From Natronocalculus amylovorans (GTDB lineage: Archaea > Halobacteriota > Halobacteria > Halobacteriales > Haloferacaceae), in contig NZ_JAKRVX010000001.1 of NCBI RefSeq assembly GCF_023638035.1, positions 434,001 to 498,000 on the forward strand: DNA of 64,000 bases. Reading direction: 5' to 3'. Both the position numbers and the translations under genes were made by a program. The notes below the pieces were generated by a model. That model had not been told where the DNA came from. It did not search any database and saw nothing but the letters and a program-made list of their open reading frames with translations. Of the stretch, positions 1 to 64,000 are shown piece after piece (the first letter of the stretch is position 1; the number at the start of each line of letters is the position of its first letter).

Positions 1-1
1 C

Positions 2-325
2 GGTGTCGCGGTTGCTGTTGCAATGTTTTCAGCACTGCTTGGATTGGTTCTCACGAAGACAATGATGGTCGTCATCACAGCATTTGTGGGATCTCTTTTG
101 GCGTCGCAGTCAATCACTGCAGAGCAGCTGTTGGCCGCACAAGCGAATGTAACAATGGAGCCGTTATTTTTCGAGCCAACCGCACCGGTGTTTGTCGGAC
201 TCTTTGTCCTTGGGGTGCTCACTCAGTTCGGGTTATTCAAATTTGGATACGTCGCAAAGCTCCTCAAAATTCTTCCAGGTGGACGTGCACTACGGAATCG
301 CGGTGAAAAAGAAGCAAGCGACTAA
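2..325 (+). CDS. C-terminal part of a membrane protein (5' end outside window)
   Basis: The reading frame is open from the first bases of the window and has no stop before the first ATG at 23, so this is most likely the tail of a longer gene. The visible protein has a hydrophobic helix near the start (FSALLGLVLTKTMMVVITAFVG), a polar loop of about 30 residues and a second hydrophobic helix (PVFVGLFVLGVLTQFGLF). It ends in a basic cytoplasmic-type tail (GGRALRNRGEKEASD). This looks like the last two membrane segments of an integral membrane protein. I do not recognise the family from this fragment. It converges on the ABCE1 gene with only 9 bases between the stops. Confidence 0.55.
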   Translation, partial: GVAVAVAMFSALLGLVLTKTMMVVITAFVGSLLASQSITAEQLLAAQANVTMEPLFFEPTAPVFVGLFVLGVLTQFGLFKFGYVAKLLKILPGGRALRNRGEKEASD

Positions 326-334
326 ACACAGCAG

Positions 335-2170
335 CTATACTGAGTAGTAATATTCGCCCGATCGCTTCTGTGACTGATCTTTCTGACTCTCCGGTTTGTT
401 GATCCGTGGACGCCCTGTTCGTTCATCACGGCGGAAGGTAATATCAAGATCTGCAAGGAACTCATTCATTCCATCACGCATCCCTTGTGGTGGGGTTGCA
501 TGACCGTGGTGGGCAGGCTCGCCATCGAAGACCATGAGTCGATCGGCCAACAGATCGATCATATAGATATCGTGGTCAATGACCATGACTGTCGCATCGT
601 GGTTTTCCGCGTAGCGTCGGATCGCGGTTGTCGCTTGGACACGCTGTTCAACGTCAAGGTGTGCGGATGGCTCATCAAGCAGGTAAAGGTCCGCATCCTG
701 TGAGAGACACGCTGCGATCGCAACACGCTGGCGCTCACCGCCGGAGAGGTCCGTGAGGTTCTGCTCCATGATTCGGTTGAGCTGGAGTGGGTTTGCAACC
801 TCGGTGTTCCAATACGAGGAGCCAAACTCGTCGGTGATTGTTGACAAGAACGCATCGACACGCATCGGCTGGTCGATTTCAATGTACTGTGGCTTGTATG
901 AGATGTCTAGTTCAAAATCGACAGACCCCTCATCAGGTTCTAAGGCACCGGTAAAGAGCTTTGCAAGGGTCGATTTACCGATTCCGTTTGGACCGACAAT
1001 GCCGAGAACTTCGCTTTCATAAATAAGGCCGCCCTCGACGTCAAGAGAGAACTCACCCTCGCCGTAGGATTTCGATAGTGATGGATACTCGACGAGCGGT
1101 TGGCCAGTGAAGGATTCACGTGGGGCGTGCTCCTCAAATGTGATTGCCTCTTGGCGGATCCGCATATTCTCATTCGTTAAGTAGCCTTTTAGATACTCGT
1201 TGATCCCGTTACGGACGGATTTTGGCGGCGTGATAACACCGAATGCACCCGGTTCACCATATGCCACGTGTAGGGTGTCCGCAAGTAGGTCTAAGATAGC
1301 AAGGTCGTGCTCAACGACAAGCATCGATCGATCCGACTCCTCATCTGCGGCCAGTTCTTGAATAAGCCGCGCAGCAGTCATTCGCTGTCCGATATCGAGA
1401 TACGGTGTAATCTCATCAAGGAAATAGAAATCAGCATCTCGGGCCAAACATGCTGCAATCGCAACCCGCTGGAGTTCTCCTCCGGAGATTGAGTCAATGT
1501 CTTGGTCCATTACTGGACGGATATTGAGCCGATCGATAAGTTCGTCCAACACACCACGTTCATCTGTGTGCTCAAGAAGTTCTCGTGTATTACCGCTGAA
1601 TTGTTTTGGAATCTGATCAACGTATTGTGGCTTTCGGGCAACCGTGATGTCGTCTGCAATCAGCTTGTTGATGTAGTTTTGTAGCTCCGTTCCACGGAAC
1701 CGATCGAGCACTGCGTCCCAGTTCGGATCTTCGTCATAGATACCAAGATTTGGTGTGATCTCTCCAGCAAGCGCTTTCACTGCGGTGGATTTACCGATCC
1801 CGTTCGGGCCAAGAATACCTGTAACCTTCCCGGGTTCTGGAACTGGAAGTCCATACAGTGCAAACGCATTATCACCGTAGCGGTGAACAGGATCCTCGTT
1901 CAGCTCTTGCGGCAGGTTGATAATCTCGATCGCATCGAACGGACATTTTTCAACGCAGATACCACATGTCTCACCGAGACAGATATCTTCCGAGATACGG
2001 ATCTGTGCGGGATCACCCTCAAAGGGTTCACCCTCCTCGAAATACTCCTCTCGTGTGACAATACAGTCTTTTCCGGTTCGATTCGGTGGGCAGTATTTTG
2101 CACACTCATAGTTACAGCGGTCCGGTTGGCAGCGATCGAGGTCAACAACTGCGATACTGTCGTCCGCCAT
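335..2170 (-). CDS. Ribosome recycling ATPase ABCE1 (RNase L inhibitor homologue)
   Basis: ABCE1 splits post-termination ribosomes together with aRF1, whose gene is also in this window. The 611-residue protein has the full family plan. An N-terminal ferredoxin-like region carries two cysteine clusters (residues about 14-36 and 64-76, including CLGETCGICVEKCP) for two 4Fe-4S clusters. Two ABC ATPase domains follow, each with Walker A GPNGIGKST (about 121-129 and 392-400), signature SGGE-QRVAIAACL and Walker B LDE. The start MADDSIAVVDLDRCQ fits the family. The start codon lies 2 bases from the stop of the upstream EMC6-like gene, so the two are probably cotranscribed. All key residues are present. 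Function is assigned from family knowledge with high confidence. Confidence 0.97.
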   Translation of the reverse strand: MADDSIAVVDLDRCQPDRCNYECAKYCPPNRTGKDCIVTREEYFEEGEPFEGDPAQIRISEDICLGETCGICVEKCPFDAIEIINLPQELNEDPVHRYGDNAFALYGLPVPEPGKVTGILGPNGIGKSTAVKALAGEITPNLGIYDEDPNWDAVLDRFRGTELQNYINKLIADDITVARKPQYVDQIPKQFSGNTRELLEHTDERGVLDELIDRLNIRPVMDQDIDSISGGELQRVAIAACLARDADFYFLDEITPYLDIGQRMTAARLIQELAADEESDRSMLVVEHDLAILDLLADTLHVAYGEPGAFGVITPPKSVRNGINEYLKGYLTNENMRIRQEAITFEEHAPRESFTGQPLVEYPSLSKSYGEGEFSLDVEGGLIYESEVLGIVGPNGIGKSTLAKLFTGALEPDEGSVDFELDISYKPQYIEIDQPMRVDAFLSTITDEFGSSYWNTEVANPLQLNRIMEQNLTDLSGGERQRVAIAACLSQDADLYLLDEPSAHLDVEQRVQATTAIRRYAENHDATVMVIDHDIYMIDLLADRLMVFDGEPAHHGHATPPQGMRDGMNEFLADLDITFRRDERTGRPRINKPESQKDQSQKRSGEYYYSV

Positions 2171-2171
2171 C

Positions 2172-2489
2172 CTACAGCTGAACCTCCGAAGTCAGGAGGA
2201 TTGCGAAGGTGATGAACCACAGTGTGAATGTCATAAATGACACGAAGAGGTTGTCTTTGATGCCGAACTCTGTGAGATCAACACCAACCAATTTGTAGAT
2301 TGGATACTGCACAAAAATGAACGCGGCCATAATCACGACTGCAATGGTATCGCCCGCAGCCGCAGGGTCCGTCCCAACGAACGCGGCAGAAGCGAGACCG
2401 GCTGCGACGCCTGATAAACAGGCAATCGTCGTGATGGTCACTCCGCGCATGTGATCGGAGAGACCGGAGGCTGCCGTCTCTGTCGCCAT
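2172..2489 (-). CDS. EMC6-like small membrane protein
   Basis: This is a protein of about 105 residues with three hydrophobic stretches: VTITTIACLSGVAAGLASAAFVG, TIAVVIMAAFIFVQYPIYKLVG and LFVSFMTFTLWFITFAILLT. The pattern resembles archaeal EMC6-like proteins, relatives of a subunit of the eukaryotic ER membrane insertase. A role in membrane protein insertion is inferred from that resemblance. I chose the internal ATG at 2489 (MATETAASG); an in-frame ATG at 2513 would add eight residues. A TATA-like TTTATG on the minus strand near 2552-2557 could serve either start. The stop lies 2 bases from the ABCE1 start, which suggests a two-gene operon linking ribosome recycling and membrane insertion. 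Confidence 0.75.
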   Translation of the reverse strand: MATETAASGLSDHMRGVTITTIACLSGVAAGLASAAFVGTDPAAAGDTIAVVIMAAFIFVQYPIYKLVGVDLTEFGIKDNLFVSFMTFTLWFITFAILLTSEVQL

Positions 2490-2620
2490 GTACGTAGTTC
2501 TGAGAGCCGTCATGAAAAGCCGTTCGGCTTGGCTCCGAGAGTATTGTGCACATAAAGATTAACAAAGGAATTTATATCTATGATCTGAGTCATATCTAAA
2601 ATATATGAGGGAAGGTCCCC

Positions 2621-5600
2621 GTGGGCACAGCTGAAAATATAAAAACTGTTCTGTGTGTTGGCGAACAGACAGCAGTTGACGAACTTCGAAATGCAATCGA
2701 CGCACTCGAATCTGAACTAACAGTTGTAACGGCAGACAGAGAAACCGTGTTTGCGAGAGTAAACTGTACTATTATTTGTATTGAATCGAACGCAGACCTG
2801 TCACAGCTCTCTGCTCAGCAAAAGCGGTTCCCAAACAGACCAATTCTTGCAGTTATTTCTCCAGAGATAGACGCAGCCGTAGTGCTCGAAGCAGGTGCAA
2901 CCGAGGTATATCAAACCGACCGATCGGTTATAGACCCAACAGTGCTCCGTGCACGCATTCGATCAACGGCTGCACAACAACAAGATTGTGTTGAGGACAG
3001 CCAACAGAAACACGCGCTGCAGGCACTGCACACGGTTAGCTCGAATGCAGCGCTGTCATACGACGATCGGATTGCTGAGCTGCTTCGACTCGGTCGTAAA
3101 TATCTTCAGATGGAGTATGGTGTCCTCGCAAACATTGATGGGACACAGTACACCGTCGAACACGTCTCCGGAATAACGGATGAGATTCCTGCTGGGCTCT
3201 CCATCCCGCTCTCAGAAACATACTGTGAGCGGACGCTTGAACAGGGTGCGCCACTCTGTATCGGGTCTATCGAGACAGAGACACCTGACCTTGCTGATCG
3301 GTTAGCTGCAACAGAATTCAATATCGCACAGTATATTGGGACACCGCTGCGGACTGATGGCACCACCTATGGAACACTCTGTTTTTTCGATCGGACGGAT
3401 ACGCGCCGAGAGTTCACTGATTGGGATGAGACGCTCATAGACGTCATTGGCGATCGGGTTGCATACGAACTCCAACAAGAACAGCGCGAAAATGCACTTA
3501 CTGAGGCAAAACAAGAGACAGAGGAAGTACTTTCTCGGGTGGATGAAGCGTTCTTTGCCCTAGATGGCGAGTGGCACTTCACATATCTTAACGATCAAGC
3601 TGAAACGCTGCTACAATGTGATGCAGAGAGCCTGCTTGGAGACAACGTGTGGGATGCATTCCCAGATGCGGCAACCCGTGCATTCTATCAGGAATACCAC
3701 GATGCGATGGAGAATCAACAATCCACACGATTCGAGGAGTATTTTGATCCGCTCGAGACGTGGTTTGAGGTGAGTGCATATCCCTCGGATGATGGATTAT
3801 CAGTCTTCTTTTCGGATATCACAGCTGAGAAGCGACGAGAACAGGAGCTAGAGCGGTATGAAACCATCATTGAAACGGTTAGTGATGGAGTGTACGTTCT
3901 TGACGAGGAAGGAATATTTTCGTTTGTCAATGAGGCATTTACAACACTAACGGGATATGATGAAACAGAAGTTGTGGGTTCGTACGTAGATATTATCAAA
4001 AGCGAGGAGACAATACGTGCCGCCGAGGACGCCCTTCGAGAACTCGTTGCACAGTTTCAAGAGACAGGCGAATGGCCGCGTGAAACAGCATTAGAACTGG
4101 ATATCATAACCGCAGACGGAGAGCAGATCCCATGCGATGACAGAATGACACTGATGCCTGCAAAGAGTTCGTTCCGCGGAACGGTTGGGACACTGCGTGA
4201 TATCAGTGAACGGAAAGAACGAGAGCGAAAGCTCAACAACCTATTGCAGTCAACGCGCGCGCTGATGCGAGCACACAGCCAGCAGGAGGTATGTGACCTT
4301 GTTGTTCGTGCTGTCGAAGAGATCCTGGACTTCGATTTTAATGCCGTACGACTGTACAATCCAGAAACAGAGCTGTTAGAACCGATTGCGGTCTCAACAG
4401 TGACCAAAGACCTGATGCCAGAGCGACCTGCATATAAGCCAGGTGATGGAATTGCTGGCCGTGTCTACACAACTGGTGAATCAGAACTGCATCAGCAAAT
4501 GAGTCAGTCTGGCGAGCCAACAATCCACGATCCGATCGGCTCCGGTTTTGTTCTCCCGCTTGGCGAGCACGGTGTTGTGAGCCTTGGATCAAGCGAAGTG
4601 AATGCGTTCAACGCATCAGATGTGCAGTTTGCAGAGCTGTTGGCTGCGAATGCAAGCGCAGCACTTGATCGAGCCCTTCGGGAACAGGAACTCCGTGAGT
4701 ACGAGACGGTTATGAAAACCGTAAACGATATGGTATTTGTTGCGGACACCGATGGGCAGATTGGCCGGGCAACAAAACCGCTTGTCGAACAGTTTGGAGC
4801 GGATCGAGATACGCTATCTGAAACCACACTCGGAGAAATATTCACAGCCCCAACAGCCCAGACGTGGGAGTCGGTCGTTCAACGGGTTGCAGGATTATCA
4901 AAAACGGAGACGCGAACGTACGAGGTTGATCTGTTACTGCCGGGTGAACAAACACTCCCAGTGCGTGTAGACCTATCACCACTTTCTTCGGAGATGACAA
5001 GCGACAGCGTTGTTGGATCCGTAACAGATATTTCAGACCTTGTTTCTGCGAAACAACAGGCCTCTTTTGAGCGCGATCGGTTTACATACTTATTCGAGAA
5101 TATTCCAGACCCGATCGATGAGGTGACGGCTCAGGATGGTGAGCTACGTGTTCGGTCGACAAATACCGCATATGAGCAGTTTGCAACTGCAGCACAGCAT
5201 ACTGATACCGAGATCCCACTTACCGCTGTTGCAGACAAAAAGCTACGACGACTCGTTGGAGAGACAGAGTCGGTCTTTGATGAGCAGACCGTCGAAGAGA
5301 TCGGAATTGAAACCCAAGATGGCCGATTTGACTTCTTGTTCCGAAATGTACCATACACTGCAAACGGTGAGGATCGAAGTTTCGGGATCTACACCGACAT
5401 TACCGATCTAAAACGCAGAAAGCAGTATCATAAAGTCATCAATCGCGTCCTCCGTCACAATCTTAGAAATGATCTCAACGTGATTGTTGGGTTCACTAAC
5501 GAGCTCGTAGACGAAATCGATAATCCACAGCAACGGTCATATGCTGCCCGCGTGCAAGATACTGCGCAGGATCTTATCGAGTTAGGTGAGACTGCAAGAC

Positions 5601-6076
5601 AGATTGAAGACGTTCTTCACCGAGATTCATACAAAAAGCGCGCGGTGACTGCAGATGAGCTATTATCAGTAGCAGTAAAAACAGTCAACAGTGTTTCAAC
5701 AGACGTGTCTTTTACTGCGATTGGTGATCCGCACGTCGAGATGTACGCTGACGATCGGCTTGCACTTGCAATAGAGGCGCTTGTAGAGAATGCAATAGAG
5801 CATACAGTAGAAGAACCAGCAGTCACGATCGAAATTGCAACAGTATCAGAAGCGGAAGTGATGGTTTCCGTTGCTGATACAGGTCCCGGGCTCCCAGATG
5901 CAGAGTGGGATATTGTATCTGGAGCGGCGAGTATCACACAACTAGAACATGGAAGCGGACTCGGATTATGGCTTGTCCGATGGGTCGTTGAGGATTTAGG
6001 TGGGAAACTACACCGGGTGTTGCCTGATTCAGGTGGTACGCGGATTGAAATAACGCTTCAGCGCAGCGACCAATAA
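2621..6076 (+). CDS. Multi-PAS/GAF sensor histidine kinase
   Basis: This is a 1151-residue soluble sensor kinase; I see no membrane segments. Visible order: a receiver-like N-terminal domain (1-115) lacking an obvious phosphoacceptor context, GAF (about 150-290), two PAS domains (about 300-410 and 415-530), GAF (about 545-700), two more PAS domains (about 705-810 and 815-930) and a histidine kinase core. The H-box is VLRHNLRNDLNVIVGF near residue 943. The ATPase has an N-box (EALVENAIEHT, near 1053), G1 box DTGPGLP and G2 box GSGLGLWL. It starts at GTG; TATA-like sequence lies at about 2570-2579. No response regulator gene is adjacent, as is common for haloarchaeal kinases, so partner and signal are unknown. 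Confidence 0.9.
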   Translation: MGTAENIKTVLCVGEQTAVDELRNAIDALESELTVVTADRETVFARVNCTIICIESNADLSQLSAQQKRFPNRPILAVISPEIDAAVVLEAGATEVYQTDRSVIDPTVLRARIRSTAAQQQDCVEDSQQKHALQALHTVSSNAALSYDDRIAELLRLGRKYLQMEYGVLANIDGTQYTVEHVSGITDEIPAGLSIPLSETYCERTLEQGAPLCIGSIETETPDLADRLAATEFNIAQYIGTPLRTDGTTYGTLCFFDRTDTRREFTDWDETLIDVIGDRVAYELQQEQRENALTEAKQETEEVLSRVDEAFFALDGEWHFTYLNDQAETLLQCDAESLLGDNVWDAFPDAATRAFYQEYHDAMENQQSTRFEEYFDPLETWFEVSAYPSDDGLSVFFSDITAEKRREQELERYETIIETVSDGVYVLDEEGIFSFVNEAFTTLTGYDETEVVGSYVDIIKSEETIRAAEDALRELVAQFQETGEWPRETALELDIITADGEQIPCDDRMTLMPAKSSFRGTVGTLRDISERKERERKLNNLLQSTRALMRAHSQQEVCDLVVRAVEEILDFDFNAVRLYNPETELLEPIAVSTVTKDLMPERPAYKPGDGIAGRVYTTGESELHQQMSQSGEPTIHDPIGSGFVLPLGEHGVVSLGSSEVNAFNASDVQFAELLAANASAALDRALREQELREYETVMKTVNDMVFVADTDGQIGRATKPLVEQFGADRDTLSETTLGEIFTAPTAQTWESVVQRVAGLSKTETRTYEVDLLLPGEQTLPVRVDLSPLSSEMTSDSVVGSVTDISDLVSAKQQASFERDRFTYLFENIPDPIDEVTAQDGELRVRSTNTAYEQFATAAQHTDTEIPLTAVADKKLRRLVGETESVFDEQTVEEIGIETQDGRFDFLFRNVPYTANGEDRSFGIYTDITDLKRRKQYHKVINRVLRHNLRNDLNVIVGFTNELVDEIDNPQQRSYAARVQDTAQDLIELGETARQIEDVLHRDSYKKRAVTADELLSVAVKTVNSVSTDVSFTAIGDPHVEMYADDRLALAIEALVENAIEHTVEEPAVTIEIATVSEAEVMVSVADTGPGLPDAEWDIVSGAASITQLEHGSGLGLWLVRWVVEDLGGKLHRVLPDSGGTRIEITLQRSDQ

Positions 6077-6135
6077 CCGTTTGCAGCGAGAGTCGCATTG
6101 AAAGTGTGACACTACCACGGCACAGTTCCTCAAGC

Positions 6136-6142
6136 TTTATGC
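6136..6142 (+). promoter_or_regulatory. TATA-like box for the winged-helix gene at 6165
   Basis: TTTATGC sits 23-29 bases before the ATG at 6165. That is the spacing expected for a leaderless haloarchaeal transcript. Prediction from sequence only. Confidence 0.5.
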
Positions 6143-6164
6143 AGTTGCACTGTTTCGATTCGTA

Positions 6165-6443
6165 ATGATGGCTGGAACTACAGAAGAGAGTCTTGACGAC
6201 CTCCCACCAAGCGCAAAATTGGTCTTCAAAGTACTCGAATACAACGGGCCACTGACGCAGAAGGGGATTGTCGAAGAATCAATGCTTTCTGCACGTACGG
6301 TGCGGTACGCGCTCGAGCGGCTGGAAGGTATTGGAATTGTCGATGAAGATGTCTACTTTGCTGATGCAAGACAGAATCTCTATCAGCTAACCCCTGCGGC
6401 AGACGCAACTGGCGGGAAGAGTGAAGCCTGCACCGCAGATTAG
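6165..6443 (+). CDS. Small winged-helix DNA-binding protein
   Basis: The 92-residue protein is essentially one winged-helix domain. Helices span about 14-75 (SAKLVFKVLEYNGPLTQKGIVEE, SMLSARTVRYALERLEGIGIV) with a short wing (DEDVYFADARQNLYQLT). The pattern matches MarR/TrmB-type archaeal regulators that lack a ligand domain. It probably binds DNA as a dimer. Target genes are not evident: the kinase upstream is on the same strand but 88 bases away, and the next gene is convergent. A second ATG follows immediately at 6168. Regulator family is fairly sure; role unknown. Confidence 0.75.
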   Translation: MMAGTTEESLDDLPPSAKLVFKVLEYNGPLTQKGIVEESMLSARTVRYALERLEGIGIVDEDVYFADARQNLYQLTPAADATGGKSEACTAD

Positions 6444-6467
6444 AACACAACGTTCGGTAAATAGGCG

Positions 6468-6773
6468 CTATTCTTCTACGTTTTGCATTGATTTATTGAG
6501 CCGATAGCCAGAAATAATAGTCAAAACAATTGTTACCAGTAGGGCGGTTGACATTGCAAACACGAATGCAAGCAGTAAGAACCATCCTTCAGGCCCAAGA
6601 ACCGGGTATTCACGTGTTCCAGACACAGGGCCTAACAGCTCGAATATGCGCACAATGTAGAGAACCGCCCCAACAAACAGTCCAATAGCAACACCTATTG
6701 CAGCGTTCCGTGGAACGGACAGCTCGTTAATCAGGATCGCCGTTGGTGGACGATCGGGGACATCGTTACTCAC
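6468..6773 (-). CDS. Small two-helix membrane protein, haloarchaeal conserved
   Basis: The protein has about 101 residues and two clear membrane helices, NAAIGVAIGLFVGAVLYIVRIF and GWFLLLAFVFAMSTALLVTIVLTIISG, separated by a loop containing SGTREYPVLGPEG. The start is uncertain. No ATG is well placed; GTG at 6773 (giving MSNDVPDRPPT) is preferred over TTG at 6779. It resembles small conserved haloarchaeal membrane proteins of unknown function. It is convergent with the winged-helix gene and divergent from the desuccinylase-like gene. No function is proposed. Confidence 0.65.
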   Translation of the reverse strand: MSNDVPDRPPTAILINELSVPRNAAIGVAIGLFVGAVLYIVRIFELLGPVSGTREYPVLGPEGWFLLLAFVFAMSTALLVTIVLTIISGYRLNKSMQNVEE

Positions 6774-7066
6774 AGCCAATAGTTAGTAGTCTGCCTTCAA
6801 ATTGCCACCGAATTTATTTGCAGTTTGGGCGTACACTTCGAACACCGGTCCGAAGACGAGAAAATATGCCGCTCCGATCGAGCGAGAGGAACGACCGCTA
6901 TGCATCAGATACATTACCATCTGTCTCCGGCCGGCTGTCCCTCATCGGATAATGGCCTTCCGTCCAGTATCGAAGAAAGACCGAAATCGGCGTTTCAGAA
7001 CAAAAGAAACCGGCATGGGAAGTACCGATCGAACCGCCTAAGGTTGCTGCGTTCATCATCAAGATA
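6774..7066. other. Intergenic region between divergent genes
   Basis: This 293-base stretch separates two divergent genes and should hold both promoters. An A/T-rich block at about 6813-6822 (AAATAAATTC read on the minus strand) could be the TATA element of the minus-strand gene. The plus-strand promoter is weak by eye. Small open frames occur here, but none has recognisable motifs or a good initiation site. I see no RNA gene and no strong hairpin. Confidence 0.4.
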
Positions 7067-8026
7067 ATGACTCTCACGCTTGGCACTGCAAGCGCGGCAC
7101 CCGGAGAGATAGATACCGGGCGGCTGACAGTTGGCGAACTGCGGGATGGGACCCCTGCAGCGCTTCCAGTTGCCGTAATTAATGGGGCGGAAGACGGACG
7201 GCGACTCTATATTCAAGCCGTCAGTGATGGAGACGAACTCAATGGGCTTGGTGTATTGACGCAGGTGGTCCCGCAGCTAGACCCCACCGAGCTGACTGGA
7301 GAAATTTTGATTGTTGGGATTGTCAACTATCATGGCTTCCAAGTTGGGGAACACCGGAACCCGATCGACGATCGGAAAACAAACCGAACATATCCCGGAA
7401 ATGAAAACGGCTCAACAAGCGAGCGAATCGCGGCAGCAACCTATGATGCTGCACAGACTGCGGATCTTATTTTAGACCTTCATCAGGGATCGACGAGCCA
7501 GATGATTAACGAAACACGTGTTCGGTGCGGTCAGCGACACCGAATGCATGGGGACTGTCTCCGACTCGCAAAGGTGTTCGGCACTGGATTCGTGATCGAT
7601 CAAAAAGGCCCTGATGGGCAGCTTGCTCGTGTCGGGCCAGATAATGGAATCCCGACGATCGACCCGGAGTTGGGTGGCTGCGTCGGATGGGATGAAGAAA
7701 GCATTCAGATTGGTGTTGATGGCATATTCAATGTGCTTCGATACTACGGTTTTCTCGATGGAGATGTATCGCTCTCAGCACAAACGCGTGCAAAAGGCTT
7801 CGATCAGTACGGGTCACCCGTGGGTGGCCTTGTGCACTACACATGTGAACTGGGCGAACAGATCAGACCCGGACAGACACTGTTTGAGGTGACGGATACA
7901 TTTGGTGAATTAAAAGCACGAGTAACTGCAGATAGTAGCGGCATCTTTTGGCGATCGCGACGGCTTCCACAGGTCGCAACCGGTGAATATGTCTGTTCTG
8001 TAGGAACAAACGTTGATGAGTACTGA
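7067..8026 (+). CDS. Succinylglutamate desuccinylase/aspartoacylase-family protein
   Basis: The 319-residue protein has the fold pattern of zinc-dependent M14-type deacylases: a first metal-binding segment (AVSDGDELNGLG, about 52-63), an asparagine/arginine segment (NYHGFQVGEHRNPIDDRKTNRTYPG), a third ligand segment (LILDLHQGS) and a C-terminal beta barrel. Relatives remove acyl groups from amino acids. In the first segment the usual HGDE is DGDE, so the first zinc histidine appears to be aspartate. The substrate is unknown. The last 11 bases overlap the next gene, a threonine-synthase-like enzyme, so the two are translationally coupled and may share a pathway. Confidence 0.8.
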   Translation: MTLTLGTASAAPGEIDTGRLTVGELRDGTPAALPVAVINGAEDGRRLYIQAVSDGDELNGLGVLTQVVPQLDPTELTGEILIVGIVNYHGFQVGEHRNPIDDRKTNRTYPGNENGSTSERIAAATYDAAQTADLILDLHQGSTSQMINETRVRCGQRHRMHGDCLRLAKVFGTGFVIDQKGPDGQLARVGPDNGIPTIDPELGGCVGWDEESIQIGVDGIFNVLRYYGFLDGDVSLSAQTRAKGFDQYGSPVGGLVHYTCELGEQIRPGQTLFEVTDTFGELKARVTADSSGIFWRSRRLPQVATGEYVCSVGTNVDEY

Positions 8027-9107
8027 AATGGATCGTGCAACGCTCACCTGTCTTGCGTGTGGGGCCGAATATGTCGATCGGTGGCAGTGTTCCTGCGGTG
8101 GCGTACTAACATATTCAGAACAACCGTTACCAACAGGAAACACACCGGACCCAGCGTCGTTCGATACCCGAGATGGATTATGGTCGTTCTCGGAGTTCAT
8201 TCCAGAACAACCGCGAGTCACGCTTGGAGAGGGGATGACACCACTTGTGGATGCACCATACTGGAATGTGGAATTTAAATTGGAGTACGTCTTCCCAACA
8301 GGGAGTTTCAAAGATAGGGGTGCAACAACGACACTTTCGCGTGCAGCCAGTCTCGGGGTTGAGACCGTTATTGAGGATTCCTCAGGGAATGCAGGGGCAG
8401 CGATCGCGACGTACGCCGCACGAGCAGGGATTGACGCGAAAATCTACGTTCCAGCGTCTGCCAAACAGTCAAAACTCACAGCAATCAAGCGAGCAGGTGC
8501 GACACCAATCCGTGTTTCAGGCTCCAGACAGGCGGTGACTGATGCATGTATTGAAGCGGTTGAAAACGGTGACGGATGGTACGCAAGCCATGCATGGAAC
8601 CCGGCATTCTTTACAGGAACCGCCACGATCGCGTACGAGATTGCACTCCAGCGATCATGGGATGTCCCGGATGCGATCGTCCTCCCGCTTGGGCACGGGA
8701 CACTGTTCCTTGGGGCATACTACGGATTCAAAGCGTTAGTTGATGCAGGATGGACCGATTCAATACCACGGCTCTTGGGTGCACAGGCAGCAGGCTATGC
8801 CCCGATCGCAGACGAACGACACGGTGACACAGCTGGAACAAACACCGTTGCGGATGGAATTCAGATTAAATCGCCGGTTCGTCACGAGGAGATTCAAGCA
8901 GCGATCGAAGAGACGAATGGTGATGCGATTGCACTCTCTGAGGACGCGGTCGAACATGCGTTAGACCAGCTACATAGCCATGGGTTCTACACTGAGCCAA
9001 CGTGTGCGATCGCTCCTGCCGCATTGGACGAATATCGCAATCGTGGTGTTGTCAACCCGAGCGACGATGTGGTTGTACCACTTACCGGAAGCGGCCTCAA
9101 AACATAG
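8016..9107 (+). CDS. Threonine synthase-like PLP enzyme
   Basis: The protein has about 363 residues and belongs to PLP fold type II. An N-terminal zinc-ribbon-like segment (CLACGAEY...WQCSCGG) precedes the catalytic core. The PLP lysine lies in TGSFKDRGA, the substrate/phosphate loop is SSGNAGAAIATYAARAG, and PLTGSGLK is near the C-terminus. Threonine synthase converts O-phosphohomoserine to threonine; paralogues of unknown specificity are common in haloarchaea, so the assignment is to family. The ATG at 8016 overlaps the end of the upstream gene; a second in-frame ATG is at 8028. No threonine pathway gene is adjacent. Confidence 0.8.
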   Translation: MSTEMDRATLTCLACGAEYVDRWQCSCGGVLTYSEQPLPTGNTPDPASFDTRDGLWSFSEFIPEQPRVTLGEGMTPLVDAPYWNVEFKLEYVFPTGSFKDRGATTTLSRAASLGVETVIEDSSGNAGAAIATYAARAGIDAKIYVPASAKQSKLTAIKRAGATPIRVSGSRQAVTDACIEAVENGDGWYASHAWNPAFFTGTATIAYEIALQRSWDVPDAIVLPLGHGTLFLGAYYGFKALVDAGWTDSIPRLLGAQAAGYAPIADERHGDTAGTNTVADGIQIKSPVRHEEIQAAIEETNGDAIALSEDAVEHALDQLHSHGFYTEPTCAIAPAALDEYRNRGVVNPSDDVVVPLTGSGLKT

Positions 9108-9114
9108 GGTACTC

Positions 9115-10413
9115 TTATTTTTCAGGGTGTGTTCGTGCGTCGAACCCACCACGAATAAGCGGCTTTGCGATATGCCGTCGAGCACACGGGGGCACTTCAT
9201 ACCACCCAGTTTCGAGTTCGCGATTGACAGACGTTTCAATTTTTCCTGGAGCAGTTGTCCCGCACTTTCGGCATCGATAGCCAGCGTTTCGACCGGCGGA
9301 TTTCATTCGACGATCGCAGTCCGGACACGGCGGGGTGACAGCTGCAGTTTGATTGAGCGATCGAACGGCAAACTTTTCTAATTTGAGTGTTCCCTCAGTG
9401 AACTCTCCACAAACCGTTAACGCATCACCAACGCGCAGGTTTCGGACGTGGGTTCGAAACCGTTTGGTTGGCTCGAACGCAGCACACACGAGTGACTGTG
9501 GCTCTATTGACTCCTCAGTTGCGAAATGAAAAAACACGTGACCGCCCTCTTTCGTTTCCGGTGGTGACTCAACGACACCACTGAGGAGATATCCACGGCC
9601 ATGTGTAAGCGAACCAGCCGATATCGATGTCAGATGTGCGTCGGTCCCTTGGTTCGTTACAAATATCGTCGCACAGTCAACTCGCTCGCTGTCGATCTGT
9701 GCAGCAACGCGTTGGCATGCTTTGGGATCATCTCCACGAATACCGTGCAGGATGGGTCCCGGTGCACTCGGAACACACACTGCTTGATTCTCCTCACGAT
9801 CGACCGTATCCCAGACCGTTGGGTAGCCGGAATCGGCTGCAGCAAATACGGAGTCGTACGCGATGTTCCGGGGTGTCCCACATCGATCGAACTCACGGTA
9901 AGAGATATGTTCGTATGTCCACTCCTCGAATGCAGCGCCAGCACCGATCGCTGCAAGCGCTCCGATTCGGCCCCGACCGGCGACGGTACAGCCAGCTCCA
10001 GCCCATGCGTAGTGGTCATATCCATATGTGTCTGCAAGCGAAATGGCGGTCTCAATATCGTGAATCTCACGAACTGCCTGGCGACTGAATGATGCAACTT
10101 CGGGAGGGACGTTTTCTGAGGAGACGGGAGCGATGACAAGCCCAGGGCTTGTTCGTGGATCCGTGTCGATCGCAGTGCGATCGATCAACGGCTTCGCAAC
10201 TGATGCGGCCTTCGATACCGGACAGTCCGTCTCGATCGCAAGTGCAGCATTCCCTCGTGTTTTGTGTTTCACCGCAGGATTCAAACGAACCAAACGGTAG
10301 TTGTCAACAGCGTGGCCTGCAGCCTCGATTTTGCGGCCGATCTGTGTCGCGAGATACGTCGTACACATCCCGTCAACACGTGAATCGGTGTCATCGAGGC
10401 CAATAATCGTCAT
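9115..10413 (-). CDS. tiaS: tRNA(Ile2) 2-agmatinylcytidine synthetase TiaS
   Basis: TiaS attaches agmatine to C34 of the CAU anticodon of tRNA-Ile2 so that it reads AUA, an essential archaeal modification. The roughly 432-residue protein starts [21 protein letters not shown], the conserved N-terminal motif. It contains the central [20 protein letters not shown] segment, an OB-fold-like region ([12 protein letters not shown]) and a C-terminal zinc ribbon with two CxxC pairs (CPDCDRR...CRKCGTT). The ATG at 10413 has a TATA box (TTTTTATA) 21-28 bases upstream on the minus strand, which decides against the slightly longer frame. It is divergent from the HTH regulator gene. Confidence 0.93.
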
Positions 10414-10433
10414 TGGAGACAATACCTGTTGGG

Positions 10434-10441
10434 TATAAAAA
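10434..10441 (-). promoter_or_regulatory. TATA box of tiaS
   Basis: Read on the minus strand, TTTTTATA lies 21-28 bases before the tiaS ATG. This supports the start at 10413 and a leaderless transcript. Confidence 0.6.
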
Positions 10442-10528
10442 CCGGTTTCGACTTAATACAGTGTAAAAACCGGCTTGGATATCGAAATCGCAAGAGAGCG
10501 TCCTGTTTGTTGACGGGATTGGCACAAT

Positions 10529-10537
10529 ACATATATG
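10529..10537 (+). promoter_or_regulatory. TATA-like box of the HTH regulator gene
   Basis: ACATATATG ends about 24 bases before the ATG at 10561. It indicates that the gene starts there and not further upstream. Confidence 0.5.
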
Positions 10538-10560
10538 TACGGAGAGGCTTAGGTTGCGGT

Positions 10561-11529
10561 ATGGCACGATCTGCTCTCGTCGGAAACATCGCTGCTATGT
10601 TAGGGGATGCGGGGTTCCTCGTGAGCGATCGGTGTGCAGTCAGACCGAAGAGTTTCGATCTCGCAGCGCGTCGTGGCGAGGATCTTATCCTCTTAAAGAT
10701 ACTCGGCAACATCGACGCACTCACTGCAGAAACCGGTGCAGAGCTTCGCCGTCTGGGAGAGTATCTCTCGGCGACACCGATGGTTATCGGTCTTCGGACA
10801 CGCGATGAAGATCTAAAACCGGGCGTAGTCTATTTTAGACAAGGAGTCCCAGTATTTCACCCGGAAACGGCTTATGACCTCTTTATTGAGGAGGTACCGC
10901 CACTGATCTACGCCGCACCGGGCGGGTTGTACGTTAGTATTGACGGTGATCTCCTTTCGGACGAAAGAGAACGTCGTGGATGGAGTCTTGGGCGTCTTGC
11001 CTCCGAACTAGGTGTTTCACGCAGAACCGTCTCAAAATACGAAGATGGGATGAATGCCTCGATTGAGGTTGCAATCCAGCTTGAAGATCTCTTCGATCAG
11101 CCGTTCTCAAATCCGGTCTCGGTGCTTGACGGTGCCGAAGAGGTCAGACAAGCTGATCCAACACCGGAAGATCCAGATATAGACCCCGCAGATGAGCACG
11201 TGATCACAGTGCTCACGCAAGCAGGATTTGACGTCCATCCGACGCTCCGGTCGCCGTTTAAAGCTGTGAGCGAAGATAGCGACCGCAGCGAAGGAAGTAT
11301 GCTCACTGGTCACTCCTCATTTACAAAAAGCGCAGAAAAACGGGCGAAGATCATGTCCTCGATCGGGCAAGTGACTCGAACACGATCTGTGTACTTTACC
11401 AAAGAGCGATCGAAGCGCGAATCCGTTGACGGAACAGCGATCGTTTCGTGTGAAGAGCTTGCGGCAATTGATGATCCGGATCTGATCCGTGACCTGATTC
11501 GCGAACGGGCCGCAGAACCAGAAGAATAA
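10561..11529 (+). CDS. HTH-type transcriptional regulator (archaeal conserved, Cro/C1-type HTH)
   Basis: The protein has about 322 residues. The first 130 ([23 protein letters not shown]...) resemble the nuclease-fold-like N-terminal domain of a widely conserved archaeal regulator family. A Cro/C1-type helix-turn-helix follows near 135-185 ([32 protein letters not shown]). The C-terminal half has a second copy-like domain ([25 protein letters not shown]...) of the same style as the N-terminus. Target genes are unknown. I start at the ATG at 10561, because an upstream extension to 10429 would run through the promoter region shared with tiaS. The downstream neighbour is convergent. Confidence 0.85.
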
Positions 11530-11535
11530 CGACGG

Positions 11536-11784
11536 TTAGTTTCCGTACGTTTTGTCGAGATATTCGACGATATCACCGCTTTCTGGCATCCCATCGACAC
11601 CATTCGCCTCGTCAACGAGAACAGGGACACCGGTCTGTCCACTGATTTCTTTTACTTCCGTCCGCTCGCTGTGCGATCGAGGAACCATTTTCGACTCGTA
11701 TGCAAGCCCAAGCTCGTTGAGTTTGCTTGTGACTTTTGCACAGAACGGACAGCCAGCAACTTCGTACAGAATAAGATCTGACAT
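11536..11784 (-). CDS. Glutaredoxin-like thiol-disulfide protein
   Basis: The 82-residue protein has a thioredoxin fold. It starts with a beta strand (LILYEVAGCPFC) ending in the CPFC redox motif at about residues 12-15, a conserved TGVPVLVDEANG cis-proline segment, and a GDIVEYLDKTY C-terminal helix with the glutathione-binding-like motif. Haloarchaea use gamma-glutamylcysteine rather than glutathione, so the physiological thiol may be that one. Two adjacent ATGs exist; the second, at 11784, is chosen. It stands alone between a convergent regulator and a permease on the same strand. Confidence 0.85.
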   Translation of the reverse strand: MSDLILYEVAGCPFCAKVTSKLNELGLAYESKMVPRSHSERTEVKEISGQTGVPVLVDEANGVDGMPESGDIVEYLDKTYGN

Positions 11785-11866
11785 CAATCATGAGTAAGAC
11801 ACGGACTCATTTGAATCCCGCGGGGACGTGCAACAGTTGTGCACGTCAAAAAAGCGTAGCGTGCGC

Positions 11867-13264
11867 TTAGGCAAGCGCGCCGAATCGAACCGCAAAGTAG
11901 CCGACACACGCGAGTGCCATGACCCACTGGAATGGGTGAATCTGATCAGTCCGGCCAGCCGCAAGCGAGACGATCGGGTAGGCGAGAATACCGGCTGCAA
12001 TACCGTATGCGATCGAGGATGTGAGCGGCATGATCATGATCGTTAGGCCGGCAGGGACTGCATGGGTAACATCGTCCCAGGCAATCTCAACGACGTTTCG
12101 GAGCATCATCACCGCGACAACAACGAGTGCAACGTATGGTGCAAAGGATGGAATAACCGAAAGCAGTGGAACGACTGCGAGTGCAATCAAGAAAAAGAGT
12201 GCGACAAACAGTGCAGTCAATCCAGTTCGACCACCTTCACCAATTCCGGCTGCGGATTCAATGTATGTTGTGACGGTTGAGGTTCCGAGTGCACCACCAA
12301 CAGTGGTACCGACTGCATCGGCCATCAGTGGTTTGTCAATATCTTCGAGGTCCCCGGATTCGTCTGTCATATCTGCTGCTTGTCCGAGTCCAGTAAGCGT
12401 CCCTGCGGTGTCGAAGAAGTCGACAAAGAAGAACGTGAAGATGACAAGGGCAAACGTGAGCGCTTCAATGTTCTGGAAGCCCTCAATAAATGCACCAGCA
12501 AGCGGTGTGATATCGTAGGATGCGAGATCGTAGGTGACGCCATCAAATCCTGGTGCGAAGGTGGCAGTATCTACGAGCCCTTGTTCGCCACCACCCTCAC
12601 GTGCAGTGATACCAACTGCGGATGCAATATATGCTGCAACACTAGTGAGGAGAATACCGACAACGATCGCACCACGAACACCGCGTGCCCACAGTGCGAA
12701 GGTGAGAAGAATACCGATGACTGCAAGTATCGCAACTGGATCCGTTGCAATGACCGGGTTGATACTCACTGTTTCGGTAATAATCCGCATCTGTTCAAGA
12801 CCAATCAACGCAAGGAAGAGACCAATACCGGCTGCAACAGAGAGTTTGACTGGTTCTGGGAAGAGTTTAATTACGTACTCACGTGCACCAATGGCAGTAA
12901 GTAAAATGAAGAGAATACCTTCAATGAAGACTGCAGCCAATGCGGTCTGCCATGGAATTCCTAGCTCAAGTACAACGACCACAAAGAATGCATTGAGGCC
13001 CATTCCGGGAGCAAGCCCAAATGGGAGATCAGCATAGAATGCCATTACAAGCATTGCAACGATCGATGCAATGATTGTGACAACCGCAAGGAGTTGGAAT
13101 GTGTTCTCTCCGACATCGATCGCTGCAGAGAGAATAGCAGGGTTCACCACGATGATATACGACATCGTGAGGAATGTTGTTAGCCCGGCGATGAGCTCGG
13201 TGCTAAAGTCGCTACCGCGCTCTTGCACGTTGAAGTAGTTTGAAAGGGTATCAGTAATCCCCAT
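11867..13264 (-). CDS. NCS2-family nucleobase permease (AzgA-like)
   Basis: This integral membrane transporter of about 465 residues has a dozen or more hydrophobic segments. N-terminal SNYFNVQERGSDFSTELIAGLTTFLTMSYI and PAILS are typical of the guanine/hypoxanthine branch (AzgA-like). LPFGLAPGMGLNAFF and VDFFDTAGTLTGLGQAADM are the conserved substrate and half-helix motifs. Probable job: proton-coupled uptake of purine bases. I use the ATG at 13264 (MGITDTLSNYF). It lies downstream of an HTH-phosphoribosyltransferase gene on the same strand, which suggests joint uptake and control of purine salvage. Arms ACACGTTT and AAACGTGT flank its promoter region. Confidence 0.88.
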   Translation of the reverse strand: MGITDTLSNYFNVQERGSDFSTELIAGLTTFLTMSYIIVVNPAILSAAIDVGENTFQLLAVVTIIASIVAMLVMAFYADLPFGLAPGMGLNAFFVVVVLELGIPWQTALAAVFIEGILFILLTAIGAREYVIKLFPEPVKLSVAAGIGLFLALIGLEQMRIITETVSINPVIATDPVAILAVIGILLTFALWARGVRGAIVVGILLTSVAAYIASAVGITAREGGGEQGLVDTATFAPGFDGVTYDLASYDITPLAGAFIEGFQNIEALTFALVIFTFFFVDFFDTAGTLTGLGQAADMTDESGDLEDIDKPLMADAVGTTVGGALGTSTVTTYIESAAGIGEGGRTGLTALFVALFFLIALAVVPLLSVIPSFAPYVALVVVAVMMLRNVVEIAWDDVTHAVPAGLTIMIMPLTSSIAYGIAAGILAYPIVSLAAGRTDQIHPFQWVMALACVGYFAVRFGALA

Positions 13265-13267
13265 AGT

Positions 13268-13319
13268 ACACGTTTGAGCATATTTGAGAAAATGCACTTA
13301 AGCATTACCATAAACGTGT
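13268..13319 (-). promoter_or_regulatory. Inverted repeat flanking the permease promoter
   Basis: ACACGTTT at 13268-13275 and its exact reverse complement AAACGTGT at 13312-13319 are separated by 36 bases that should contain the promoter of the permease gene. A related GAACGTGT lies at 13364-13371 against the end of the HTH-phosphoribosyltransferase gene. It could be a regulator binding site, with the adjacent HTH-phosphoribosyltransferase as an obvious candidate. This is inference. Confidence 0.35.
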
Positions 13320-13371
13320 GTAAAATTGCGTATTAGACACCAATAAAAGAGACAAATATACACGAACGTGT

Positions 13372-14085
13372 TTATTCAAAGGTGGATAGTGCACCAACTG
13401 GGGCGTCAGTTAGTTCCCGTGCACGACTCATTCCCTTATCACCAACTGCAATAAGCGCAAATACTCCTGAAACGTCAGTCTCAGCCTGTTGTGCAATATC
13501 TAAAAGTAGTTCTTGTGTCTCACCTGATCGGATGAGGTCATCAACAATGAGCACAGTATCCCCTGAGGAGAGTGCCCGAGCAGGAAGATAGTACGTCAGC
13601 TCAATTCCAGACGCAAGGCGTTGTCGAGCTTCGATGAACTCTTCGACAGCGGTCTCTTTTGACTTTTTTGCGTATGCAAGTTTCGCATCAAAGTAACTTG
13701 CCATCGCTGCACCGAGCGTAATACCATCGGTTGCGGCAGTCAGAATGACGTCGGGGCGATCGAATCCAAAGCTATCAGCAGCAACAGGAGCAACGAGGTC
13801 GAGAAATGACTGGTCAAAAACAGCACCAGAGTTATCCACGTATCCCTCATCATCGAACTCAATTCGGGCTTCGAGTTCGTCCGAGAGTGCATCACGCCCA
13901 ACGCCGTTGACTACTTCACGTGCTCGTTCAGTGCCAGGAAGGACATGTCCATTGACGTACCGATTGAGATCGCCGGCTGGGAGTGATGTTACCTCTGAAA
14001 GCTCATCATACGTTCGCGTTTCTTTCAGCATCCGCAAGACAGCAACCGCCTGCAGTTGAAGGGCTGCCTTCTCAGCTCTGTTCAT
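13372..14085 (-). CDS. HTH-phosphoribosyltransferase protein, purine-linked
   Basis: The protein has 237 residues. The N-terminal 80 form a helix-turn-helix-like domain (ALQLQAVAVLRMLKETRTYDELSEVTSLPAGDLNRYVNGHVLPGTERA). The rest is a type I phosphoribosyltransferase domain with the PRPP-binding motif VLIVDDLIRSGET and the loop DVILTAATDGITLG. The layout recalls bacterial PurR, where the same kind of fusion represses purine genes in a PRPP-responsive way, but it could also be an active purine salvage enzyme. It lies directly upstream of the AzgA-like permease on the same strand, 107 bases apart, so a purine role is likely. Regulator versus enzyme cannot be decided from sequence. Confidence 0.8.
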   Translation of the reverse strand: MNRAEKAALQLQAVAVLRMLKETRTYDELSEVTSLPAGDLNRYVNGHVLPGTERAREVVNGVGRDALSDELEARIEFDDEGYVDNSGAVFDQSFLDLVAPVAADSFGFDRPDVILTAATDGITLGAAMASYFDAKLAYAKKSKETAVEEFIEARQRLASGIELTYYLPARALSSGDTVLIVDDLIRSGETQELLLDIAQQAETDVSGVFALIAVGDKGMSRARELTDAPVGALSTFE

Positions 14086-14184
14086 ATCATGAATGTGTGT
14101 ATTACGTAAGTATGAACACTTCGATATAGAAAAATCAGTATCTGATCAAATATGTGTATGACAATAGATAACGGTGATCAAACA

Positions 14185-15027
14185 CTACCGCTCTCGAACA
14201 ATCACAAACTCTGCAAGGTCACGAAGGTAGCCGCGTGCATCGGTTTGGGATACACCCGTTGCATCAAGTGCGGCCAACGCTTGCTCAGATTGATGTTTTG
14301 CTCGTTCGTTTGCCTCTTCTGGGGTGAGATCAGTTATTTGGACGAGCGATGGACGCTCCATTGCAGCATCATGTCCTGCTGGCTTGCCGAGGTCAGATGC
14401 TGTTGCAGTTGCATCAAGCACGTCGTCTCGGATTTGGAATGCGATACCAACGCGTTCTGCGTACTCTCCAAACGTTTCAACGGTAAATGGATCCGCTCCG
14501 CCCGCAACAGCCCCCAACTCGGCTGCAGCACGGAACAGCGCACCTGTTTTCCGGCGAGCAAGTGTCATATACTCCGCTTCGTTCGTTGGTCGCGCAACAA
14601 GTTCTGTTGCCTCTCCTTCGCCGAGTTCAACCATCGACTCCGCAACAATCTGCATTGCTTGTTCATTCGAAGAAAAGAGCGAGAACGCTTCTCCAAGCAG
14701 TCCGTCGCTTGCAATAATTGCAGGTCCATAGCCATACTCTGCCCATGCACTCGGTGTTCCACGGCGAATGTCCGATCGATCGATAATGTCGTCAATCACA
14801 AGCGATGCATTATGCACAAGTTCAACACCGACCGCAAAGTCCACGGCATCCTCTGGGGTGCCACCAACTGATTCACACACTAAGATTGTGACTGCAGGAC
14901 GGACCCGTTTCCCTCCTGCGAGCACGACGTGGCCTAGCTCATCGGAGAGTGCATCCGGGTCGACAGCGTCGATCACGGATTCGAGCCGATCGTTTACCAT
15001 CGCGACCCGTGATTCCAGATACTCCAT
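14185..15027 (-). CDS. Polyprenyl diphosphate synthase
   Basis: This trans-type isoprenyl diphosphate synthase of about 280 residues has the two aspartate-rich motifs VIDDIIDRSDIRRG and FQIRDDVLDAT, plus the basic segment LAGGKRVRPAVTIL. These enzymes condense isopentenyl diphosphate to C20 or longer chains for archaeal ether lipids, carotenoids or quinone tails; the chain length cannot be told here. The ATG at 15027 (MEYLESRVAMVND) is preferred to TTG at 15054. Upstream are the ETF genes on the same strand, 65 bases away, possibly with a separate promoter. Confidence 0.87.
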   Translation of the reverse strand: MEYLESRVAMVNDRLESVIDAVDPDALSDELGHVVLAGGKRVRPAVTILVCESVGGTPEDAVDFAVGVELVHNASLVIDDIIDRSDIRRGTPSAWAEYGYGPAIIASDGLLGEAFSLFSSNEQAMQIVAESMVELGEGEATELVARPTNEAEYMTLARRKTGALFRAAAELGAVAGGADPFTVETFGEYAERVGIAFQIRDDVLDATATASDLGKPAGHDAAMERPSLVQITDLTPEEANERAKHQSEQALAALDATGVSQTDARGYLRDLAEFVIVRER

Positions 15028-15091
15028 TGTCGGATCTACGGGTGTGAACGGCAAGTAGGTGACGGATCAAAATGGATACTGGGCGCGCTAG

Positions 15092-16048
15092 TTAGCTGCT
15101 AAATTCATCAATCAGTACTGGAACCACGTCAAAAAGATCGCCAACAATACCATAGTCCGCGATGTCGAATATCGGTGCATTCGGATCGGTATTGATTGCA
15201 ATAATTGTATCAGAGCCTTTCATTCCGGCGACGTGTTGAACCGCACCGGAGATACCAACTGCAAGATAGATGTCGGGTGTGACAACTTTTCCTGATTGCC
15301 CAACCTGACGATTCTTTGGGAGCCAGCCATTATCAACGATCGGTCGAGACGAAGACAGTGTCGCACCAAGTGCAGCCGCCAACTCTTCGATGAGTTCAAT
15401 ATTTTCTTCGTCTTCAATACCTCGACCAACAGAGACAAGAATATCTGCATCGGTGATATCGACATCTCCGCCACCGACCTCTTCGAATCCAGTTACCGTC
15501 GATCGAACAGCGGATTCATCGATCGAGACCTCGAACGGCTCAACTGGTGCACTACCGTTTCCTTTTGCTTGCGGCCATTCTGCGCCACGGATTGTCACTG
15601 CAAACGGCTCTGTAGCAACGTCAACTGTCGTTTCGACTTTTGAGCCATACATCTCACGTGCGACAGAGAGCGTCTCATTATAAGAGATTCCGATCGCGTC
15701 AGTGACAAGCGGAAGCGAAAGGCGATTTGCCACTGCAGGCGCATAATCAAGCCCGTTAACGCTGTTTGGCATCAGTATCGCCGTCGGTGCAAGCTCGTCA
15801 AAGAGCGCCTCAATTGCTTGCACGTACACATCGTGATTGAACTCCTCACCGTGAGCAACCGTGTAGACGGTATCAACGCCTTCCCGATCGAGTTCGGTAG
15901 CAAATTTCTCGACATCCCCTGAGATGACCGCAACGTGTAGCGAGCCGCCAAGATCAGCTGCGAGATCAGCACCTGCGGAGATAAGCTCAAAGCTTATATC
16001 ACGGAGCTGTCCGCGTCGATGATCTACGACTGCAAGAACGTCGCTCAT
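15092..16048 (-). CDS. etfA: Electron transfer flavoprotein subunit alpha
   Basis: The 318-residue protein has an N-terminal nucleotide-binding-like domain and the C-terminal FAD-binding domain with VSVGRGIEDEENIELIEELAAALGATLSSSRPIVDNGWLPKNRQVGQ, the family signature, and GISGAVQHVAGMKGSDTIIAINTDPNAPIFDIADYGIVGD. ETF shuttles electrons from acyl-CoA and other dehydrogenases to the quinone pool. Its start overlaps the end of etfB by four bases, so the heterodimer is made from one coupled message. No dehydrogenase gene is adjacent. Confidence 0.95.
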   Translation of the reverse strand: MSDVLAVVDHRRGQLRDISFELISAGADLAADLGGSLHVAVISGDVEKFATELDREGVDTVYTVAHGEEFNHDVYVQAIEALFDELAPTAILMPNSVNGLDYAPAVANRLSLPLVTDAIGISYNETLSVAREMYGSKVETTVDVATEPFAVTIRGAEWPQAKGNGSAPVEPFEVSIDESAVRSTVTGFEEVGGGDVDITDADILVSVGRGIEDEENIELIEELAAALGATLSSSRPIVDNGWLPKNRQVGQSGKVVTPDIYLAVGISGAVQHVAGMKGSDTIIAINTDPNAPIFDIADYGIVGDLFDVVPVLIDEFSS

Positions 16049-16839
16049 TGTGCACCCACCCCCTTCTCACGGAGGACGCTTGCAAGGCTAGCTGCTGCAG
16101 CATCTGCATCACCCTCAAATAGTTCAACATCTGACTCACTTTCTGGCTCATACATATCAGTAAGGGTAATTTGGCTCTCGACCGCGCCCTCGTCCAATCC
16201 AAGGTCATCGAGTGTCTGCTGTGCGATCTCCTTTCGTTGTGCCATCCGAATGCCACGGAGACTTGCATAGCGCGGCTCATTGATACCAGTCTGGATCGTC
16301 AACACCGCAGGAAGCTCAACGTCAGTCAGCTCTTCGACACCACCCTCGAGCTCGCGCCGCACGTGAGCAACACCCGCGTCTGCATCGAGATCAAGCGCAT
16401 TGACAACAGCAGCCCACTCATATCCTGCTGCGTCGGCCACAGAGACTCCCGTTGCACCGAAGGAATCATCGTGTGCCTGAACGCCGGTAAGGATCAAATC
16501 CGGCTCTTCTTCGGCGATGATCGCGTTGAAGATCTCGGTTTTTGCATTGACATCGAGGAGATCCACCGATGCAAGTGTGTCATCCCACACGCGAATCCCT
16601 CGATCGACACCTTTGGCAAGTGCCATCCGAATGGTTTCTTCGCATCGTTCAGGGCCGATAGTCGCAGAAACAACCTCTACATCGTCTCCTGCCTCAGCCA
16701 GTTGGACTGCGGTTTCAATCGCATAGTCGTCCCACTCGTTGAGGTCATATTCGAGGAACCGATCATCGATCCGGGTTCCATCCAGAACAAAGTCTTCCTC
16801 GACTTCGGCAACCTCTTTTACAGTGACGAGAACCTTCAT
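16045..16839 (-). CDS. etfB: Electron transfer flavoprotein subunit beta
   Basis: The 264-residue protein opens MKVLVTVKEVAEVEEDFVL and carries NEWDDYAIETAVQLAEAGDDVEVVSATIGPERCEETIRMALAKGVDRGIRV, typical of ETF beta. The C-terminal LPAVLTIQTGINEPRYASLRGIRMAQRKEI is the family signature. It binds AMP and contacts the electron donor in the ETF dimer. The gene overlaps etfA by four bases and comes first in the operon. Two ATGs are adjacent (16842 and 16839); I use the second. Confidence 0.95.
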   Translation of the reverse strand: MKVLVTVKEVAEVEEDFVLDGTRIDDRFLEYDLNEWDDYAIETAVQLAEAGDDVEVVSATIGPERCEETIRMALAKGVDRGIRVWDDTLASVDLLDVNAKTEIFNAIIAEEEPDLILTGVQAHDDSFGATGVSVADAAGYEWAAVVNALDLDADAGVAHVRRELEGGVEELTDVELPAVLTIQTGINEPRYASLRGIRMAQRKEIAQQTLDDLGLDEGAVESQITLTDMYEPESESDVELFEGDADAAAASLASVLREKGVGAQ

Positions 16840-16916
16840 CATCGTTTGGGTTGGTCACTTGGGCTGTAAACAGTTTCGAAATGGCCGATTAACTCTGACG
16901 TGAGAGTTTCCCAAGG

Positions 16917-18059
16917 TTACTGGTCGGTCTGGTTGTCAGCATCGTACTCTGGGAGTGAAATGAGATTCTCACGACCTAATCTGAGTTTCTCAATCTGATC
17001 GTCGGATTCCATGGCAGAGAGAAGTTGCGACACCTTTGCATCTGACCAGCCAGTCTCTTTCACGATCATTGCCTGCCTCATTCGGCCACCATTCAGTTCT
17101 AAAAGACGCTCAACACGCTCCTCGTCGGAGAGGAGTGAGAGGTCTTCCTCCGGTTTATTTTCCACATCTGGGGGCGCAGTTGACTGCTCACCAGACGTCT
17201 CTGACGGTGTTCCGGTCGAGTCCATGCCGTGTTCATTCCGTGAGGAAGAGGACTGTGTTTGGTCCGATGAAATGAATGGAATTGGCGTGTTTCGGTTGCG
17301 AAGAAGCAATGCGCCGACAAGCACAGCAACAGTAACAACGACACCTGCGAACAGCAATCCCCACGTGCCAAACACCCCGTCTGGATTTGCTGGGCCAATC
17401 GTATTCTGCTCAAACGTCATTGAAATATGTTCTTCCCGATCGAAGACGTGTGGACCTTCTTGAACAACGGTATTCTCCTCAAATGAAACGGACGATCGGA
17501 CAATCGAGTATCCTTCAGGTGCGGTAATCTGTAGTTCTTGATTATCTCCGAGTGTTCGGAGCCACCGGTCATCCTCACCCAATTCAAATGCATCATCAAG
17601 TACCAGCCGCGATCCGTCTTCTGAAAGGAACTCAGTCCAGACAAACTCCAGAGTCAATGTCCCAACGGACCCGTCAAGAGACGCAGACCGGGAAACGGAC
17701 TCGATCTCCATTTGGCGATCCGTTTCGGATGCTGATAATGCTGCGAAATTCTCGAATGTGGATACTTGAGGACCAACGGTAGGGTTTCCGGATTCAAACT
17801 CTTCGGCAAGCTCTTCAAATGTAGCGATCTCTTCGTCTGACTCAAGCTCGTACTGTATTTGAACCTCCCAACTGGCGCTTCGATCGGCACTCAGTTGGAT
17901 ACTGATCTGTGTTTGCGGAGAGATATCAGAGACAGTTAGCTCGGAAGACATCGTCGTGGACGTGTCGTCGGAGATCGTCGCGGCAGAACTTGCGACAGCA
18001 ACGCCACCAAAGAGGGCGAAAGTTGCAAGGAGGGCAACAAAGAGGGGTATACGCCGCAT
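16917..18059 (-). CDS. Membrane-anchored winged-helix regulator with extracytoplasmic domain
   Basis: The protein has about 380 residues: an N-terminal signal or anchor (MRRIPLFVALLATFALFGGVAVASS), an external region of about 210 residues rich in beta structure, one membrane helix (GTWGLLFAGVVVTVAVLVGALLLR), an acidic/serine linker and a C-terminal winged-helix domain (SLLSDEERVERLLELNGGRMRQAMIVKETGWSDAKVSQLLSAMESDDQIEKLRLGRENLISL). This is a one-component design: an outside sensor fused to a cytoplasmic DNA-binding domain. Families like it are known in haloarchaea but ligands and targets are not. The divergent neighbour codes for a secreted protein and is the obvious candidate target. The ATG at 18059 gives the cleanest signal sequence. 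Confidence 0.8.
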   Translation of the reverse strand: MRRIPLFVALLATFALFGGVAVASSAATISDDTSTTMSSELTVSDISPQTQISIQLSADRSASWEVQIQYELESDEEIATFEELAEEFESGNPTVGPQVSTFENFAALSASETDRQMEIESVSRSASLDGSVGTLTLEFVWTEFLSEDGSRLVLDDAFELGEDDRWLRTLGDNQELQITAPEGYSIVRSSVSFEENTVVQEGPHVFDREEHISMTFEQNTIGPANPDGVFGTWGLLFAGVVVTVAVLVGALLLRNRNTPIPFISSDQTQSSSSRNEHGMDSTGTPSETSGEQSTAPPDVENKPEEDLSLLSDEERVERLLELNGGRMRQAMIVKETGWSDAKVSQLLSAMESDDQIEKLRLGRENLISLPEYDADNQTDQ

Positions 18060-18200
18060 GTCTGGAAACTCACATTCGCTTGGCAAAACGCTTTCTATCA
18101 GGCAACTGCACCGTGAGATTGTCAGTCAGGAGTGAGAGTCGACTCGAGTAGATCAGTAGTAGATGGATTTTTTGGTACTGCCGTGCAACGCTTGATCCAG

Positions 18201-19493
18201 ATGAGATTATTCCCGTTTATTTTCGTCCTCTTTCTGTTTGTGGGGCTCGGTGTCGGTGGGGCATCAGGATCACTCACAGATATTTCTCCTACCCTTACGG
18301 TTGGTGAGGCAGATTCCACTGACTCCCCTATTGATGCCGAAACGCAACTTACAACAGACACATCAGTTGCACAAATTGAGGAGAATATAACCCAAACACG
18401 GACACTGGCAAACGATCCGGACTCGGTTGTCCGGGTTGAATTAGATCGAGAGCACGCCGACTTAGGACCGGCAATCATCGGACAGACCGATCGAACTGCA
18501 GCACAGATCACGCTTGGGTCAATTGAGAAACGGCTTGCAGATGCTGAAAGCGACAGTGAACGACAGCGACGGGTTCTTGACGAATTGAATACGATCGAAC
18601 AACAGATTATCACGCTTGAAGAGAATCAACAGCAAGCGATTACCCAGTACAATGAGGAAGAAATAGACAGTCATCAGTTTGTCTCGGAGATTGTGAAGAT
18701 CACCCACGAAGCTGAAGCATTAGAAGAGCGAATGGGTGTGCTAGTGACTACCGCAAACGAGGCAGGAACAAGTATTGACTCAAATCGCCGCCAAGGGATT
18801 GAGTCAAGTCTTGGAGTGTTTTCCGGACCAGTTAGAACATATGGGTCAGCGATACTTACAGGTGCAGAGCAGCCCGATCGAATCTACGTAGAAACCAGTG
18901 ATGATGGAATCGTCCTCAGTGCAATTGACGGAGACACCTACACGAGAGAGGTACTTCGATCCGATCGCCGCGATCGTGGTGGTGGAACAATCGATCTTGA
19001 GGATGCCGAAGACGTTGTGCAAGCAAGCTATCCGGAGATATGGAACGAAAGCAGCACGATTCGTGTTGATGGGTCCGGATCAACTGTCAGAGTAAGTATT
19101 ACAACGGAAACTGGTGAACTGATCGCGTTTGTCGATGGTGGCTCCGAGCAGGTATTCAAAGAGCACCGACAAGAAACAGTGTCAGAAGTTGTTCCAACGA
19201 ACGAAACGACACGGGCACAGAGCGGCCTCAATGTGACAGTCCAACAGACCTATGTTGGGGGTCCACTGTTGATTTCTGTTGTCGATTCAAATAGTGGAGC
19301 GCCTGTAGAGGAGGCAACAGTCACAGTTGGGCAGGGGTCCGAGGAAAGTGATGTTGTTGGAAAAACAGACAGTGACGGTGAGCTGTATGCATTAGAACCA
19401 CGCGGGACCTATACTGTTGCCGTCCTAAGTGGAACAAATACCGCGTTTGTTGAACTCGATTCAAATGAGCCGCGCGCACTTGGTACACGGTAA
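18201..19493 (+). CDS. Secreted coiled-coil protein with C-terminal carboxypeptidase-regulatory-like domain
   Basis: The protein has about 430 residues. It starts with a signal peptide (MRLFPFIFVLFLFVGLGVGGASG). A long helical, charged region follows (LGSIEKRLADAESDSERQRRVLDELNTIEQQIITLEENQQQ), probably coiled coil, then a beta-rich middle and a C-terminal Ig-like domain (GGPLLISVVDSNSGAPVEEATVTVGQG...TDSDGELYALEPRGTYTVAVLSG) of the carboxypeptidase-regulatory type. There is no C-terminal anchor, so it may be released or held by partners. It is divergent from the membrane-anchored winged-helix gene, 141 bases apart, an arrangement suggesting sensor and effector. An upstream start at 18132 would bury the signal peptide. 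Function unknown. Confidence 0.72.
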   Translation: MRLFPFIFVLFLFVGLGVGGASGSLTDISPTLTVGEADSTDSPIDAETQLTTDTSVAQIEENITQTRTLANDPDSVVRVELDREHADLGPAIIGQTDRTAAQITLGSIEKRLADAESDSERQRRVLDELNTIEQQIITLEENQQQAITQYNEEEIDSHQFVSEIVKITHEAEALEERMGVLVTTANEAGTSIDSNRRQGIESSLGVFSGPVRTYGSAILTGAEQPDRIYVETSDDGIVLSAIDGDTYTREVLRSDRRDRGGGTIDLEDAEDVVQASYPEIWNESSTIRVDGSGSTVRVSITTETGELIAFVDGGSEQVFKEHRQETVSEVVPTNETTRAQSGLNVTVQQTYVGGPLLISVVDSNSGAPVEEATVTVGQGSEESDVVGKTDSDGELYALEPRGTYTVAVLSGTNTAFVELDSNEPRALGTR

Positions 19494-19548
19494 TTACGGA
19501 TACGCATTGGCCATGGGTTTATAACTCATTACAGAACTCAGACCGGCT

Positions 19549-20025
19549 ATGTCTCGTGCAGTTGCCCCAGTGTTTGCAACGATACTCTTGGTTGCGATCG
19601 TTGTCGTCACTGCAGGGGTTGTCTCCGTAGTTGCCGTTGGATTTACCTCGACACTCCCAGATACGACGACAGGAGCTGAAGCGGTAGAGCATCCTGTTGA
19701 ACTTGAAGTGGTCGGACGGACGCTCCAATTTACGAACACAGGAACAGAGACGATTGATGTTGATGAGCTTACGCTGGAAATAAGCGTCTCTGATCAGCCA
19801 GTCGCGTTTCAGCCCACAATTCCATACTTTTCGACGATGGGGTTTAAACCAGGGCCAAGCGGCCCGTTTAACACTGCCAGCAATACGACATGGGTACCTG
19901 GGCAAGACGCAACAATTACGATCGCAGACACAAATGAGCCGGTGCCACAAGTAGGAGACACTGTTACAGTTGAGCTGTGGTACAAGGACGAATACTATGC
20001 GAAAACGAGTTCCACCGTAGAATAA
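19549..20025 (+). CDS. Type IV pilin-like protein
   Basis: The 158-residue protein has the archaeal pilin N-terminus. It begins with a very short positive leader (MSR-A) followed by the hydrophobic helix VAPVFATILLVAIVVVTAGVVSVVAVGF, matching prepilin peptidase substrates. The remainder is a beta-rich extracellular domain (ELEVVGRTLQFTNTGTETIDVDELTLEISV) of the kind found in haloarchaeal pilins and flagellin-like proteins. It is expected to assemble into, or act as a minor subunit of, surface pili. It lies 55 bases downstream of the secreted protein gene on the same strand and may be cotranscribed. No pilus ATPase gene is nearby. Confidence 0.8.
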   Translation: MSRAVAPVFATILLVAIVVVTAGVVSVVAVGFTSTLPDTTTGAEAVEHPVELEVVGRTLQFTNTGTETIDVDELTLEISVSDQPVAFQPTIPYFSTMGFKPGPSGPFNTASNTTWVPGQDATITIADTNEPVPQVGDTVTVELWYKDEYYAKTSSTVE

Positions 20026-20048
20026 CTTTGGTCGTACCGCAGACCCTG

Positions 20049-20672
20049 CTATTCGTCTGGTGCACGAGCGATCGTTGTGATCGCTTTCGGGCTTCCAGGA
20101 TATGCTTGCTGGATATGATGTTCGATATCAACAAACCCAGCCTCTTCGAACATCCTGTCAGCCTCTTCTGCGTCATAAAACAGCATAATCGAATCTGCTA
20201 CTTTTTGCATAGCGGTCGTTCTCGGATAGTCGGGACCAACAACCAGAACGTTATGTCCTGGTTTCACTACGCGACGGAACTCAACCAGTGCGTCCACAGG
20301 GCTTGGCCAGTATTCGATCGAACCGGATGACCAGATAACATCGAACGAGTTGTCTTTGAATGGGAGTCGCTCTGCATCACCACGGTAGAATCGGACTTGG
20401 TCATTCTTACCGAATTTTTTGAACGCCTTCTGCATCTGGTGGATGCTTTGATCCAACCCATGGACGTTCTCCGTGTACTGCAACAGTCCCTGTGTTGCAA
20501 ATCCGGTTCCACAGCCAACATCAAGAACCTGATCGTCCGGCTGGATGTCGAGCAGTTCCAACGCCTCATCACGCATCTCATCGTTCCAGATGAACGGGTT
20601 AATTGTATCGTACACCTTCGAGAGATACTTGTAAAAAAGCCGCGCACGGGCTTTGTTCTCAAGAACACCCAT
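20049..20672 (-). CDS. SAM-dependent methyltransferase (MenG/UbiE-like)
   Basis: The 207-residue class I methyltransferase has the SAM motif VLDVGCGTGFAT (about 48-59), the acidic GLDQSIHQMQKA and the post-motif AERLPFKDNSFDVIWSSGSIEYW. N-terminal KYLSKVYDTINPFIWNDEMRDEALELL resembles enzymes that methylate membrane quinones or tocopherol precursors. A role in menaquinone methylation is plausible in a haloarchaeon but not proven. It is convergent with the pilin gene and divergent from the ATP synthase cluster. Confidence 0.78.
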   Translation of the reverse strand: MGVLENKARARLFYKYLSKVYDTINPFIWNDEMRDEALELLDIQPDDQVLDVGCGTGFATQGLLQYTENVHGLDQSIHQMQKAFKKFGKNDQVRFYRGDAERLPFKDNSFDVIWSSGSIEYWPSPVDALVEFRRVVKPGHNVLVVGPDYPRTTAMQKVADSIMLFYDAEEADRMFEEAGFVDIEHHIQQAYPGSPKAITTIARAPDE

Positions 20673-20752
20673 TATTGGTCAATGTAGCAGCTACGAACAC
20701 ATAATCCTGCGGTTTTGCGTGCGGATTTGGAACCATGTGAACGGTTGTATGC

Positions 20753-20767
20753 GCGGAACAGTTCCGC
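20753..20767. promoter_or_regulatory. 15-base inverted repeat upstream of the atp promoter
   Basis: GCGGAACAGTTCCGC is a perfect 7+7 inverted repeat with one central base, placed immediately upstream of the TATA-like element of atpH. Its position would overlap the BRE/TFB contact region, so a protein bound here could control the whole cluster. No regulator is known to me for it. Confidence 0.5.
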
Positions 20768-20772
20768 AAACA

Positions 20773-20780
20773 CCTTATAC
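20773..20780 (+). promoter_or_regulatory. TATA-like box of the ATP synthase cluster
   Basis: CCTTATAC lies 34-41 bases before the atpH ATG and is the best promoter element seen upstream of the operon. A short leader of roughly 10 bases is expected. Confidence 0.5.
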
Positions 20781-20813
20781 AGCGGTCGTACAATTTCGAA
20801 ACGATCAAAGAGT

Positions 20814-21146
20814 ATGGCGAGACCAGAGGTTCTCGAACGGATTAAATCGGCCGAATCGGAGGCCGAAGACATTATCGCGGCAGCGGAAGCTGATCGCGAG
20901 GAACGTATCGCCGAGGCTCGAAATGAGGCTGACGAGATCCGCGACGCTGCCGGAGAGGAGGCAGACGCACTCGAATCCGATCGTCTCGAAGAGGCTCGTG
21001 AAGAGATCGAGGCCCGTCGAACCGAGATTCTCGAAGCTGGCGAAACAGAGCGCGAAGCGCTTGAAGCTGAAGCCGAGGATCGAATTGACGACGCCGTCGA
21101 ATTCGCAATTGAGCAGTTCAAAAAAGAGGTTCACGCACAGCGATAA
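20814..21146 (+). CDS. atpH: A-type ATP synthase subunit H
   Basis: Subunit H is a peripheral stalk protein that pairs with subunit E to hold the catalytic head of the A-type ATP synthase. The 110-residue protein is almost entirely one alanine/glutamate/arginine-rich helix (EVLERIKSAESEAEDIIAAAEADREERIAEARNEADEI), typical of the right-handed coiled coil of this subunit. The ATG at 20814 follows the promoter elements. It is the first gene of the cluster and ends 3 bases before atpI. A longer frame from 20715 would start upstream of the TATA box and is rejected. Confidence 0.92.
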   Translation: MARPEVLERIKSAESEAEDIIAAAEADREERIAEARNEADEIRDAAGEEADALESDRLEEAREEIEARRTEILEAGETEREALEAEAEDRIDDAVEFAIEQFKKEVHAQR

Positions 21147-21149
21147 CTG

Positions 21150-23312
21150 ATGAGTGTGTTAAGACCAGAACAGATGAGCAAGGTCTCGGTGACCGGATCC
21201 AAAGGCGTTTTGGAGCAAGTCATTGCGACCGTTCACGAGCTAAATCTTGTCCACATTCGTGATTACGACGAATCGTGGGATGGCTTCGAACCCGGAGCCT
21301 CACTGGAGGGTGCAGATCAAACTGCAGAACAGCTCGTAACGGTTCGGTCACTTGAGAGTATCCTTGACATCGATGAAGATGATGCAGAGGGTTCCTTCGG
21401 TGTTGACGAAGCGAAATTACAGGAACAGCTCGAGGCTGTGCGGTCGCGAGTCAATGAAAAAGATGACGAGCGTGATGAGCTTCGAACCCAGATTCGTGAG
21501 ATCCAAGAAGAGATTGAGGCTGTCAAACCATTTGCAGCGCTTGGTATCGATCTCGATCTGTTGAGCGGCTATGACTCTCTCGAGGTTGCCGTTGGACAAG
21601 GAAAGCGAGATGCTGTAGAGATGGCACTCAGCGCATCCGAAGAGATTGAAGCGTACGAGATCTTTGGTGAGGGCCGTGCGATCGCAGTATTCGTAAACCC
21701 GACTCCAGGTGCAACAGATGCCCTTGCAGATGCACTCGTAGGTGTCGACTTTACGACGTACACCATCCCAAACGCTGATGAAAGCCCGAGCGCATACGTC
21801 CAAGGGCTTGAGCAGAAGAAGCGAAAGCTCGAATCAAAGCTCAACACTGTCGAAAGCGAGATCCAGGAAGTTAAACTCGAAGAGGCAGATTTCCTGCTTG
21901 CTGTTGAGGAGAAACTCACGATTGAAGCACAACGGAAAGAGGCACCACTCTCGTTTGCGACGACAAAAAATGCGTTTGTGGCAGAGGGGTGGATTCCAAC
22001 AAAGCGCTTCGATGAGCTCGAGTCTGCACTCCAAGCAACGGTAGGCGACAGTGTTCTTGTTGAGGAGCTTGAAGTTGCAAGCTTCGGATCGGATGGATCA
22101 CACAAACACACAGAACACGTCGCGGGTGGCGAAGAAGTAGCAACCGATGGCGGACACGCATCTAGTTCGGAAACGCCACCGGTGATCCAGAAGGCACCAA
22201 AAGGTGCAGAATCGTTCAAGTTGCTAACGGAAGCAGTGAGCCGACCAAAGTACAAAGAGTTTGATCCGACAATTCTTGTCTTCCTCACGTTCCCGCTCAT
22301 GTTCGGGTTTATGATTGGGGATATCGGATACGGTGCGCTCTACTTGGCGATCGGCTACTTCATGTACAGCCAGTATGAATCAGCCGGGATCAAAAGTCTC
22401 GGTGGCGTTGCAATGTGGGCGGGTGCATTCACGGTGTTGTTCGGGTTCCTCTACGATGAGGTGTTTGGACTCCACTTGTACGAATACACGACGATCATCA
22501 GCCAACCGCTCCCTGAGTACATTGGTATCTCCTACATTAGCAAGGGGATCTTCCCAGGCGACATTGAGTGGGCGATCGGCTGGCTTGTCGTGAGCGTGCT
22601 CTTTGGTGTACTTCACTTGAATATCGCATACGTCCTCCAGTTCATCGAGGACCTCGAGTTCCACGGCGCGAAGGAAGCAATCCAGGAAACCGGATCATGG
22701 ATCCTGCTTCTCAACGGGCTGTGGATCTGGGTGTTCAGTACGCATCTTGAGTCCTCGAAGCCGGAGTTCCTCTTTGAGACCTTCGCTGCAGGTGGTCCGA
22801 TGGCGATCGGGTTTGCTGGGTTCTCTGAAACGGTCGGTATTATCGCGCTTGGTGCGTTCATTGTCGGGTTCTTCCTGCTTGCGTCCGCATCGCTTGCGGA
22901 AGTACTGGAGTTCCTCAACGTCCTTGTGAACGGCCTCTCGTACACACGGATTGCAGCAGTGCTGCTTGCAAAGGCAGGAATGGCGCTCGCAGTCAACCTC
23001 CTTGCATTCGGTGCTGTCCTTGAGGACGGAAGCTACACATTCCTCATGACACCAGGAAGTCTGGAAGCAGCACAGGCGGCAGGACAGAATATTGTCTTCC
23101 CTGGACTGTTCACAGCAGGCGGTGTTATCGGCCTCATTGCAGGACTGTTGGTTCTTGTCTTCGGACATATTATCGTCCTCGCGCTGGGTGTTACGAGCGC
23201 AGGATTGCAAGGAATCCGTCTTGAGTACGTGGAGTTCTTCGGAAAATTCTACGAAGGCGGTGGCGACAAATACGAACCGTTCGGCCACGAGCGCCGCTAC
23301 ACGGACGAGTAG
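21150..23312 (+). CDS. atpI: A-type ATP synthase subunit I (a-subunit homologue)
   Basis: Subunit I provides the ion half-channels next to the rotor ring. The 720-residue protein has a soluble N-terminal half of about 370 residues with coiled coil (QEQLEAVRSRVNEKDDERDELRTQIREIQEEIEAVKPF) and a linker rich in His/Gly/Ser (SDGSHKHTEHVAGGEEVATDGG). The membrane half has about seven helices, starting FDPTILVFLTFPLMFGFMIGDIGYG and including SLAEVLEFLNVLVNGLSYTRIAAVLLAKAGMA with the arginine needed for proton transfer. The ATG follows atpH by 3 bases. It is separated from atpK by 201 bases containing a hairpin. Confidence 0.95.
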   Translation: MSVLRPEQMSKVSVTGSKGVLEQVIATVHELNLVHIRDYDESWDGFEPGASLEGADQTAEQLVTVRSLESILDIDEDDAEGSFGVDEAKLQEQLEAVRSRVNEKDDERDELRTQIREIQEEIEAVKPFAALGIDLDLLSGYDSLEVAVGQGKRDAVEMALSASEEIEAYEIFGEGRAIAVFVNPTPGATDALADALVGVDFTTYTIPNADESPSAYVQGLEQKKRKLESKLNTVESEIQEVKLEEADFLLAVEEKLTIEAQRKEAPLSFATTKNAFVAEGWIPTKRFDELESALQATVGDSVLVEELEVASFGSDGSHKHTEHVAGGEEVATDGGHASSSETPPVIQKAPKGAESFKLLTEAVSRPKYKEFDPTILVFLTFPLMFGFMIGDIGYGALYLAIGYFMYSQYESAGIKSLGGVAMWAGAFTVLFGFLYDEVFGLHLYEYTTIISQPLPEYIGISYISKGIFPGDIEWAIGWLVVSVLFGVLHLNIAYVLQFIEDLEFHGAKEAIQETGSWILLLNGLWIWVFSTHLESSKPEFLFETFAAGGPMAIGFAGFSETVGIIALGAFIVGFFLLASASLAEVLEFLNVLVNGLSYTRIAAVLLAKAGMALAVNLLAFGAVLEDGSYTFLMTPGSLEAAQAAGQNIVFPGLFTAGGVIGLIAGLLVLVFGHIIVLALGVTSAGLQGIRLEYVEFFGKFYEGGGDKYEPFGHERRYTDE

Positions 23313-23371
23313 CGCACCGCGCCATATTTTTATCACCACACAGGGGAGTACGTATAGAGAGGAGTGTATCA

Positions 23372-23417
23372 TGTGTCACGCTAACATGAATAAACGCATG
23401 TTAGCGGGCGTTACACA
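23372..23417 (+). repeat. Hairpin in the atpI-atpK gap
   Basis: CGCTAACATG (23379-23388) and its perfect complement CATGTTAGCG (23397-23406) enclose an 8-base loop. Outside a small internal bulge the flanks TGTGT and ACACA (23372-23376, 23413-23417) can also pair. The element is inside an otherwise tight operon, just before the proteolipid gene. It may be an RNA processing or attenuation element or an operator. A TATA-like TTTTATGA follows near 23440-23448. Confidence 0.6.
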
Positions 23418-23513
23418 CACGTGCTCGAATGTTTTGGGAAGTTTTATGATGACTCTACGGTGAAATACGGATGTTCGGAAGCAAACTAGCCGAAAAACGG
23501 ACTGACTACCTAT

Positions 23514-23759
23514 ATGATCGAAACTATCCCAGAATTGACGACAGTATTGCAGGAAGGAACGCTGACAGACCCACAAGCAGCAGCCGCTCTCGGTGTCGGT
23601 CTCGCTGCGCTCGGTGCAGGATACGCAGAGCGCGGAATCGGTGCAGCCGCAGTCGGTGCGATGGCAGAGGACGAGGATCTCTTCGTTAACGGACTGATCC
23701 TTACTGTCCTTCCGGAAACCATCGTTATTCTCGCACTGGTCGTCGTGTTCCTGGTCTAA
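23514..23759 (+). CDS. atpK: A-type ATP synthase subunit K (rotor proteolipid)
   Basis: The 81-residue protein is a two-helix hairpin: AAAALGVGLAALGAGYAERGIGAAAVGAMA and LFVNGLILTVLPETIVILALVVVFLV. The second helix contains the ion-carrying glutamate in LPETI. Several copies form the c-ring of the rotor, so more of this protein than of other subunits is needed. It is preceded by the largest gap in the cluster, with a hairpin and a possible promoter of its own, which would allow higher expression. A short N-terminal segment of about 18 residues precedes the first helix. Confidence 0.95.
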   Translation: MIETIPELTTVLQEGTLTDPQAAAALGVGLAALGAGYAERGIGAAAVGAMAEDEDLFVNGLILTVLPETIVILALVVVFLV

Positions 23760-23781
23760 ATCGACCACCCACTTTCAACCA

Positions 23782-24363
23782 ATGAGTTTGGAAACAGTTG
23801 TTACGGACATCAAAACGGAGGCCGAAGCGCGCGCGGCAGAAATCCGAGAGGATGGCGAAGACCGTGCCTCGGAGATCATCCAGAACGCCGAAGCAGATGC
23901 TGAGGAGTTACTGGAAGAGCGCAGCGCAGCGATCGAACGACAGATCGAACAAGAGCGCGAGCAGACGCTTTCGAGTGCAAAACTCGAAGCGAAACAGGCT
24001 CGACTTGAAGCGCGCCGAAATGTCCTTGAAGAGGTCCGCGAGCAGGTGGAGACACAGCTTGCAGACCTTGACGAGGATACTCGGGAAGAACTTACGCGAG
24101 AGCTGCTTGACGCAGCCGCAGTTGAGTTCGAAGATGCAGAGCACGTCTCTGTGTACTGCCGAGAATCCGACAAGGCACTCCTAGAATCGATTCTTGACGA
24201 CTACGACGGCTTCGAAGTTGCGGGGACCCGTGACTGCCTAGGCGGCGTTGTTGTCGAGAGCGATGAGTCGCGCGTTCGTGTGAATAACACGTTTGACTCC
24301 GTTCTTGAAGATGTCTGGGACGACAATCTGAAGCAACTCAGCGATCGACTGTTTAACCAATGA
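23782..24363 (+). CDS. atpE: A-type ATP synthase subunit E
   Basis: Subunit E forms the peripheral stalk with H. The 193-residue protein has an N-terminal long helix of about 100 residues (IKTEAEARAAEIREDGEDRASEIIQNAEADAEELLEERSAAIERQIEQEREQT) and a globular C-terminal domain (VSVYCRESDKALLESILDDYDGFEVAGTRDCLGGVVVESDESRVRVNNTFDSVLEDV) typical of the family. It follows atpK by 22 bases and overlaps atpC by four bases (ATGA). Confidence 0.94.
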   Translation: MSLETVVTDIKTEAEARAAEIREDGEDRASEIIQNAEADAEELLEERSAAIERQIEQEREQTLSSAKLEAKQARLEARRNVLEEVREQVETQLADLDEDTREELTRELLDAAAVEFEDAEHVSVYCRESDKALLESILDDYDGFEVAGTRDCLGGVVVESDESRVRVNNTFDSVLEDVWDDNLKQLSDRLFNQ

Positions 24364-25406
24364 GCACAAGCGGCACGTCGAACCCGGAGTACGTCAACGC
24401 CCGTGTTCGTGCACGGCGAGCAGCGCTTTTCAGTGACGAGGAGTATCGAAAGCTGGTCCGAATGAGCCCAGCAGAGATCGCTCGTCGGATGGAAGAAACT
24501 GAGTACGAAACAGAAATTAATGCGCTCGGAAGCCGCCATTCAGGTGTCGATCTGATCGAGTATGCACTGAACCGAAACCTTGCGAAACATTTCGATGACC
24601 TGCTTGGATTCTCTGAAGGGCAGATCTACGATCTGATCGCACGGTATCTGCGAAAGTTCGATGCGTGGAACGCGAAGACGATTATTCGTGGTCTATACGT
24701 AGGCACAACCAGAGAAGAGATTGAAACAGATCTCATTCTTGCAGGAGAGTTCAACGATCGGATGATTCAACGTCTCCTTGAGGCACAAACGATCGAAGAT
24801 GTGGTTACCATCCTACAGGGAACCATCTTCGGGGCGGGCCTCGGAGCCGCATACGCAGACTATGAAGAGACTGGTCTGCTTGTTCCGCTGGAGAACGCAA
24901 TTGACCGAGCGTTCTACGAACACCTGCTCGGTGATCTCCCACGGAGCGAACCAGTCCAACTCTATCGCGAGTTCCTCGTTGCGGAGATCGATTTCCGTAA
25001 CGCCCGGAACGCGCTTCGACTTGCGCGAAGCGGTGCAGATCTCGATCCCGCGGCGTACTATATCGATGGCGGGGAGCTATTCCGCCCATCCGAGCTGAAT
25101 ATGCTGGTACAGAGCCCAGATGAATTGGTGACACATCTCCGAGAGAGCAAGTATGCGCGAGACCTATCTGCAGTACTCGACGATCTTGAGACTGCAGACA
25201 GCCTGATTGCATTTGAGCGCGGGCTGGAAAAAGCACTCTTAGCATACTCAAAACGGCTTGGAAATGTATATCCAATGTCTGTCTGTCCGGTTGTCGCGTA
25301 CATCCTCGCAAAGGAGCGAGAGGTCGAAAACATCCGTGCGATCGCACGCGGTCGTGAAGCTGGGTTGAGTCAATCGGAAATTGAAGAGGAGTTGGTGATC
25401 CTATGA
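24360..25406 (+). CDS. atpC: A-type ATP synthase subunit C
   Basis: Subunit C (V-type d homologue) couples the central shaft to the proteolipid ring. The 348-residue protein begins SNPEYVNARVRARRAALFSDEEYRKLVRMSPAEIARRMEETEYE, and the repeated three-fold helical pattern (DDLLGFSEGQIYDLIARYLRKFDAWNAKTIIRG; LPRSEPVQLYREFLVAEIDFRNARNALRLARSG) and the ending SVCPVVAYILAKEREVENIRAIARGREAGLSQSEIEEELV are family signatures. It overlaps both atpE and atpF by four bases, so translation is coupled. Confidence 0.94.
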   Translation: MSTSGTSNPEYVNARVRARRAALFSDEEYRKLVRMSPAEIARRMEETEYETEINALGSRHSGVDLIEYALNRNLAKHFDDLLGFSEGQIYDLIARYLRKFDAWNAKTIIRGLYVGTTREEIETDLILAGEFNDRMIQRLLEAQTIEDVVTILQGTIFGAGLGAAYADYEETGLLVPLENAIDRAFYEHLLGDLPRSEPVQLYREFLVAEIDFRNARNALRLARSGADLDPAAYYIDGGELFRPSELNMLVQSPDELVTHLRESKYARDLSAVLDDLETADSLIAFERGLEKALLAYSKRLGNVYPMSVCPVVAYILAKEREVENIRAIARGREAGLSQSEIEEELVIL

Positions 25407-25729
25407 GCCAAGAGATCGCAGTTATCGGGAGCCCGGATTTCACGACAGGGTTCCGACTTGCCGGCGTACGGAAATGTGAAAATGTTCCTGATGAACAGAA
25501 GGACGATGACCTCGATGACGCAGTCGAGCGCGTCCTCGAAGACGAGGATGTCGGAATCATTGTAATGTATAACGATGATCTCGATCACCTCTCACGGAAT
25601 GCTCGGACGGCGGTCGAGACTAGCATTGAGCCAACGCTCGTCACGCTTGGTGGCGGCGCAGGCAGCGGCGGTCTCCGGGATCAAATCAAACGAGCCATCG
25701 GTATCGATCTGATGGAGGAAGAAGACTAA
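25403..25729 (+). CDS. atpF: A-type ATP synthase subunit F
   Basis: Subunit F sits on the central shaft with subunit D. The 108-residue protein has the small Rossmann-like fold: [21 protein letters not shown] near the start and [36 protein letters not shown] in the middle. It overlaps atpC by four bases and ends 2 bases before atpA. Subunit D, its partner, is coded 7 kb downstream, beyond the eut genes. Confidence 0.93.
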
Positions 25730-25731
25730 TT

Positions 25732-27492
25732 ATGAGTCAAGCAACAGAAACCGACACCGACGGAAGCGGTGTCATTCAAAGCGTCAGTGGTCCGGTCGTG
25801 ACCGCTCGCGATCTCGATGCCCGGATGAACGACGTCGTCTACGTGGGCGACGAAGGGCTAATGGGTGAAGCGATTGAGATCGAGGGCAACCTCACGACCA
25901 TTCAGGTGTATGAGGAGACCTCAGGCGTCGGCCCAGGTGAACCCGTTGTAAACACGGGCGAGCCGCTTACGGTCGACCTTGGTCCAGGGATTCTTGATGC
26001 CATCTATGATGGTGTCCAGCGTCCATTGGATGTCCTAGAGGAGAAAATGAAGAGCCCGTTCCTTGACCGTGGTGTTGACGCACCCGGGATTTCGCTCGAG
26101 AAACAGTGGGAATTCAAGCCAACTGTTTCTGAGGGCGACACGGTCGAGGCAGGCGACGTTGTGGGAATCGTTAAAGAGACGGTCAGTATCGACCATAAGG
26201 TCATGGTACCACCGAACTTCGAAGGCGGAGAGGTTGTTGCCATCGAGGCTGGTAACTTCAACGTGACCGAAACCGTTGTCGAACTGGGCAACGGCGAGGA
26301 AGTCACAATGCGTCAGGAGTGGCCCGTTCGGAAAGCCCGACCAGCCGTCGAAAAGAAAACCCCACGAACCCCGCTCGTCTCCGGACAGCGGATTCTTGAT
26401 GGGTTGTTCCCGATCGCAAAAGGCGGTACCGCAGCAATTCCTGGTCCATTCGGATCCGGAAAAACAGTCACGCAGCACCAGCTTGCAAAGTATGCGGACG
26501 CAGACATTATCGTCTATGTTGGCTGTGGTGAGCGTGGCAATGAGATGACAGAGGTTATTGAGGACTTCCCAGAGCTGGAAGATCCAAAAACCGGGAACCC
26601 ACTGATGGCCCGGACCTCGCTCATTGCAAACACCTCAAACATGCCTGTCGCGGCTCGTGAGTCCTGTATCTACACCGGAATTACGATTGCGGAGTTCTAC
26701 CGTGACATGGGATACGACGTTGCGCTGATGGCAGACTCCACCTCACGGTGGGCAGAGGCAATGCGCGAGATCTCCTCGCGTCTCGAAGAGATGCCTGGTG
26801 AGGAAGGGTACCCGGCATATCTCTCAGCACGTCTCTCGCAGTTCTACGAGCGTGCAGGCTACTTCGAGAACATTAATGGAACCGAAGGGTCCGTTTCTGC
26901 GATCGGTGCGGTCTCACCACCTGGTGGGGACTTCTCCGAGCCAGTGACACAGAACACACTTCGTATTGTGAAAACGTTCTGGGCGCTGGATGCAGACCTT
27001 GCAGAGCGGCGTCACTTCCCATCGATTAACTGGAACGAGTCGTACTCGCTCTACCGTGAGCAGCTCGACCCATGGTTCACCGAGAACGTCACTGAAGACT
27101 GGGCAGAGATCCGTCAGTGGGCGATTGACATCCTCGACGAAGAGAGCGAACTTCAAGAGATCGTTCAGCTTGTCGGGAAGGATGCACTCCCAGAGGATCA
27201 ACAGCTCACCCTTGAGGTTGCACGGTACCTTCGAGAAGGATATCTCCAGCAGAACGCGTTCCACCCAACGGATACGTTCTGTCCACCGGAGAAAACATAC
27301 CTCATCCTGACCGCAGCACGAACCTTCTACGATGAAGCGTTCAAAGCGCTCGATAACGGTGTTCCAGTCGAGGAAATTCAGGCGATCGAATCGGTCCCAC
27401 GGATTAACCGTATCGGCGTCCAAGAAGACTACAACGAGTACGTCGAAGAGCTGAAAGACGATATTACCGACGACCTTCGGGGGCTCTACTAA
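25732..27492 (+). CDS. atpA: A-type ATP synthase catalytic subunit A
   Basis: The catalytic subunit hydrolyses or makes ATP. The 586-residue protein has the N-terminal barrel, the non-homologous insert typical of A/V-type A subunits, a P-loop GPFGSGKT at about 238-245, [10 protein letters not shown] with the catalytic glutamate region, and [34 protein letters not shown]. No intein interrupts the P-loop region, a frequent insertion site in other archaea. The length matches the family. It overlaps the atpB start by one base. Confidence 0.97.
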
Positions 27493-28907
27493 TGAAAGAA
27501 TACCAAACGATCACAGAGATTAGCGGTCCACTCGTGTACGCCGAGGTTGACGAACCGATCGGGTACGATGAGATGGTCGAGATCGAAACAGATGACGGAC
27601 GAACGCTCCGTGGACAAGTGCTTGAGTCCTCTGATGGGCTTGTTGCAATCCAAGTTTTCGAGGGAACAACCGGTATCGATCGGAAAGCATCTGTTCGATT
27701 CCTCGGTGAGACCCTAAAACTACCTGTGACCGAGGATCTCCTCGGACGCGTGATGGATGGGTCGGGCCAACCGATCGACGATGGGCCTGAGATTGTACCC
27801 GAAGAGCGCCGAAATATTATCGGTGCTGCAATCAACCCATACTCGCGTGAGTACCCAGAGGAGTTTATCCAAACCGGAGTCTCCGCAATTGATGGGATGA
27901 ACACGCTTGTGCGTGGGCAGAAACTGCCGATTTTCTCGGCATCCGGACTGCCGCACAACGATCTTGCGCTCCAGATTGCTCGTCAGGCAACGGTGCCTGA
28001 GGACGACACAGACGATGAGGGATCGGAGTTCGCGGTTGTCTTCGGTGCAATGGGAATCACTGCAGAAGAGGCAAACGAGTTCATGGAGGACTTCGAGCGC
28101 ACAGGTGCGCTTGAACGATCGGTTGTCTTCATGAATCTTGCAGACGACCCTGCAGTCGAGCGAACAGTGACCCCGCGTCTTGCACTGACGACCGCGGAGT
28201 ACCTAGCGTTCGACAAAGACTACCACGTGCTTGTGATCCTGACGGACATGACGAACTACTGTGAGGCGCTCCGTGAGATCGGTGCGGCTCGTGAGGAGGT
28301 TCCAGGCCGTCGTGGATATCCAGGATACATGTACACAGACCTTGCACAGCTGTATGAGCGTGCAGGTCGAATTGAGGGCCGTGACGGATCGGTGACGCAG
28401 ATTCCGATTCTCACCATGCCGGGTGACGACGATACGCACCCGATTCCGGACCTAACTGGCTACATTACCGAGGGGCAGATCTACATCGATCGGAACCTCA
28501 ACAGCCAAGGTGTCCGGCCGCCGATTAACCCGCTTCCAAGCCTTTCGCGGCTGATGGACGACGGTATCGGCGAGGGCCTAACGCGTGGAGACCACGCTGA
28601 TGTCTCCGATCAGATGTATGCTGCATACGCAGAGGGTGAGGACCTTCGTGACCTTGTGAACATTGTTGGCCGTGAAGCGCTCAGCGAGCGTGACAACAAA
28701 TATCTCGACTTCGCAGAACGCTTTGAAGACGAGTTCGTTCAGCAAGGCTTCGATACCGATCGATCGATCGAAGAAACGCTTTCAATCGGCTGGGAACTGC
28801 TCAGCGATCTGCCGAAGGCAGAGCTCAACCGTATTGATGAAGAGCTGATCGAAGAGTACTACGTCGAAGACGAAACCGAAGACGCTGCGGAAGTCACCGC
28901 AGACTAA
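27492..28907 (+). CDS. atpB: A-type ATP synthase regulatory subunit B
   Basis: Subunit B alternates with A in the catalytic head and has no functional P-loop; here the corresponding segment is [19 protein letters not shown]. Other signatures are [24 protein letters not shown] and [60 protein letters not shown]. It is 471 residues long with an acidic tail. A T-rich stretch (TTTTTCTTTTAAAT, about 28916-28929) follows the stop and could terminate transcription. In most haloarchaea I recall, atpD follows closely; here the eut genes intervene. Confidence 0.97.
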
Positions 28908-28915
28908 TCGGGATT

Positions 28916-28929
28916 TTTCTTTTAAATCG
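28916..28929 (+). terminator. Possible T-rich terminator after atpB
   Basis: TTTTTCTTTTAAAT starts 8 bases after the atpB stop. Archaeal RNA polymerase can terminate at T-rich runs. This would separate the main atp message from the eut block. Confidence 0.4.
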
Positions 28930-29000
28930 AACGCCGGAGAGTGACAATACTACAGAAATTTCTCGTCTACAACTGCAGTTGTGTAAGGAACGGTGAGCAG

Positions 29001-29006
29001 TTAAGC
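29001..29006 (+). promoter_or_regulatory. TATA-like box of eutB
   Basis: TTAAGC lies 24-29 bases before the ATG at 29030. It indicates that the eut block has its own promoter. Confidence 0.4.
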
Positions 29007-29029
29007 ACGAGACTGTGGTTTGGTATATC

Positions 29030-30391
29030 ATGTCGATTCAGACTACAGTTGGGGGTGATACATTCGAGTTCGACACCGTCAAAACGGTGTTAGCAAAGGC
29101 AAATGAACCAAAGACCGGCGATGAGTTAGCGGGGATTGCTGCAGGTTCAGATGCAGAGCGTGTCGCTGCAAAACGGACGCTAGCAGAGATGCGGCTTGAG
29201 ACACTCCGAGAAAACCCTGTCGTACCGTACGATCAGGATGAAGTTACGCGTGTGATCCAAGATGTCGTTCGAGAGCCGGTGTACGATCGGATAAAAGGTT
29301 GGACCGTTGCGGAGCTGCGTGAGTATCTGGTACGCGAAGACGTAGGCGATCGAGAGATTAGCGCGATCCGCCCGGGGCTGACAAGCGAGATGATCGCCGC
29401 AGTAGCGAAGCTCATGTCGAACATGGATCTCGTATTAGTCACGTCGAAGATGGAAGTGACTGCACGGTGTAACACCACAGTTGGAAAAGCGGGAACCTTG
29501 TCATTCCGACTTCAACCAAACGATCCATCGGATACTATTGAACGGATTATTGACTCGACTCGTGAAGGACTCTCTTATGGGGTCGGTGATGCAGTAATTG
29601 GGATCAATCCGGTTGAAGACAGTGTCGCAACAACAACCGCGATTTTAGAGGCAACACACGAATTTATTGAAGAATGGAATATCCCGACACAGAACTGCTG
29701 TCTCTCACATATTACGACACAGATGGACGCTGTTCGAGAGGGCGCACCTGCGCATATGCTCTTCCAAAGCCTCGCTGGAACTGAGGCAGGCAATGATGAG
29801 TTCGGCGTTGATGTCGAAATGTTAGACGAGGCGTATGAGCTTGGGAAAAAAGCGTGCGTCTCAACAGGGCCGAATATCATGTACTTCGAAACCGGACAAG
29901 GGTCGGAGCTATCCGGAGACGCACATCACGACGTTGACCAGGTAACGCTTGAGTCGCGATGCTATGGGCTTGCAAAGCGGTATGAACCGTTCTTGGTCAA
30001 CACAGTTGTCGGATTCATCGGACCGGAGTATCTGTATGATGGTCGCCAAGTAATCCGAGCAGGGTTAGAGGATGTGTTTATGGGACAGCTCCATGGTATC
30101 TCGATGGGAATCGATGCCTGTTACACAAATCACATTCAAGCAGACCAAAACGATATTGAGAACCTCGCAGTTCTGCTTACCGCCGCCGGAGCCAACTACT
30201 TCATTACTGTTCCGATGGGTGATGATGTGATGTTAAACTACCAGTCGAACAGCTACCATGATGCAGCAGCGTTATGGGAAATTTTTGACTGTGGACCAAC
30301 CGAGCCGTTCCGAGAGTGGCTCGAAACAATGGGCATCTGGAAAGATGGGTCACTCACACCAACTGCAGGCGACCCGACGATCTTTACATAA
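29030..30391 (+). CDS. eutB: Ethanolamine ammonia-lyase large subunit
   Basis: EutB is the catalytic subunit of the adenosylcobalamin-dependent lyase that turns ethanolamine into acetaldehyde and ammonia. The protein has about 453 residues, the usual EutB length. Typical segments: ELAGIAAGSDAERVAAKRTLAEMRLETLRENPVVPYDQDEVTRVI near the start; LMSNMDLVLVTSKMEVTARCNTTVGKAGTLSFRLQPNDPSD; GDAVIGINPVEDSV; TGPNIMYFETGQGSELSGDAHHDVDQVTLESRCYGLAKRY; and GFIGPEYLYDGRQVIRAGLEDVFMGQLHGISMGIDACYTNHIQADQND. All visible active-site regions are intact. The ATG at 29030 has a TATA-like box upstream. It is placed between atpB and atpD, which is unusual. Codon use looks like its neighbours. Confidence 0.95.
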   Translation: MSIQTTVGGDTFEFDTVKTVLAKANEPKTGDELAGIAAGSDAERVAAKRTLAEMRLETLRENPVVPYDQDEVTRVIQDVVREPVYDRIKGWTVAELREYLVREDVGDREISAIRPGLTSEMIAAVAKLMSNMDLVLVTSKMEVTARCNTTVGKAGTLSFRLQPNDPSDTIERIIDSTREGLSYGVGDAVIGINPVEDSVATTTAILEATHEFIEEWNIPTQNCCLSHITTQMDAVREGAPAHMLFQSLAGTEAGNDEFGVDVEMLDEAYELGKKACVSTGPNIMYFETGQGSELSGDAHHDVDQVTLESRCYGLAKRYEPFLVNTVVGFIGPEYLYDGRQVIRAGLEDVFMGQLHGISMGIDACYTNHIQADQNDIENLAVLLTAAGANYFITVPMGDDVMLNYQSNSYHDAAALWEIFDCGPTEPFREWLETMGIWKDGSLTPTAGDPTIFT

Positions 30392-30395
30392 ATTC

Positions 30396-31148
30396 ATGTC
30401 AACACCAAACACACCCACCGAACCGATCGACCCGGATCGTCTCAAAGAAATTATTGACCGAAATCCCTCACGGCTCGGTATCGGTCGCTCAGGGCCACGT
30501 CCGAAAACAAGCGATTTACTGACGTTCCGTGCAGATCATGGCCGCGCACGCGATGCAGTCTGGACACGGGTAAGCGACGATCTCATTGAGGAATTGGGAT
30601 TGTATCGGATTCAGACCGCTGTTGCCGATAAAGACCAGTATCTGGCACGCCCAGATCTAGGGAGATCGCTTTCAGATGAGACGATCGAATCGCTCAAAAC
30701 AGACTGCATCAACGAGCCACAGGTGCAAGTCATTGTCAGCGATGGATTGAGTTCAACAGCGGTAGAGACGAACTCCAAGGACCTACTTGCAAGTTTGAAT
30801 GATGGATTACAGCAGCGTGGAATCGAGACGGGGACCCCGATATTTGTTGAGTTCGGTCGCGTTGATGTGATGGATGCGATCGGTGAAGAGCTAGGTGCGG
30901 AGGCCTGTGTGAATCTAATCGGGGAGCGCCCAGGACTAGCAACTGCAGAGAGCCTGAGTGCATATTTTGTTTATAATCCAAAGCGAGGCACACCAACCGC
31001 AAAGAAATCCGTCATCTCAAACATCCATGCAGGTGGGTTACCACCAGTCGAGGCAGGAGCACAGGTTGCGGAGCTGCTCACAGAGATGCTTGAGAAACGC
31101 GCCAGCGGGCTCGATCTCCGCGAAGACGATCGGAGCTTCCAAAAATGA
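30396..31148 (+). CDS. eutC: Ethanolamine ammonia-lyase small subunit
   Basis: EutC completes the lyase and provides part of the cobalamin-binding surface. The protein has about 250 residues, shorter than the roughly 295 of enterobacteria, mainly because of a short N-terminal region. Signatures: RLGIGRSGPRPKTSDLLTFRADHGRARDAVWTRV, VQVIVSDGLSSTAVETN, GTPIFVEFGRVDVMDAIGEELGAEACVNLIGERPGLATAESLSAYFVYNPKRGTPTAKKSVISNIHAGGLPPVEAG. The ATG at 30396 is 4 bases past the eutB stop. An upstream frame overlapping eutB is rejected because the ATG has a proper position and homology begins after it. Confidence 0.94.
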   Translation: MSTPNTPTEPIDPDRLKEIIDRNPSRLGIGRSGPRPKTSDLLTFRADHGRARDAVWTRVSDDLIEELGLYRIQTAVADKDQYLARPDLGRSLSDETIESLKTDCINEPQVQVIVSDGLSSTAVETNSKDLLASLNDGLQQRGIETGTPIFVEFGRVDVMDAIGEELGAEACVNLIGERPGLATAESLSAYFVYNPKRGTPTAKKSVISNIHAGGLPPVEAGAQVAELLTEMLEKRASGLDLREDDRSFQK

Positions 31149-31168
31149 AACAATGAAGCAATGAAACA
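31149..31168 (+). repeat. Octamer-like repeats at the eutC-eutA junction
   Basis: From just before the eutC stop to the eutA start codon, copies of AATGAARC follow each other three times (about 31144-31167), ending in the GTG of eutA. The two ATGs inside open frames of only a few codons. The repeat could change length by slippage and alter the spacing of eutA translation. Confidence 0.45.
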
Positions 31169-32653
31169 GTGACGTTCGGAATACACACTGAGGGTCCAGA
31201 GTCGCTTTTGAGTGTTGGGATCGACGTTGGAACGACCACAACACAAGTGATTGTCAGTCGGCTCACCGTCGAAAGCGGGGTTGGTAACAATAAGCGACAG
31301 GTTACCGATCGAGAGGTGCTGTACCGAAGTCCGGTGTTTGAAACACCGCTTTGTGACCACAAAACAATTGATATTACCGGTGTTGCAGACATTGTTCAGC
31401 AGTGTTTCAATGAGGCAGAAATTACAGCCGCAGCGATTGATACCGGTGCGGTCATTGTGACTGGCGAAACCGCTCGCCGCGCAAATGCGACGACACTTGT
31501 CGAACACGTCGCAAAGGAAAGCGGTGAGTTTGTGGCTGCGGCCGCGGGCGCGTCACTCGAAGCGGTACTTGCAGGCCGCGGCTCGGGCGCAGCAGCGCAT
31601 GCAGCGGAGACGGACAGCACTGTCGTAAACGTCGATATCGGTGGTGGCACAACCAATGCAGCAGTGTTCGTCGGCGACCGTGTTGTTGAGACACGGTGTT
31701 GTAATATTGGTGGCAGGCTCATTTCTTTTGACACTGATGGTGTCGTCACCGCTATTTCACCATCGATCGAGCCACTGCTTTCGGAAATCGGATTTGAGGT
31801 ACGCATTGGAGAGACACTCACTGAGAACAACAAGCGACAGATTGCTGATCGAATGGCTGCGTATGTCGTTGATCTGCTTGTGGGACCACCATATGAGCCA
31901 ATAACGGAATCCATCGCAATCGGTGAGCTTCCAACAGCGTCCCGATCATACGACACAGTCGTGTTTAGCGGCGGTATTGGGGCACTCATGGGTGAGTACG
32001 AGACGCAAACACACGAGAAGACGGTTGCATACAATGACATTGGAGTAGAGCTGGCGGCGGCAATTGAACGCCATCGCACAGTCCACTCATGGCCGGTAAG
32101 AAGCTTCGGAGAACATCAGCACGCAACAGTGATCGGTGCAGGAACCGCAACAACACAGCTGACCGGGCGGACCCAATCAATCACAGGCCAACTGTTACCA
32201 ATCCGAGACGCGCCGGTTGTGAGTGTTGGTGCCATTGATTCGATCGGCACAAAAAAAGAGCTCACAGAAACACTCACTGCTGCCCGCGATCGAGGAGCCG
32301 ATCTATATGAGGCGATGTTGCAACCAGATGGGGAACCAGGAGCGTCAAACACGCCACCACTCGTCCTCTCGATCGACTCCATTGGCGTTCTCTCATATGA
32401 CCGGCTCAATATGATTGCAGCGTCGATCGCAGCGACATATACGGAACCCACAGAACCGATCGTGATTGCGTTAAAAGACAATTGTGGGAAAGCGCTTGGG
32501 CAAACACTGCAGCGAGTGCTGCCGGAATCGCAGCCGGTTGTAGTTATTGATGAGGTGGCTGTTTCCGACGGCGACTATATCGATATTGGAGAACCGATCG
32601 CAGATGACGATACGGTCGTCGTCGCTGTAAAGACGCTCATCTTTGGAGAGTAG
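31169..32653 (+). CDS. eutA: Ethanolamine ammonia-lyase reactivating factor EutA
   Basis: EutA is an ATP-dependent chaperone that replaces damaged cobalamin in the EutBC lyase. The 494-residue protein has an actin/Hsp70-type ATPase fold: phosphate-1 motif LLSVGIDVGTTTTQVIVSRL near residue 14, VVNVDIGGGTTNAAVFVGDRV as phosphate-2, and TVVFSGGIGALMG as the adenosine motif. It starts with GTG 20 bases after eutC. Its presence beside eutBC strongly supports a working B12 lyase, since the reactivase has no other known role. No eutL/M/N/K/S shell genes, eutD/E/G enzymes or ethanolamine permease are in the window. Confidence 0.92.
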   Translation: MTFGIHTEGPESLLSVGIDVGTTTTQVIVSRLTVESGVGNNKRQVTDREVLYRSPVFETPLCDHKTIDITGVADIVQQCFNEAEITAAAIDTGAVIVTGETARRANATTLVEHVAKESGEFVAAAAGASLEAVLAGRGSGAAAHAAETDSTVVNVDIGGGTTNAAVFVGDRVVETRCCNIGGRLISFDTDGVVTAISPSIEPLLSEIGFEVRIGETLTENNKRQIADRMAAYVVDLLVGPPYEPITESIAIGELPTASRSYDTVVFSGGIGALMGEYETQTHEKTVAYNDIGVELAAAIERHRTVHSWPVRSFGEHQHATVIGAGTATTQLTGRTQSITGQLLPIRDAPVVSVGAIDSIGTKKELTETLTAARDRGADLYEAMLQPDGEPGASNTPPLVLSIDSIGVLSYDRLNMIAASIAATYTEPTEPIVIALKDNCGKALGQTLQRVLPESQPVVVIDEVAVSDGDYIDIGEPIADDDTVVVAVKTLIFGE

Positions 32654-32682
32654 CGGGCTGTGGGCTGCCGGACGAACTGAAA

Positions 32683-32690
32683 AGCTTTAC
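32683..32690 (+). promoter_or_regulatory. TATA-like box of atpD
   Basis: AGCTTTAC lies 31-38 bases before the atpD ATG. It suggests that atpD can be transcribed separately from the genes upstream. Confidence 0.4.
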
Positions 32691-32720
32691 CCTCCTTGCC
32701 GAACAAGCGGGCGATAAGAG

Positions 32721-33416
32721 ATGGCCGAGGACGTCAAACCAACCCGAAAGAACCTAATGGCGATCGAGGACCGCATTGAGCTGTCCGAGCGAGGTCACGA
32801 CACGCTAGAACAGAAGCGTGACGGCCTCATCATGGAGTTTATGGACATCCTTGATCAGGCCCAAGACGTGCGATCGGAACTCAACAGCGACTACGAAACT
32901 GCCCAGCGCAAACTCAACATGGCGCGCGCAATGGAGGGTGACGTTGCTGTTCGAGGTGCTGCAGCTGCACTGCAGGAACACCCAGAGATCACAACTCAGT
33001 CGAAGAACATCATGGGTGTTGTCGTGCCGCAGATTGAGTCAACCAAAGTTAGGAAAAACCTCAGCGAGCGTGGCTACGGACTGCTTGGCTCCTCAGCACG
33101 GATTGATGAGGCAGCAGATGCCTACGAAGAGCTGCTTGAGACAATCATCCTCGCAGCAGAGGTTGAAACGGCAATGAAAAAGATGCTCGAGGAGATTGAG
33201 ACGACAAAACGGCGTGTAAACGCGCTTGAATTTAAATTGCTTCCAGATCTCTACGAGAACCAAGACTTCATTGAACAGAAACTCGAAGAGCAAGAGCGCG
33301 AGGAGATCTTCCGCCTGAAAAAGATCAAGGGCAAAAAGGAAGAACAAGAGCGTGAGGAACGCGAAAAAGAAGCGCAAGCACAAGCGGAACGAGAAGCCGC
33401 AGTTTCGGCCGACTGA
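32721..33416 (+). CDS. atpD: A-type ATP synthase subunit D
   Basis: Subunit D is the coiled-coil central shaft that turns inside the A3B3 head. The 231-residue protein starts [42 protein letters not shown], forms two long helices joined by a short middle region, and has the conserved return helix [33 protein letters not shown]. The acidic/basic tail ([26 protein letters not shown]) is haloarchaeal style. It is split from the rest of the synthase genes by the eutBCA block and has its own likely promoter. Confidence 0.95.
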
Positions 33417-33483
33417 GCGTAGACACAGCACATTGACGTACCAACGAATGCAGCTTTTATTCTCGTAGTTAGTACAGACGTAT

Positions 33484-33876
33484 ATGAACTGTCCGCACTG
33501 TGACAAGCAACTGATTCAGAGGCGCGTTCCTACAGAGCTGCAGTCAGTCCTCCGGTCAGAGGCGAAGTCTGTTTTTCTCTGCGATCGATGTTTATATACT
33601 CAGCCAGGAGAGTTAAGTGAGACTACAGCACAGGCGATGTTCACTGAGATACCCTCATTTCCGGAAGGTGAACGCGGAATTGCGGTTGCGTTGTTACTTG
33701 GGAGGCTCAATCAACTGGCACTCAATCGCCAGTCAGCCGAAGCGCTGTGTGAGTACATTATTGCAGACGGTGTTGACATCTATCTGTTGATCGATCGGAT
33801 TATTGAGAACAAATCGATCGAGCCACACTACGATCTTCAGCGGCGATGGGAGCAGTTTCAATCGTGGGCTGAATAA
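33484..33876 (+). CDS. Small zinc-ribbon-like conserved haloarchaeal protein
   Basis: The 130-residue protein has two CxxC pairs in its first 40 residues (MNCPHCDKQL and FLCDRCLY), consistent with one zinc ribbon, followed by an alpha-helical domain (GIAVALLLGRLNQLALNRQSAEALCEYIIADGVDIYLLIDRII). It resembles a small haloarchaeal family often found near atpD (I believe DUF6276). No enzyme motif is visible. It may be a nucleic acid or protein adaptor; the function is unknown. It follows atpD by 67 bases on the same strand. Confidence 0.7.
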   Translation: MNCPHCDKQLIQRRVPTELQSVLRSEAKSVFLCDRCLYTQPGELSETTAQAMFTEIPSFPEGERGIAVALLLGRLNQLALNRQSAEALCEYIIADGVDIYLLIDRIIENKSIEPHYDLQRRWEQFQSWAE

Positions 33877-34101
33877 TCAGTGGTCAATGATCAACTGAGC
33901 CGGACCTGTGTGGATAGAAACTGAAGAGTTGAGATGTGGTGATCAAACAGCAGTCGGTACACGTGAAATTCATAACGGTTGTATAAAATACGTATATACG
34001 TGAGCGAGCGAGCCAGTAGATGGCATCAAAGCATGACCGGATCCACGTAACTGATTGGTGTGTCGCCACGACGCTCTTTACATAGCGCGTGGATGACATG
34101 A
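33877..34101 (+). promoter_or_regulatory. Upstream region of the exported DUF302 protein with palindrome
   Basis: This 225-base gap holds a perfect 12-base palindrome, ACGTATATACGT (33990-34001), overlapping an A/T-rich TATAAAATACG block at about 33982. A second TATA-like element, TTTACATA (about 34077-34084), is 18-25 bases before the ATG at 34102. The palindrome could be an operator for a distal promoter. No gene or structured RNA is evident. Confidence 0.45.
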
Positions 34102-35205
34102 ATGGAGCAAATAATGACAACATCTGATCCGTCAGTGACGACCGGTCGACGACGATCGTTCCTCAAAGCAGCAGGTATTCTCGGTGCGACAGTCGCATTT
34201 GGAGGAGCCGCAGGAGCACAGATAGAAGATGACGACAACGATGATGATCCAGGAGCAGGAGATGACAACGGTGATGATGACCCGACAGAGCCAAATGGAA
34301 ACGGTGTAGAGACGGACGATATTACGGGAATTGATGGACTACAGACAATCGAAGGTGACGGCGATTTTGACGATGTTCTCGAAGCGGTTGAAGATGCAGT
34401 CGAAGATAGTGATGGGTTCGACCTTCGGACAACGCTCAATTACAGCGACGAAGCAGATGACGCTGATGTAGAGATTCCATCGACAGCGATCGTCTATGCA
34501 ACGGACGAACTATTAAATGCGCAGCTGCTCGAAGAAAGCCGTGCGATCGGACTTGAACTTCCATACCGCTTCCTTGTGTGGGAGGATGATGGGTCTGCAG
34601 ATGACGATGAAGCCGACAATGGACCCGTTGATGAAGATGATGAGGAGGATGATGACCCAGTTGGTGACAACGATGAGAACGGTGAGAACGATGAGGATGA
34701 AGAAGGCGACGAAGATGATGAAGATGAACAGGAGGCAACCACATACGTTACGTGGACAACGGCTGCATACCTCTTCGATCGGTACGGCGTAGAGGTAAGC
34801 GATGACCTGACTGAAGAGATAAATGACGCTGCCGAAACGCTTGCAGGAGGAGAACCAGTCGAAGACTACGACGTTGATTTAGAAGATGACGAACCTGACG
34901 ACGATGACGATGATACGGTAGACGACGATGACGATGATCCGGTAGACGACGATGACGATGATCCGGTAGACGACGATGACGATGATCCGGTGGACGACGA
35001 TGACGATGATCCGGTGGACGACGATGACGATGATCCGGTAGACGACGATGACGAACCAGGAGATGGTCCGGGTGATGAAGATGGAAACGGTGACGGACCA
35101 GGTGACGACCCAGGCGATGGAAATGGCAACGGAAACGGCGACGGACCAGGTGACGACCCAGGCGATAGAAATGGCAACGGAAACGGCGACGGACCCGGGA
35201 ACTAA
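34102..35205 (+). CDS. Tat-exported DUF302-domain protein with acidic tandem repeats
   Basis: The protein has 367 residues. A twin-arginine signal (TTGRRRSFLKAAGILGATVAFGGAAGA) indicates export in folded form. The central region matches the DUF302 pattern: LEAVEDAVEDSDGFDLRTTLNY, IVYATDELLNAQLLEESRAIGLELPYRFLVWED and YVTWTTAAYLFDRYGV. An insert of about 50 mostly Asp/Glu residues splits the domain. The tail has six full repeats of VDDDDDDP (24 bases each, 34897-35040) and then two 48-base copies of a Gly/Asn/Asp/Pro module (35101-35196). The repeats are very similar at the DNA level, so copy number may vary. A hairpin follows the gene. The role of the domain is unknown. Confidence 0.8.
   Translation: MEQIMTTSDPSVTTGRRRSFLKAAGILGATVAFGGAAGAQIEDDDNDDDPGAGDDNGDDDPTEPNGNGVETDDITGIDGLQTIEGDGDFDDVLEAVEDAVEDSDGFDLRTTLNYSDEADDADVEIPSTAIVYATDELLNAQLLEESRAIGLELPYRFLVWEDDGSADDDEADNGPVDEDDEEDDDPVGDNDENGENDEDEEGDEDDEDEQEATTYVTWTTAAYLFDRYGVEVSDDLTEEINDAAETLAGGEPVEDYDVDLEDDEPDDDDDDTVDDDDDDPVDDDDDDPVDDDDDDPVDDDDDDPVDDDDDDPVDDDDEPGDGPGDEDGNGDGPGDDPGDGNGNGNGDGPGDDPGDRNGNGNGDGPGN
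34897..35054 (+). repeat. 24-bp tandem repeat coding for VDDDDDDP
   Basis: Six complete 24-base units and one partial unit run from 34897 to about 35054. Units differ mostly by ACG/CCG in the first copy and GTA/GTG at the end of the unit. They are in frame and stay within the exported protein. Confidence 0.85.
35101..35196 (+). repeat. 48-bp direct repeat, two copies
   Basis: Two adjacent 48-base copies code for GDDPGDGNGNGNGDGP-type modules and differ at about two positions. They lie directly after the aspartate repeats, near the C-terminus of the same protein. Confidence 0.8.
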
Positions 35206-35215
35206 AAAACGTAGT

Positions 35216-35234
35216 GTGATCGCCCGCGGATCAC
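35216..35234 (+). terminator. Hairpin after the DUF302 gene
   Basis: GTGATC and GATCAC pair around a 7-base loop, 11 bases past the stop codon, followed by an A/T-rich stretch. It is a candidate terminator or mRNA 3' stabiliser. Confidence 0.45.
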
Positions 35235-35327
35235 CACATATTCATATTTTGTCAGCGTGTACGATCAGAGAATAAATCAAGCAGTAACAACTACAGCCAA
35301 AATAATCTGTGGAACGTTCGCTATTTT

Positions 35328-36572
35328 TTAGACGCCAGTTGAGTATCGGAGAATTCCCGCAATACCACCGAAGGCGTCATGAAGCTGTTCGCCCTTTTCG
35401 AAGTCCGTTGAAATGAATTTGACCTCAGTACCGCGCTGTTCAGCAAGGTTAATCAGATGGTCAATCACATCCTCACGTTCGACAACTTCCGAAGGAGAGC
35501 CATCTTCACACTCATGATCTGGAGTTGCGTGACGCCGATCGATCACTTCGAACTCATTTTGCCCGTTGCAGTCGTACACGACAACGTCTTTGCGAAGATC
35601 TTCAGAAATGAGCAGCCGATCGACAGAACCCATGACAAGGTTTTGTCGCGTCGCGCCAAACCCATACGTTGCTTCCTCGCCCGTGTGAAGGTTCTCGAAG
35701 AACTCCTCCATCTCGCGTTTGTCTTGGACAACTTCCTGGTCCGAAAGCACCTCGCTTGCAGCATCGACGAGATCCGAAAGCCCTGATTCGTCTGTGTAAG
35801 AGACATCAAACTTGCCAAGCACTTTATCACTCAGTTCGTGGTGGAGATACTCTCCGTCAATGAACTCATCTTTTGTTGGGGATGGGCCACCGACAAGGAC
35901 ACCATCCATCTCGTGGCGTTTTGCGACAAACAGATCGTTTGCCATCTCCGCAACCTCTTGATAGAAGTTGTCGATCGCCTCTAAGCGCAGTCGAGCGAAA
36001 CGCTGTGCGGACTGGCCACCTTTTCGCTGCTTACCGGGAACGAGCGAAGATGCGGATTTGACCGGTTCAATTCGTTTGCCTTTAAGCCAACCAACGTTTG
36101 CTTCACGGCGATCAAGGACAATGAGACCAAAGAGACCCTTGTCCGTGAGCATGTGCTCAAGCGGCTCGGTGAGAAAGTCAGAGTCGCAGTGGTAGCGGAA
36201 AGACTGAACTGGCTCCGGTGGGTTCTCGAGAACGCGTGTAACCATTGTTGTTTGCCCGCCGCCGCTGTTGACTGCCCCTGAAAAGAGAACCATTCCGTTC
36301 TCTGGTGGGTACACATCGTAGTAGCGGAGCCGGTCTTTGATACTTGTCAGTGCATCTTGGACGTTTGTTCGCGTCTGTTTTGACTTGATATTTGCTGCTT
36401 CCGAGTGCTCTTTGATGACGTGTTCGACGACATCAGAGACCTGCTTGTCATCTGGAATGTAGATTGTGACGAGCTGTGTGCCAGAGCCTTCATACTCTTG
36501 AAGCTCTTCGATGACTTTCTGGAACTCATATCTCCGTCGGTCATCACTTGGCTCATCGGCGTCGGTACTCAT
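35328..36572 (-). CDS. prf1: Peptide chain release factor aRF1
   Basis: aRF1 recognises all three stop codons and releases the finished protein. The protein has about 414 residues. NIKS (in EAANIKSKQTRTNV, about 65-70) is the stop-codon recognition motif, and GGQ (in KRKGGQSAQRFARLR-type context, about 185) triggers peptide release. The C-terminal domain binds ABCE1, coded at the start of this window. The ATG at 36572 gives MSTDADEPSDDRRRYEFQKVIEELQEYEGSGTQLVTIYIP; a start five codons earlier is possible. It is divergent from the MinD-type gene. Confidence 0.96.
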   Translation of the reverse strand: MSTDADEPSDDRRRYEFQKVIEELQEYEGSGTQLVTIYIPDDKQVSDVVEHVIKEHSEAANIKSKQTRTNVQDALTSIKDRLRYYDVYPPENGMVLFSGAVNSGGGQTTMVTRVLENPPEPVQSFRYHCDSDFLTEPLEHMLTDKGLFGLIVLDRREANVGWLKGKRIEPVKSASSLVPGKQRKGGQSAQRFARLRLEAIDNFYQEVAEMANDLFVAKRHEMDGVLVGGPSPTKDEFIDGEYLHHELSDKVLGKFDVSYTDESGLSDLVDAASEVLSDQEVVQDKREMEEFFENLHTGEEATYGFGATRQNLVMGSVDRLLISEDLRKDVVVYDCNGQNEFEVIDRRHATPDHECEDGSPSEVVEREDVIDHLINLAEQRGTEVKFISTDFEKGEQLHDAFGGIAGILRYSTGV

Positions 36573-36711
36573 TGGATACATATCCAAGCGCGGTAGCTAA
36601 GTATGCTTTGACCTGTGGCCGAGACGAGTAAGAGGCATTCTTTCGGGCTCAATAGCTGAGTCGTCCTGTTCAGGTGCGTAATTCCGCAGTAGCGTCAAAA
36701 AGAGAGCGTAG

Positions 36712-36719
36712 TTTTATAC
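36712..36719 (+). promoter_or_regulatory. TATA box of the MinD-type gene
   Basis: TTTTATAC lies 24-31 bases before the ATG at 36743, a good match for a haloarchaeal leaderless promoter. Confidence 0.6.
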
Positions 36720-36742
36720 GCCAGTCGCGGTAGCCCTATTAT

Positions 36743-37930
36743 ATGGCACAGGTGTACGCGATCGCCAGCGCAAAAGGTGGCGTTGGGAAAACAACGACGA
36801 CGGCAAATCTTGGCGCGACACTTGCGGGTGCTGGGGTGTCGGTCGTTGTGATTGACGGAGATATTGGCATGCCAAATTTGGGAGCAGCGCTTGGCATACA
36901 AGATGTGGAGACATCACTGCACGATATTCTTGCTGGAACGGCAGATCCTCAGGATGCAGTATATGAGGGGCCAGAAGGTCTCTTAGTCATCCCTGGAAAT
37001 ACGACGTTAGACTCGTTTGCTGCGGCAGATCCAAGCCGTCTAAAAATGGTTGTGGAGGCGTTTCCCGATGTTGATATAATTCTAATCGATGTTGGTGCTG
37101 GCGTCAGCCACGAGACCAGCGTTCCACTGTCTGTCTCTGACGAGGTTGTCTTAGTCTCCACAGCAGAGCGGGATGCACTCGCGGACACCGAAAAAACGCG
37201 ACAGCTAGCAGGGCGACTTAATGCAAACATCGCTGGAGCCGTCATTACCCGAGTGGAGCCAGGAACTCCAGTCTCAGATACGGTTTCGACACACTTGCAA
37301 GCATCAATTCTTGCGATGATCCCTGAAGATGAAGTTGTCAAAGAGTCCGTCGCTGCCTCAGAGCCACTTGCAACGTATGCGCCATACAGTGCCGCAGCCG
37401 GTGCATACCGAACGCTTGCCAGAGAGCTAACCGATCGAAAAATCCCAGAGCCGCCAGAGCCACCCGAAGTATTTACAAAAACAAGTGCACCTGTAGTAAC
37501 ACCATCAAACACTACCGAACAAACTGCTGAGGAGTCAGTAGAAGCGGCGAATAAAGACAACGCAGAGGAAGAAGCTGAATTAGATATGGATGCGTGGGCG
37601 AGCGCTGCAGGAGCGACATCACGACCAACGCAAACAACTTCTGAGAGCGCACACACAAACGCGCCAACAGAGAATACACCAGCTACTGAAGCTCAACAAG
37701 ACGCCACTAGCACACAAACTCCTGCCGAGCCCGAAAAATCAGCTGAAGAGGACGTTCCCGAAGATGCAATTCCGTTCCATAGCCGATCTGAAGAGGAGCC
37801 AGAAGAACGCATGGCGCAACCAGAGATCACTGACGCGGAGACAGGAGAGCCGCACAAAGACGAAACAGCAGCAGAATCTGACTCGGACCGTAAAAAGAAA
37901 CGAGGCTTTTTGAGCCGGTTGTTTAGATAA
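36743..37930 (+). CDS. minD4: MinD/ParA-family ATPase with long acidic tail (MinD4-like)
   Basis: The 395-residue protein has a deviant Walker A motif KGGVGKTTTTANLG (about 11-24), switch I DGDIGMPNLGAALG and Walker B ILIDVGAG, as in MinD. Residues about 1-240 form the ATPase. The remaining 155 are acidic and low complexity with little predicted structure, ending in a basic amphipathic KKKRGFLSRLFR that could act as a membrane-targeting helix. In Haloferax volcanii a MinD paralogue with such an extension, MinD4, oscillates and positions motility and chemosensory machinery; the symbol is given on resemblance and on remembered synteny with aRF1. It is convergent with argS. Confidence 0.8.
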   Translation: MAQVYAIASAKGGVGKTTTTANLGATLAGAGVSVVVIDGDIGMPNLGAALGIQDVETSLHDILAGTADPQDAVYEGPEGLLVIPGNTTLDSFAAADPSRLKMVVEAFPDVDIILIDVGAGVSHETSVPLSVSDEVVLVSTAERDALADTEKTRQLAGRLNANIAGAVITRVEPGTPVSDTVSTHLQASILAMIPEDEVVKESVAASEPLATYAPYSAAAGAYRTLARELTDRKIPEPPEPPEVFTKTSAPVVTPSNTTEQTAEESVEAANKDNAEEEAELDMDAWASAAGATSRPTQTTSESAHTNAPTENTPATEAQQDATSTQTPAEPEKSAEEDVPEDAIPFHSRSEEEPEERMAQPEITDAETGEPHKDETAAESDSDRKKKRGFLSRLFR

Positions 37931-37935
37931 GGCTG

Positions 37936-39693
37936 TTACATCGATTCCGGTGCAGCGACACCTAAAATCGAAAGCGCATTTGCGATTGTGTGTTTTGATG
38001 CCGAAACAACTGCGAGCCGTGCATCACGAATTTCAGGCTCGCCTGCGGTAAGGACAGGACACTCACGGTAGAACGCATTGAACGATTCCCCGAACTCGCG
38101 CGTGTATGTGGCGACTCGATGCGGTTTTAGCTCATCTGCAGCGTCTTCGACGATCGCAGGGAACCGTGCAATTGTCCGAAGGAGCTGTTCAGTTTCAGGT
38201 TCAGTAAGCACGGCAGGATCAATATCCTCCAGCGATGGTGTCGTATCTGCTTCAGCAAGAATACCACAACACCGGGCGTGAACATATTGGACATATGGTG
38301 CCGACTGTGCCTCGAAGTCCAACGCACGATCCCACTCGAACGTAATTGCTTTTGTTGGTTGTTTTGAGACGATATCGTATCGAACTGCACCAATACCCAC
38401 CTGGTGAGCAATGCGTTCGATATCGTCCTCGGTGAGATTATCATCACGGATTCGGTCATCAAGCCGTGTCTCGACCTCGTTTCGGGCTCGGTCGATCGAT
38501 TCGTCAAGCAGATCGTCAAGCATCACACCAGTCCCACGGCGAGTCGACATCTTTCCATCAGGGAGGTTGACATACGAGTAGATAACATCGTCGAGCTGTG
38601 ACACATCATTTCCAAGGATGGATAATGCGGCTTGTAGCTGCCCTGCTTGGAGTTTATGATCTTCACCGAGAACCGTCACTGCACGATCGTAGTTGTCGAA
38701 TTTCCACTCATGGTGGGCCAGGTCCCGGGTTGTATAGAGACTTGTTCCATCCGATCGGAGGAAGACGAGGTTCTTCTCAAACCCAAATTCATCCAATTCA
38801 AGCTGCCACGCATCATCCTCATATACTGCATACGGCGTCTCTTTGAGGCGATCGGCCAGGTCAGTTGTTGACCCATCCAACATAAATTGAGTCTCTTTGA
38901 CGAACTGATCGAACGTTGCAGGAAGTCGGCTCAGGCAGGCTTTCATGCCACCAAGTACCTGATCAACAACCGTTTTTACACGTTCGTATGTTTCTTCATC
39001 ACCGGCTTCGAGCCCTTGAAGAATCGATGCGATTTCGGCTTCTGCGGCGTCAACATCGTTTGGGTCGGCAGTCTCTAAATATGCATTTCCTCGGCGGTAG
39101 TAGCGAACAAGATCGTATTCTATCCGATCGCGCGCGGGTTCTTCGTCGAGCTCATCTTCCGCAAATGTTTCATACGCCCACGTGAACACAGCCATCTGAC
39201 GGCCTGCATCGTTTACGTAGTAGTGGCGGTCGACATCGTACCCTGCAAACGAGAGCACGTTCGCAACCGCGTCACCAAGGATTGGATTCCGAGCACGGCC
39301 GACGTGAACTGGGCCAGTTGGGTTTGCACTGGTGTGTTCAACAACGACGCGCTCGTCTTTCGACGCAAGTGCACCGTAGGTTGTTTCTTGACCAGCAATA
39401 AGCGTCTCCGCAAGGTATGCCTCGTCAGTGTGAAAATTAATATATGGACCTTGCGTGGTAACGTCGCCAAGATATGCAATCTCTGCAGCGTCGATCTCGC
39501 CTGCAATCTCTGCGGCGATCTGTGGTGGCGGAGCTCCAACTTCGCTTGCAAGGCGGAATGCAACACTTGATGCAAGCGTAGCGGGGAGATCTTCTGGTGG
39601 TTCCTCAAGCCCGAGATCGTCGGTTGGAAGGTCACGAGCGGAGAGCGCAGCTGTTAACGCCTCCGTGACCGCAGCATGGAACGCTCTAAACAT
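37936..39693 (-). CDS. argS: Arginyl-tRNA synthetase
   Basis: The 585-residue class I synthetase has the N-terminal tRNA D-loop-binding domain (Add1), the HIGH-type motif HVGR at 130-133 in [20 protein letters not shown], the conserved [34 protein letters not shown], and KMSTRRG at 381-387 as the KMSKS-type loop. The C-terminal helical anticodon domain ends in [11 protein letters not shown]-type sequence ([32 protein letters not shown]). It charges tRNA-Arg. The start is divergent from rbkR, with its palindrome in the shared upstream region. Confidence 0.97.
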
Positions 39694-39827
39694 ACCCGTG
39701 AGTTTTCACGCACTCCTAAAGGCCCTTCCGAACAGCGGCGACGGAGTGCCTCGATCGACGGCATTATAACTGCTAACACCGGATTCATAATTGAGAACAG
39801 TATCATTTTTGTTGACCCCGTCCTCAA

Positions 39828-39847
39828 ATATGAGATGCATCTCATAT
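39828..39847. promoter_or_regulatory. 20-bp perfect palindrome, candidate RbkR operator
   Basis: ATATGAGATGCATCTCATAT is its own reverse complement and lies 38 bases before the rbkR ATG, just upstream of a TATA-like TATGCTTAA (39852-39860). RbkR proteins are known to bind palindromic operators upstream of archaeal riboflavin genes. The site is therefore a strong candidate for autoregulation of the rbkR-ribB pair. Confidence 0.75.
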
Positions 39848-39885
39848 CCGCTATGCTTAATGGTGGCGGGTCACTACTATTAGGT

Positions 39886-40590
39886 ATGGCAGAATCAGTG
39901 ACCGCCGTTGGGCATGATGAACTTGCAACACTCAAACTGGTTGCGCTCGACGGTGGCCTCACCGGCCCCACAAAAGTTTCTTGTTCTGGACTGGCCGATC
40001 GGCTGGCGGCCTCAAACCAGACTGCATCCCGTCGTCTACAGCGACTTGAAAAAGCAGGGTATCTTGATCGGGAGGTCGTGAGCGATGGGCAGTGGGTCAC
40101 AGTAACAGAGTCCGGCGAGCGCGCACTGCGAACGGAGTATAGCGATTATAAGCGAATTTTTGAGACAGAGAGCGAACTCACGCTAACTGGTTCAGTAACA
40201 AGCGGGATGGGCGAGGGGAGACATTATATTTCGCTTGATGGATATATGGAGCAGTTCGAAACACAGCTTGGCTATGAGCCGTTCGCTGGGACACTCAATG
40301 TAGAGTTAGATGAAAAAAGCGTTCGTACTCGCGCTGGACTTTCATCCATTGCTGCTGTCGGAATCGAGAGCTGGGAAAGCGACGATCGAACGTTTGGGGC
40401 GGCGACCTGTTATGCTGCAACGATTAGCGCTCCGGATGGTGAGACGTACAGTCCAGTCCATATTATTGTTCCTGACAGAACACATCACGACGAGCAGAGT
40501 ATCGAACTGATTGCACCCGATAAACTCAGAGATGCACTGTCGCTTGCTGACGATGAGACAATTACAGTAACTGTGGGAGATGCATACTAA
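39886..40590 (+). CDS. rbkR: Bifunctional riboflavin regulator and CTP-dependent riboflavin kinase
   Basis: The protein has about 234 residues. The N-terminal 90 form a winged helix ([51 protein letters not shown]). The rest is the archaeal riboflavin kinase domain (DUF120): [42 protein letters not shown], with the conserved GSGMGEGR and PFPGTLNV-type motifs. The enzyme makes FMN from riboflavin using CTP. The ATG at 39886 was chosen because an upstream frame would cover the palindrome and promoter. Its stop overlaps the ribB start by one base. Confidence 0.92.
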
Positions 40591-41303
40591 TGCAGGAATC
40601 AACGTACGAGTCACAAACCGAAATGAACCACGTAGAGTCATCGGTTAAACATGCTGTATCAGCCTTCGAAGCCGGAGAGCCGGTTTTGATTCATGATTTT
40701 GACGATCGGGAGGGAGAAACGGATATTGTCTACCCCGCGAGTGACGTTGCGCCTGAGGACGTTGTTCGGCTACGAAAAGATGCTGGTGGCCTAATTTGTG
40801 TGGCAGTCTCAGACGATGTCGCAGATTCATTTGGGCTGCCATTTCTTGAGGATGAAATTGATCATCCGAGTGCATCGAGCCACGATTTAGCATACGATAG
40901 CAGATCGTCATTTTCGCTCCCGGTGAATCATAGAGAGACATTCACCGGAATTACAGACGTCGATCGAGCGCTCACAATTACCGAGCTTGCTACGTCTGCG
41001 CAAAAAGCCATTATTGAGCCAGCAGAATATACTCCCGACGTGTTTGCAAAGTCGTTCCGATCGCCGGGACATGTTCATCTCCTCCGAGGCGCACCAAACC
41101 TGTTGGCTGATCGAAAGGGACACACAGAGCTTGGCCTTGCACTTGCAGCAGAGGCAGATCTCCCACCAGCCGTCGTCGTCTGTGAGATGTTAGATCACAC
41201 AACTGGTGTTGCAACGACACCAACAGACGCAAAAGCGTATGCAGCGGCAAACGATCTTGTCTACGTGGAAGGACAAGCACTCGTCGAAGCACTCACCGAG
41301 TAA
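40590..41303 (+). CDS. ribB: 3,4-dihydroxy-2-butanone 4-phosphate synthase
   Basis: RibB converts ribulose 5-phosphate to the four-carbon precursor of riboflavin. The 237-residue protein has VLIHDFDDREGETDIVYPA (metal and substrate loop, FDDxxREGETD pattern), DAGGLICVAVS, SLPVNHRETFTGITDVDRALTI and FRSPGHVHLLRGAPNLLADRKGHTELGLALA. It overlaps rbkR by one base and is the second gene of a riboflavin operon likely controlled by the upstream palindrome. The N-terminus is about 15 residues longer than typical; an internal ATG at 40623 (MNHVESSV) is an alternative start. Confidence 0.95.
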   Translation: MQESTYESQTEMNHVESSVKHAVSAFEAGEPVLIHDFDDREGETDIVYPASDVAPEDVVRLRKDAGGLICVAVSDDVADSFGLPFLEDEIDHPSASSHDLAYDSRSSFSLPVNHRETFTGITDVDRALTITELATSAQKAIIEPAEYTPDVFAKSFRSPGHVHLLRGAPNLLADRKGHTELGLALAAEADLPPAVVVCEMLDHTTGVATTPTDAKAYAAANDLVYVEGQALVEALTE

Positions 41304-41341
41304 ACGTAAACGGTTGTTGATGATGATTTTGTTTCTCGCAT

Positions 41342-41349
41342 ATTTATAC
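41342..41349 (+). promoter_or_regulatory. TATA box of ilvE
   Basis: ATTTATAC lies 23-30 bases before the ilvE ATG. It fits a leaderless transcript separate from the riboflavin operon. Confidence 0.6.
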
Positions 41350-41371
41350 CACAGGACACCAACTCCCGTCT

Positions 41372-42301
41372 ATGGGATTCGACGAGATGGATGTCGATAC
41401 GATCTGGCAGAACGGTGAGTTTGTCGACTGGGAAGATGCAACAACGCATGTTCTCACACACGGACTTCACTACGGAACGGGAGTTTTCGAAGGTGCACGG
41501 GCATACAATACCGAAGAAGGGACCGCTATTTTCCGCTGGGAAGAGCACCTCGATCGGCTCTATGCATCCGGTAAACCGTACGAGATGGAGATTCCATTCA
41601 CAAAAGAGGAGCTCTCGGAAGCAACGCTTGAGTTGCTCCGAAGGCAGGATCTCAAAAGCGCCTACATCCGCCCAATTGCATACTATGGCTACGATAGCCT
41701 TGGTGTAAGCCCGCGTGATTGTCCAACTGATGTTGCGATCGCCTGCTGGCCATGGGGCGCATATCTTGGTGAGGAGGCGCTTGAGAACGGAATTAAAGTG
41801 ATGGTTTCCTCGTGGCGAAAGCACTCCTCAAGCCAGATTCCGACGAACGCAAAGACAACAGGGCTGTATGTGAACAGCCTACTTGCAGGTGAGGAGGCGC
41901 GGCGAAACGGCTGCGCAGAAGCGATCGTCCTCAACAAGGAAGGAAATGTCGCAGAAGGGCCAGGGGAAAATATCTTCCTTGTTCGTGATGGCGAAATATT
42001 CACTCCCGGGCTCTCACAGAGTATTCTCGATGGAATTACTCGAGATACCGTGATCACGCTTGCTAGAGAGATGGGGTATACGGTTCATGATCAGGCAGTC
42101 ATTAGCCGAGGTGAACTCCACACCGCTGATGAGCTGTTCTTCACTGGTTCTGCAGCCGAGGTGACGCCGATCCGCCAAGTCGATAATGTTGAAATCGGAT
42201 CCGGCTCACGCGGTCCAGTCACAGAAGACCTACAGACTGCGTTCTTCGACCTTGTTGAGCGACGGACAGATGACCACGACGAGTGGTTCACCTACGTGTG
42301 A
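41372..42301 (+). CDS. ilvE: Branched-chain amino acid aminotransferase
   Basis: This 309-residue PLP enzyme of fold type IV performs the last step of leucine, isoleucine and valine synthesis. Motifs: ATTHVLTHGLHYGTGVFEGARAY near the start, AYIRPIAYYGYDSLGV, the PLP lysine region KTTGLYVNSLLAGEEARRNGCAEAIVLNKEGNVAEGPGENIFLV and LDGITRDTVITLAREMGY. The end ELFFTGSAAEVTPIRQVDN is the substrate-specificity loop. It has its own promoter and is convergent with the DUF502 gene. Confidence 0.95.
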   Translation: MGFDEMDVDTIWQNGEFVDWEDATTHVLTHGLHYGTGVFEGARAYNTEEGTAIFRWEEHLDRLYASGKPYEMEIPFTKEELSEATLELLRRQDLKSAYIRPIAYYGYDSLGVSPRDCPTDVAIACWPWGAYLGEEALENGIKVMVSSWRKHSSSQIPTNAKTTGLYVNSLLAGEEARRNGCAEAIVLNKEGNVAEGPGENIFLVRDGEIFTPGLSQSILDGITRDTVITLAREMGYTVHDQAVISRGELHTADELFFTGSAAEVTPIRQVDNVEIGSGSRGPVTEDLQTAFFDLVERRTDDHDEWFTYV

Positions 42302-42343
42302 GCTAGACTCTCAGGAAACATCGAATCAGTAGACGCGTATTTT

Positions 42344-43036
42344 TTAATCGTTTGACGTGGTTTCACCGTCAGCATTTCGTCGTGTGACCGTTGTTCGATC
42401 GTCAGAGACACCATCGATATCACTGATATGCTTTTCTTCTTCAACCGGAATTTGGTGGGCAGATTCAGCGAATCCAGCACTGAGAATTCTGGTCAGTGCT
42501 TCTTCAACTTTTTCTCCAGTTTCTTCAACACGCTCTGGTTCGACCTCAATGACGAAGCCAGACGTAATATTTGGGGCGGTCGGCATGAAGAGCACAATTT
42601 TTCCATCTCGGGTTCGCTTCCCGGTTTTGAATGCAGTCATACGAATTCCGGGCCATGTTTCAAGACGAACGGGTGCTTGCAAATCGTCAGTGCCTGAGAG
42701 TGCAGTTTCGACGGCAAGTTTTGACGCGTTGTAGATCACTCGAAGACCAGGGACTCGGTTGATAGTGTCATCAAGTACGGATTCTAACACTCGCCCACCA
42801 GTGGTACGCATAAGATATCCAACTGCAAGGATGAGCGTCGATAACACTGCAAGTGCGATCAGTGCCCGTACGGCCGGGACGAGGCTAGCCGGGACGTTGA
42901 GCGCAGCGAGATCAACCGTTGAGATAAGCGGAATTCGAACAATCCTGACAAACATCCAGTTAATAACAAAAAGCAGGACAGCAAGTGGTACGATAACAAC
43001 GAGCCCACTTGCAAAGTCGCGTTTCCACGTAGACAT
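42344..43036 (-). CDS. DUF502-family membrane protein
   Basis: The 230-residue protein has two N-terminal membrane helices (FASGLVVIVPLAVLLFVINWMFVRI and LVPAVRALIALAVLSTLILAVGYLM) and the family signature DDTINRVPGLRVIYNASKLAVETALSG, followed by RLETWPGIRMTAFKTGKR and VLFMPTAPNITSGFVIEVEPERV. DUF502 proteins are widespread in bacteria and haloarchaea; their function is not established. The C-terminal 60 residues are acidic and probably disordered. The gene is divergent from carS. Confidence 0.88.
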   Translation of the reverse strand: MSTWKRDFASGLVVIVPLAVLLFVINWMFVRIVRIPLISTVDLAALNVPASLVPAVRALIALAVLSTLILAVGYLMRTTGGRVLESVLDDTINRVPGLRVIYNASKLAVETALSGTDDLQAPVRLETWPGIRMTAFKTGKRTRDGKIVLFMPTAPNITSGFVIEVEPERVEETGEKVEEALTRILSAGFAESAHQIPVEEEKHISDIDGVSDDRTTVTRRNADGETTSND

Positions 43037-43187
43037 TGGATTGTAGATATGTTTTCAGGGGTCTTAGTTGATTCCCACGGTTTCGAGACAACACCGTCCG
43101 TAGAATGGATCCCTTGAGAATCCAGACGTAGTGTATTCAAAAGAGAATCACGGGTGATTAAATCCTCTGGAAAATAACGATTCTCGC

Positions 43188-43730
43188 ATGGTTTGGTCAC
43201 TTGTTGCTGTTGCGTTCTGGGTAATGTTGCCCGCATATGTTCCGAACAATTTTGCGGTGCTTGCTGGTGGGGGCCAGCCGATCGATGGCGGACGAATGAT
43301 GGGTGACTCCCGCCTGCTCGGTGATGGGAAAACGTGGCGTGGAACTGCGATTGGAACACTAGCTGGGTTCCTACTTGCAATGGGATTGAACGCAGTGAAC
43401 GCGCCTGCAAGTGCTGCGCTGGGGGCGCAACTGCCGGATTTCCCACTGCTTGTCGCTGTCGGCCTTGCATTCGGTGCAATGCTTGGTGACATTGGTGCGT
43501 CGTTCATCAAGCGCCGAAGCGGGCGTCAGAGAGGGGCAGCGTTCCCCGGTCTCGATCAGCTTGATTTCGTCATCGGAGCGCTGCTGCTTGCATTCCTTGT
43601 CGATCCGACGTGGTTCATTGAGACATTCACGATCGGTGTCATCGCGGTTGTCCTCGTCATGACTCCAATTCTCCATGTGACAACGAACGTCATTGCATAC
43701 GGACTGGGATTAAAAAACGAACCGTGGTAA
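43188..43730 (+). CDS. carS: CDP-archaeol synthase
   Basis: CarS activates unsaturated archaetidic acid with CTP to give CDP-archaeol, the branch point for polar head-group addition. The 180-residue membrane protein has about five helices. Motifs: [40 protein letters not shown] (nucleotide-binding region), [38 protein letters not shown] and a hydrophobic C-terminus. It sits near asd, which acts further down the same lipid pathway. The start at 43188 follows a TATA-like GATTAAATC at about 43156. Confidence 0.94.
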
Positions 43731-43755
43731 CAGTGATCAACATCGGGAGATTCGA

Positions 43756-44382
43756 TTATTCTGCTACGATTACTGTTGTTCCAGCATAGACGCGATCGCC
43801 GTTTGTAATGCAGAGATCGTCACGATCGTACGTGGGTGGAAGCAGAATATCTGCTCGGCTACCGAATGAAACGTGTCCAATTCGTTGCCCACGGACAAGC
43901 GTCTCACCAGCGGTAACGTATGGATGAATTCGTCGAGCAAACCACCCAGCAATAAGTGCAACCTCGTACTCACCACAGTCGATTACAACACGCTCGTTAC
44001 GATCGGAATCTTTTGAGAATGCAGGTTTATATGCACCAGGTCGGTGTGTGACCGAGGTGACAACACCATCAGTGGGGGCCCGATTGACATGCACATCGGT
44101 AACATTCATAAAAACGCCAACTCGGATTCGGGATCGACCCTTATCGTCGGTTTCCTCACGAATAACTGAAATTTTCCCATCTGCGGGAGCAACAATACCA
44201 GTTTCCGGGGGTGTTCGATCGGGGTCACGATGAAACCACAGTGCACCGACACCGAGAAGCAATACGGTGAACCCAAGTGGGAAAAACAAAACAGCGAGGG
44301 GAGCCGAAAGCAGGAAGCAGGCAAGTGCGTATCGCCATGCACCAGGTGCAACAGCAGTTTGCAGTGACGAAGCGACGCTCAT
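43756..44382 (-). CDS. asd: Archaetidylserine decarboxylase
   Basis: This enzyme converts archaetidylserine to archaetidylethanolamine. The protein has about 208 residues. Hydrophobic N-terminal helices (WRYALACFLLSAPLAVLFFPLGFTVLLLGVGAL) are followed by the catalytic domain with VAPADGKISVI, FMNVTDVHVNRAPTDGVVTSVTHRPGAYKPAF and RIGHVSFGSRADILLP, where self-cleavage at Gly-Ser generates the pyruvoyl cofactor in the short-type decarboxylases. The ATG at 44382 overlaps the rfcC stop by four bases (ATGA), so the two are coupled. A longer frame from 44430 is rejected. Product lipid: ethanolamine headgroup. Confidence 0.9.
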   Translation of the reverse strand: MSVASSLQTAVAPGAWRYALACFLLSAPLAVLFFPLGFTVLLLGVGALWFHRDPDRTPPETGIVAPADGKISVIREETDDKGRSRIRVGVFMNVTDVHVNRAPTDGVVTSVTHRPGAYKPAFSKDSDRNERVVIDCGEYEVALIAGWFARRIHPYVTAGETLVRGQRIGHVSFGSRADILLPPTYDRDDLCITNGDRVYAGTTVIVAE

Positions 44383-45422
44383 TGTGGGTGCATCTCCGAT
44401 TCTCGGAGTGCCGATCGGCCAACAGCCCATGCACCCAGCAGATGGACAAGATGGAGTTTTTCATCGAGTCCAGTAACAAGATCGAGGTCAGCCTCACCGG
44501 CAAGTTTGTGCAGTCGCATTGTCTCTTCCGTGTCAAAGTTTCCTTTCGATCGAGCTACACGAAGCAGTTCGGATAGCAGATCTTGCCCATCGTACCCCTC
44601 ATCAGTGAGGAGTGTGTCGATCGTCTTTCGTGCATTTTTCAGGTCGCCGGTTCGAGCATCAGTAAGTATACTTAGTATCGTTTCGTCGTCGCCAAGGTCA
44701 CCCAATGTTTCGTAGGCTGATTGCATCGTTATTTCATCGGCAGCCATCGCAGTCGTTTGTGCAGTGAGAATTGCTTCTCGAAGGTTTCCACCGGCAGCAC
44801 TCGCAATGAATTCGAGTCCATCAGTGTCGTACGCAATCTCTTCTGCGACGCAGATCGGTTCGAGCACGCCAATAATTTCATCAACGGTTGGCGATCGAAC
44901 TGGAACTGGGAAACACCGCGATTGAATCGGTGCAATGAGTTTTGACGGCTGTCTGGTCGTGAATACGAACTGAGTCGTTCGGTGGTGTTGTTCCATCACC
45001 CGACGAAGCGCCTGTTGGAAGTCCTCTCGAATCGCTTCCGCATTATCAAGCACGATCGTTTTGAACGTTCCAGAAACCGGCGCGTAGCTCGCCGATTCTT
45101 TGAGCACGCGGTTGATCATATCGCGCTTTGCCATCCGACTCCGGCCAGTAAGGAACTGCTCGAATCGGGGATCGTTCCGGATCTCTTTTTTTGTCCGTCC
45201 GAAAAAGTCTGCAACGTTAATTTCGACAAGGTCTGCCTCGGTGTTCTCGTGTGTCTCTTCAGCGAGTGCGCGAACAGCCGCGGTTTTACCGACGCCTTTC
45301 GGCCCTTGTACGATGAGGTTCATCGGTTCATCCACGGTTCGATCGAGTCGATCGCGAAGGTCCGCCTGTGGGAGTTCCGAAAGCGACGGTGCATATGCGT
45401 CCGTCCAGAGCGGGTCGTCCAT
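44379..45422 (-). CDS. rfcC: Replication factor C small subunit (second haloarchaeal type)
   Basis: This AAA+ clamp-loader subunit of 347 residues helps load the PCNA sliding clamp. Walker A is GPKGVGKT (39-46); the Walker B region reads IVLDNAEAI instead of the usual DEAD, so ATP hydrolysis at this site may be altered; sensor and arginine-finger sequence is IQSRCFPVPV. The C-terminal collar is helical (EETMRLHKLAGEADLDLVTGLDEKLHLVHLLGAWAVG). Haloarchaea carry two small RFC subunits, and this one resembles the more divergent (RfcC). It is the first gene of a coupled pair with asd. Confidence 0.88.
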   Translation of the reverse strand: MDDPLWTDAYAPSLSELPQADLRDRLDRTVDEPMNLIVQGPKGVGKTAAVRALAEETHENTEADLVEINVADFFGRTKKEIRNDPRFEQFLTGRSRMAKRDMINRVLKESASYAPVSGTFKTIVLDNAEAIREDFQQALRRVMEQHHRTTQFVFTTRQPSKLIAPIQSRCFPVPVRSPTVDEIIGVLEPICVAEEIAYDTDGLEFIASAAGGNLREAILTAQTTAMAADEITMQSAYETLGDLGDDETILSILTDARTGDLKNARKTIDTLLTDEGYDGQDLLSELLRVARSKGNFDTEETMRLHKLAGEADLDLVTGLDEKLHLVHLLGAWAVGRSALRESEMHPQ

Positions 45423-45520
45423 TACAGTACAGTCGGCGGTTGGGGCGTAAGAATCGGTCGGTTCGGCAGTAAACGCTTAAAAAGGTATACGATCGTGGAT
45501 GAAAATATTAGCGTAGTATA

Positions 45521-46921
45521 CTAGTTGTCGTCTGATTCGTCATCGTCCGATCCGTTATCGTCCGCCTCATCCTCTTCGTCCTCCTCTGTCTCGGTCTCCC
45601 CTGTCTCGGTCTCCTCCGTTTCAGTCTCCTCTGTCTCAGTCTCCTCTGTCTCGGTCTCCTCCGTTTCAGTCTCCTCTGTCTCAGTTTCCTCTGTCTCAGT
45701 CTCCTCTGTCTCGGTCTCCTCCGTTTCAGTCTCCTCTGTCTCAGTTTCCTCTGTCTCAGTTTCCTCTGTCTCGGTCTCCTCCGTCTCAGTTTCCTCTGTC
45801 TCGGTCTCCTCCGTCTCAGTTTCCTCTGTCTCAGTTTCCTCTGTCTCAGTTTCCTCTGTCTCAGTTTCCTCTGTCTCAGTTTCCTCTGTCTCAGTTTCCT
45901 CTGTCTCGGTCTCCTCCGTCTCGGTTTCCTCGGTCTCTGTCTCCTCTGTCTCAGTATCCGTCACTGTAATTCCATTACCATCATCCGAATCATCCGATTC
46001 CGCATCGTCTGCGTCGTCTGCTTCATGTTCATCGACGATCGTAATCTCTGCTTGATCGACGATCGGATCGTTGTCGGTGTCGAGGTATGGCGTATCTTCG
46101 CTGTCATCTTCAACGAAGTCAAACTCCTCGTTGTCGTTCGTATCGAGATGTGCCATGGCGGTTAGTGTCGTGTCTTCTTCCAGTTCGTCCTGCTCAAAGT
46201 CCGCACCAGGAACAGCATCGAAGAGCTCGATCGACACGTCCTCATGGTCTCCTGCATCGAGGTATTCAGAAACGCCAATGATGTCATCATCCTCGTCATG
46301 GATGGCAACAAAGCCGCCCTCAGAAAGCGTCACAGAATCAACAACGACTGCAGTGCCGTCGCTATCTTGATCGTCGAAGTCAATGTCTGCAAATGGAATG
46401 ACACGGATTGTGTCAAGCTCGCCTTTTTCTGCGGTCAAGAAGCCGTGGATGTATCGCGCAGGTGGGACATCCTCCGTGCTGAGTTCGATCTCAACAGTTA
46501 GTGACTCGTTTGCTTCGATTGTAACGTTTCGTCGATCGACAAGGTCACCATCAAAACGGAACTCAACTGGCTGTGTGGTGTTTTCATCGTTTGGGTTTTC
46601 GATTGTTGCACTCACCGTAACCGTGTCATCAACGAAGACACGATTTGGTGCGTCAAGATCAGAAACATCGAATGAGTCACCATCGATATCAACGGTTGCA
46701 TCGTCATCCTCTCGCTCATCATCAGCATCGCCATCGGTGATAACGATTCCATCGTCACTTACCTCCGTTACATCAAGTGATTGCTGATCGGTACCTTGGA
46801 GCTCATCTCCGCTATCATTTGACAGCGGTCCAAGCCCTGCGTACACAATACCGACAGTTCCTGCAGATAAGAGCAGGACAACCGCAAGTAGTATTGCGAT
46901 AATTGTTTGATTTTGGTTCAT
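45521..46921 (-). CDS. Membrane-anchored surface protein with TETEE repeat stalk
   Basis: The protein has about 466 residues. An N-terminal uncleaved anchor or signal (NQTIIAILLAVVLLLSAGTVGIVYAGLG) is followed by an acidic region, a CARDB/DUF7282-like beta domain (APNRVFVDDTVTVSATIENPND...; VVVDSVTLSEGGFVAIHDEDDDIIGVSEYLDAGDHEDVSIELF) and a C-terminal run of about 24 TETEE units, then a final Asp/Glu/Ser tail. The stalk could extend a domain from the cell surface; Thr residues are potential O-glycosylation sites. I use the ATG at 46921. The domain naming is moderate confidence; the repeat is certain. Confidence 0.78.
   Translation of the reverse strand: MNQNQTIIAILLAVVLLLSAGTVGIVYAGLGPLSNDSGDELQGTDQQSLDVTEVSDDGIVITDGDADDEREDDDATVDIDGDSFDVSDLDAPNRVFVDDTVTVSATIENPNDENTTQPVEFRFDGDLVDRRNVTIEANESLTVEIELSTEDVPPARYIHGFLTAEKGELDTIRVIPFADIDFDDQDSDGTAVVVDSVTLSEGGFVAIHDEDDDIIGVSEYLDAGDHEDVSIELFDAVPGADFEQDELEEDTTLTAMAHLDTNDNEEFDFVEDDSEDTPYLDTDNDPIVDQAEITIVDEHEADDADDAESDDSDDGNGITVTDTETEETETEETETEETETEETETEETETEETETEETETEETETEETETEETETEETETEETETEETETEETETEETETEETETEETETEETETEETETEETETEETETEETETEETETGETETEEDEEDEADDNGSDDDESDDN
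45589..45955 (-). repeat. 15-bp tandem repeat coding for TETEE
   Basis: About 24 near-identical 15-base units run through the 3' part of the surface protein gene, with scattered silent T/C and A/G differences. Copy number is likely to differ between strains. The unit length, a multiple of 3, keeps the frame open. Confidence 0.9.
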
Positions 46922-47155
46922 ATCTTGCGTTGTGACCCGATCGCCCAGTCGGTCATGCCCGATTAGGAGACGATCAGTCGTCACCTGCTACAAGATTGGG
47001 AGTCGAATAAGCCATCAAGACGGTTGCAAACAGTTGCAGTGAAACAGTCGATTCTATCAAGACCGTATCTGCAATAATCAGGAAATGTACACGTACAACG
47101 GGTAGCAAGCGGAAATATCGAAGTCGGTTTATGAGTCGAGGCCCGACGCATTGGT
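46922..47155. promoter_or_regulatory. Divergent promoter region of surface protein and rnz
   Basis: This 234-base gap between divergent genes holds a TATA-like GTTTATGA (47127-47134) 22-29 bases before the rnz ATG. No clear TATA for the surface protein gene could be picked. I see no hairpin, RNA gene or short gene here. Confidence 0.45.
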
Positions 47156-48091
47156 ATGTCTTTACGCGTGACGTTTCTCGGGACCAGTGGGGCGGTCCCA
47201 ACAACTGAACGAGCCCCCAGTGCGATCTTGATTAATCGAGAGGGCGATCGGCTGCTGTTTGACTGTGGTGAAGGTACCCAGCGGCAGATGATGCGCTACT
47301 CGACAGGCTTTACAGTCTCACATATTTTTGTCACGCATCTCCACGGCGACCATATTTTGGGTATTCCGGGCTTAATTCAGAGTTGGGACTTTCACGAGCG
47401 GGATGATACCCTCACAATCCATACACCTCCGGGGACCAGCAGACACATCGAGCAGCTTACACGGCTTGGTGGACACCAACCAGGCTTTCCGATTCGGATC
47501 AACGAGGTGCATCCGAACGAAACAGCCGTTCGAATGGAAGAGTACGAGGTACGTGTTTTTGAGACGAACCATCACACAAAGTCACAGGGATACGCGCTTA
47601 TTGAGGACGATCGACCAGGGCGATTCGATCGTGAGAAGGCAGAGAACAAATTGAATATCCCACCAGGGCCAGCCTACGGACAGCTACACCGTGGAGAGAC
47701 GGTTACGTTAGACGATGGGCGAGTCATCGATCCTGAAGAAATTGTTGGCGACCCACGCCCGGGGAGGAAAATAGTGTACACAGGGGATACCCGCCCAACC
47801 GAATCAACGGTTGACATCGCACAGCATGCAGATCTATTGATTCATGATGCCACATTTGCTGATGACAACGAAACACGTGCCCGGAAGACGGGCCACGCAA
47901 CCGGATTTGAGGCGGGTAATATCGCGCAGCGTGCAGACGTAACACGACTTGCACTCACACATATTTCATCTCGGTACGGTGGCTATCCAGATCCAATATT
48001 GGATGGCGCAACAGACGCGTTTCTTGGAGAGGTATTTATTGCGAGTGATGGACAGAAACTGGAGATACCGTTTCCAGATGCTGACCAATAA
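47156..48091 (+). CDS. rnz: Ribonuclease Z (tRNA 3' processing)
   Basis: RNase Z cuts the 3' trailer of tRNA precursors. The 311-residue metallo-beta-lactamase protein starts MSLRVTFLGTSGAVPTTERAPSAILI and has DCGEGTQRQMMRY (TQ-R context) and the zinc motif THLHGDHILGIPG (H61, H63, D65, H66). Further ligands lie in VYTGDTRPTE and LTHISSRYGG (AxDGxx-like). All expected catalytic residues are visible. It has its own promoter. Confidence 0.96.
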   Translation: MSLRVTFLGTSGAVPTTERAPSAILINREGDRLLFDCGEGTQRQMMRYSTGFTVSHIFVTHLHGDHILGIPGLIQSWDFHERDDTLTIHTPPGTSRHIEQLTRLGGHQPGFPIRINEVHPNETAVRMEEYEVRVFETNHHTKSQGYALIEDDRPGRFDREKAENKLNIPPGPAYGQLHRGETVTLDDGRVIDPEEIVGDPRPGRKIVYTGDTRPTESTVDIAQHADLLIHDATFADDNETRARKTGHATGFEAGNIAQRADVTRLALTHISSRYGGYPDPILDGATDAFLGEVFIASDGQKLEIPFPDADQ

Positions 48092-48171
48092 CTGATCGCT
48101 GCAAATAGTTCACCAGCATGATATATAGCACTCCTAGCAGTGTTTAATTACTTCGGTGATCAGACGACGAC

Positions 48172-48576
48172 ATGGACCGTGAGATCCGGGTTCTCGTGTT
48201 CGCACCAGAAACAACAGTCCGTCAGTTGATCGATGAGGCACTCAGTCTGAAGACGGCAATACAGCCAATATGGGCAGAAACAAAACAAGCAGTGAGTGGA
48301 CGGCTACGCAGCGACCCGTATATCGAGTGTGTGATCATTGCCTACGATAGCAATGACTCGATATCACCTGATCTTCCAAGAGAAGTCACATCCATCCGGT
48401 CCGAAATACCGATAATTCGTGGTGCTGGCGAGCCTCGAAAAGCAGGGACTACAGTTGGACCATATGATGCATTCTGGGATTGGTCGGCAACAGCTGCGGA
48501 CCGATCGCTCATTACAAGTATCGAATTGCTTGTCGGCGATCAATTAGACAATAAGAACGCTGCACCACCAGCATGA
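48172..48576 (+). CDS. Orphan receiver-like domain protein
   Basis: The 134-residue protein has the alternating strand-helix pattern of a receiver domain: REIRVLVFAPETTVRQLIDEAL, then YIECVIIAYDSNDS, where an Asp sits at the phosphoacceptor position, and IPIIRGAG as a fourth strand. The acidic pair normally near strand 1 and the lysine after strand 5 are missing, so it is probably a pseudo-receiver. It resembles the N-terminal domain of the kinase at 2621. It lies 62 bases upstream of the DUF460 gene on the same strand. A TATA-like GTTTAATT is at about 48142. Function unknown. Confidence 0.6.
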   Translation: MDREIRVLVFAPETTVRQLIDEALSLKTAIQPIWAETKQAVSGRLRSDPYIECVIIAYDSNDSISPDLPREVTSIRSEIPIIRGAGEPRKAGTTVGPYDAFWDWSATAADRSLITSIELLVGDQLDNKNAAPPA

Positions 48577-48607
48577 GCCGTCGGGCAGAGCCAGTTTCGG
48601 CGTGGAG

Positions 48608-48615
48608 TATTTACC
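48608..48615 (+). promoter_or_regulatory. TATA-like box deciding the DUF460 start
   Basis: TATTTACC lies 23-30 bases before the GTG at 48638. This supports starting there instead of at the in-frame GTG at 48602. Confidence 0.45.
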
Positions 48616-48637
48616 ATCTCCGTGCCTACCGACACGT

Positions 48638-50608
48638 GTGAACGCCCGGACAAACGCACTTGAGTCGGTTGTTTTTGGCGTCGACATCCAGAGTGGTGAC
48701 ATTCGTGGAGATGCGCCCTCCTACGCCCTGGTCATACTCACAGAAGATGAGGTTGAGCGGGATGTCGTCTCATATCGAAAGTTAATGCGGCTCATTAATA
48801 CACGTGAGCCAGATTTGATTGGCACTGACAATGCCTATGAGCTTGCTGAAGACAAAAATGCGCTCGTCCATTTTCTTCGATCGTTACCCTCACAAACAAC
48901 ACTTGTCCAAGTAACCGGTGCGGAGAAACCGGAGCCGCTCTCCCGTGTGGCCTCACGACACGGTGTTCCATACGGAAAAAAGCCGATGAAGGAGGCAGAG
49001 GCTGCTGCTCGATTAGCAGCGGGAAACGTCGGCTCTGAGGTCGCGGCATTTACCAATACAACAACGATCAAAGTCTCCCGCGGCCGATCGACCGGGAAAG
49101 GTGGCTGGAGCCAAGATCGGTACACTCGCCGAATCCATGGGAATGTTAGAAAGCGAGCACGTGAAGTTGAATCCGCACTGGACGAGGCAAGCCTCAGCTA
49201 CGAGATGTCCGTTACCGAAAAGTATGGTGGCTATTCAAATGCTATCTTTACCGTTGAAGCAACACCGGACGAACTTCCGGTATCGCAGAACAGATCAGGC
49301 GATACGCGGATCGAGATTGAACGAGAACGGTTGGATGGGATCGAGTACCGCCCGCTTGTCAAACGCCGCGATCGCGTTATTGTTGGGATCGACCCGGGAA
49401 CGACAACTGGTGTATCGATTGTCTCACTGGACGGGAGAGTGCTTGACCTCCACTCAACCCGAACTGCGGATACACCCGCGATTATTGAGTGGATTATCGA
49501 GCGTGGACGGCCAGTCATTGTTGCAGCAGATGTGTATCCGATGCCTGAAACGGTTGAGAAGTTCCGGCGGAGTTTCGATGCGGTTGGCTGGAATCCATCG
49601 GCAGACATCCCTGTCGATGAGAAGCTTCATCGAACACGCGAGGCGAACTACGAGAACGATCATGAGCGGGATGCGCTCGCAGCAGCACTTTATGCGTTTG
49701 ATGACCACGAAGATCAATTCAATCGGATTTCACGAAAAACACCGACGCAGTTCGATCGTGAAGAGATTATCGCACAGGTTATCGGAAGCGAGCAGTCAGT
49801 TGAAGCCGTCCTCAGAGAGCGGACGGAAGACGACGAGCCTGAGACCTCTGAGCAGACAGAATCCGCTCCCGAACAGACGCCCGAACAGCGCCGAATCAGT
49901 GAGCTAGAAACGCAGGCCGATCGGCTCAGTACTCACATAGACACACTCAAAACAAAGCTTAGTGACCGGGATGAAACGATCGAGGAGTACAAGAAAGCGC
50001 TGACAAAGGCAAAGCGCAAAGAGCGTCAGGAAGCACGCGAACGTCGTGAAGTGACGCGGCTTAAACGGGAGACCGAACGGCTCGAGCGAGAGCGGGATGA
50101 AGCAAGAGAGCGGGCAGAGACACTGGATACAAAGCTTGAACAGCTGAAACGGCTCTGGAAGCTCGATCATTCAAACTTCGCAGGAGTGGCAGAAAGCAGA
50201 GATCTCGTGTCAGTCAAGATCATCGAACAGTTTACGAAACGTTCGATCGAGGCGACCGCTGAAGAGTATGGGCTTGTTTCGGGTGATGTAATCTACCTCC
50301 GCGATGCAAGCGGTGCTGGAAAGAGCACTGCCCAACGGCTTGTTGATGTAAAACCACGGCTCGTGATTCGGGAAGGCGGACTATCCGATATTGCATCCGA
50401 GCTTCTGTTTGACGCAGAGATACCGGTTACACCAGCAGAAGCTGTCTCACTGCAAGAAATTGATGAGCTGGCAGTCGCACCAGAAGATGATATTCTAGCG
50501 GCAATTGCAGAGTGGCACGACCGAGCTGAAAAACGTGAGCATGAACAAAAATCCAGTATGGTTGATCAGATCATCAGCGAACACCGGGCAGACGGGCAGC
50601 GTGGGTAG
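48638..50608 (+). CDS. DUF460-family protein with RuvC/RNase H-like domain and coiled coil
   Basis: The protein has about 656 residues. The N-terminal domain (ALESVVFGVDIQSGDIRGDAPSYALVIL) resembles an RNase H fold. A second one (VIVGIDPGTTTGVSIVSLDGRVLDLHSTR; VIVAADVYPMP; NDHERDALAAALYAF) has the Asp and Asp/His pattern of RuvC-type nucleases. A coiled coil follows from about 400 to 510 (LETQADRLSTHIDTLKTKLSDRDETIEEYKKAL), then a C-terminal domain. This archaeal DUF460 family is thought to be a nuclease, but its substrate is not known to me. The GTG at 48638 is preferred on promoter position. It is upstream of tyrS on the same strand, 66 bases apart. Confidence 0.82.
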   Translation: MNARTNALESVVFGVDIQSGDIRGDAPSYALVILTEDEVERDVVSYRKLMRLINTREPDLIGTDNAYELAEDKNALVHFLRSLPSQTTLVQVTGAEKPEPLSRVASRHGVPYGKKPMKEAEAAARLAAGNVGSEVAAFTNTTTIKVSRGRSTGKGGWSQDRYTRRIHGNVRKRAREVESALDEASLSYEMSVTEKYGGYSNAIFTVEATPDELPVSQNRSGDTRIEIERERLDGIEYRPLVKRRDRVIVGIDPGTTTGVSIVSLDGRVLDLHSTRTADTPAIIEWIIERGRPVIVAADVYPMPETVEKFRRSFDAVGWNPSADIPVDEKLHRTREANYENDHERDALAAALYAFDDHEDQFNRISRKTPTQFDREEIIAQVIGSEQSVEAVLRERTEDDEPETSEQTESAPEQTPEQRRISELETQADRLSTHIDTLKTKLSDRDETIEEYKKALTKAKRKERQEARERREVTRLKRETERLERERDEARERAETLDTKLEQLKRLWKLDHSNFAGVAESRDLVSVKIIEQFTKRSIEATAEEYGLVSGDVIYLRDASGAGKSTAQRLVDVKPRLVIREGGLSDIASELLFDAEIPVTPAEAVSLQEIDELAVAPEDDILAAIAEWHDRAEKREHEQKSSMVDQIISEHRADGQRG

Positions 50609-50674
50609 CGACACCCATATTGGTGGTAGCATACATCCAGAAGTCATATGCAGATAGGCAGTTGAACGAACAGT

Positions 50675-51661
50675 ATGGACGCCTACGAGTTGATTATGCG
50701 AAACGCCTCCGAGGTAGTAACTGAAGAGGAGGTCCGCGAACTGGCTGATGACCCTGATGGAAAACGAGCATACGTTGGCTACGAACCATCCGGCGTCCTT
50801 CACATTGGCCATATGCTAACCGCGACAAAGCTCATTGATCTCCAAGATGCTGGGTTTGAGGTTACTGTACTGCTTGCAGACGTACATGCGTACCTTAACG
50901 ACAAGGGCACGTTTGAGGAGATTGAGGCAACTGCAGAGCGAATGAAAGAGCAGTTTATCGCCTACGGCCTTGATGAAGAGAAAACCGAGTTTGTGCTTGG
51001 GTCGGAGTTCCAGTTCGATCGCGAGTACGTGCTCGACCTACATGGCCTTGAATTAGAGACCACACTTGCGCGTGCAGAACGCGCAATGGCAGAGATCAAA
51101 AGCGGTGATTCAGTGAAAGTCTCACAAGCGGTGTATCCGCTGATGCAGGCACTTGATATTGTCTATCTTGATGTTGATCTCGCCATTGGTGGGATGGAGC
51201 AGCGAAAAGTCCACATGCTTGCTCGTGACACGCTTCCATCGATTGGCGAAGACGCTCCAACCTGTCTCCATACACCGCTGATTGCCGACCTTGGAACCGG
51301 TATTGGGAAGATGTCCTCAAGCGAGGGCGTAACGATCTCAATGGAAGATGATACTGATGCGATCACAGAGAAAGTAAACAGTGCGTTCTGTCCACCGACT
51401 GGAGATCCAGAGCCGGACAACGATGGGAATGAACGCGAGAATCCAGTGCTACAGATATTTGAGTATCATATCTTCCCACGATTCGAAACGATCGTTATTG
51501 AACGGCCAAAAAAATACGGTGGCGACCTTGAATATACCTCATACGACTCGCTTGAAGGGGATCTTGAATCTGGGGAACTTCATCCAATGGATGCAAAGGG
51601 AGCCTTAGCGAGGTATCTGGACACACTTATCGAACCCGGTCGAAAGCAACTCAAAGGGTAG
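50675..51661 (+). CDS. tyrS: Tyrosyl-tRNA synthetase
   Basis: The 328-residue class I synthetase is of archaeal length, without the bacterial S4 domain. HIGH is at 43-46 in EPSGVLHIGHMLTATKL; the tyrosine pocket includes YVGYEPSG; VSQAVYPLMQALDIVYLDVDLAIGGMEQRKVHMLAR follows; KMSSS is at 212-216. It charges tRNA-Tyr. The ATG at 50675 is the only good start. A 195-base convergent gap separates it from the bat-like gene. Confidence 0.96.
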   Translation: MDAYELIMRNASEVVTEEEVRELADDPDGKRAYVGYEPSGVLHIGHMLTATKLIDLQDAGFEVTVLLADVHAYLNDKGTFEEIEATAERMKEQFIAYGLDEEKTEFVLGSEFQFDREYVLDLHGLELETTLARAERAMAEIKSGDSVKVSQAVYPLMQALDIVYLDVDLAIGGMEQRKVHMLARDTLPSIGEDAPTCLHTPLIADLGTGIGKMSSSEGVTISMEDDTDAITEKVNSAFCPPTGDPEPDNDGNERENPVLQIFEYHIFPRFETIVIERPKKYGGDLEYTSYDSLEGDLESGELHPMDAKGALARYLDTLIEPGRKQLKG

Positions 51662-51856
51662 CCCGACACGCTGGGAGTTTTTGGGTGCCTTGTAACCGGT
51701 TCCTGGGGGGGGGGAATGATACGCCAGTTCCGGCTGCCCGATTCTGCCCTGTCTCGTCCCATGATCGAGACAATTACTACAACTAGCGATAGTTGGTAAA
51801 AGAAACTGTGCCAGATATTGCAGCATCTACTGTGTGCGGTGCAATATATTGCATCA
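51662..51856. other. Convergent gap with G10 run and palindrome
   Basis: The gap between tyrS and the bat-like gene holds a run of ten G at 51705-51714 and a perfect 14-base palindrome, TGCAATATATTGCA, at 51840-51853. A second ATATTGCA is at about 51816-51823. There is no promoter need here, since both neighbours end in it. The palindrome may be part of a terminator or a binding site. No gene seen. Confidence 0.5.
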
Positions 51857-54664
51857 CTATTCAGATGAGGTGGTAAGCGATGCGTCTAACATTGATTTGA
51901 GTCCACGTCGGAGTGTCCGGTGAAACGTTGACGCAGTAATATCAAGCCGTTCCGCAAGCTCGGACCCAGATACCGCACGAGGTGTTTCAAAATATCCAGA
52001 GATGTATGCTGTTTGAAGAATATCCAACTCACGCGTGCTAAGTTCATTTCTGAGAGCAGTTTGGAAATCTTCGATCGATCGTGGAGGGTGCTCACGTTGC
52101 TGTTTTGCGGTCAGTGTGAACGAGTCATATGCTCCTCCAACCTCAGAGATAAAATCACTCACAAGCGTTGCACTTGGAATGCTCACTGTTGCATCAAATC
52201 CTCTTGTGTTTGCAGTGAGTGAAATAAGCGCGCCGCTATGCGCAAGCAGAACGTCAAATAATGCGATATTAGTCACATGAACTGCAACAGTTGGTTTTGG
52301 GTCTTCGAGCAAAACTGTCGCATGGGAAACTCGGTCGAAATCAGTCAACCGAGAAAGAAGCTCATTTGTAGTGTGCTCAGTCGTTTCAACGGTTACGAAA
52401 ATGCGTGAGGTACCATCATCAAGCGCAATGAGACCAGAGTGTGTAATCGTTCCATTAACAGCCTGTGCAAATTGTGCAAATATTGATTCCGGGTCAGATA
52501 TTGTAAATGAAACTTCAACCAGCTCATCGCTGATCATCGCCGCGTGTCGCTCGGTAGATGCGATTGCATAGCCGATCGTCTCACCGACTTCCGAGAGTGC
52601 ATCGCGCTCTCTGGATCCAAACGCATTGGCTCGGTCCGCGAAGATCTCTAAAACCCCATATACGTGTGAACCATCGAGTAGTGGCACCGCAGCAACTGAA
52701 CCATATCTATTTCGGAGGGCGTGTCTCCGCCGTGGCTGTGAGACTGAGCCAACAATGTCGGATTCAACAACCGTTGTTGCAGTTTGTGCAGCCCGCAGTG
52801 CACGTGCTGTAGTATCAACATCGGTGGTTGTATGCCTGCGATCAATGCCTGCGGTTTCAACCTCTGTAAGTGCCGCTTCAATTCGATCGTACCGAAGCAT
52901 TCTTGCAAACTGGTATGTCCGAGTGCCAGCAAGCGTTGCACACACACTCTGTTCGATTTCTGTTCGGGTGTTCGATCGGACAAGCGTATTTGTTACAGAT
53001 CGTGTGACCTCAGTTATTCGGTGTAACCGCTCGAGCTCTTCGTTTCTGGTTTCAAGCGTGCGTTCGCGTTGTCGGAGTGTCTCTTCTCGCTCACAACGAG
53101 CCATTGCTGCAGCAGCGTTCGCACAGAGTAGCTCTGCAAGTTGCATCCGTTCTCCATTCACTGGGGTATCTTCTGTCGAGCCAACGGTGAGGACACCATC
53201 GTTTCCAACCGGGATTGCAACAATATAATTAAAAAGTGTCGTCGACCCGTCAACCACAGATGGAACCGATACCTGTTCTTCGATTTCAACGGCGTTGTTT
53301 TCAAATGCACGCCACGCAACAGAGTCGCCGTTTTCAGCGCTAACCGGACCTTGCACATACTCGGTTGCATCATCAGTGACAGACGCAGGATAGAGTTGGT
53401 AGCTTGTAGGATCAAAAAGATAACAGCCAGCAAGCGAATGGTTCAGAATTGTCGATGCTGCAGTGACCGTAATACGAGCAATATCGACAGTTGTTTCTGC
53501 AGACATCATCTCTTGGGTTGCGTCATGAAGCGACGTTAATGTCTGTTCGTACTGCTTTCGGGTGGTGATATCTTTGCTTGTCCCAACAATCCGGACAATC
53601 TCTCCAGCCTCTCGGACCAAAAATGCCTGATCCCGAACCCAACGAATTGATCCATCGGGTCGAACAATTCGGTACTCCTCATCGTACTCTCTCTGTGTCT
53701 GTTTCTCAATCGCGGTATTAATCCGATCGCGGTCGTCTGGGTGGACATTATCAAGAAATGAGTAAGCGTCATTCAACAACGACTCACAGGAACGACCCCA
53801 GATATCCGCGTATGCAGGGCTGACATAGAGCATCTTAGATTTGTCGGGTGTAGAAATCCAAAAGACCTCATCGATGTGGGTTGCAAGTTCGTGAAATCGT
53901 TTTTCTTCCCGCTCGAGCTGTTCTCTCATCTCGATCTCGCTGGTAATGTCTTGAGTCACAACCATCCCTTGGACAACCGCACCAGCATCGTTTCGGACCG
54001 GTGAGGACATCACTCGGTAGGAGCGGTCATCTGCAGGCACATCTAACTCGATCGACTCCGATCGGCCCTCGATGGCAGATTGATAGACTGGTTTGAGTTT
54101 TTCGTAAACGCTCGTCTCGAAGACTTCATCCAGTGTTTTACCAATAAAATCGGATGGTTCATAATCAATTTCAGAGAATAACTGCCCTTCGCTAAGCGTA
54201 AATCGAAGTGAGTCATCATATAAATGGACAGTTCCATTTGGAAAACTCTCAATGAGTGTTCGATACATCTCTTCACGGTGGTTTATTGCATTAGTTACTA
54301 TTGGATTATTGTTAGCTGGTGCAAAAAGGAGCGCTACACCGTCCTCAACCGAAACTGCGGTTATTCCGATCTTAGTGGAAGTTTTGCGTAGCCCGACCCG
54401 GAGTTGCAGTTGGTCATCAGCGGTTGTCTCCGAAAGCGGTGTGAGAATATCCGCGTGAAAATCGAACGATACGGATAGATGCGACTGAATCGCGGTTGCA
54501 ACAAGCGAGTCAACCGAACGTTCAAAGACAGACGGTATGTGCTCGTTTGCATGTCGGATGACCCCTTTTTTGTCAACAATAACTACTGGTTCCGAGAGGG
54601 CCGCAAAAAAATCCGAAGAGACGGTCTGCTCGAACGTCGGGTGATTACGTGAAGCAGATGGCAT
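51857..54664 (-). CDS. Bat-like sensor-regulator (PAS/GAF with HTH_10)
   Basis: The 935-residue soluble protein is of the bacterio-opsin activator type. Three PAS-like domains (about 15-110, 130-245, 250-375; the third contains EYRIVRPDGSIRWVRDQAFLVREAGEIVRIVGTSKDIT) are followed by two GAF-like domains (about 380-525, 560-700), a Bat domain (about 705-870) and a C-terminal HTH_10 (LSTRELDILQTAYISGYFETPRAVSGSELAERLDITASTFHRTLRRGLKSML). It likely senses light, redox or small molecules and binds DNA directly. No bacteriorhodopsin gene is nearby, so the target is unknown. Start at the ATG at 54664. Confidence 0.9.
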   Translation of the reverse strand: MPSASRNHPTFEQTVSSDFFAALSEPVVIVDKKGVIRHANEHIPSVFERSVDSLVATAIQSHLSVSFDFHADILTPLSETTADDQLQLRVGLRKTSTKIGITAVSVEDGVALLFAPANNNPIVTNAINHREEMYRTLIESFPNGTVHLYDDSLRFTLSEGQLFSEIDYEPSDFIGKTLDEVFETSVYEKLKPVYQSAIEGRSESIELDVPADDRSYRVMSSPVRNDAGAVVQGMVVTQDITSEIEMREQLEREEKRFHELATHIDEVFWISTPDKSKMLYVSPAYADIWGRSCESLLNDAYSFLDNVHPDDRDRINTAIEKQTQREYDEEYRIVRPDGSIRWVRDQAFLVREAGEIVRIVGTSKDITTRKQYEQTLTSLHDATQEMMSAETTVDIARITVTAASTILNHSLAGCYLFDPTSYQLYPASVTDDATEYVQGPVSAENGDSVAWRAFENNAVEIEEQVSVPSVVDGSTTLFNYIVAIPVGNDGVLTVGSTEDTPVNGERMQLAELLCANAAAAMARCEREETLRQRERTLETRNEELERLHRITEVTRSVTNTLVRSNTRTEIEQSVCATLAGTRTYQFARMLRYDRIEAALTEVETAGIDRRHTTTDVDTTARALRAAQTATTVVESDIVGSVSQPRRRHALRNRYGSVAAVPLLDGSHVYGVLEIFADRANAFGSRERDALSEVGETIGYAIASTERHAAMISDELVEVSFTISDPESIFAQFAQAVNGTITHSGLIALDDGTSRIFVTVETTEHTTNELLSRLTDFDRVSHATVLLEDPKPTVAVHVTNIALFDVLLAHSGALISLTANTRGFDATVSIPSATLVSDFISEVGGAYDSFTLTAKQQREHPPRSIEDFQTALRNELSTRELDILQTAYISGYFETPRAVSGSELAERLDITASTFHRTLRRGLKSMLDASLTTSSE

Positions 54665-54706
54665 ACCAAGTGTAGGCAGACGGCACTATTAACAGTCGTG
54701 CCCCTA

Positions 54707-54892
54707 CTATGCCATTCCAAACAGTTTCATGACACTTGTTGCAATGCCGCGAGCGACAAGGGCAACGCCCGCAAATGCAAGCATCAATCCAGCCCCAATA
54801 ATGGGATCCTGAACGGAGACAAGTGCGACGCCAAAAATAACGAGTACAATACCACCAATCCCCGTGTAACCGAGGGTTTTGATCGCGCTCAT
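54707..54892 (-). CDS. Small two-helix membrane protein
   Basis: The 61-residue protein MSAIKTLGYTGIGGIVLVIFGVALVSVQDPIIGAGLMLAFAGVALVARGIATSVMKLFGMA has two glycine-rich membrane helices joined by SVQDP and fits a short haloarchaeal family (I believe DUF7470). The ATG at 54892 is chosen over longer frames. A TATA-like GGATTTATTTGG on the minus strand at about 54912-54923 is 20-30 bases upstream. It is divergent from the eIF1A gene. Function unknown. Confidence 0.7.
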   Translation of the reverse strand: MSAIKTLGYTGIGGIVLVIFGVALVSVQDPIIGAGLMLAFAGVALVARGIATSVMKLFGMA

Positions 54893-54959
54893 ACCGCTAT
54901 CAGCCGGAACGGCCAAATAAATCCTCTGGGTTTCGATCGGAAGCGTCCGATATCCCTCG

Positions 54960-54967
54960 TATTTAAC
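54960..54967 (+). promoter_or_regulatory. TATA-like box of the eIF1A operon
   Basis: TATTTAAC lies 27-34 bases before the ATG at 54994. Confidence 0.5.
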
Positions 54968-54993
54968 CCGTGGGGTCACGAACCCTGTCACAC

Positions 54994-55278
54994 ATGACGG
55001 AGAACGATAGTCGACGTGATCTCCGAATGCCAAACGACGATGAGGTGTTCGCAGAGGTTACGAACATGCTCGGCGCGAATCGTGTCAAAGTTCGTTGTGC
55101 AGATGGTGTCGAGCGGACCGCAAGGATCCCTGGCCGAATGCAGAAACGGATCTGGATTCGAGAGAACGATATTGTCCTTGTTGAGCCGTGGGATTGGCAA
55201 GATGAGAAAGCCGATATCAGCTGGCGATACGAAAAGTCCGAAGCCGATCAACTTCGACGCGAAGGCCACATTCAATAA
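54994..55278 (+). CDS. Translation initiation factor aIF1A
   Basis: aIF1A helps bind initiator tRNA and mRNA on the small ribosomal subunit. The 94-residue protein is an OB fold: [82 protein letters not shown]. All family signature residues are visible. The ATG at 54994 (MTENDSRRD) is chosen over an extension to 54970, on promoter position. The RIO1 kinase gene follows 89 bases later on the same strand. Confidence 0.95.
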
Positions 55279-55367
55279 AAATACGATTTTTGATTCAGTC
55301 ACCTCCAGAGCAACAGCACCAGTCAACCACCGACGCTTTTGAGAGTCCATCCCATAGATGTGTGTAG

Positions 55368-56231
55368 ATGACAGATGAGTTCGGGATGATCGAACCGGAT
55401 GCTGTTGATGGATTTGGTGACGAGTGGGAAGAGATCGATGTCACAGATACTGAAGCAGACCGAATTGCTCGAAAGCGTGACCGATCGTTCAATGAGTTCC
55501 GCGAACGAATAAAAGATAATGAGCGGCTAAAAGTTGAACAGTCAGTCTTTGATGATGCAACCTATGCTGCCATTTATAAACTCGTCCAAGATGGGTATAT
55601 CTCCGCGTTCGGTGGCCCGATCTCAACTGGAAAAGAAGCCAATGTGTACGAGGCACTAGGTGAAGACGATCGAGAAATCGCGGTGAAGATCTATCGTATC
55701 AGTGCCTCTGACTTCCGGCAGATGCGAGACTACCTCGAAGGTGACCCTCGGTTTCAGGGAATTGGGAACAAAAAAAGTCAAGTTGTGCTTGCATGGACAC
55801 GCAAGGAGTTTGCAAATCTTGAGCGAGCGGCAAAAGCAGGCGTTCGTGTCCCGACGCCGATCGCCGTCCAGCGGAACGTCTTAGTGATGGAACTTGTTGG
55901 GCAAGCAGACGACCGTGCGCGACGGCTTGCAGAAGTCAACGTCGAAAATCCACAAACCGCATATGAGGTTGTTCGTGAGTACATGCGTCGACTATACCGG
56001 GCAGGGCTTGTCCATGGCGATCTCTCCGAGTACAATATGATTATCCACGACGGGGAACTCGTTGTGATTGATCTTGGCCAAGCAGTGACAGTCCACCACC
56101 CGAATGCGGACGATTTCCTTGAGCGTGATTGCCGAAATATCGCATCATTCTTTTCAAAACAGGGGCTACCGACGGCAGGTGAGGAGCTATACGACTTTGT
56201 CACGACACCGGATCCAGACCCGACAAACTAG
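55368..56231 (+). CDS. RIO1-type serine/threonine protein kinase
   Basis: RIO1 is an atypical kinase/ATPase needed for maturation of the small ribosomal subunit. The 287-residue protein has a nucleotide loop GPISTGKEANVYEAL, the ATP lysine in IAVKIYRIS, the RIO1 flexible region (FRQMRDYLEGDPRFQGIGNKKSQVVLAWTRKEFANLERA), the catalytic loop VHGDLSEYNMII and the metal-binding VIDLGQAV. All catalytic residues are present. It lies between aIF1A and a KH protein, the usual archaeal ribosome-assembly cluster. Confidence 0.95.
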   Translation: MTDEFGMIEPDAVDGFGDEWEEIDVTDTEADRIARKRDRSFNEFRERIKDNERLKVEQSVFDDATYAAIYKLVQDGYISAFGGPISTGKEANVYEALGEDDREIAVKIYRISASDFRQMRDYLEGDPRFQGIGNKKSQVVLAWTRKEFANLERAAKAGVRVPTPIAVQRNVLVMELVGQADDRARRLAEVNVENPQTAYEVVREYMRRLYRAGLVHGDLSEYNMIIHDGELVVIDLGQAVTVHHPNADDFLERDCRNIASFFSKQGLPTAGEELYDFVTTPDPDPTN

Positions 56232-56302
56232 GCCGCGTTGGTTGATCACATACGGCCCAATTAACGAACACCCTTAAAACCGTTCAACGGGTAACTCTGC
56301 TC

Positions 56303-56845
56303 ATGCAACACGTCACAATTCCGCAGGATCGGATCGGTGTCCTCATCGGTGAGGGCGGGGAGACGATGCGGGAGATTGAGTCCCGTGCGGAAGTCCGACT
56401 CGATATTGATTCGGAGTCAGGCTCTGTCGCCGTCGAAACTGTTGGCGATCCTGTGAAAGGACTCACAGCCCCGGATATTGTCCGTGCGATCGGCCGTGGG
56501 TTCAAACCACAAACCGCACTGACACTGCTTGATGGCGATCTCCGGATGTTCGATCTGATAAATCTTGACGCACAAACACGAAATAAGAACGATCTCCGAC
56601 GGCAAAAAGGCCGACTCATTGGAGAGAACGGTCGAACCCGCGAGCTGATGGAAGAGCTTACCGGTGCACATGTTGTAATCTACGGTTCGACACTTGGGAT
56701 CATTGGTGAGGCGGAAGAAGTGGATGTCGTCAGACAGGCAGTCTCAATGATTCTCGATGGTGCACCACACGGTACCGTGTATTCATTCCTTGAACGCAAA
56801 CATAACGAACTCACCGGCGGGCCAGACCTCGGAAATCCACGATAA
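56303..56845 (+). CDS. KH-domain RNA-binding protein (Pno1/Dim2-like)
   Basis: The 180-residue protein contains two KH domains. The first has GVLIGEGGETMREIESRAEVRLDIDSESGSVAVE with the GxxG loop GEGG. The second has KGRLIGENGRTRELMEELTGAHVVIYGSTLGIIGE with GENG. The order and spacing match archaeal relatives of Pno1/Dim2, which help process small-subunit rRNA. It lies 71 bases past RIO1, with a TATA-like CTTAAAA (about 56273), so it may also have its own promoter. Confidence 0.9.
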   Translation: MQHVTIPQDRIGVLIGEGGETMREIESRAEVRLDIDSESGSVAVETVGDPVKGLTAPDIVRAIGRGFKPQTALTLLDGDLRMFDLINLDAQTRNKNDLRRQKGRLIGENGRTRELMEELTGAHVVIYGSTLGIIGEAEEVDVVRQAVSMILDGAPHGTVYSFLERKHNELTGGPDLGNPR

Positions 56846-56927
56846 CATATACCATACACTATCCCTCATCATTGTCAACACTCACCACGGCCTCGTCTTG
56901 GGGTTTTGGTTTCAAAATGCGTTGCTT

Positions 56928-56934
56928 TTTTATA
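56928..56934 (+). promoter_or_regulatory. TATA box of the thermosome gene
   Basis: TTTTATA lies 27-33 bases before the ATG at 56961. Between it and the start is the inverted repeat AATCATT-G-AATGATT (56946-56960), which would lie near the transcription start. Confidence 0.6.
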
Positions 56935-56945
56935 GAAGGGCAAAC

Positions 56946-56960
56946 AATCATTGAATGATT
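56946..56960. promoter_or_regulatory. 15-base inverted repeat at the thermosome start
   Basis: AATCATTGAATGATT is a perfect 7+7 inverted repeat with one central G ending directly before the ATG at 56961. It is well placed to block initiation if bound. Whether it is functional is unknown. Confidence 0.45.
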
Positions 56961-58640
56961 ATGTCTCAGCGACAGCGTATGGGTAACCAGCCTATGATCG
57001 TACTTTCGGAGGACAGCCAGCGCACATCAGGGAAAGATGCGCAGACGATGAACATCTCCGCAGGAAAAGCCGTCGCAGAGTCCGTTCGGACGACGCTTGG
57101 CCCAAAAGGAATGGACAAGATGCTCGTCGACTCCGGCGGCTCTGTTGTTGTTACGAACGATGGTGTGACCATCCTCAAAGAGATGGACATTGATCATCCG
57201 GCAGCAAATATGATTGTTGAGGTCTCAGAGACCCAAGAAGACGAGGTTGGCGACGGAACAACCTCCGCTGTTGTGATCGCTGGTGAACTGCTTGACCAAG
57301 CAGAAGAACTGCTTGATTCTGATATTCACGCAACCACGATCGCACAAGGATACCGCCAAGCAGCTGAGAAAGCAAAAGAGATCGTCGAAGAGCAAGCAAT
57401 TGACGTGAGCGCAGACGATCGTGAAAAACTCCTCCAAATCGCCTCAACCGCAATGACCGGTAAAGGCGCAGAGGGCGCAAAGGACCTTCTTGCAGAACTC
57501 GTCGTTGACGCAATCCTTGCAGTCCAAGACGATGATGGAATTGATATCGAGAATGTCAACGTCGAGAAAGTCGTTGGCGGCTCGATCGATACATCCGAGC
57601 TCATCGAAGGTGTTGTCGTCGGTAAAGAGCGTGTCCACGACAATATGCCATACGGTGTTGAGGATGCAAAGATTGCAGTGTTCGACGGTGCACTCGAAGT
57701 CAAAGAGACAGAGATTGACGCAGAAGTCAACGTTACGGACCCAAGCCAGCTTCAAGAATTCCTCGACCAAGAGGAAGCACAGCTGCAGGAGATGGTCGAC
57801 CAGCTCGTTGATGCAGACGTCGATGTTGTCTTTGTTGGCGACGGAATTGACGATATGGCACAGCACTACCTTGCAGAAGCAGGCATCATCGCAGCCCGCC
57901 GTGTCAAAGATTCAGATCTGAAAGCAGTTGCCCGATCGACCGGTGCCCGCGTGATCTCCAACCTCGACGATCTTACTGAGGATGATCTTGGATTCGCAGG
58001 CTCTGTCGCACAGAAAGATATCGGTGGCGACGAGCGTCTCTTTGTTGAAGATGTTGAAGACGCAAAAAGCGTCACACTCGTTGTCCGCGGTGGAACCGAG
58101 CACGTCGTTGACGAAGTCGAACGAGCAATCGAGGACTCCCTTGGTGTTGTTCGCGCAACGCTTGAAGACGGGAAAGTGCTGCCTGGCGGTGGCGCTCCAG
58201 AGACCGAGCTTGCACTCCAGCTCCGTGACTTTGCAGACTCCGTTGGCGGCCGCGAGCAGCTTGCAGTCGAAGCGTTCGCTGACGCGCTCGAAGTCATCCC
58301 ACGCACACTCGCTGAGAACGCAGGACTCGACTCGATTGACTCGCTCGTCGAACTTCGCTCCCGTCACGACGGTGGCGAGTTCGGTGCCGGCCTCGACGCA
58401 TACACTGGCGACGTGATCGACATGGAAGCCGAGGGCGTTGTGGAGCCACTCCGTGTCAAAACCCAAGCGATCGAATCAGCAACCGAAGCAGCCGTCATGA
58501 TCCTCCGAATCGACGACGTTATTGCAGCAGGCGACCTCCGCGCCTCAACCGACGACGATGACGACGACATGCCAGCCGGCGGCGGAATGGGTGGCATGGG
58601 CGGTATGGGCGGCATGGGTGGCATGGGCGGCGCAATGTAA
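56961..58640 (+). CDS. Thermosome subunit (group II chaperonin)
   Basis: The protein has about 559 residues and belongs to the group II chaperonins, which fold proteins in a double ring using ATP. Motifs: [73 protein letters not shown], and [15 protein letters not shown]... with a GGM-repeat tail, as in haloarchaeal thermosomes. GDGTT is the ATPase motif and the catalytic Asp region is intact. The ATG at 56961 is preferred over 56955. Heat-shock control is expected for the family. Confidence 0.96.
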
Positions 58641-58781
58641 GCGTCGGTCACTGACACACACTCCAACCCAATACGAACGCCCCTCTGAATCGGTTTTCAA
58701 CTGTCGGCCCACGACGCTCTGCGTCAGTTCCGATCTATTTTATTGCTGCGCTAAATCTCGTTATGAGAGGCATCTGTATAG

Positions 58782-59339
58782 ATGAGTGAGAAATCGAAGA
58801 TGATTGCAGGAGAGTTGTATGATCCGCAGGATCCTAACTTAGTGGCTGAGCGAGCGGACGCGCGATCGCTCACAGAAGCGTTCAATGAGACCACAGTGGA
58901 TGAACCGGAGACGCGATGGAAGCTCATCACAGAGCTATTTGGAACCGTTGGTGAGTCTATTTCTATTGAACCGACGTTTCGATGCGATTACGGATATAAT
59001 ATTCATGTCGGTGACTCCTTTTTTGCAAATTTTGATTGTGTCATGCTCGATGTGTGTCCGATCGAGATTGGTGACAACTGTATGCTCGGGCCAAGCGTCC
59101 ACATATACACGGCAACACATCCGCTCAATGCAGCCGAGCGCAGCAGTGGATTAGAGTATGGGAACCCCGTCACGATCGGCGATGCGGTGTGGATTGGTGG
59201 GCAAGCAGTGATAAACCCGGGTGTGACTGTTGGCAACCAAAGCGTCATTGCGTCAGGCGCAGTTGTCACAACAGATGTCCCTGAGGGTGTTGTCGTCGGT
59301 GGGAACCCTGCCAGCGTGGTGAAAAAGATCGAGCAGTAG
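58782..59339 (+). CDS. Sugar O-acetyltransferase (maltose acetyltransferase-like)
   Basis: The 185-residue protein has an N-terminal helical segment ([31 protein letters not shown]) typical of the maltose/galactoside acetyltransferase group, followed by a left-handed beta helix with hexapeptide repeats ([74 protein letters not shown]). The catalytic His is in TATHPL. It transfers acetyl from acetyl-CoA to a sugar. The substrate is not determined. It is convergent with the helicase gene, 2 bases between the stops. Confidence 0.88.
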
Positions 59340-59341
59340 CG

Positions 59342-61399
59342 TTACCGATCGTCCTCAGCCAATTCCTGTTCGGCGACGATCTCGTATGGATCTAAGCCCT
59401 TTCGGATTCCATCGAGGTACCGGAAAGCGTCATCGGGTGAGAGGAAATGTCGAGTCACAGCACGGCCGAGCGGTGTTGGCCGAAGCCCGTCAATAAACTC
59501 CCATTCAAGCAGTTTGCCAACCGATCGTGTCGTGTCGATCTCACCGAGCATCCGATCGTTGAGCCGTTTTGCACGCTTGCCAGCGACGACAATGTTTGCC
59601 AGCGTCTCCTCTGCGCCGGCACGTTCATCATACACGTTCCGAACATCTTCCATCTCGCCTTTCAACAATTTGAACGCGACCTCATCCTCCGTCATCTCCA
59701 TTGAATTGTGATATGAACAGTCAGGCTCGACAAGCATGTAGACGGTGCCGCGATCGTGATAATCCGGCCGTCCTGCACGGCCAAGCATCTGACTGAACTC
59801 CTGAACCGAGAGCCACTCAATTCCCATCGCAAGCGTGTCAAAAATAACTTGTGAGGCTGGGAAATCAACCCCTGCTGCGAGCGCAGCAGTTGTAACCACT
59901 GCTGCTAGCTCTTGCTCTGCGAACTGTTCTTCAACGCGTTTACGCCGTTTGTAATCTAAGCCTGCATGATACGGTGCGGAGTTGTACTGCAGCTTTCGAC
60001 TAACCTCATGGCACCGTCGTCGAGAGTTCGTAAAGATGATCGTCTGTCCACGGTAGCCTTTTGAAGACTCTTGGTCGAATGCCCGCTTGACCAACCGATT
60101 CTCTATCCGTGTTTTTTCTAATGCGTCTGCGAAGGTGACGTGCCGATCGATCGGTACGGGCCGCTCCTCGAACTCAATCAGCGTCGACTCCAATTTTGAA
60201 GCGAGCCACTGTGGATTCCCAACTGTTGCGGAAAGGTAGATCCACTGTGCACCGTCATAGCTATCTGACCGCTTCGATCGATCTTCAGTGTAGTATTTGA
60301 GCCGGGAGATAAGCCCATCAAGCCGGTGTCCGCGCTCTGGCTCTTTGAGCGTGTGAACCTCGTCAATGACAACCGTTCCAATATCGCCAAGATTCTTGCC
60401 AGTTCGAAGCGCATGGTCGATCCCTTCGTAGGTTCCAACAATAACATCTGCAGATGGGTCAAAACTGCTTCCAGAGTCCGAAATTCGGCTTGCGCCAACC
60501 CTGAGTGTAACATCCAGTCCAAACTGACTATACCGCTTTTTGAAGTCCTCATGCTTTTGGTTTGCAAGCGCCACGAGCGGGACCAAAAACAGCAGTTTGC
60601 CGTGACCGTTGAGCGCACGATTGATGCCAGCAAGCTCACCAATAAGTGTCTTCCCGGTTGCGGTCGCACTGACTACGAGTTGGTCTTCACCATCAAGCAA
60701 CCCGTTTCTTACGGATAAACTCTGCACAGGCAGTAACGTCTCGAATTTGTTTGTGACCGAGTTCTTTAGTTTTGGGTGTAGGTCGAGGTCGCTTGTTGGA
60801 AACGGATTAACATCATCAACGGTTGCAGATATTTCGTCGAATTTTGTGAGTTCCGGGTCAAGTTGTCCTTGAAGTAGATTGACAATCCGTTGGAGATCAC
60901 GAACGTCCAACAGGAGCTCTTCAAGCCGCTCCTGTGCGGCCGTTGTGAACTCACCCTTATATGATAGCTCGCGCTCCAGTTCGAGCAGTGCACAGTCCGG
61001 ACAGATCTGTTCGTGGTCAGTGTCGATCGCCGTTTCATCCGTAATCGGCGAATACCGACTGTTGCGCGCACACAGACGGCAGGTTCGGACAACGAGTGCA
61101 TCAAGCTGATACCCCGAAAGCAGCTCCTTGATTTCCTTCCGGCCATGTTTTGACGTCTGTTCTGAGATGCGGATTCGAGAGGCATTGCGTGCAAGTTCAA
61201 TGAACTCGTCAGGACGCCGTGGTTCCTCTGTTGGTCCGTGCTTCTTTTTGAACTTTGCAGGTCGGGGGCCAGCATCTGTCTCTTTTACCTCAAGCTGTCC
61301 ACGAAAGACACGCTCACCATCACGGAGGACGACCACTTGGTAGCGATCGCGAGAGCCGTGTAAAAATAGCGTTCCAACCTGTGCGACCTGCTGAGACAC
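59342..61399 (-). CDS. DEAD/DEAH-box (Hel308-like) helicase with N-terminal zinc region
   Basis: The 685-residue protein has an N-terminal region of about 200 residues with a four-cysteine zinc ribbon (CRLCARN...CPDCALLE) typical of a haloarchaeal extension (DUF5814). The helicase core follows: ATATGKT (motif I), VIDEVHTL (motif II), YLSATVGNP (motif III), and motifs IV-VI including AALAAGVDFPASQVIFDTL and QMLGRAGRPDYHDRG. It is closest to Ski2/Hel308-type helicases, acting on RNA or DNA. The start is GTG. No operon partner is seen. Confidence 0.88.
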   Translation of the reverse strand: MSQQVAQVGTLFLHGSRDRYQVVVLRDGERVFRGQLEVKETDAGPRPAKFKKKHGPTEEPRRPDEFIELARNASRIRISEQTSKHGRKEIKELLSGYQLDALVVRTCRLCARNSRYSPITDETAIDTDHEQICPDCALLELERELSYKGEFTTAAQERLEELLLDVRDLQRIVNLLQGQLDPELTKFDEISATVDDVNPFPTSDLDLHPKLKNSVTNKFETLLPVQSLSVRNGLLDGEDQLVVSATATGKTLIGELAGINRALNGHGKLLFLVPLVALANQKHEDFKKRYSQFGLDVTLRVGASRISDSGSSFDPSADVIVGTYEGIDHALRTGKNLGDIGTVVIDEVHTLKEPERGHRLDGLISRLKYYTEDRSKRSDSYDGAQWIYLSATVGNPQWLASKLESTLIEFEERPVPIDRHVTFADALEKTRIENRLVKRAFDQESSKGYRGQTIIFTNSRRRCHEVSRKLQYNSAPYHAGLDYKRRKRVEEQFAEQELAAVVTTAALAAGVDFPASQVIFDTLAMGIEWLSVQEFSQMLGRAGRPDYHDRGTVYMLVEPDCSYHNSMEMTEDEVAFKLLKGEMEDVRNVYDERAGAEETLANIVVAGKRAKRLNDRMLGEIDTTRSVGKLLEWEFIDGLRPTPLGRAVTRHFLSPDDAFRYLDGIRKGLDPYEIVAEQELAEDDR

Positions 61400-61474
61400 G
61401 ATCGACTCTACGAATAGCAGGTATTTCAGCCGTTCGGCTCTCCGAGAGTGTGAAACTGAGTGACAATGTGTAAC

Positions 61475-61870
61475 CTACTCCGTGACGAGTTCGATCGAAT
61501 CCTCTCCATGGGGCACCGCACAGAGAAATGCACCAGCCGTGTCGGTTTCATTACGATACCAGTGGACGGTGCCTGCAGGAATCAAGATTGCATCACCGGC
61601 TGAAACGACGTGTTCGGTCTCTTCACCGGTTTCTGGATCACGGATGCCAACGAGATATGTCCCATCAAGAACATACTGTTCGTGTTCAACTTCATTCGTA
61701 TGCGCTGGAACCTCGCTTTGTGCCGCAAGAGTGAAGCGTCGAAGTGCAAAGTGAGGAGCACCATCACGCTCATCAAGTAAGACACCTTTTGAGAGGCCAG
61801 AAGCAGCATTCACGGGCGTGTATTCGATCGAATCACCGGATTTAATTACAGGTGTGTTTCCATTGCTCAT
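61475..61870 (-). CDS. Cupin-domain protein
   Basis: The 131-residue protein is a single cupin barrel. Motif 1 is PAHTNEVEHEQYVLDGTYLVGI (metal His and Glu), and motif 2 is GDAILIPAGTVHWYRN with its His. Cupins bind a metal and include enzymes and sugar- or hormone-binding domains; which applies is unknown. The ATG at 61870 (MSNGNTPVIKSGDSIEYTPV) is chosen. It is divergent from the site-2 protease gene, with a good promoter between them for the latter. Confidence 0.85.
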   Translation of the reverse strand: MSNGNTPVIKSGDSIEYTPVNAASGLSKGVLLDERDGAPHFALRRFTLAAQSEVPAHTNEVEHEQYVLDGTYLVGIRDPETGEETEHVVSAGDAILIPAGTVHWYRNETDTAGAFLCAVPHGEDSIELVTE

Positions 61871-61955
61871 AGACGGACGTTTGGTGAGGCCAAACTTAGT
61901 GCTGACTGTGAAATGCTCCACGGCAAGATCGTACAGCGGGAGAAACATGTCCGAG

Positions 61956-61963
61956 TTTAATAT
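61956..61963 (+). promoter_or_regulatory. TATA box of the site-2 protease gene
   Basis: TTTAATAT lies 23-30 bases before the ATG at 61986. Confidence 0.6.
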
Positions 61964-61985
61964 TCTGGACTGAGTAGGTGTAGCT

Positions 61986-63161
61986 ATGCGTGGCATTCGA
62001 ATCGGAAGCGCATTCGGGATTCCGATTCAACTCAATTGGACGTTTCTATTGATCCTCCCGATTTTTGCGTGGATCATCGGTGGGAGTGTTGAACAAACAA
62101 CGCTACTTATCAATCAGGTGCTTGGGGGAACTCTTGACGCTGCAGTGTTGACCACAGGAAACACGCCATGGATTCTAGGCACTGCAGCGGCGCTCGGGTT
62201 ATTTTTTGGCGTCCTTCTTCACGAGTTCGGACACTCACTCACTGCGCTCCGGTATGATCTTGAAATTGAGTCGATCACACTCTGGCTCCTTGGCGGTGTT
62301 GCAAGTTTTAAAGAGATGCCCGAAGATTGGAAACAGGAGTTCAATATTGCGATCGCAGGGCCGATCGTGAGTGTTCTCGTCGGTCTTGTATCATATGCTG
62401 CGTTTGTCGTGACACCAGACAGCCTTGCAGAAGTGCAGTTCGTGCTTGGTTACTTGGCGTTCATGAACATTGCACTTGCGGTGTTTAACATGCTTCCAGG
62501 GTTCCCAATGGATGGTGGCCGAGTGCTTCGGGCACTTCTTGCACGGAATCAGCCACACGCAAAAGCAACGCAGCAGGCCGCAGAAGTTGGCAAAGTGTTT
62601 GCGTTCTTGATGGGTATTTTTGGGCTGTTTACATTCCAACTATTCCTCATCCTTCTTGCACTATTCATCTACATGGCTGCATCAGGTGAAGCACAGCAGT
62701 CGACCCTCAAAGCAGCCTTCCAAGACGTCACCGTTCGCGATATTATGACGCCGAAAGAGCAGCTCAAAACGGTCGATCGCCGAACCTCGGTTTCGGAGCT
62801 GATGAACCGAATGTTCCAAGAGCGCCACACTGGCTACCCAGTACTCCAAGATGGTGAGCTGGTTGGAATGGTTGCACTCGAAGATGCGCGAAGCGTTCGT
62901 GACGTCGAGCGTGATGCATACCTCGTTGAAGAGATTATGAGTAGAGACATCACAAGCGTCACACCGGATGCAGATGCAATGTTGGCGCTTCGAACAATGC
63001 AAGAATCAAACGTTGGTCGCTTACCGGTGATCAGCGTGAACGGTGAATTAGTTGGGATTGTGTCGCGAACCGATCTGATGACCGCATTCAATATTATTCA
63101 GTCGGGTGGAAGCGCATCGCTCATCCGTCGTGACGATCCGTCAATAACCTCGATTAGATAA
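61986..63161 (+). CDS. Site-2 protease-family M50 metallopeptidase with CBS pair
   Basis: The 391-residue membrane protease has six or so helices. The zinc motif HEFGH is in LLHEFGHSLTAL, the third ligand motif in MLPGFPMDGGRVLRALL. Two CBS domains occupy about 250-385 (DIMTPKEQLKTVDRRTSVSELMNRMFQERHTGYPVLQDGELVGMVALEDARSVRDVERD; EIMSRDITSVTPDADAMLALRTMQESNVGRLPVISVNGELVGIVSRTDLMTAF) and probably bind adenosine nucleotides to regulate the peptidase. It cleaves other membrane proteins inside the bilayer, a job often used for signalling. The substrate is unknown. Confidence 0.93.
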   Translation: MRGIRIGSAFGIPIQLNWTFLLILPIFAWIIGGSVEQTTLLINQVLGGTLDAAVLTTGNTPWILGTAAALGLFFGVLLHEFGHSLTALRYDLEIESITLWLLGGVASFKEMPEDWKQEFNIAIAGPIVSVLVGLVSYAAFVVTPDSLAEVQFVLGYLAFMNIALAVFNMLPGFPMDGGRVLRALLARNQPHAKATQQAAEVGKVFAFLMGIFGLFTFQLFLILLALFIYMAASGEAQQSTLKAAFQDVTVRDIMTPKEQLKTVDRRTSVSELMNRMFQERHTGYPVLQDGELVGMVALEDARSVRDVERDAYLVEEIMSRDITSVTPDADAMLALRTMQESNVGRLPVISVNGELVGIVSRTDLMTAFNIIQSGGSASLIRRDDPSITSIR

Positions 63162-63166
63162 CAGCG

Positions 63167-63973
63167 TTATACGCAGGCCGCTTTGAGCTCTTTTTGACTT
63201 ATTTTTCCAAACTCTGCTTTTCTGTGACACAGAATACATAGTGAAACGAGATTTTCAAGATAGTGTGCATCTTCGACCATCATCACCGGCATCTCAACAA
63301 ACGCCCGAACGGGAATGATGTGGTGAACATCCGGATTTCGCCCAAGTTCCTCTTTTGTCGTGCCGCAGTGTTGGCAGGTATACGCATCGCGTTCGAGGGC
63401 TCTGCGGCGCATTTTTGCCCATCCCGGTCCGTAAGCGCTGGTCCCCGAAGATCCACCACGCCAGTGTGGATGATTTTCGCCGGTGTAGTGCTCTGAAAGC
63501 CAGGCCGATCGGCACTCAGTACCACAAAAGACACCATGTTCGCCCACATTGCTTGGATAGCGATGAACAGGGACGCCACAGGTCTCACACTCGAGTTTGA
63601 GCTTGCCGCCGTTCCATTTACCATTGTGTTCACCACTCAAATCAGGAGTGTTCCGCCAATTCTCGGTTTCAACGCACGTCGAACAGTAGAGTCCCTTTTT
63701 TTCAGAAGGATAGTAATCAAACTCACTAGCGCAGATCTCACATGTGGCTGTTTCTTTTGCACCCTGATAGTTTGGAGCGTGCTTACCGCTTCTTGGCACC
63801 GATCTCCGACACTCATCGGAGCAATATCGTTTTTGATGTGGTGAATAGAAGTCTGAATCGCACCATTGGCAAACATTGTTTGGTAATTTTTCGTCGTGAG
63901 CACTAGCGTGATGAACGGCTAGGCCTCGACGTGAACCAAATGATCGAGTACACGTAGGACAGTGGTGAGCCAT
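63167..63973 (-). CDS. HNH endonuclease-like protein with multiple zinc fingers
   Basis: The 268-residue protein has a C2H2-like finger at the start (CPTCTRSFGSRRGLAVHHASAH), three CxxC...CxxxC-type zinc clusters (CQWCDSDFYSPHQKRYCSDEC; CEICASEFDYYPSEKKGLYCSTC; CETCGVPVHRYPSNVGEHGVFCGTEC) and a C-terminal HNH nuclease motif (YTCQHCGTTKEELGRNPDVHHIIPVRAF...HYLENLVSLCILCHRKAE). Such proteins occur in viruses, introns and mobile elements, but no element ends are seen. The gene lies 5 bases past the M50 gene in convergent orientation. Confidence 0.88.
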   Translation of the reverse strand: MAHHCPTCTRSFGSRRGLAVHHASAHDEKLPNNVCQWCDSDFYSPHQKRYCSDECRRSVPRSGKHAPNYQGAKETATCEICASEFDYYPSEKKGLYCSTCVETENWRNTPDLSGEHNGKWNGGKLKLECETCGVPVHRYPSNVGEHGVFCGTECRSAWLSEHYTGENHPHWRGGSSGTSAYGPGWAKMRRRALERDAYTCQHCGTTKEELGRNPDVHHIIPVRAFVEMPVMMVEDAHYLENLVSLCILCHRKAEFGKISQKELKAACV

Positions 63974-64000
63974 ACTAGCAATACTAGAATATGTAACTAG

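Follow-up and report, generated by a model that had tools for sequence, protein, structure and literature searches.

Ethanolamine ammonia-lyase genes at the recurrently filled atpB-atpD junction of the haloarchaeal ATP synthase locus

In the 64-kb stretch of Natronocalculus amylovorans DNA analysed here (the window), three unbroken open reading frames are sandwiched between two genes of the archaeal A-type ATP synthase, all on the + strand, in the region 28908-32720. The left edge of the interval is atpB, encoding subunit B (27492-28907; TIGR01041, 5.9e-257), and the right edge is atpD, encoding subunit D (32721-33416; Pfam PF01813, ATP-synt_D, 6.1e-59). Between them lie eutB (29030-30391), encoding the large subunit of ethanolamine ammonia-lyase (453 aa; PF06751, 1e-202), eutC (30396-31148), encoding the small subunit (250 aa; PF05985, 1.1e-81), and eutA (31169-32653), encoding a lyase-reactivating factor of the actin-like ATPase family (494 aa; PF06277, 5.4e-127). 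Reading frames and Pfam, and NCBIfam for EutB, EutC and subunit B, agree here with a preliminary description of this DNA, which had placed a complete EutB, EutC and EutA between atpB and atpD on the same strand.

EutB and EutC are full-length and scored above cut-off in NCBIfam as well as Pfam; for EutC the NCBIfam model was NF003971, and chain B of PDB 3any matched at 2.3e-66. EutA scored 425 bits against PF06277 (positions 1-474 of 475) and fell below the curated NCBIfam cut-offs, with 351 bits for the best EutA model where 598 are needed and lower scores for the other EutA models. It is a member of the EutA family by Pfam, not an NCBIfam equivalog, and its sequence gave no match to solved structures. 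EutB keeps R160, Q162, N193, E287, F329 and D362, the residues by which E. coli EutB binds its substrate. These residues are invariant in 54-55 of the 55 aligned EutB sequences, and the loss of active-site residues, which the preliminary description had named as a reason to doubt the lyase, is not seen in the alignment. EutB matches the solved structures PDB 2qez and 3abo by sequence, with the 3abo alignment in register. The eut genes look functional, and EutBC would be expected to act on ethanolamine.

Just past the atpB stop codon lies a T-rich run, TTTTTCTTTT (28914-28925, + strand), a candidate archaeal terminator from its sequence; such a run is not consistently long among the relatives. 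Farther downstream, an operator-like stretch followed by a TATA-like TTAAGC (29001-29006) makes up the eutB upstream element (28965-29006, + strand), and the operator-like part contains the perfect palindrome ACAACTGCAGTTGT at 28969-28982. A 42-bp weight matrix was trained on 23 other haloarchaeal eutB upstream regions with the window excluded; its seed, a stretch of the Natrialbaceae locus L032, was chosen after the window's upstream sequence had been viewed beside those of its relatives, which makes the match a scored comparison and not an unbiased discovery. The matrix consensus, t.ca.CAAct...GTTTGGTAAc...t.aCAAAc..T.Aa, contains a GTTTG-N11-CAAAC inverted repeat. In a scan of both strands of the entire 64 kb, the matrix ranked 28965-29006 first, 65 bp before the eutB ATG. 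The window element scored 16.5 bits compared to roughly 25-43 for most relatives, with a degraded right half-site, and of the 39 other eutB upstream regions about 16, chiefly in more distant clades, lack the element. Spacing from this element supports ATG 29030 as the eutB start; an upstream GTG at 29015 is an alternative. The TTAAGC that had been proposed as the block's own promoter is present and ends the conserved 42-bp element. We infer that a promoter-like element travels with the eut genes, and that it may regulate them and set their transcription starts.

The preliminary description had held that atpD closely follows atpB in haloarchaea. This did not stand up to a survey of the 118 genomes of the family in which atpD was matched, with distances taken by hand from tables. 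atpB and atpD lie on one contig and strand in 100 of them, and the gap between the two genes is 1 kb or more in 57 of these 100 (≤500 bp in 41, 501-1000 bp in two, 1-10 kb in 55 and >10 kb in two). In eight further genomes the two genes share a contig but are widely separated or face in opposite directions; in ten they are on different contigs. In six genomes of one genus (G190, G042, G073, G089, G240 and G411; genus g8), atpD is oriented the other way and lies about 40-65 kb away from atpB, so that the ATP synthase locus is split. A second, distant AtpD homologue (31-37% identity), possibly from a second V/A-type ATPase, was seen in G349, G330, G358, G408, G141, G151, G154, G189 and G379.

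The junction between atpB and atpD proves to be a slot for repeated insertion, with varied contents among which phototrophy genes are so frequent as to suggest a phototrophy slot. Among the 26 filled junctions read besides that of the window, 18 carry phototrophy genes (bat, bop, lycopene cyclase, brp), including L148, L150, L151, L153-L155, L160, L161, L165, L170, L173, L177, L181, L184 and L193; in some cargo reading frames, bop and lycopene cyclase or brp were identified by tblastn. Other cargo among the 26 includes a metallophosphoesterase, a WD40 protein, an asparagine-synthase-like protein and unassigned genes. The slot of Halalkalirubrum salinum (G199; L145:5984-10897) holds acoABX-like genes for E1 alpha, E1 beta and an NAD-kinase-like protein, together with an oppositely oriented gene for an E2 acyltransferase-OsmC fusion, and that of halophilic archaeon SHRA6 (G074; L142:9500-10315, - strand) holds only a shortened lipoyl-OsmC remnant of this fusion. 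A glycerophosphotransferase/GDPD cluster is also present in three bop junctions. In these slots (L149, L150 and L153), the genes beside bop encode glycosyltransferase-like, CDP-glycerol glycerophosphotransferase, GDPD and nucleotidyltransferase/HAD-like proteins, an assemblage that resembles a glycerophosphate-polymer cluster.

Upstream of atpD, at 32679-32690 (+ strand), is an element GAAAAG-CTTTAC, a BRE followed by a TATA-like sequence. An element of this GAAAAG-N-TTAAC type (GAAAAGCTTTAC in the window) precedes atpD by a nearly constant distance in 49 of 51 family genomes, of which 43 fit a strict pattern, compared to 3.4% in shuffles, and six are variants recognised by eye. Empty and filled junctions alike keep it, and in the two genomes outside this pattern atpB and atpD are 30-33 bp apart. 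In the window, the eutA stop codon is 67 bp before atpD, and the intact element fits in between. Because this promoter-like element is conserved regardless of the upstream cargo, atpD is very probably a transcription unit of its own; the promoter that had been suggested for it at 32683-32690 falls within the conserved element. We believe that it is this separate, conserved promoter of atpD that lets the slot accept insertions. eutBCA occupies the slot in one genome only, so this tolerance is argued from the other cargoes.

The nearest relatives of the window's AtpD are those of Halalkalirubrum salinum and SHRA6, both at 92% identity. In the tree of ATPase subunits, the window groups with the Halalkalirubrum pair, and this trio is then joined by three genomes with bop plus the glycerophosphate genes; the slot is filled in all six genomes of the clade. 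When the phototrophy label was mapped onto the ATPase tree, it required at least eight changes, each of which may be a gain or a loss. The bacteriorhodopsin gene was linked to H+-ATPase subunit genes in Haloarcula in 2007 (PMC1885257), and as far as our literature search shows, the slot had previously been tied in print to bacteriorhodopsin only. The Haloarcula arrangement resembles that of the window in that a cargo gene is linked to A-type ATPase subunit genes, and the bop genes of the relatives surveyed here occupy this very junction. The cargo there is a light-driven pump, whereas that of the window is an ethanolamine lyase.

The lyase was also described as normally known from bacteria, which implies that it is odd in an archaeon, an impression that its distribution corrects. 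EutB was found in 40 of the 391 sampled genomes of the class (about 10%), in 19 of 86 genera, and haloarchaeal EutBC sequences group together in a single, fully supported clade apart from the nearest bacterial ones, also when EutA is added. Recent direct transfer from bacteria was considered as a source and is out, given this fully supported clade, for a bacterial sample consisting of the closest matches only. Of the 20 named haloarchaeal loci examined, 19 have eutB, eutC and eutA together in a block of three genes; in the twentieth (L047), the contig ends inside eutC. eutA is inverted in three Halorubrum-type loci (L039-L041), and the neighbours of the block vary, including an aldehyde:ferredoxin oxidoreductase in Natrialbaceae, ABC transporters and a glutamine-synthetase-like gene. 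The Natrialbaceae oxidoreductase family gene, upstream of eutBCA at L032:4864-6543 and at the equivalent positions in L033-L035, is a plausible acetaldehyde partner. No other eut locus adjoins atp genes among the neighbourhoods read in 30 of the 40 eutB genomes, part of which extended only 1.5 kb on each side; an ancestral placement of eutBCA at this locus in most haloarchaea, which the preliminary description had allowed for, thus finds no counterpart in the loci examined. In the literature searched for the ethanolamine lyase, we found no dedicated account: one incidental mention with haloarchaea and none with halophilic archaea.

The earlier remark that no microcompartment genes accompany eutBCA extends well beyond the window, since shell proteins of bacterial microcompartments (BMC; PF00936) were found in none of the 40 eutB-bearing haloarchaeal genomes, the present one included. 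A BMC-free lineage of ethanolamine lyases is thus spread across the haloarchaea. The genome gave no match to the EutH transporter, and no ethanolamine permease is evident beside eutBCA; several members of the general amino-acid-permease family are encoded in the genome. It also encodes a cobalamin adenosyltransferase (PF01923) and three proteins of the aldehyde:ferredoxin oxidoreductase (AOR) family that could take acetaldehyde. The window system is like the adenosylcobalamin-dependent EutBC with its reactivase EutA (solved EutB structures 3abo and 2qez) in its three proteins, their gene families and the active-site residues; it differs in belonging to the haloarchaeal clade, in its place in an ATP synthase locus, and in lacking a microcompartment as well as any nearby EutH or further eut gene. 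BMC-independent ethanolamine catabolism, with eutBC used in the absence of a metabolosome, is reported for Acinetobacter baumannii (PMC9426561); the window system would resemble it in a BMC-free use of eutBC, and the Acinetobacter one is bacterial.

The explanation in which we place good confidence is that eutBCA is a self-contained, BMC-free haloarchaeal cassette that sits in a recurrent slot between two independent ATP synthase transcription units. The cassette would consist of a promoter/operator and eutB-eutC-eutA. Of the two units, one would end with atpB and the other would be atpD with a promoter of its own; in relatives, the slot between them contains genes of bacteriorhodopsin phototrophy, acetoin-dehydrogenase-like genes or different cargo, or nothing at all. 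With adenosylcobalamin, EutBC would convert ethanolamine to acetaldehyde and ammonia in the open cytosol, and EutA would exchange damaged cofactor. The acetaldehyde could be oxidised by the aldehyde:ferredoxin oxidoreductases encoded elsewhere in the genome, and the ammonia could be assimilated.

Slot cargo is often related to energy metabolism, as with bacteriorhodopsin and the acetoin-dehydrogenase-like genes, and the site could for this reason have been selected because ethanolamine breakdown is functionally coupled to, or co-regulated with, ATP synthesis. We regard such coupling as improbable, as other cargo is unrelated (the WD40 protein, the metallophosphoesterase, the asparagine-synthase-like protein and the glycerophosphotransferase/GDPD genes), eutB and atpD have separate promoter-like elements, and none of the other eut loci examined adjoins atp genes. 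An error of assembly or binning would be a trivial source of the arrangement, and the genus is represented by a single genome in the sample, but we consider such an artefact very unlikely. The source genome (3.26 Mb in 20 contigs) is 99.2% complete and the eut locus lies well inside an 806-kb contig, which makes a contig-edge artefact unlikely; the GC content of the eut genes is near that of their neighbours, and the short eutA-atpD spacer retains an intact conserved atpD promoter.

How the cassette reached the slot is a matter of inference. In the sister genus Halalkalirubrum, eutBCA lies about 33 kb downstream of atpD on the same strand, beyond the block of matching gene order (window 20049-43730). 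In the EutBC tree, the window copy joins those of Natrialbaceae and of the Halorubrum type in a set that excludes Halalkalirubrum (support 100/98). An origin separate from that of the Halalkalirubrum copy is favoured by the best tree but falls short of proof; in AU tests, grouping the window copy with Halalkalirubrum gave p values of 0.16 (EutBC) and 0.22 (with EutA). We give roughly even odds to transfer into the slot from another haloarchaeal family, with a Natrialbaceae- or Halorubrum-like donor and independently of the Halalkalirubrum copy, which occupies an unrelated place about 33 kb off and outside the syntenic block. The AU tests do not reject the alternative grouping, however, and the window branch in the EutBC tree is long. 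Inheritance in a lineage shared with Halalkalirubrum, followed by a rearrangement that took eutBCA from the atp slot to the downstream site or the other way round, is a tentative second possibility. It would account for the presence of eutBCA in both genera on the same strand within about 35 kb of atpD and is compatible with the AU tests, but the best EutBC tree parts the two copies, and within the window the two places have no flanking genes in common. Base composition was also inspected for a foreign signature, and the eut genes showed no clear difference from their neighbours.

A hint of what the slot may have held before comes from the genome's own rhodopsins. Elsewhere in the genome are two rhodopsin genes that share about 30% identity with bop of the slot type. 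In one of them, a T replaces bacteriorhodopsin D85 (RYLTW); the other keeps D85 and has Y at D96 (RYIDW...LYLAM). T at D85 is a trait of halorhodopsins, and D85 combined with Y at D96 is a trait of sensory rhodopsins, so the pair look like one halorhodopsin and one sensory rhodopsin; from these two genes, the assembly has no clear bacteriorhodopsin. Such an absence would fit the loss of an older slot cargo, which is suggestive only. It is about an equal chance, in our estimate, that the junction is a long-lived slot, originally or often filled by a bop cluster and later refilled with promoter-bearing cassettes, and that in the window's lineage a proton-pump cargo was replaced by the ethanolamine lyase. 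The occupied slot is more noteworthy than the fact that an archaeon has the lyase: an essential ATP synthase locus is repeatedly interrupted at one point, between subunit genes with promoters of their own. This offers a tangible case in which to ask why some positions within housekeeping clusters repeatedly accept cargo, and how haloarchaea exchange light-driven and organic energy sources.

Immediately past the atp locus, at 34102-35205 of the window, is a gene for a DUF302 protein with a very acidic, repeat-rich tail (PVDDDDDD repeats), which is absent from this place in the sister genus.
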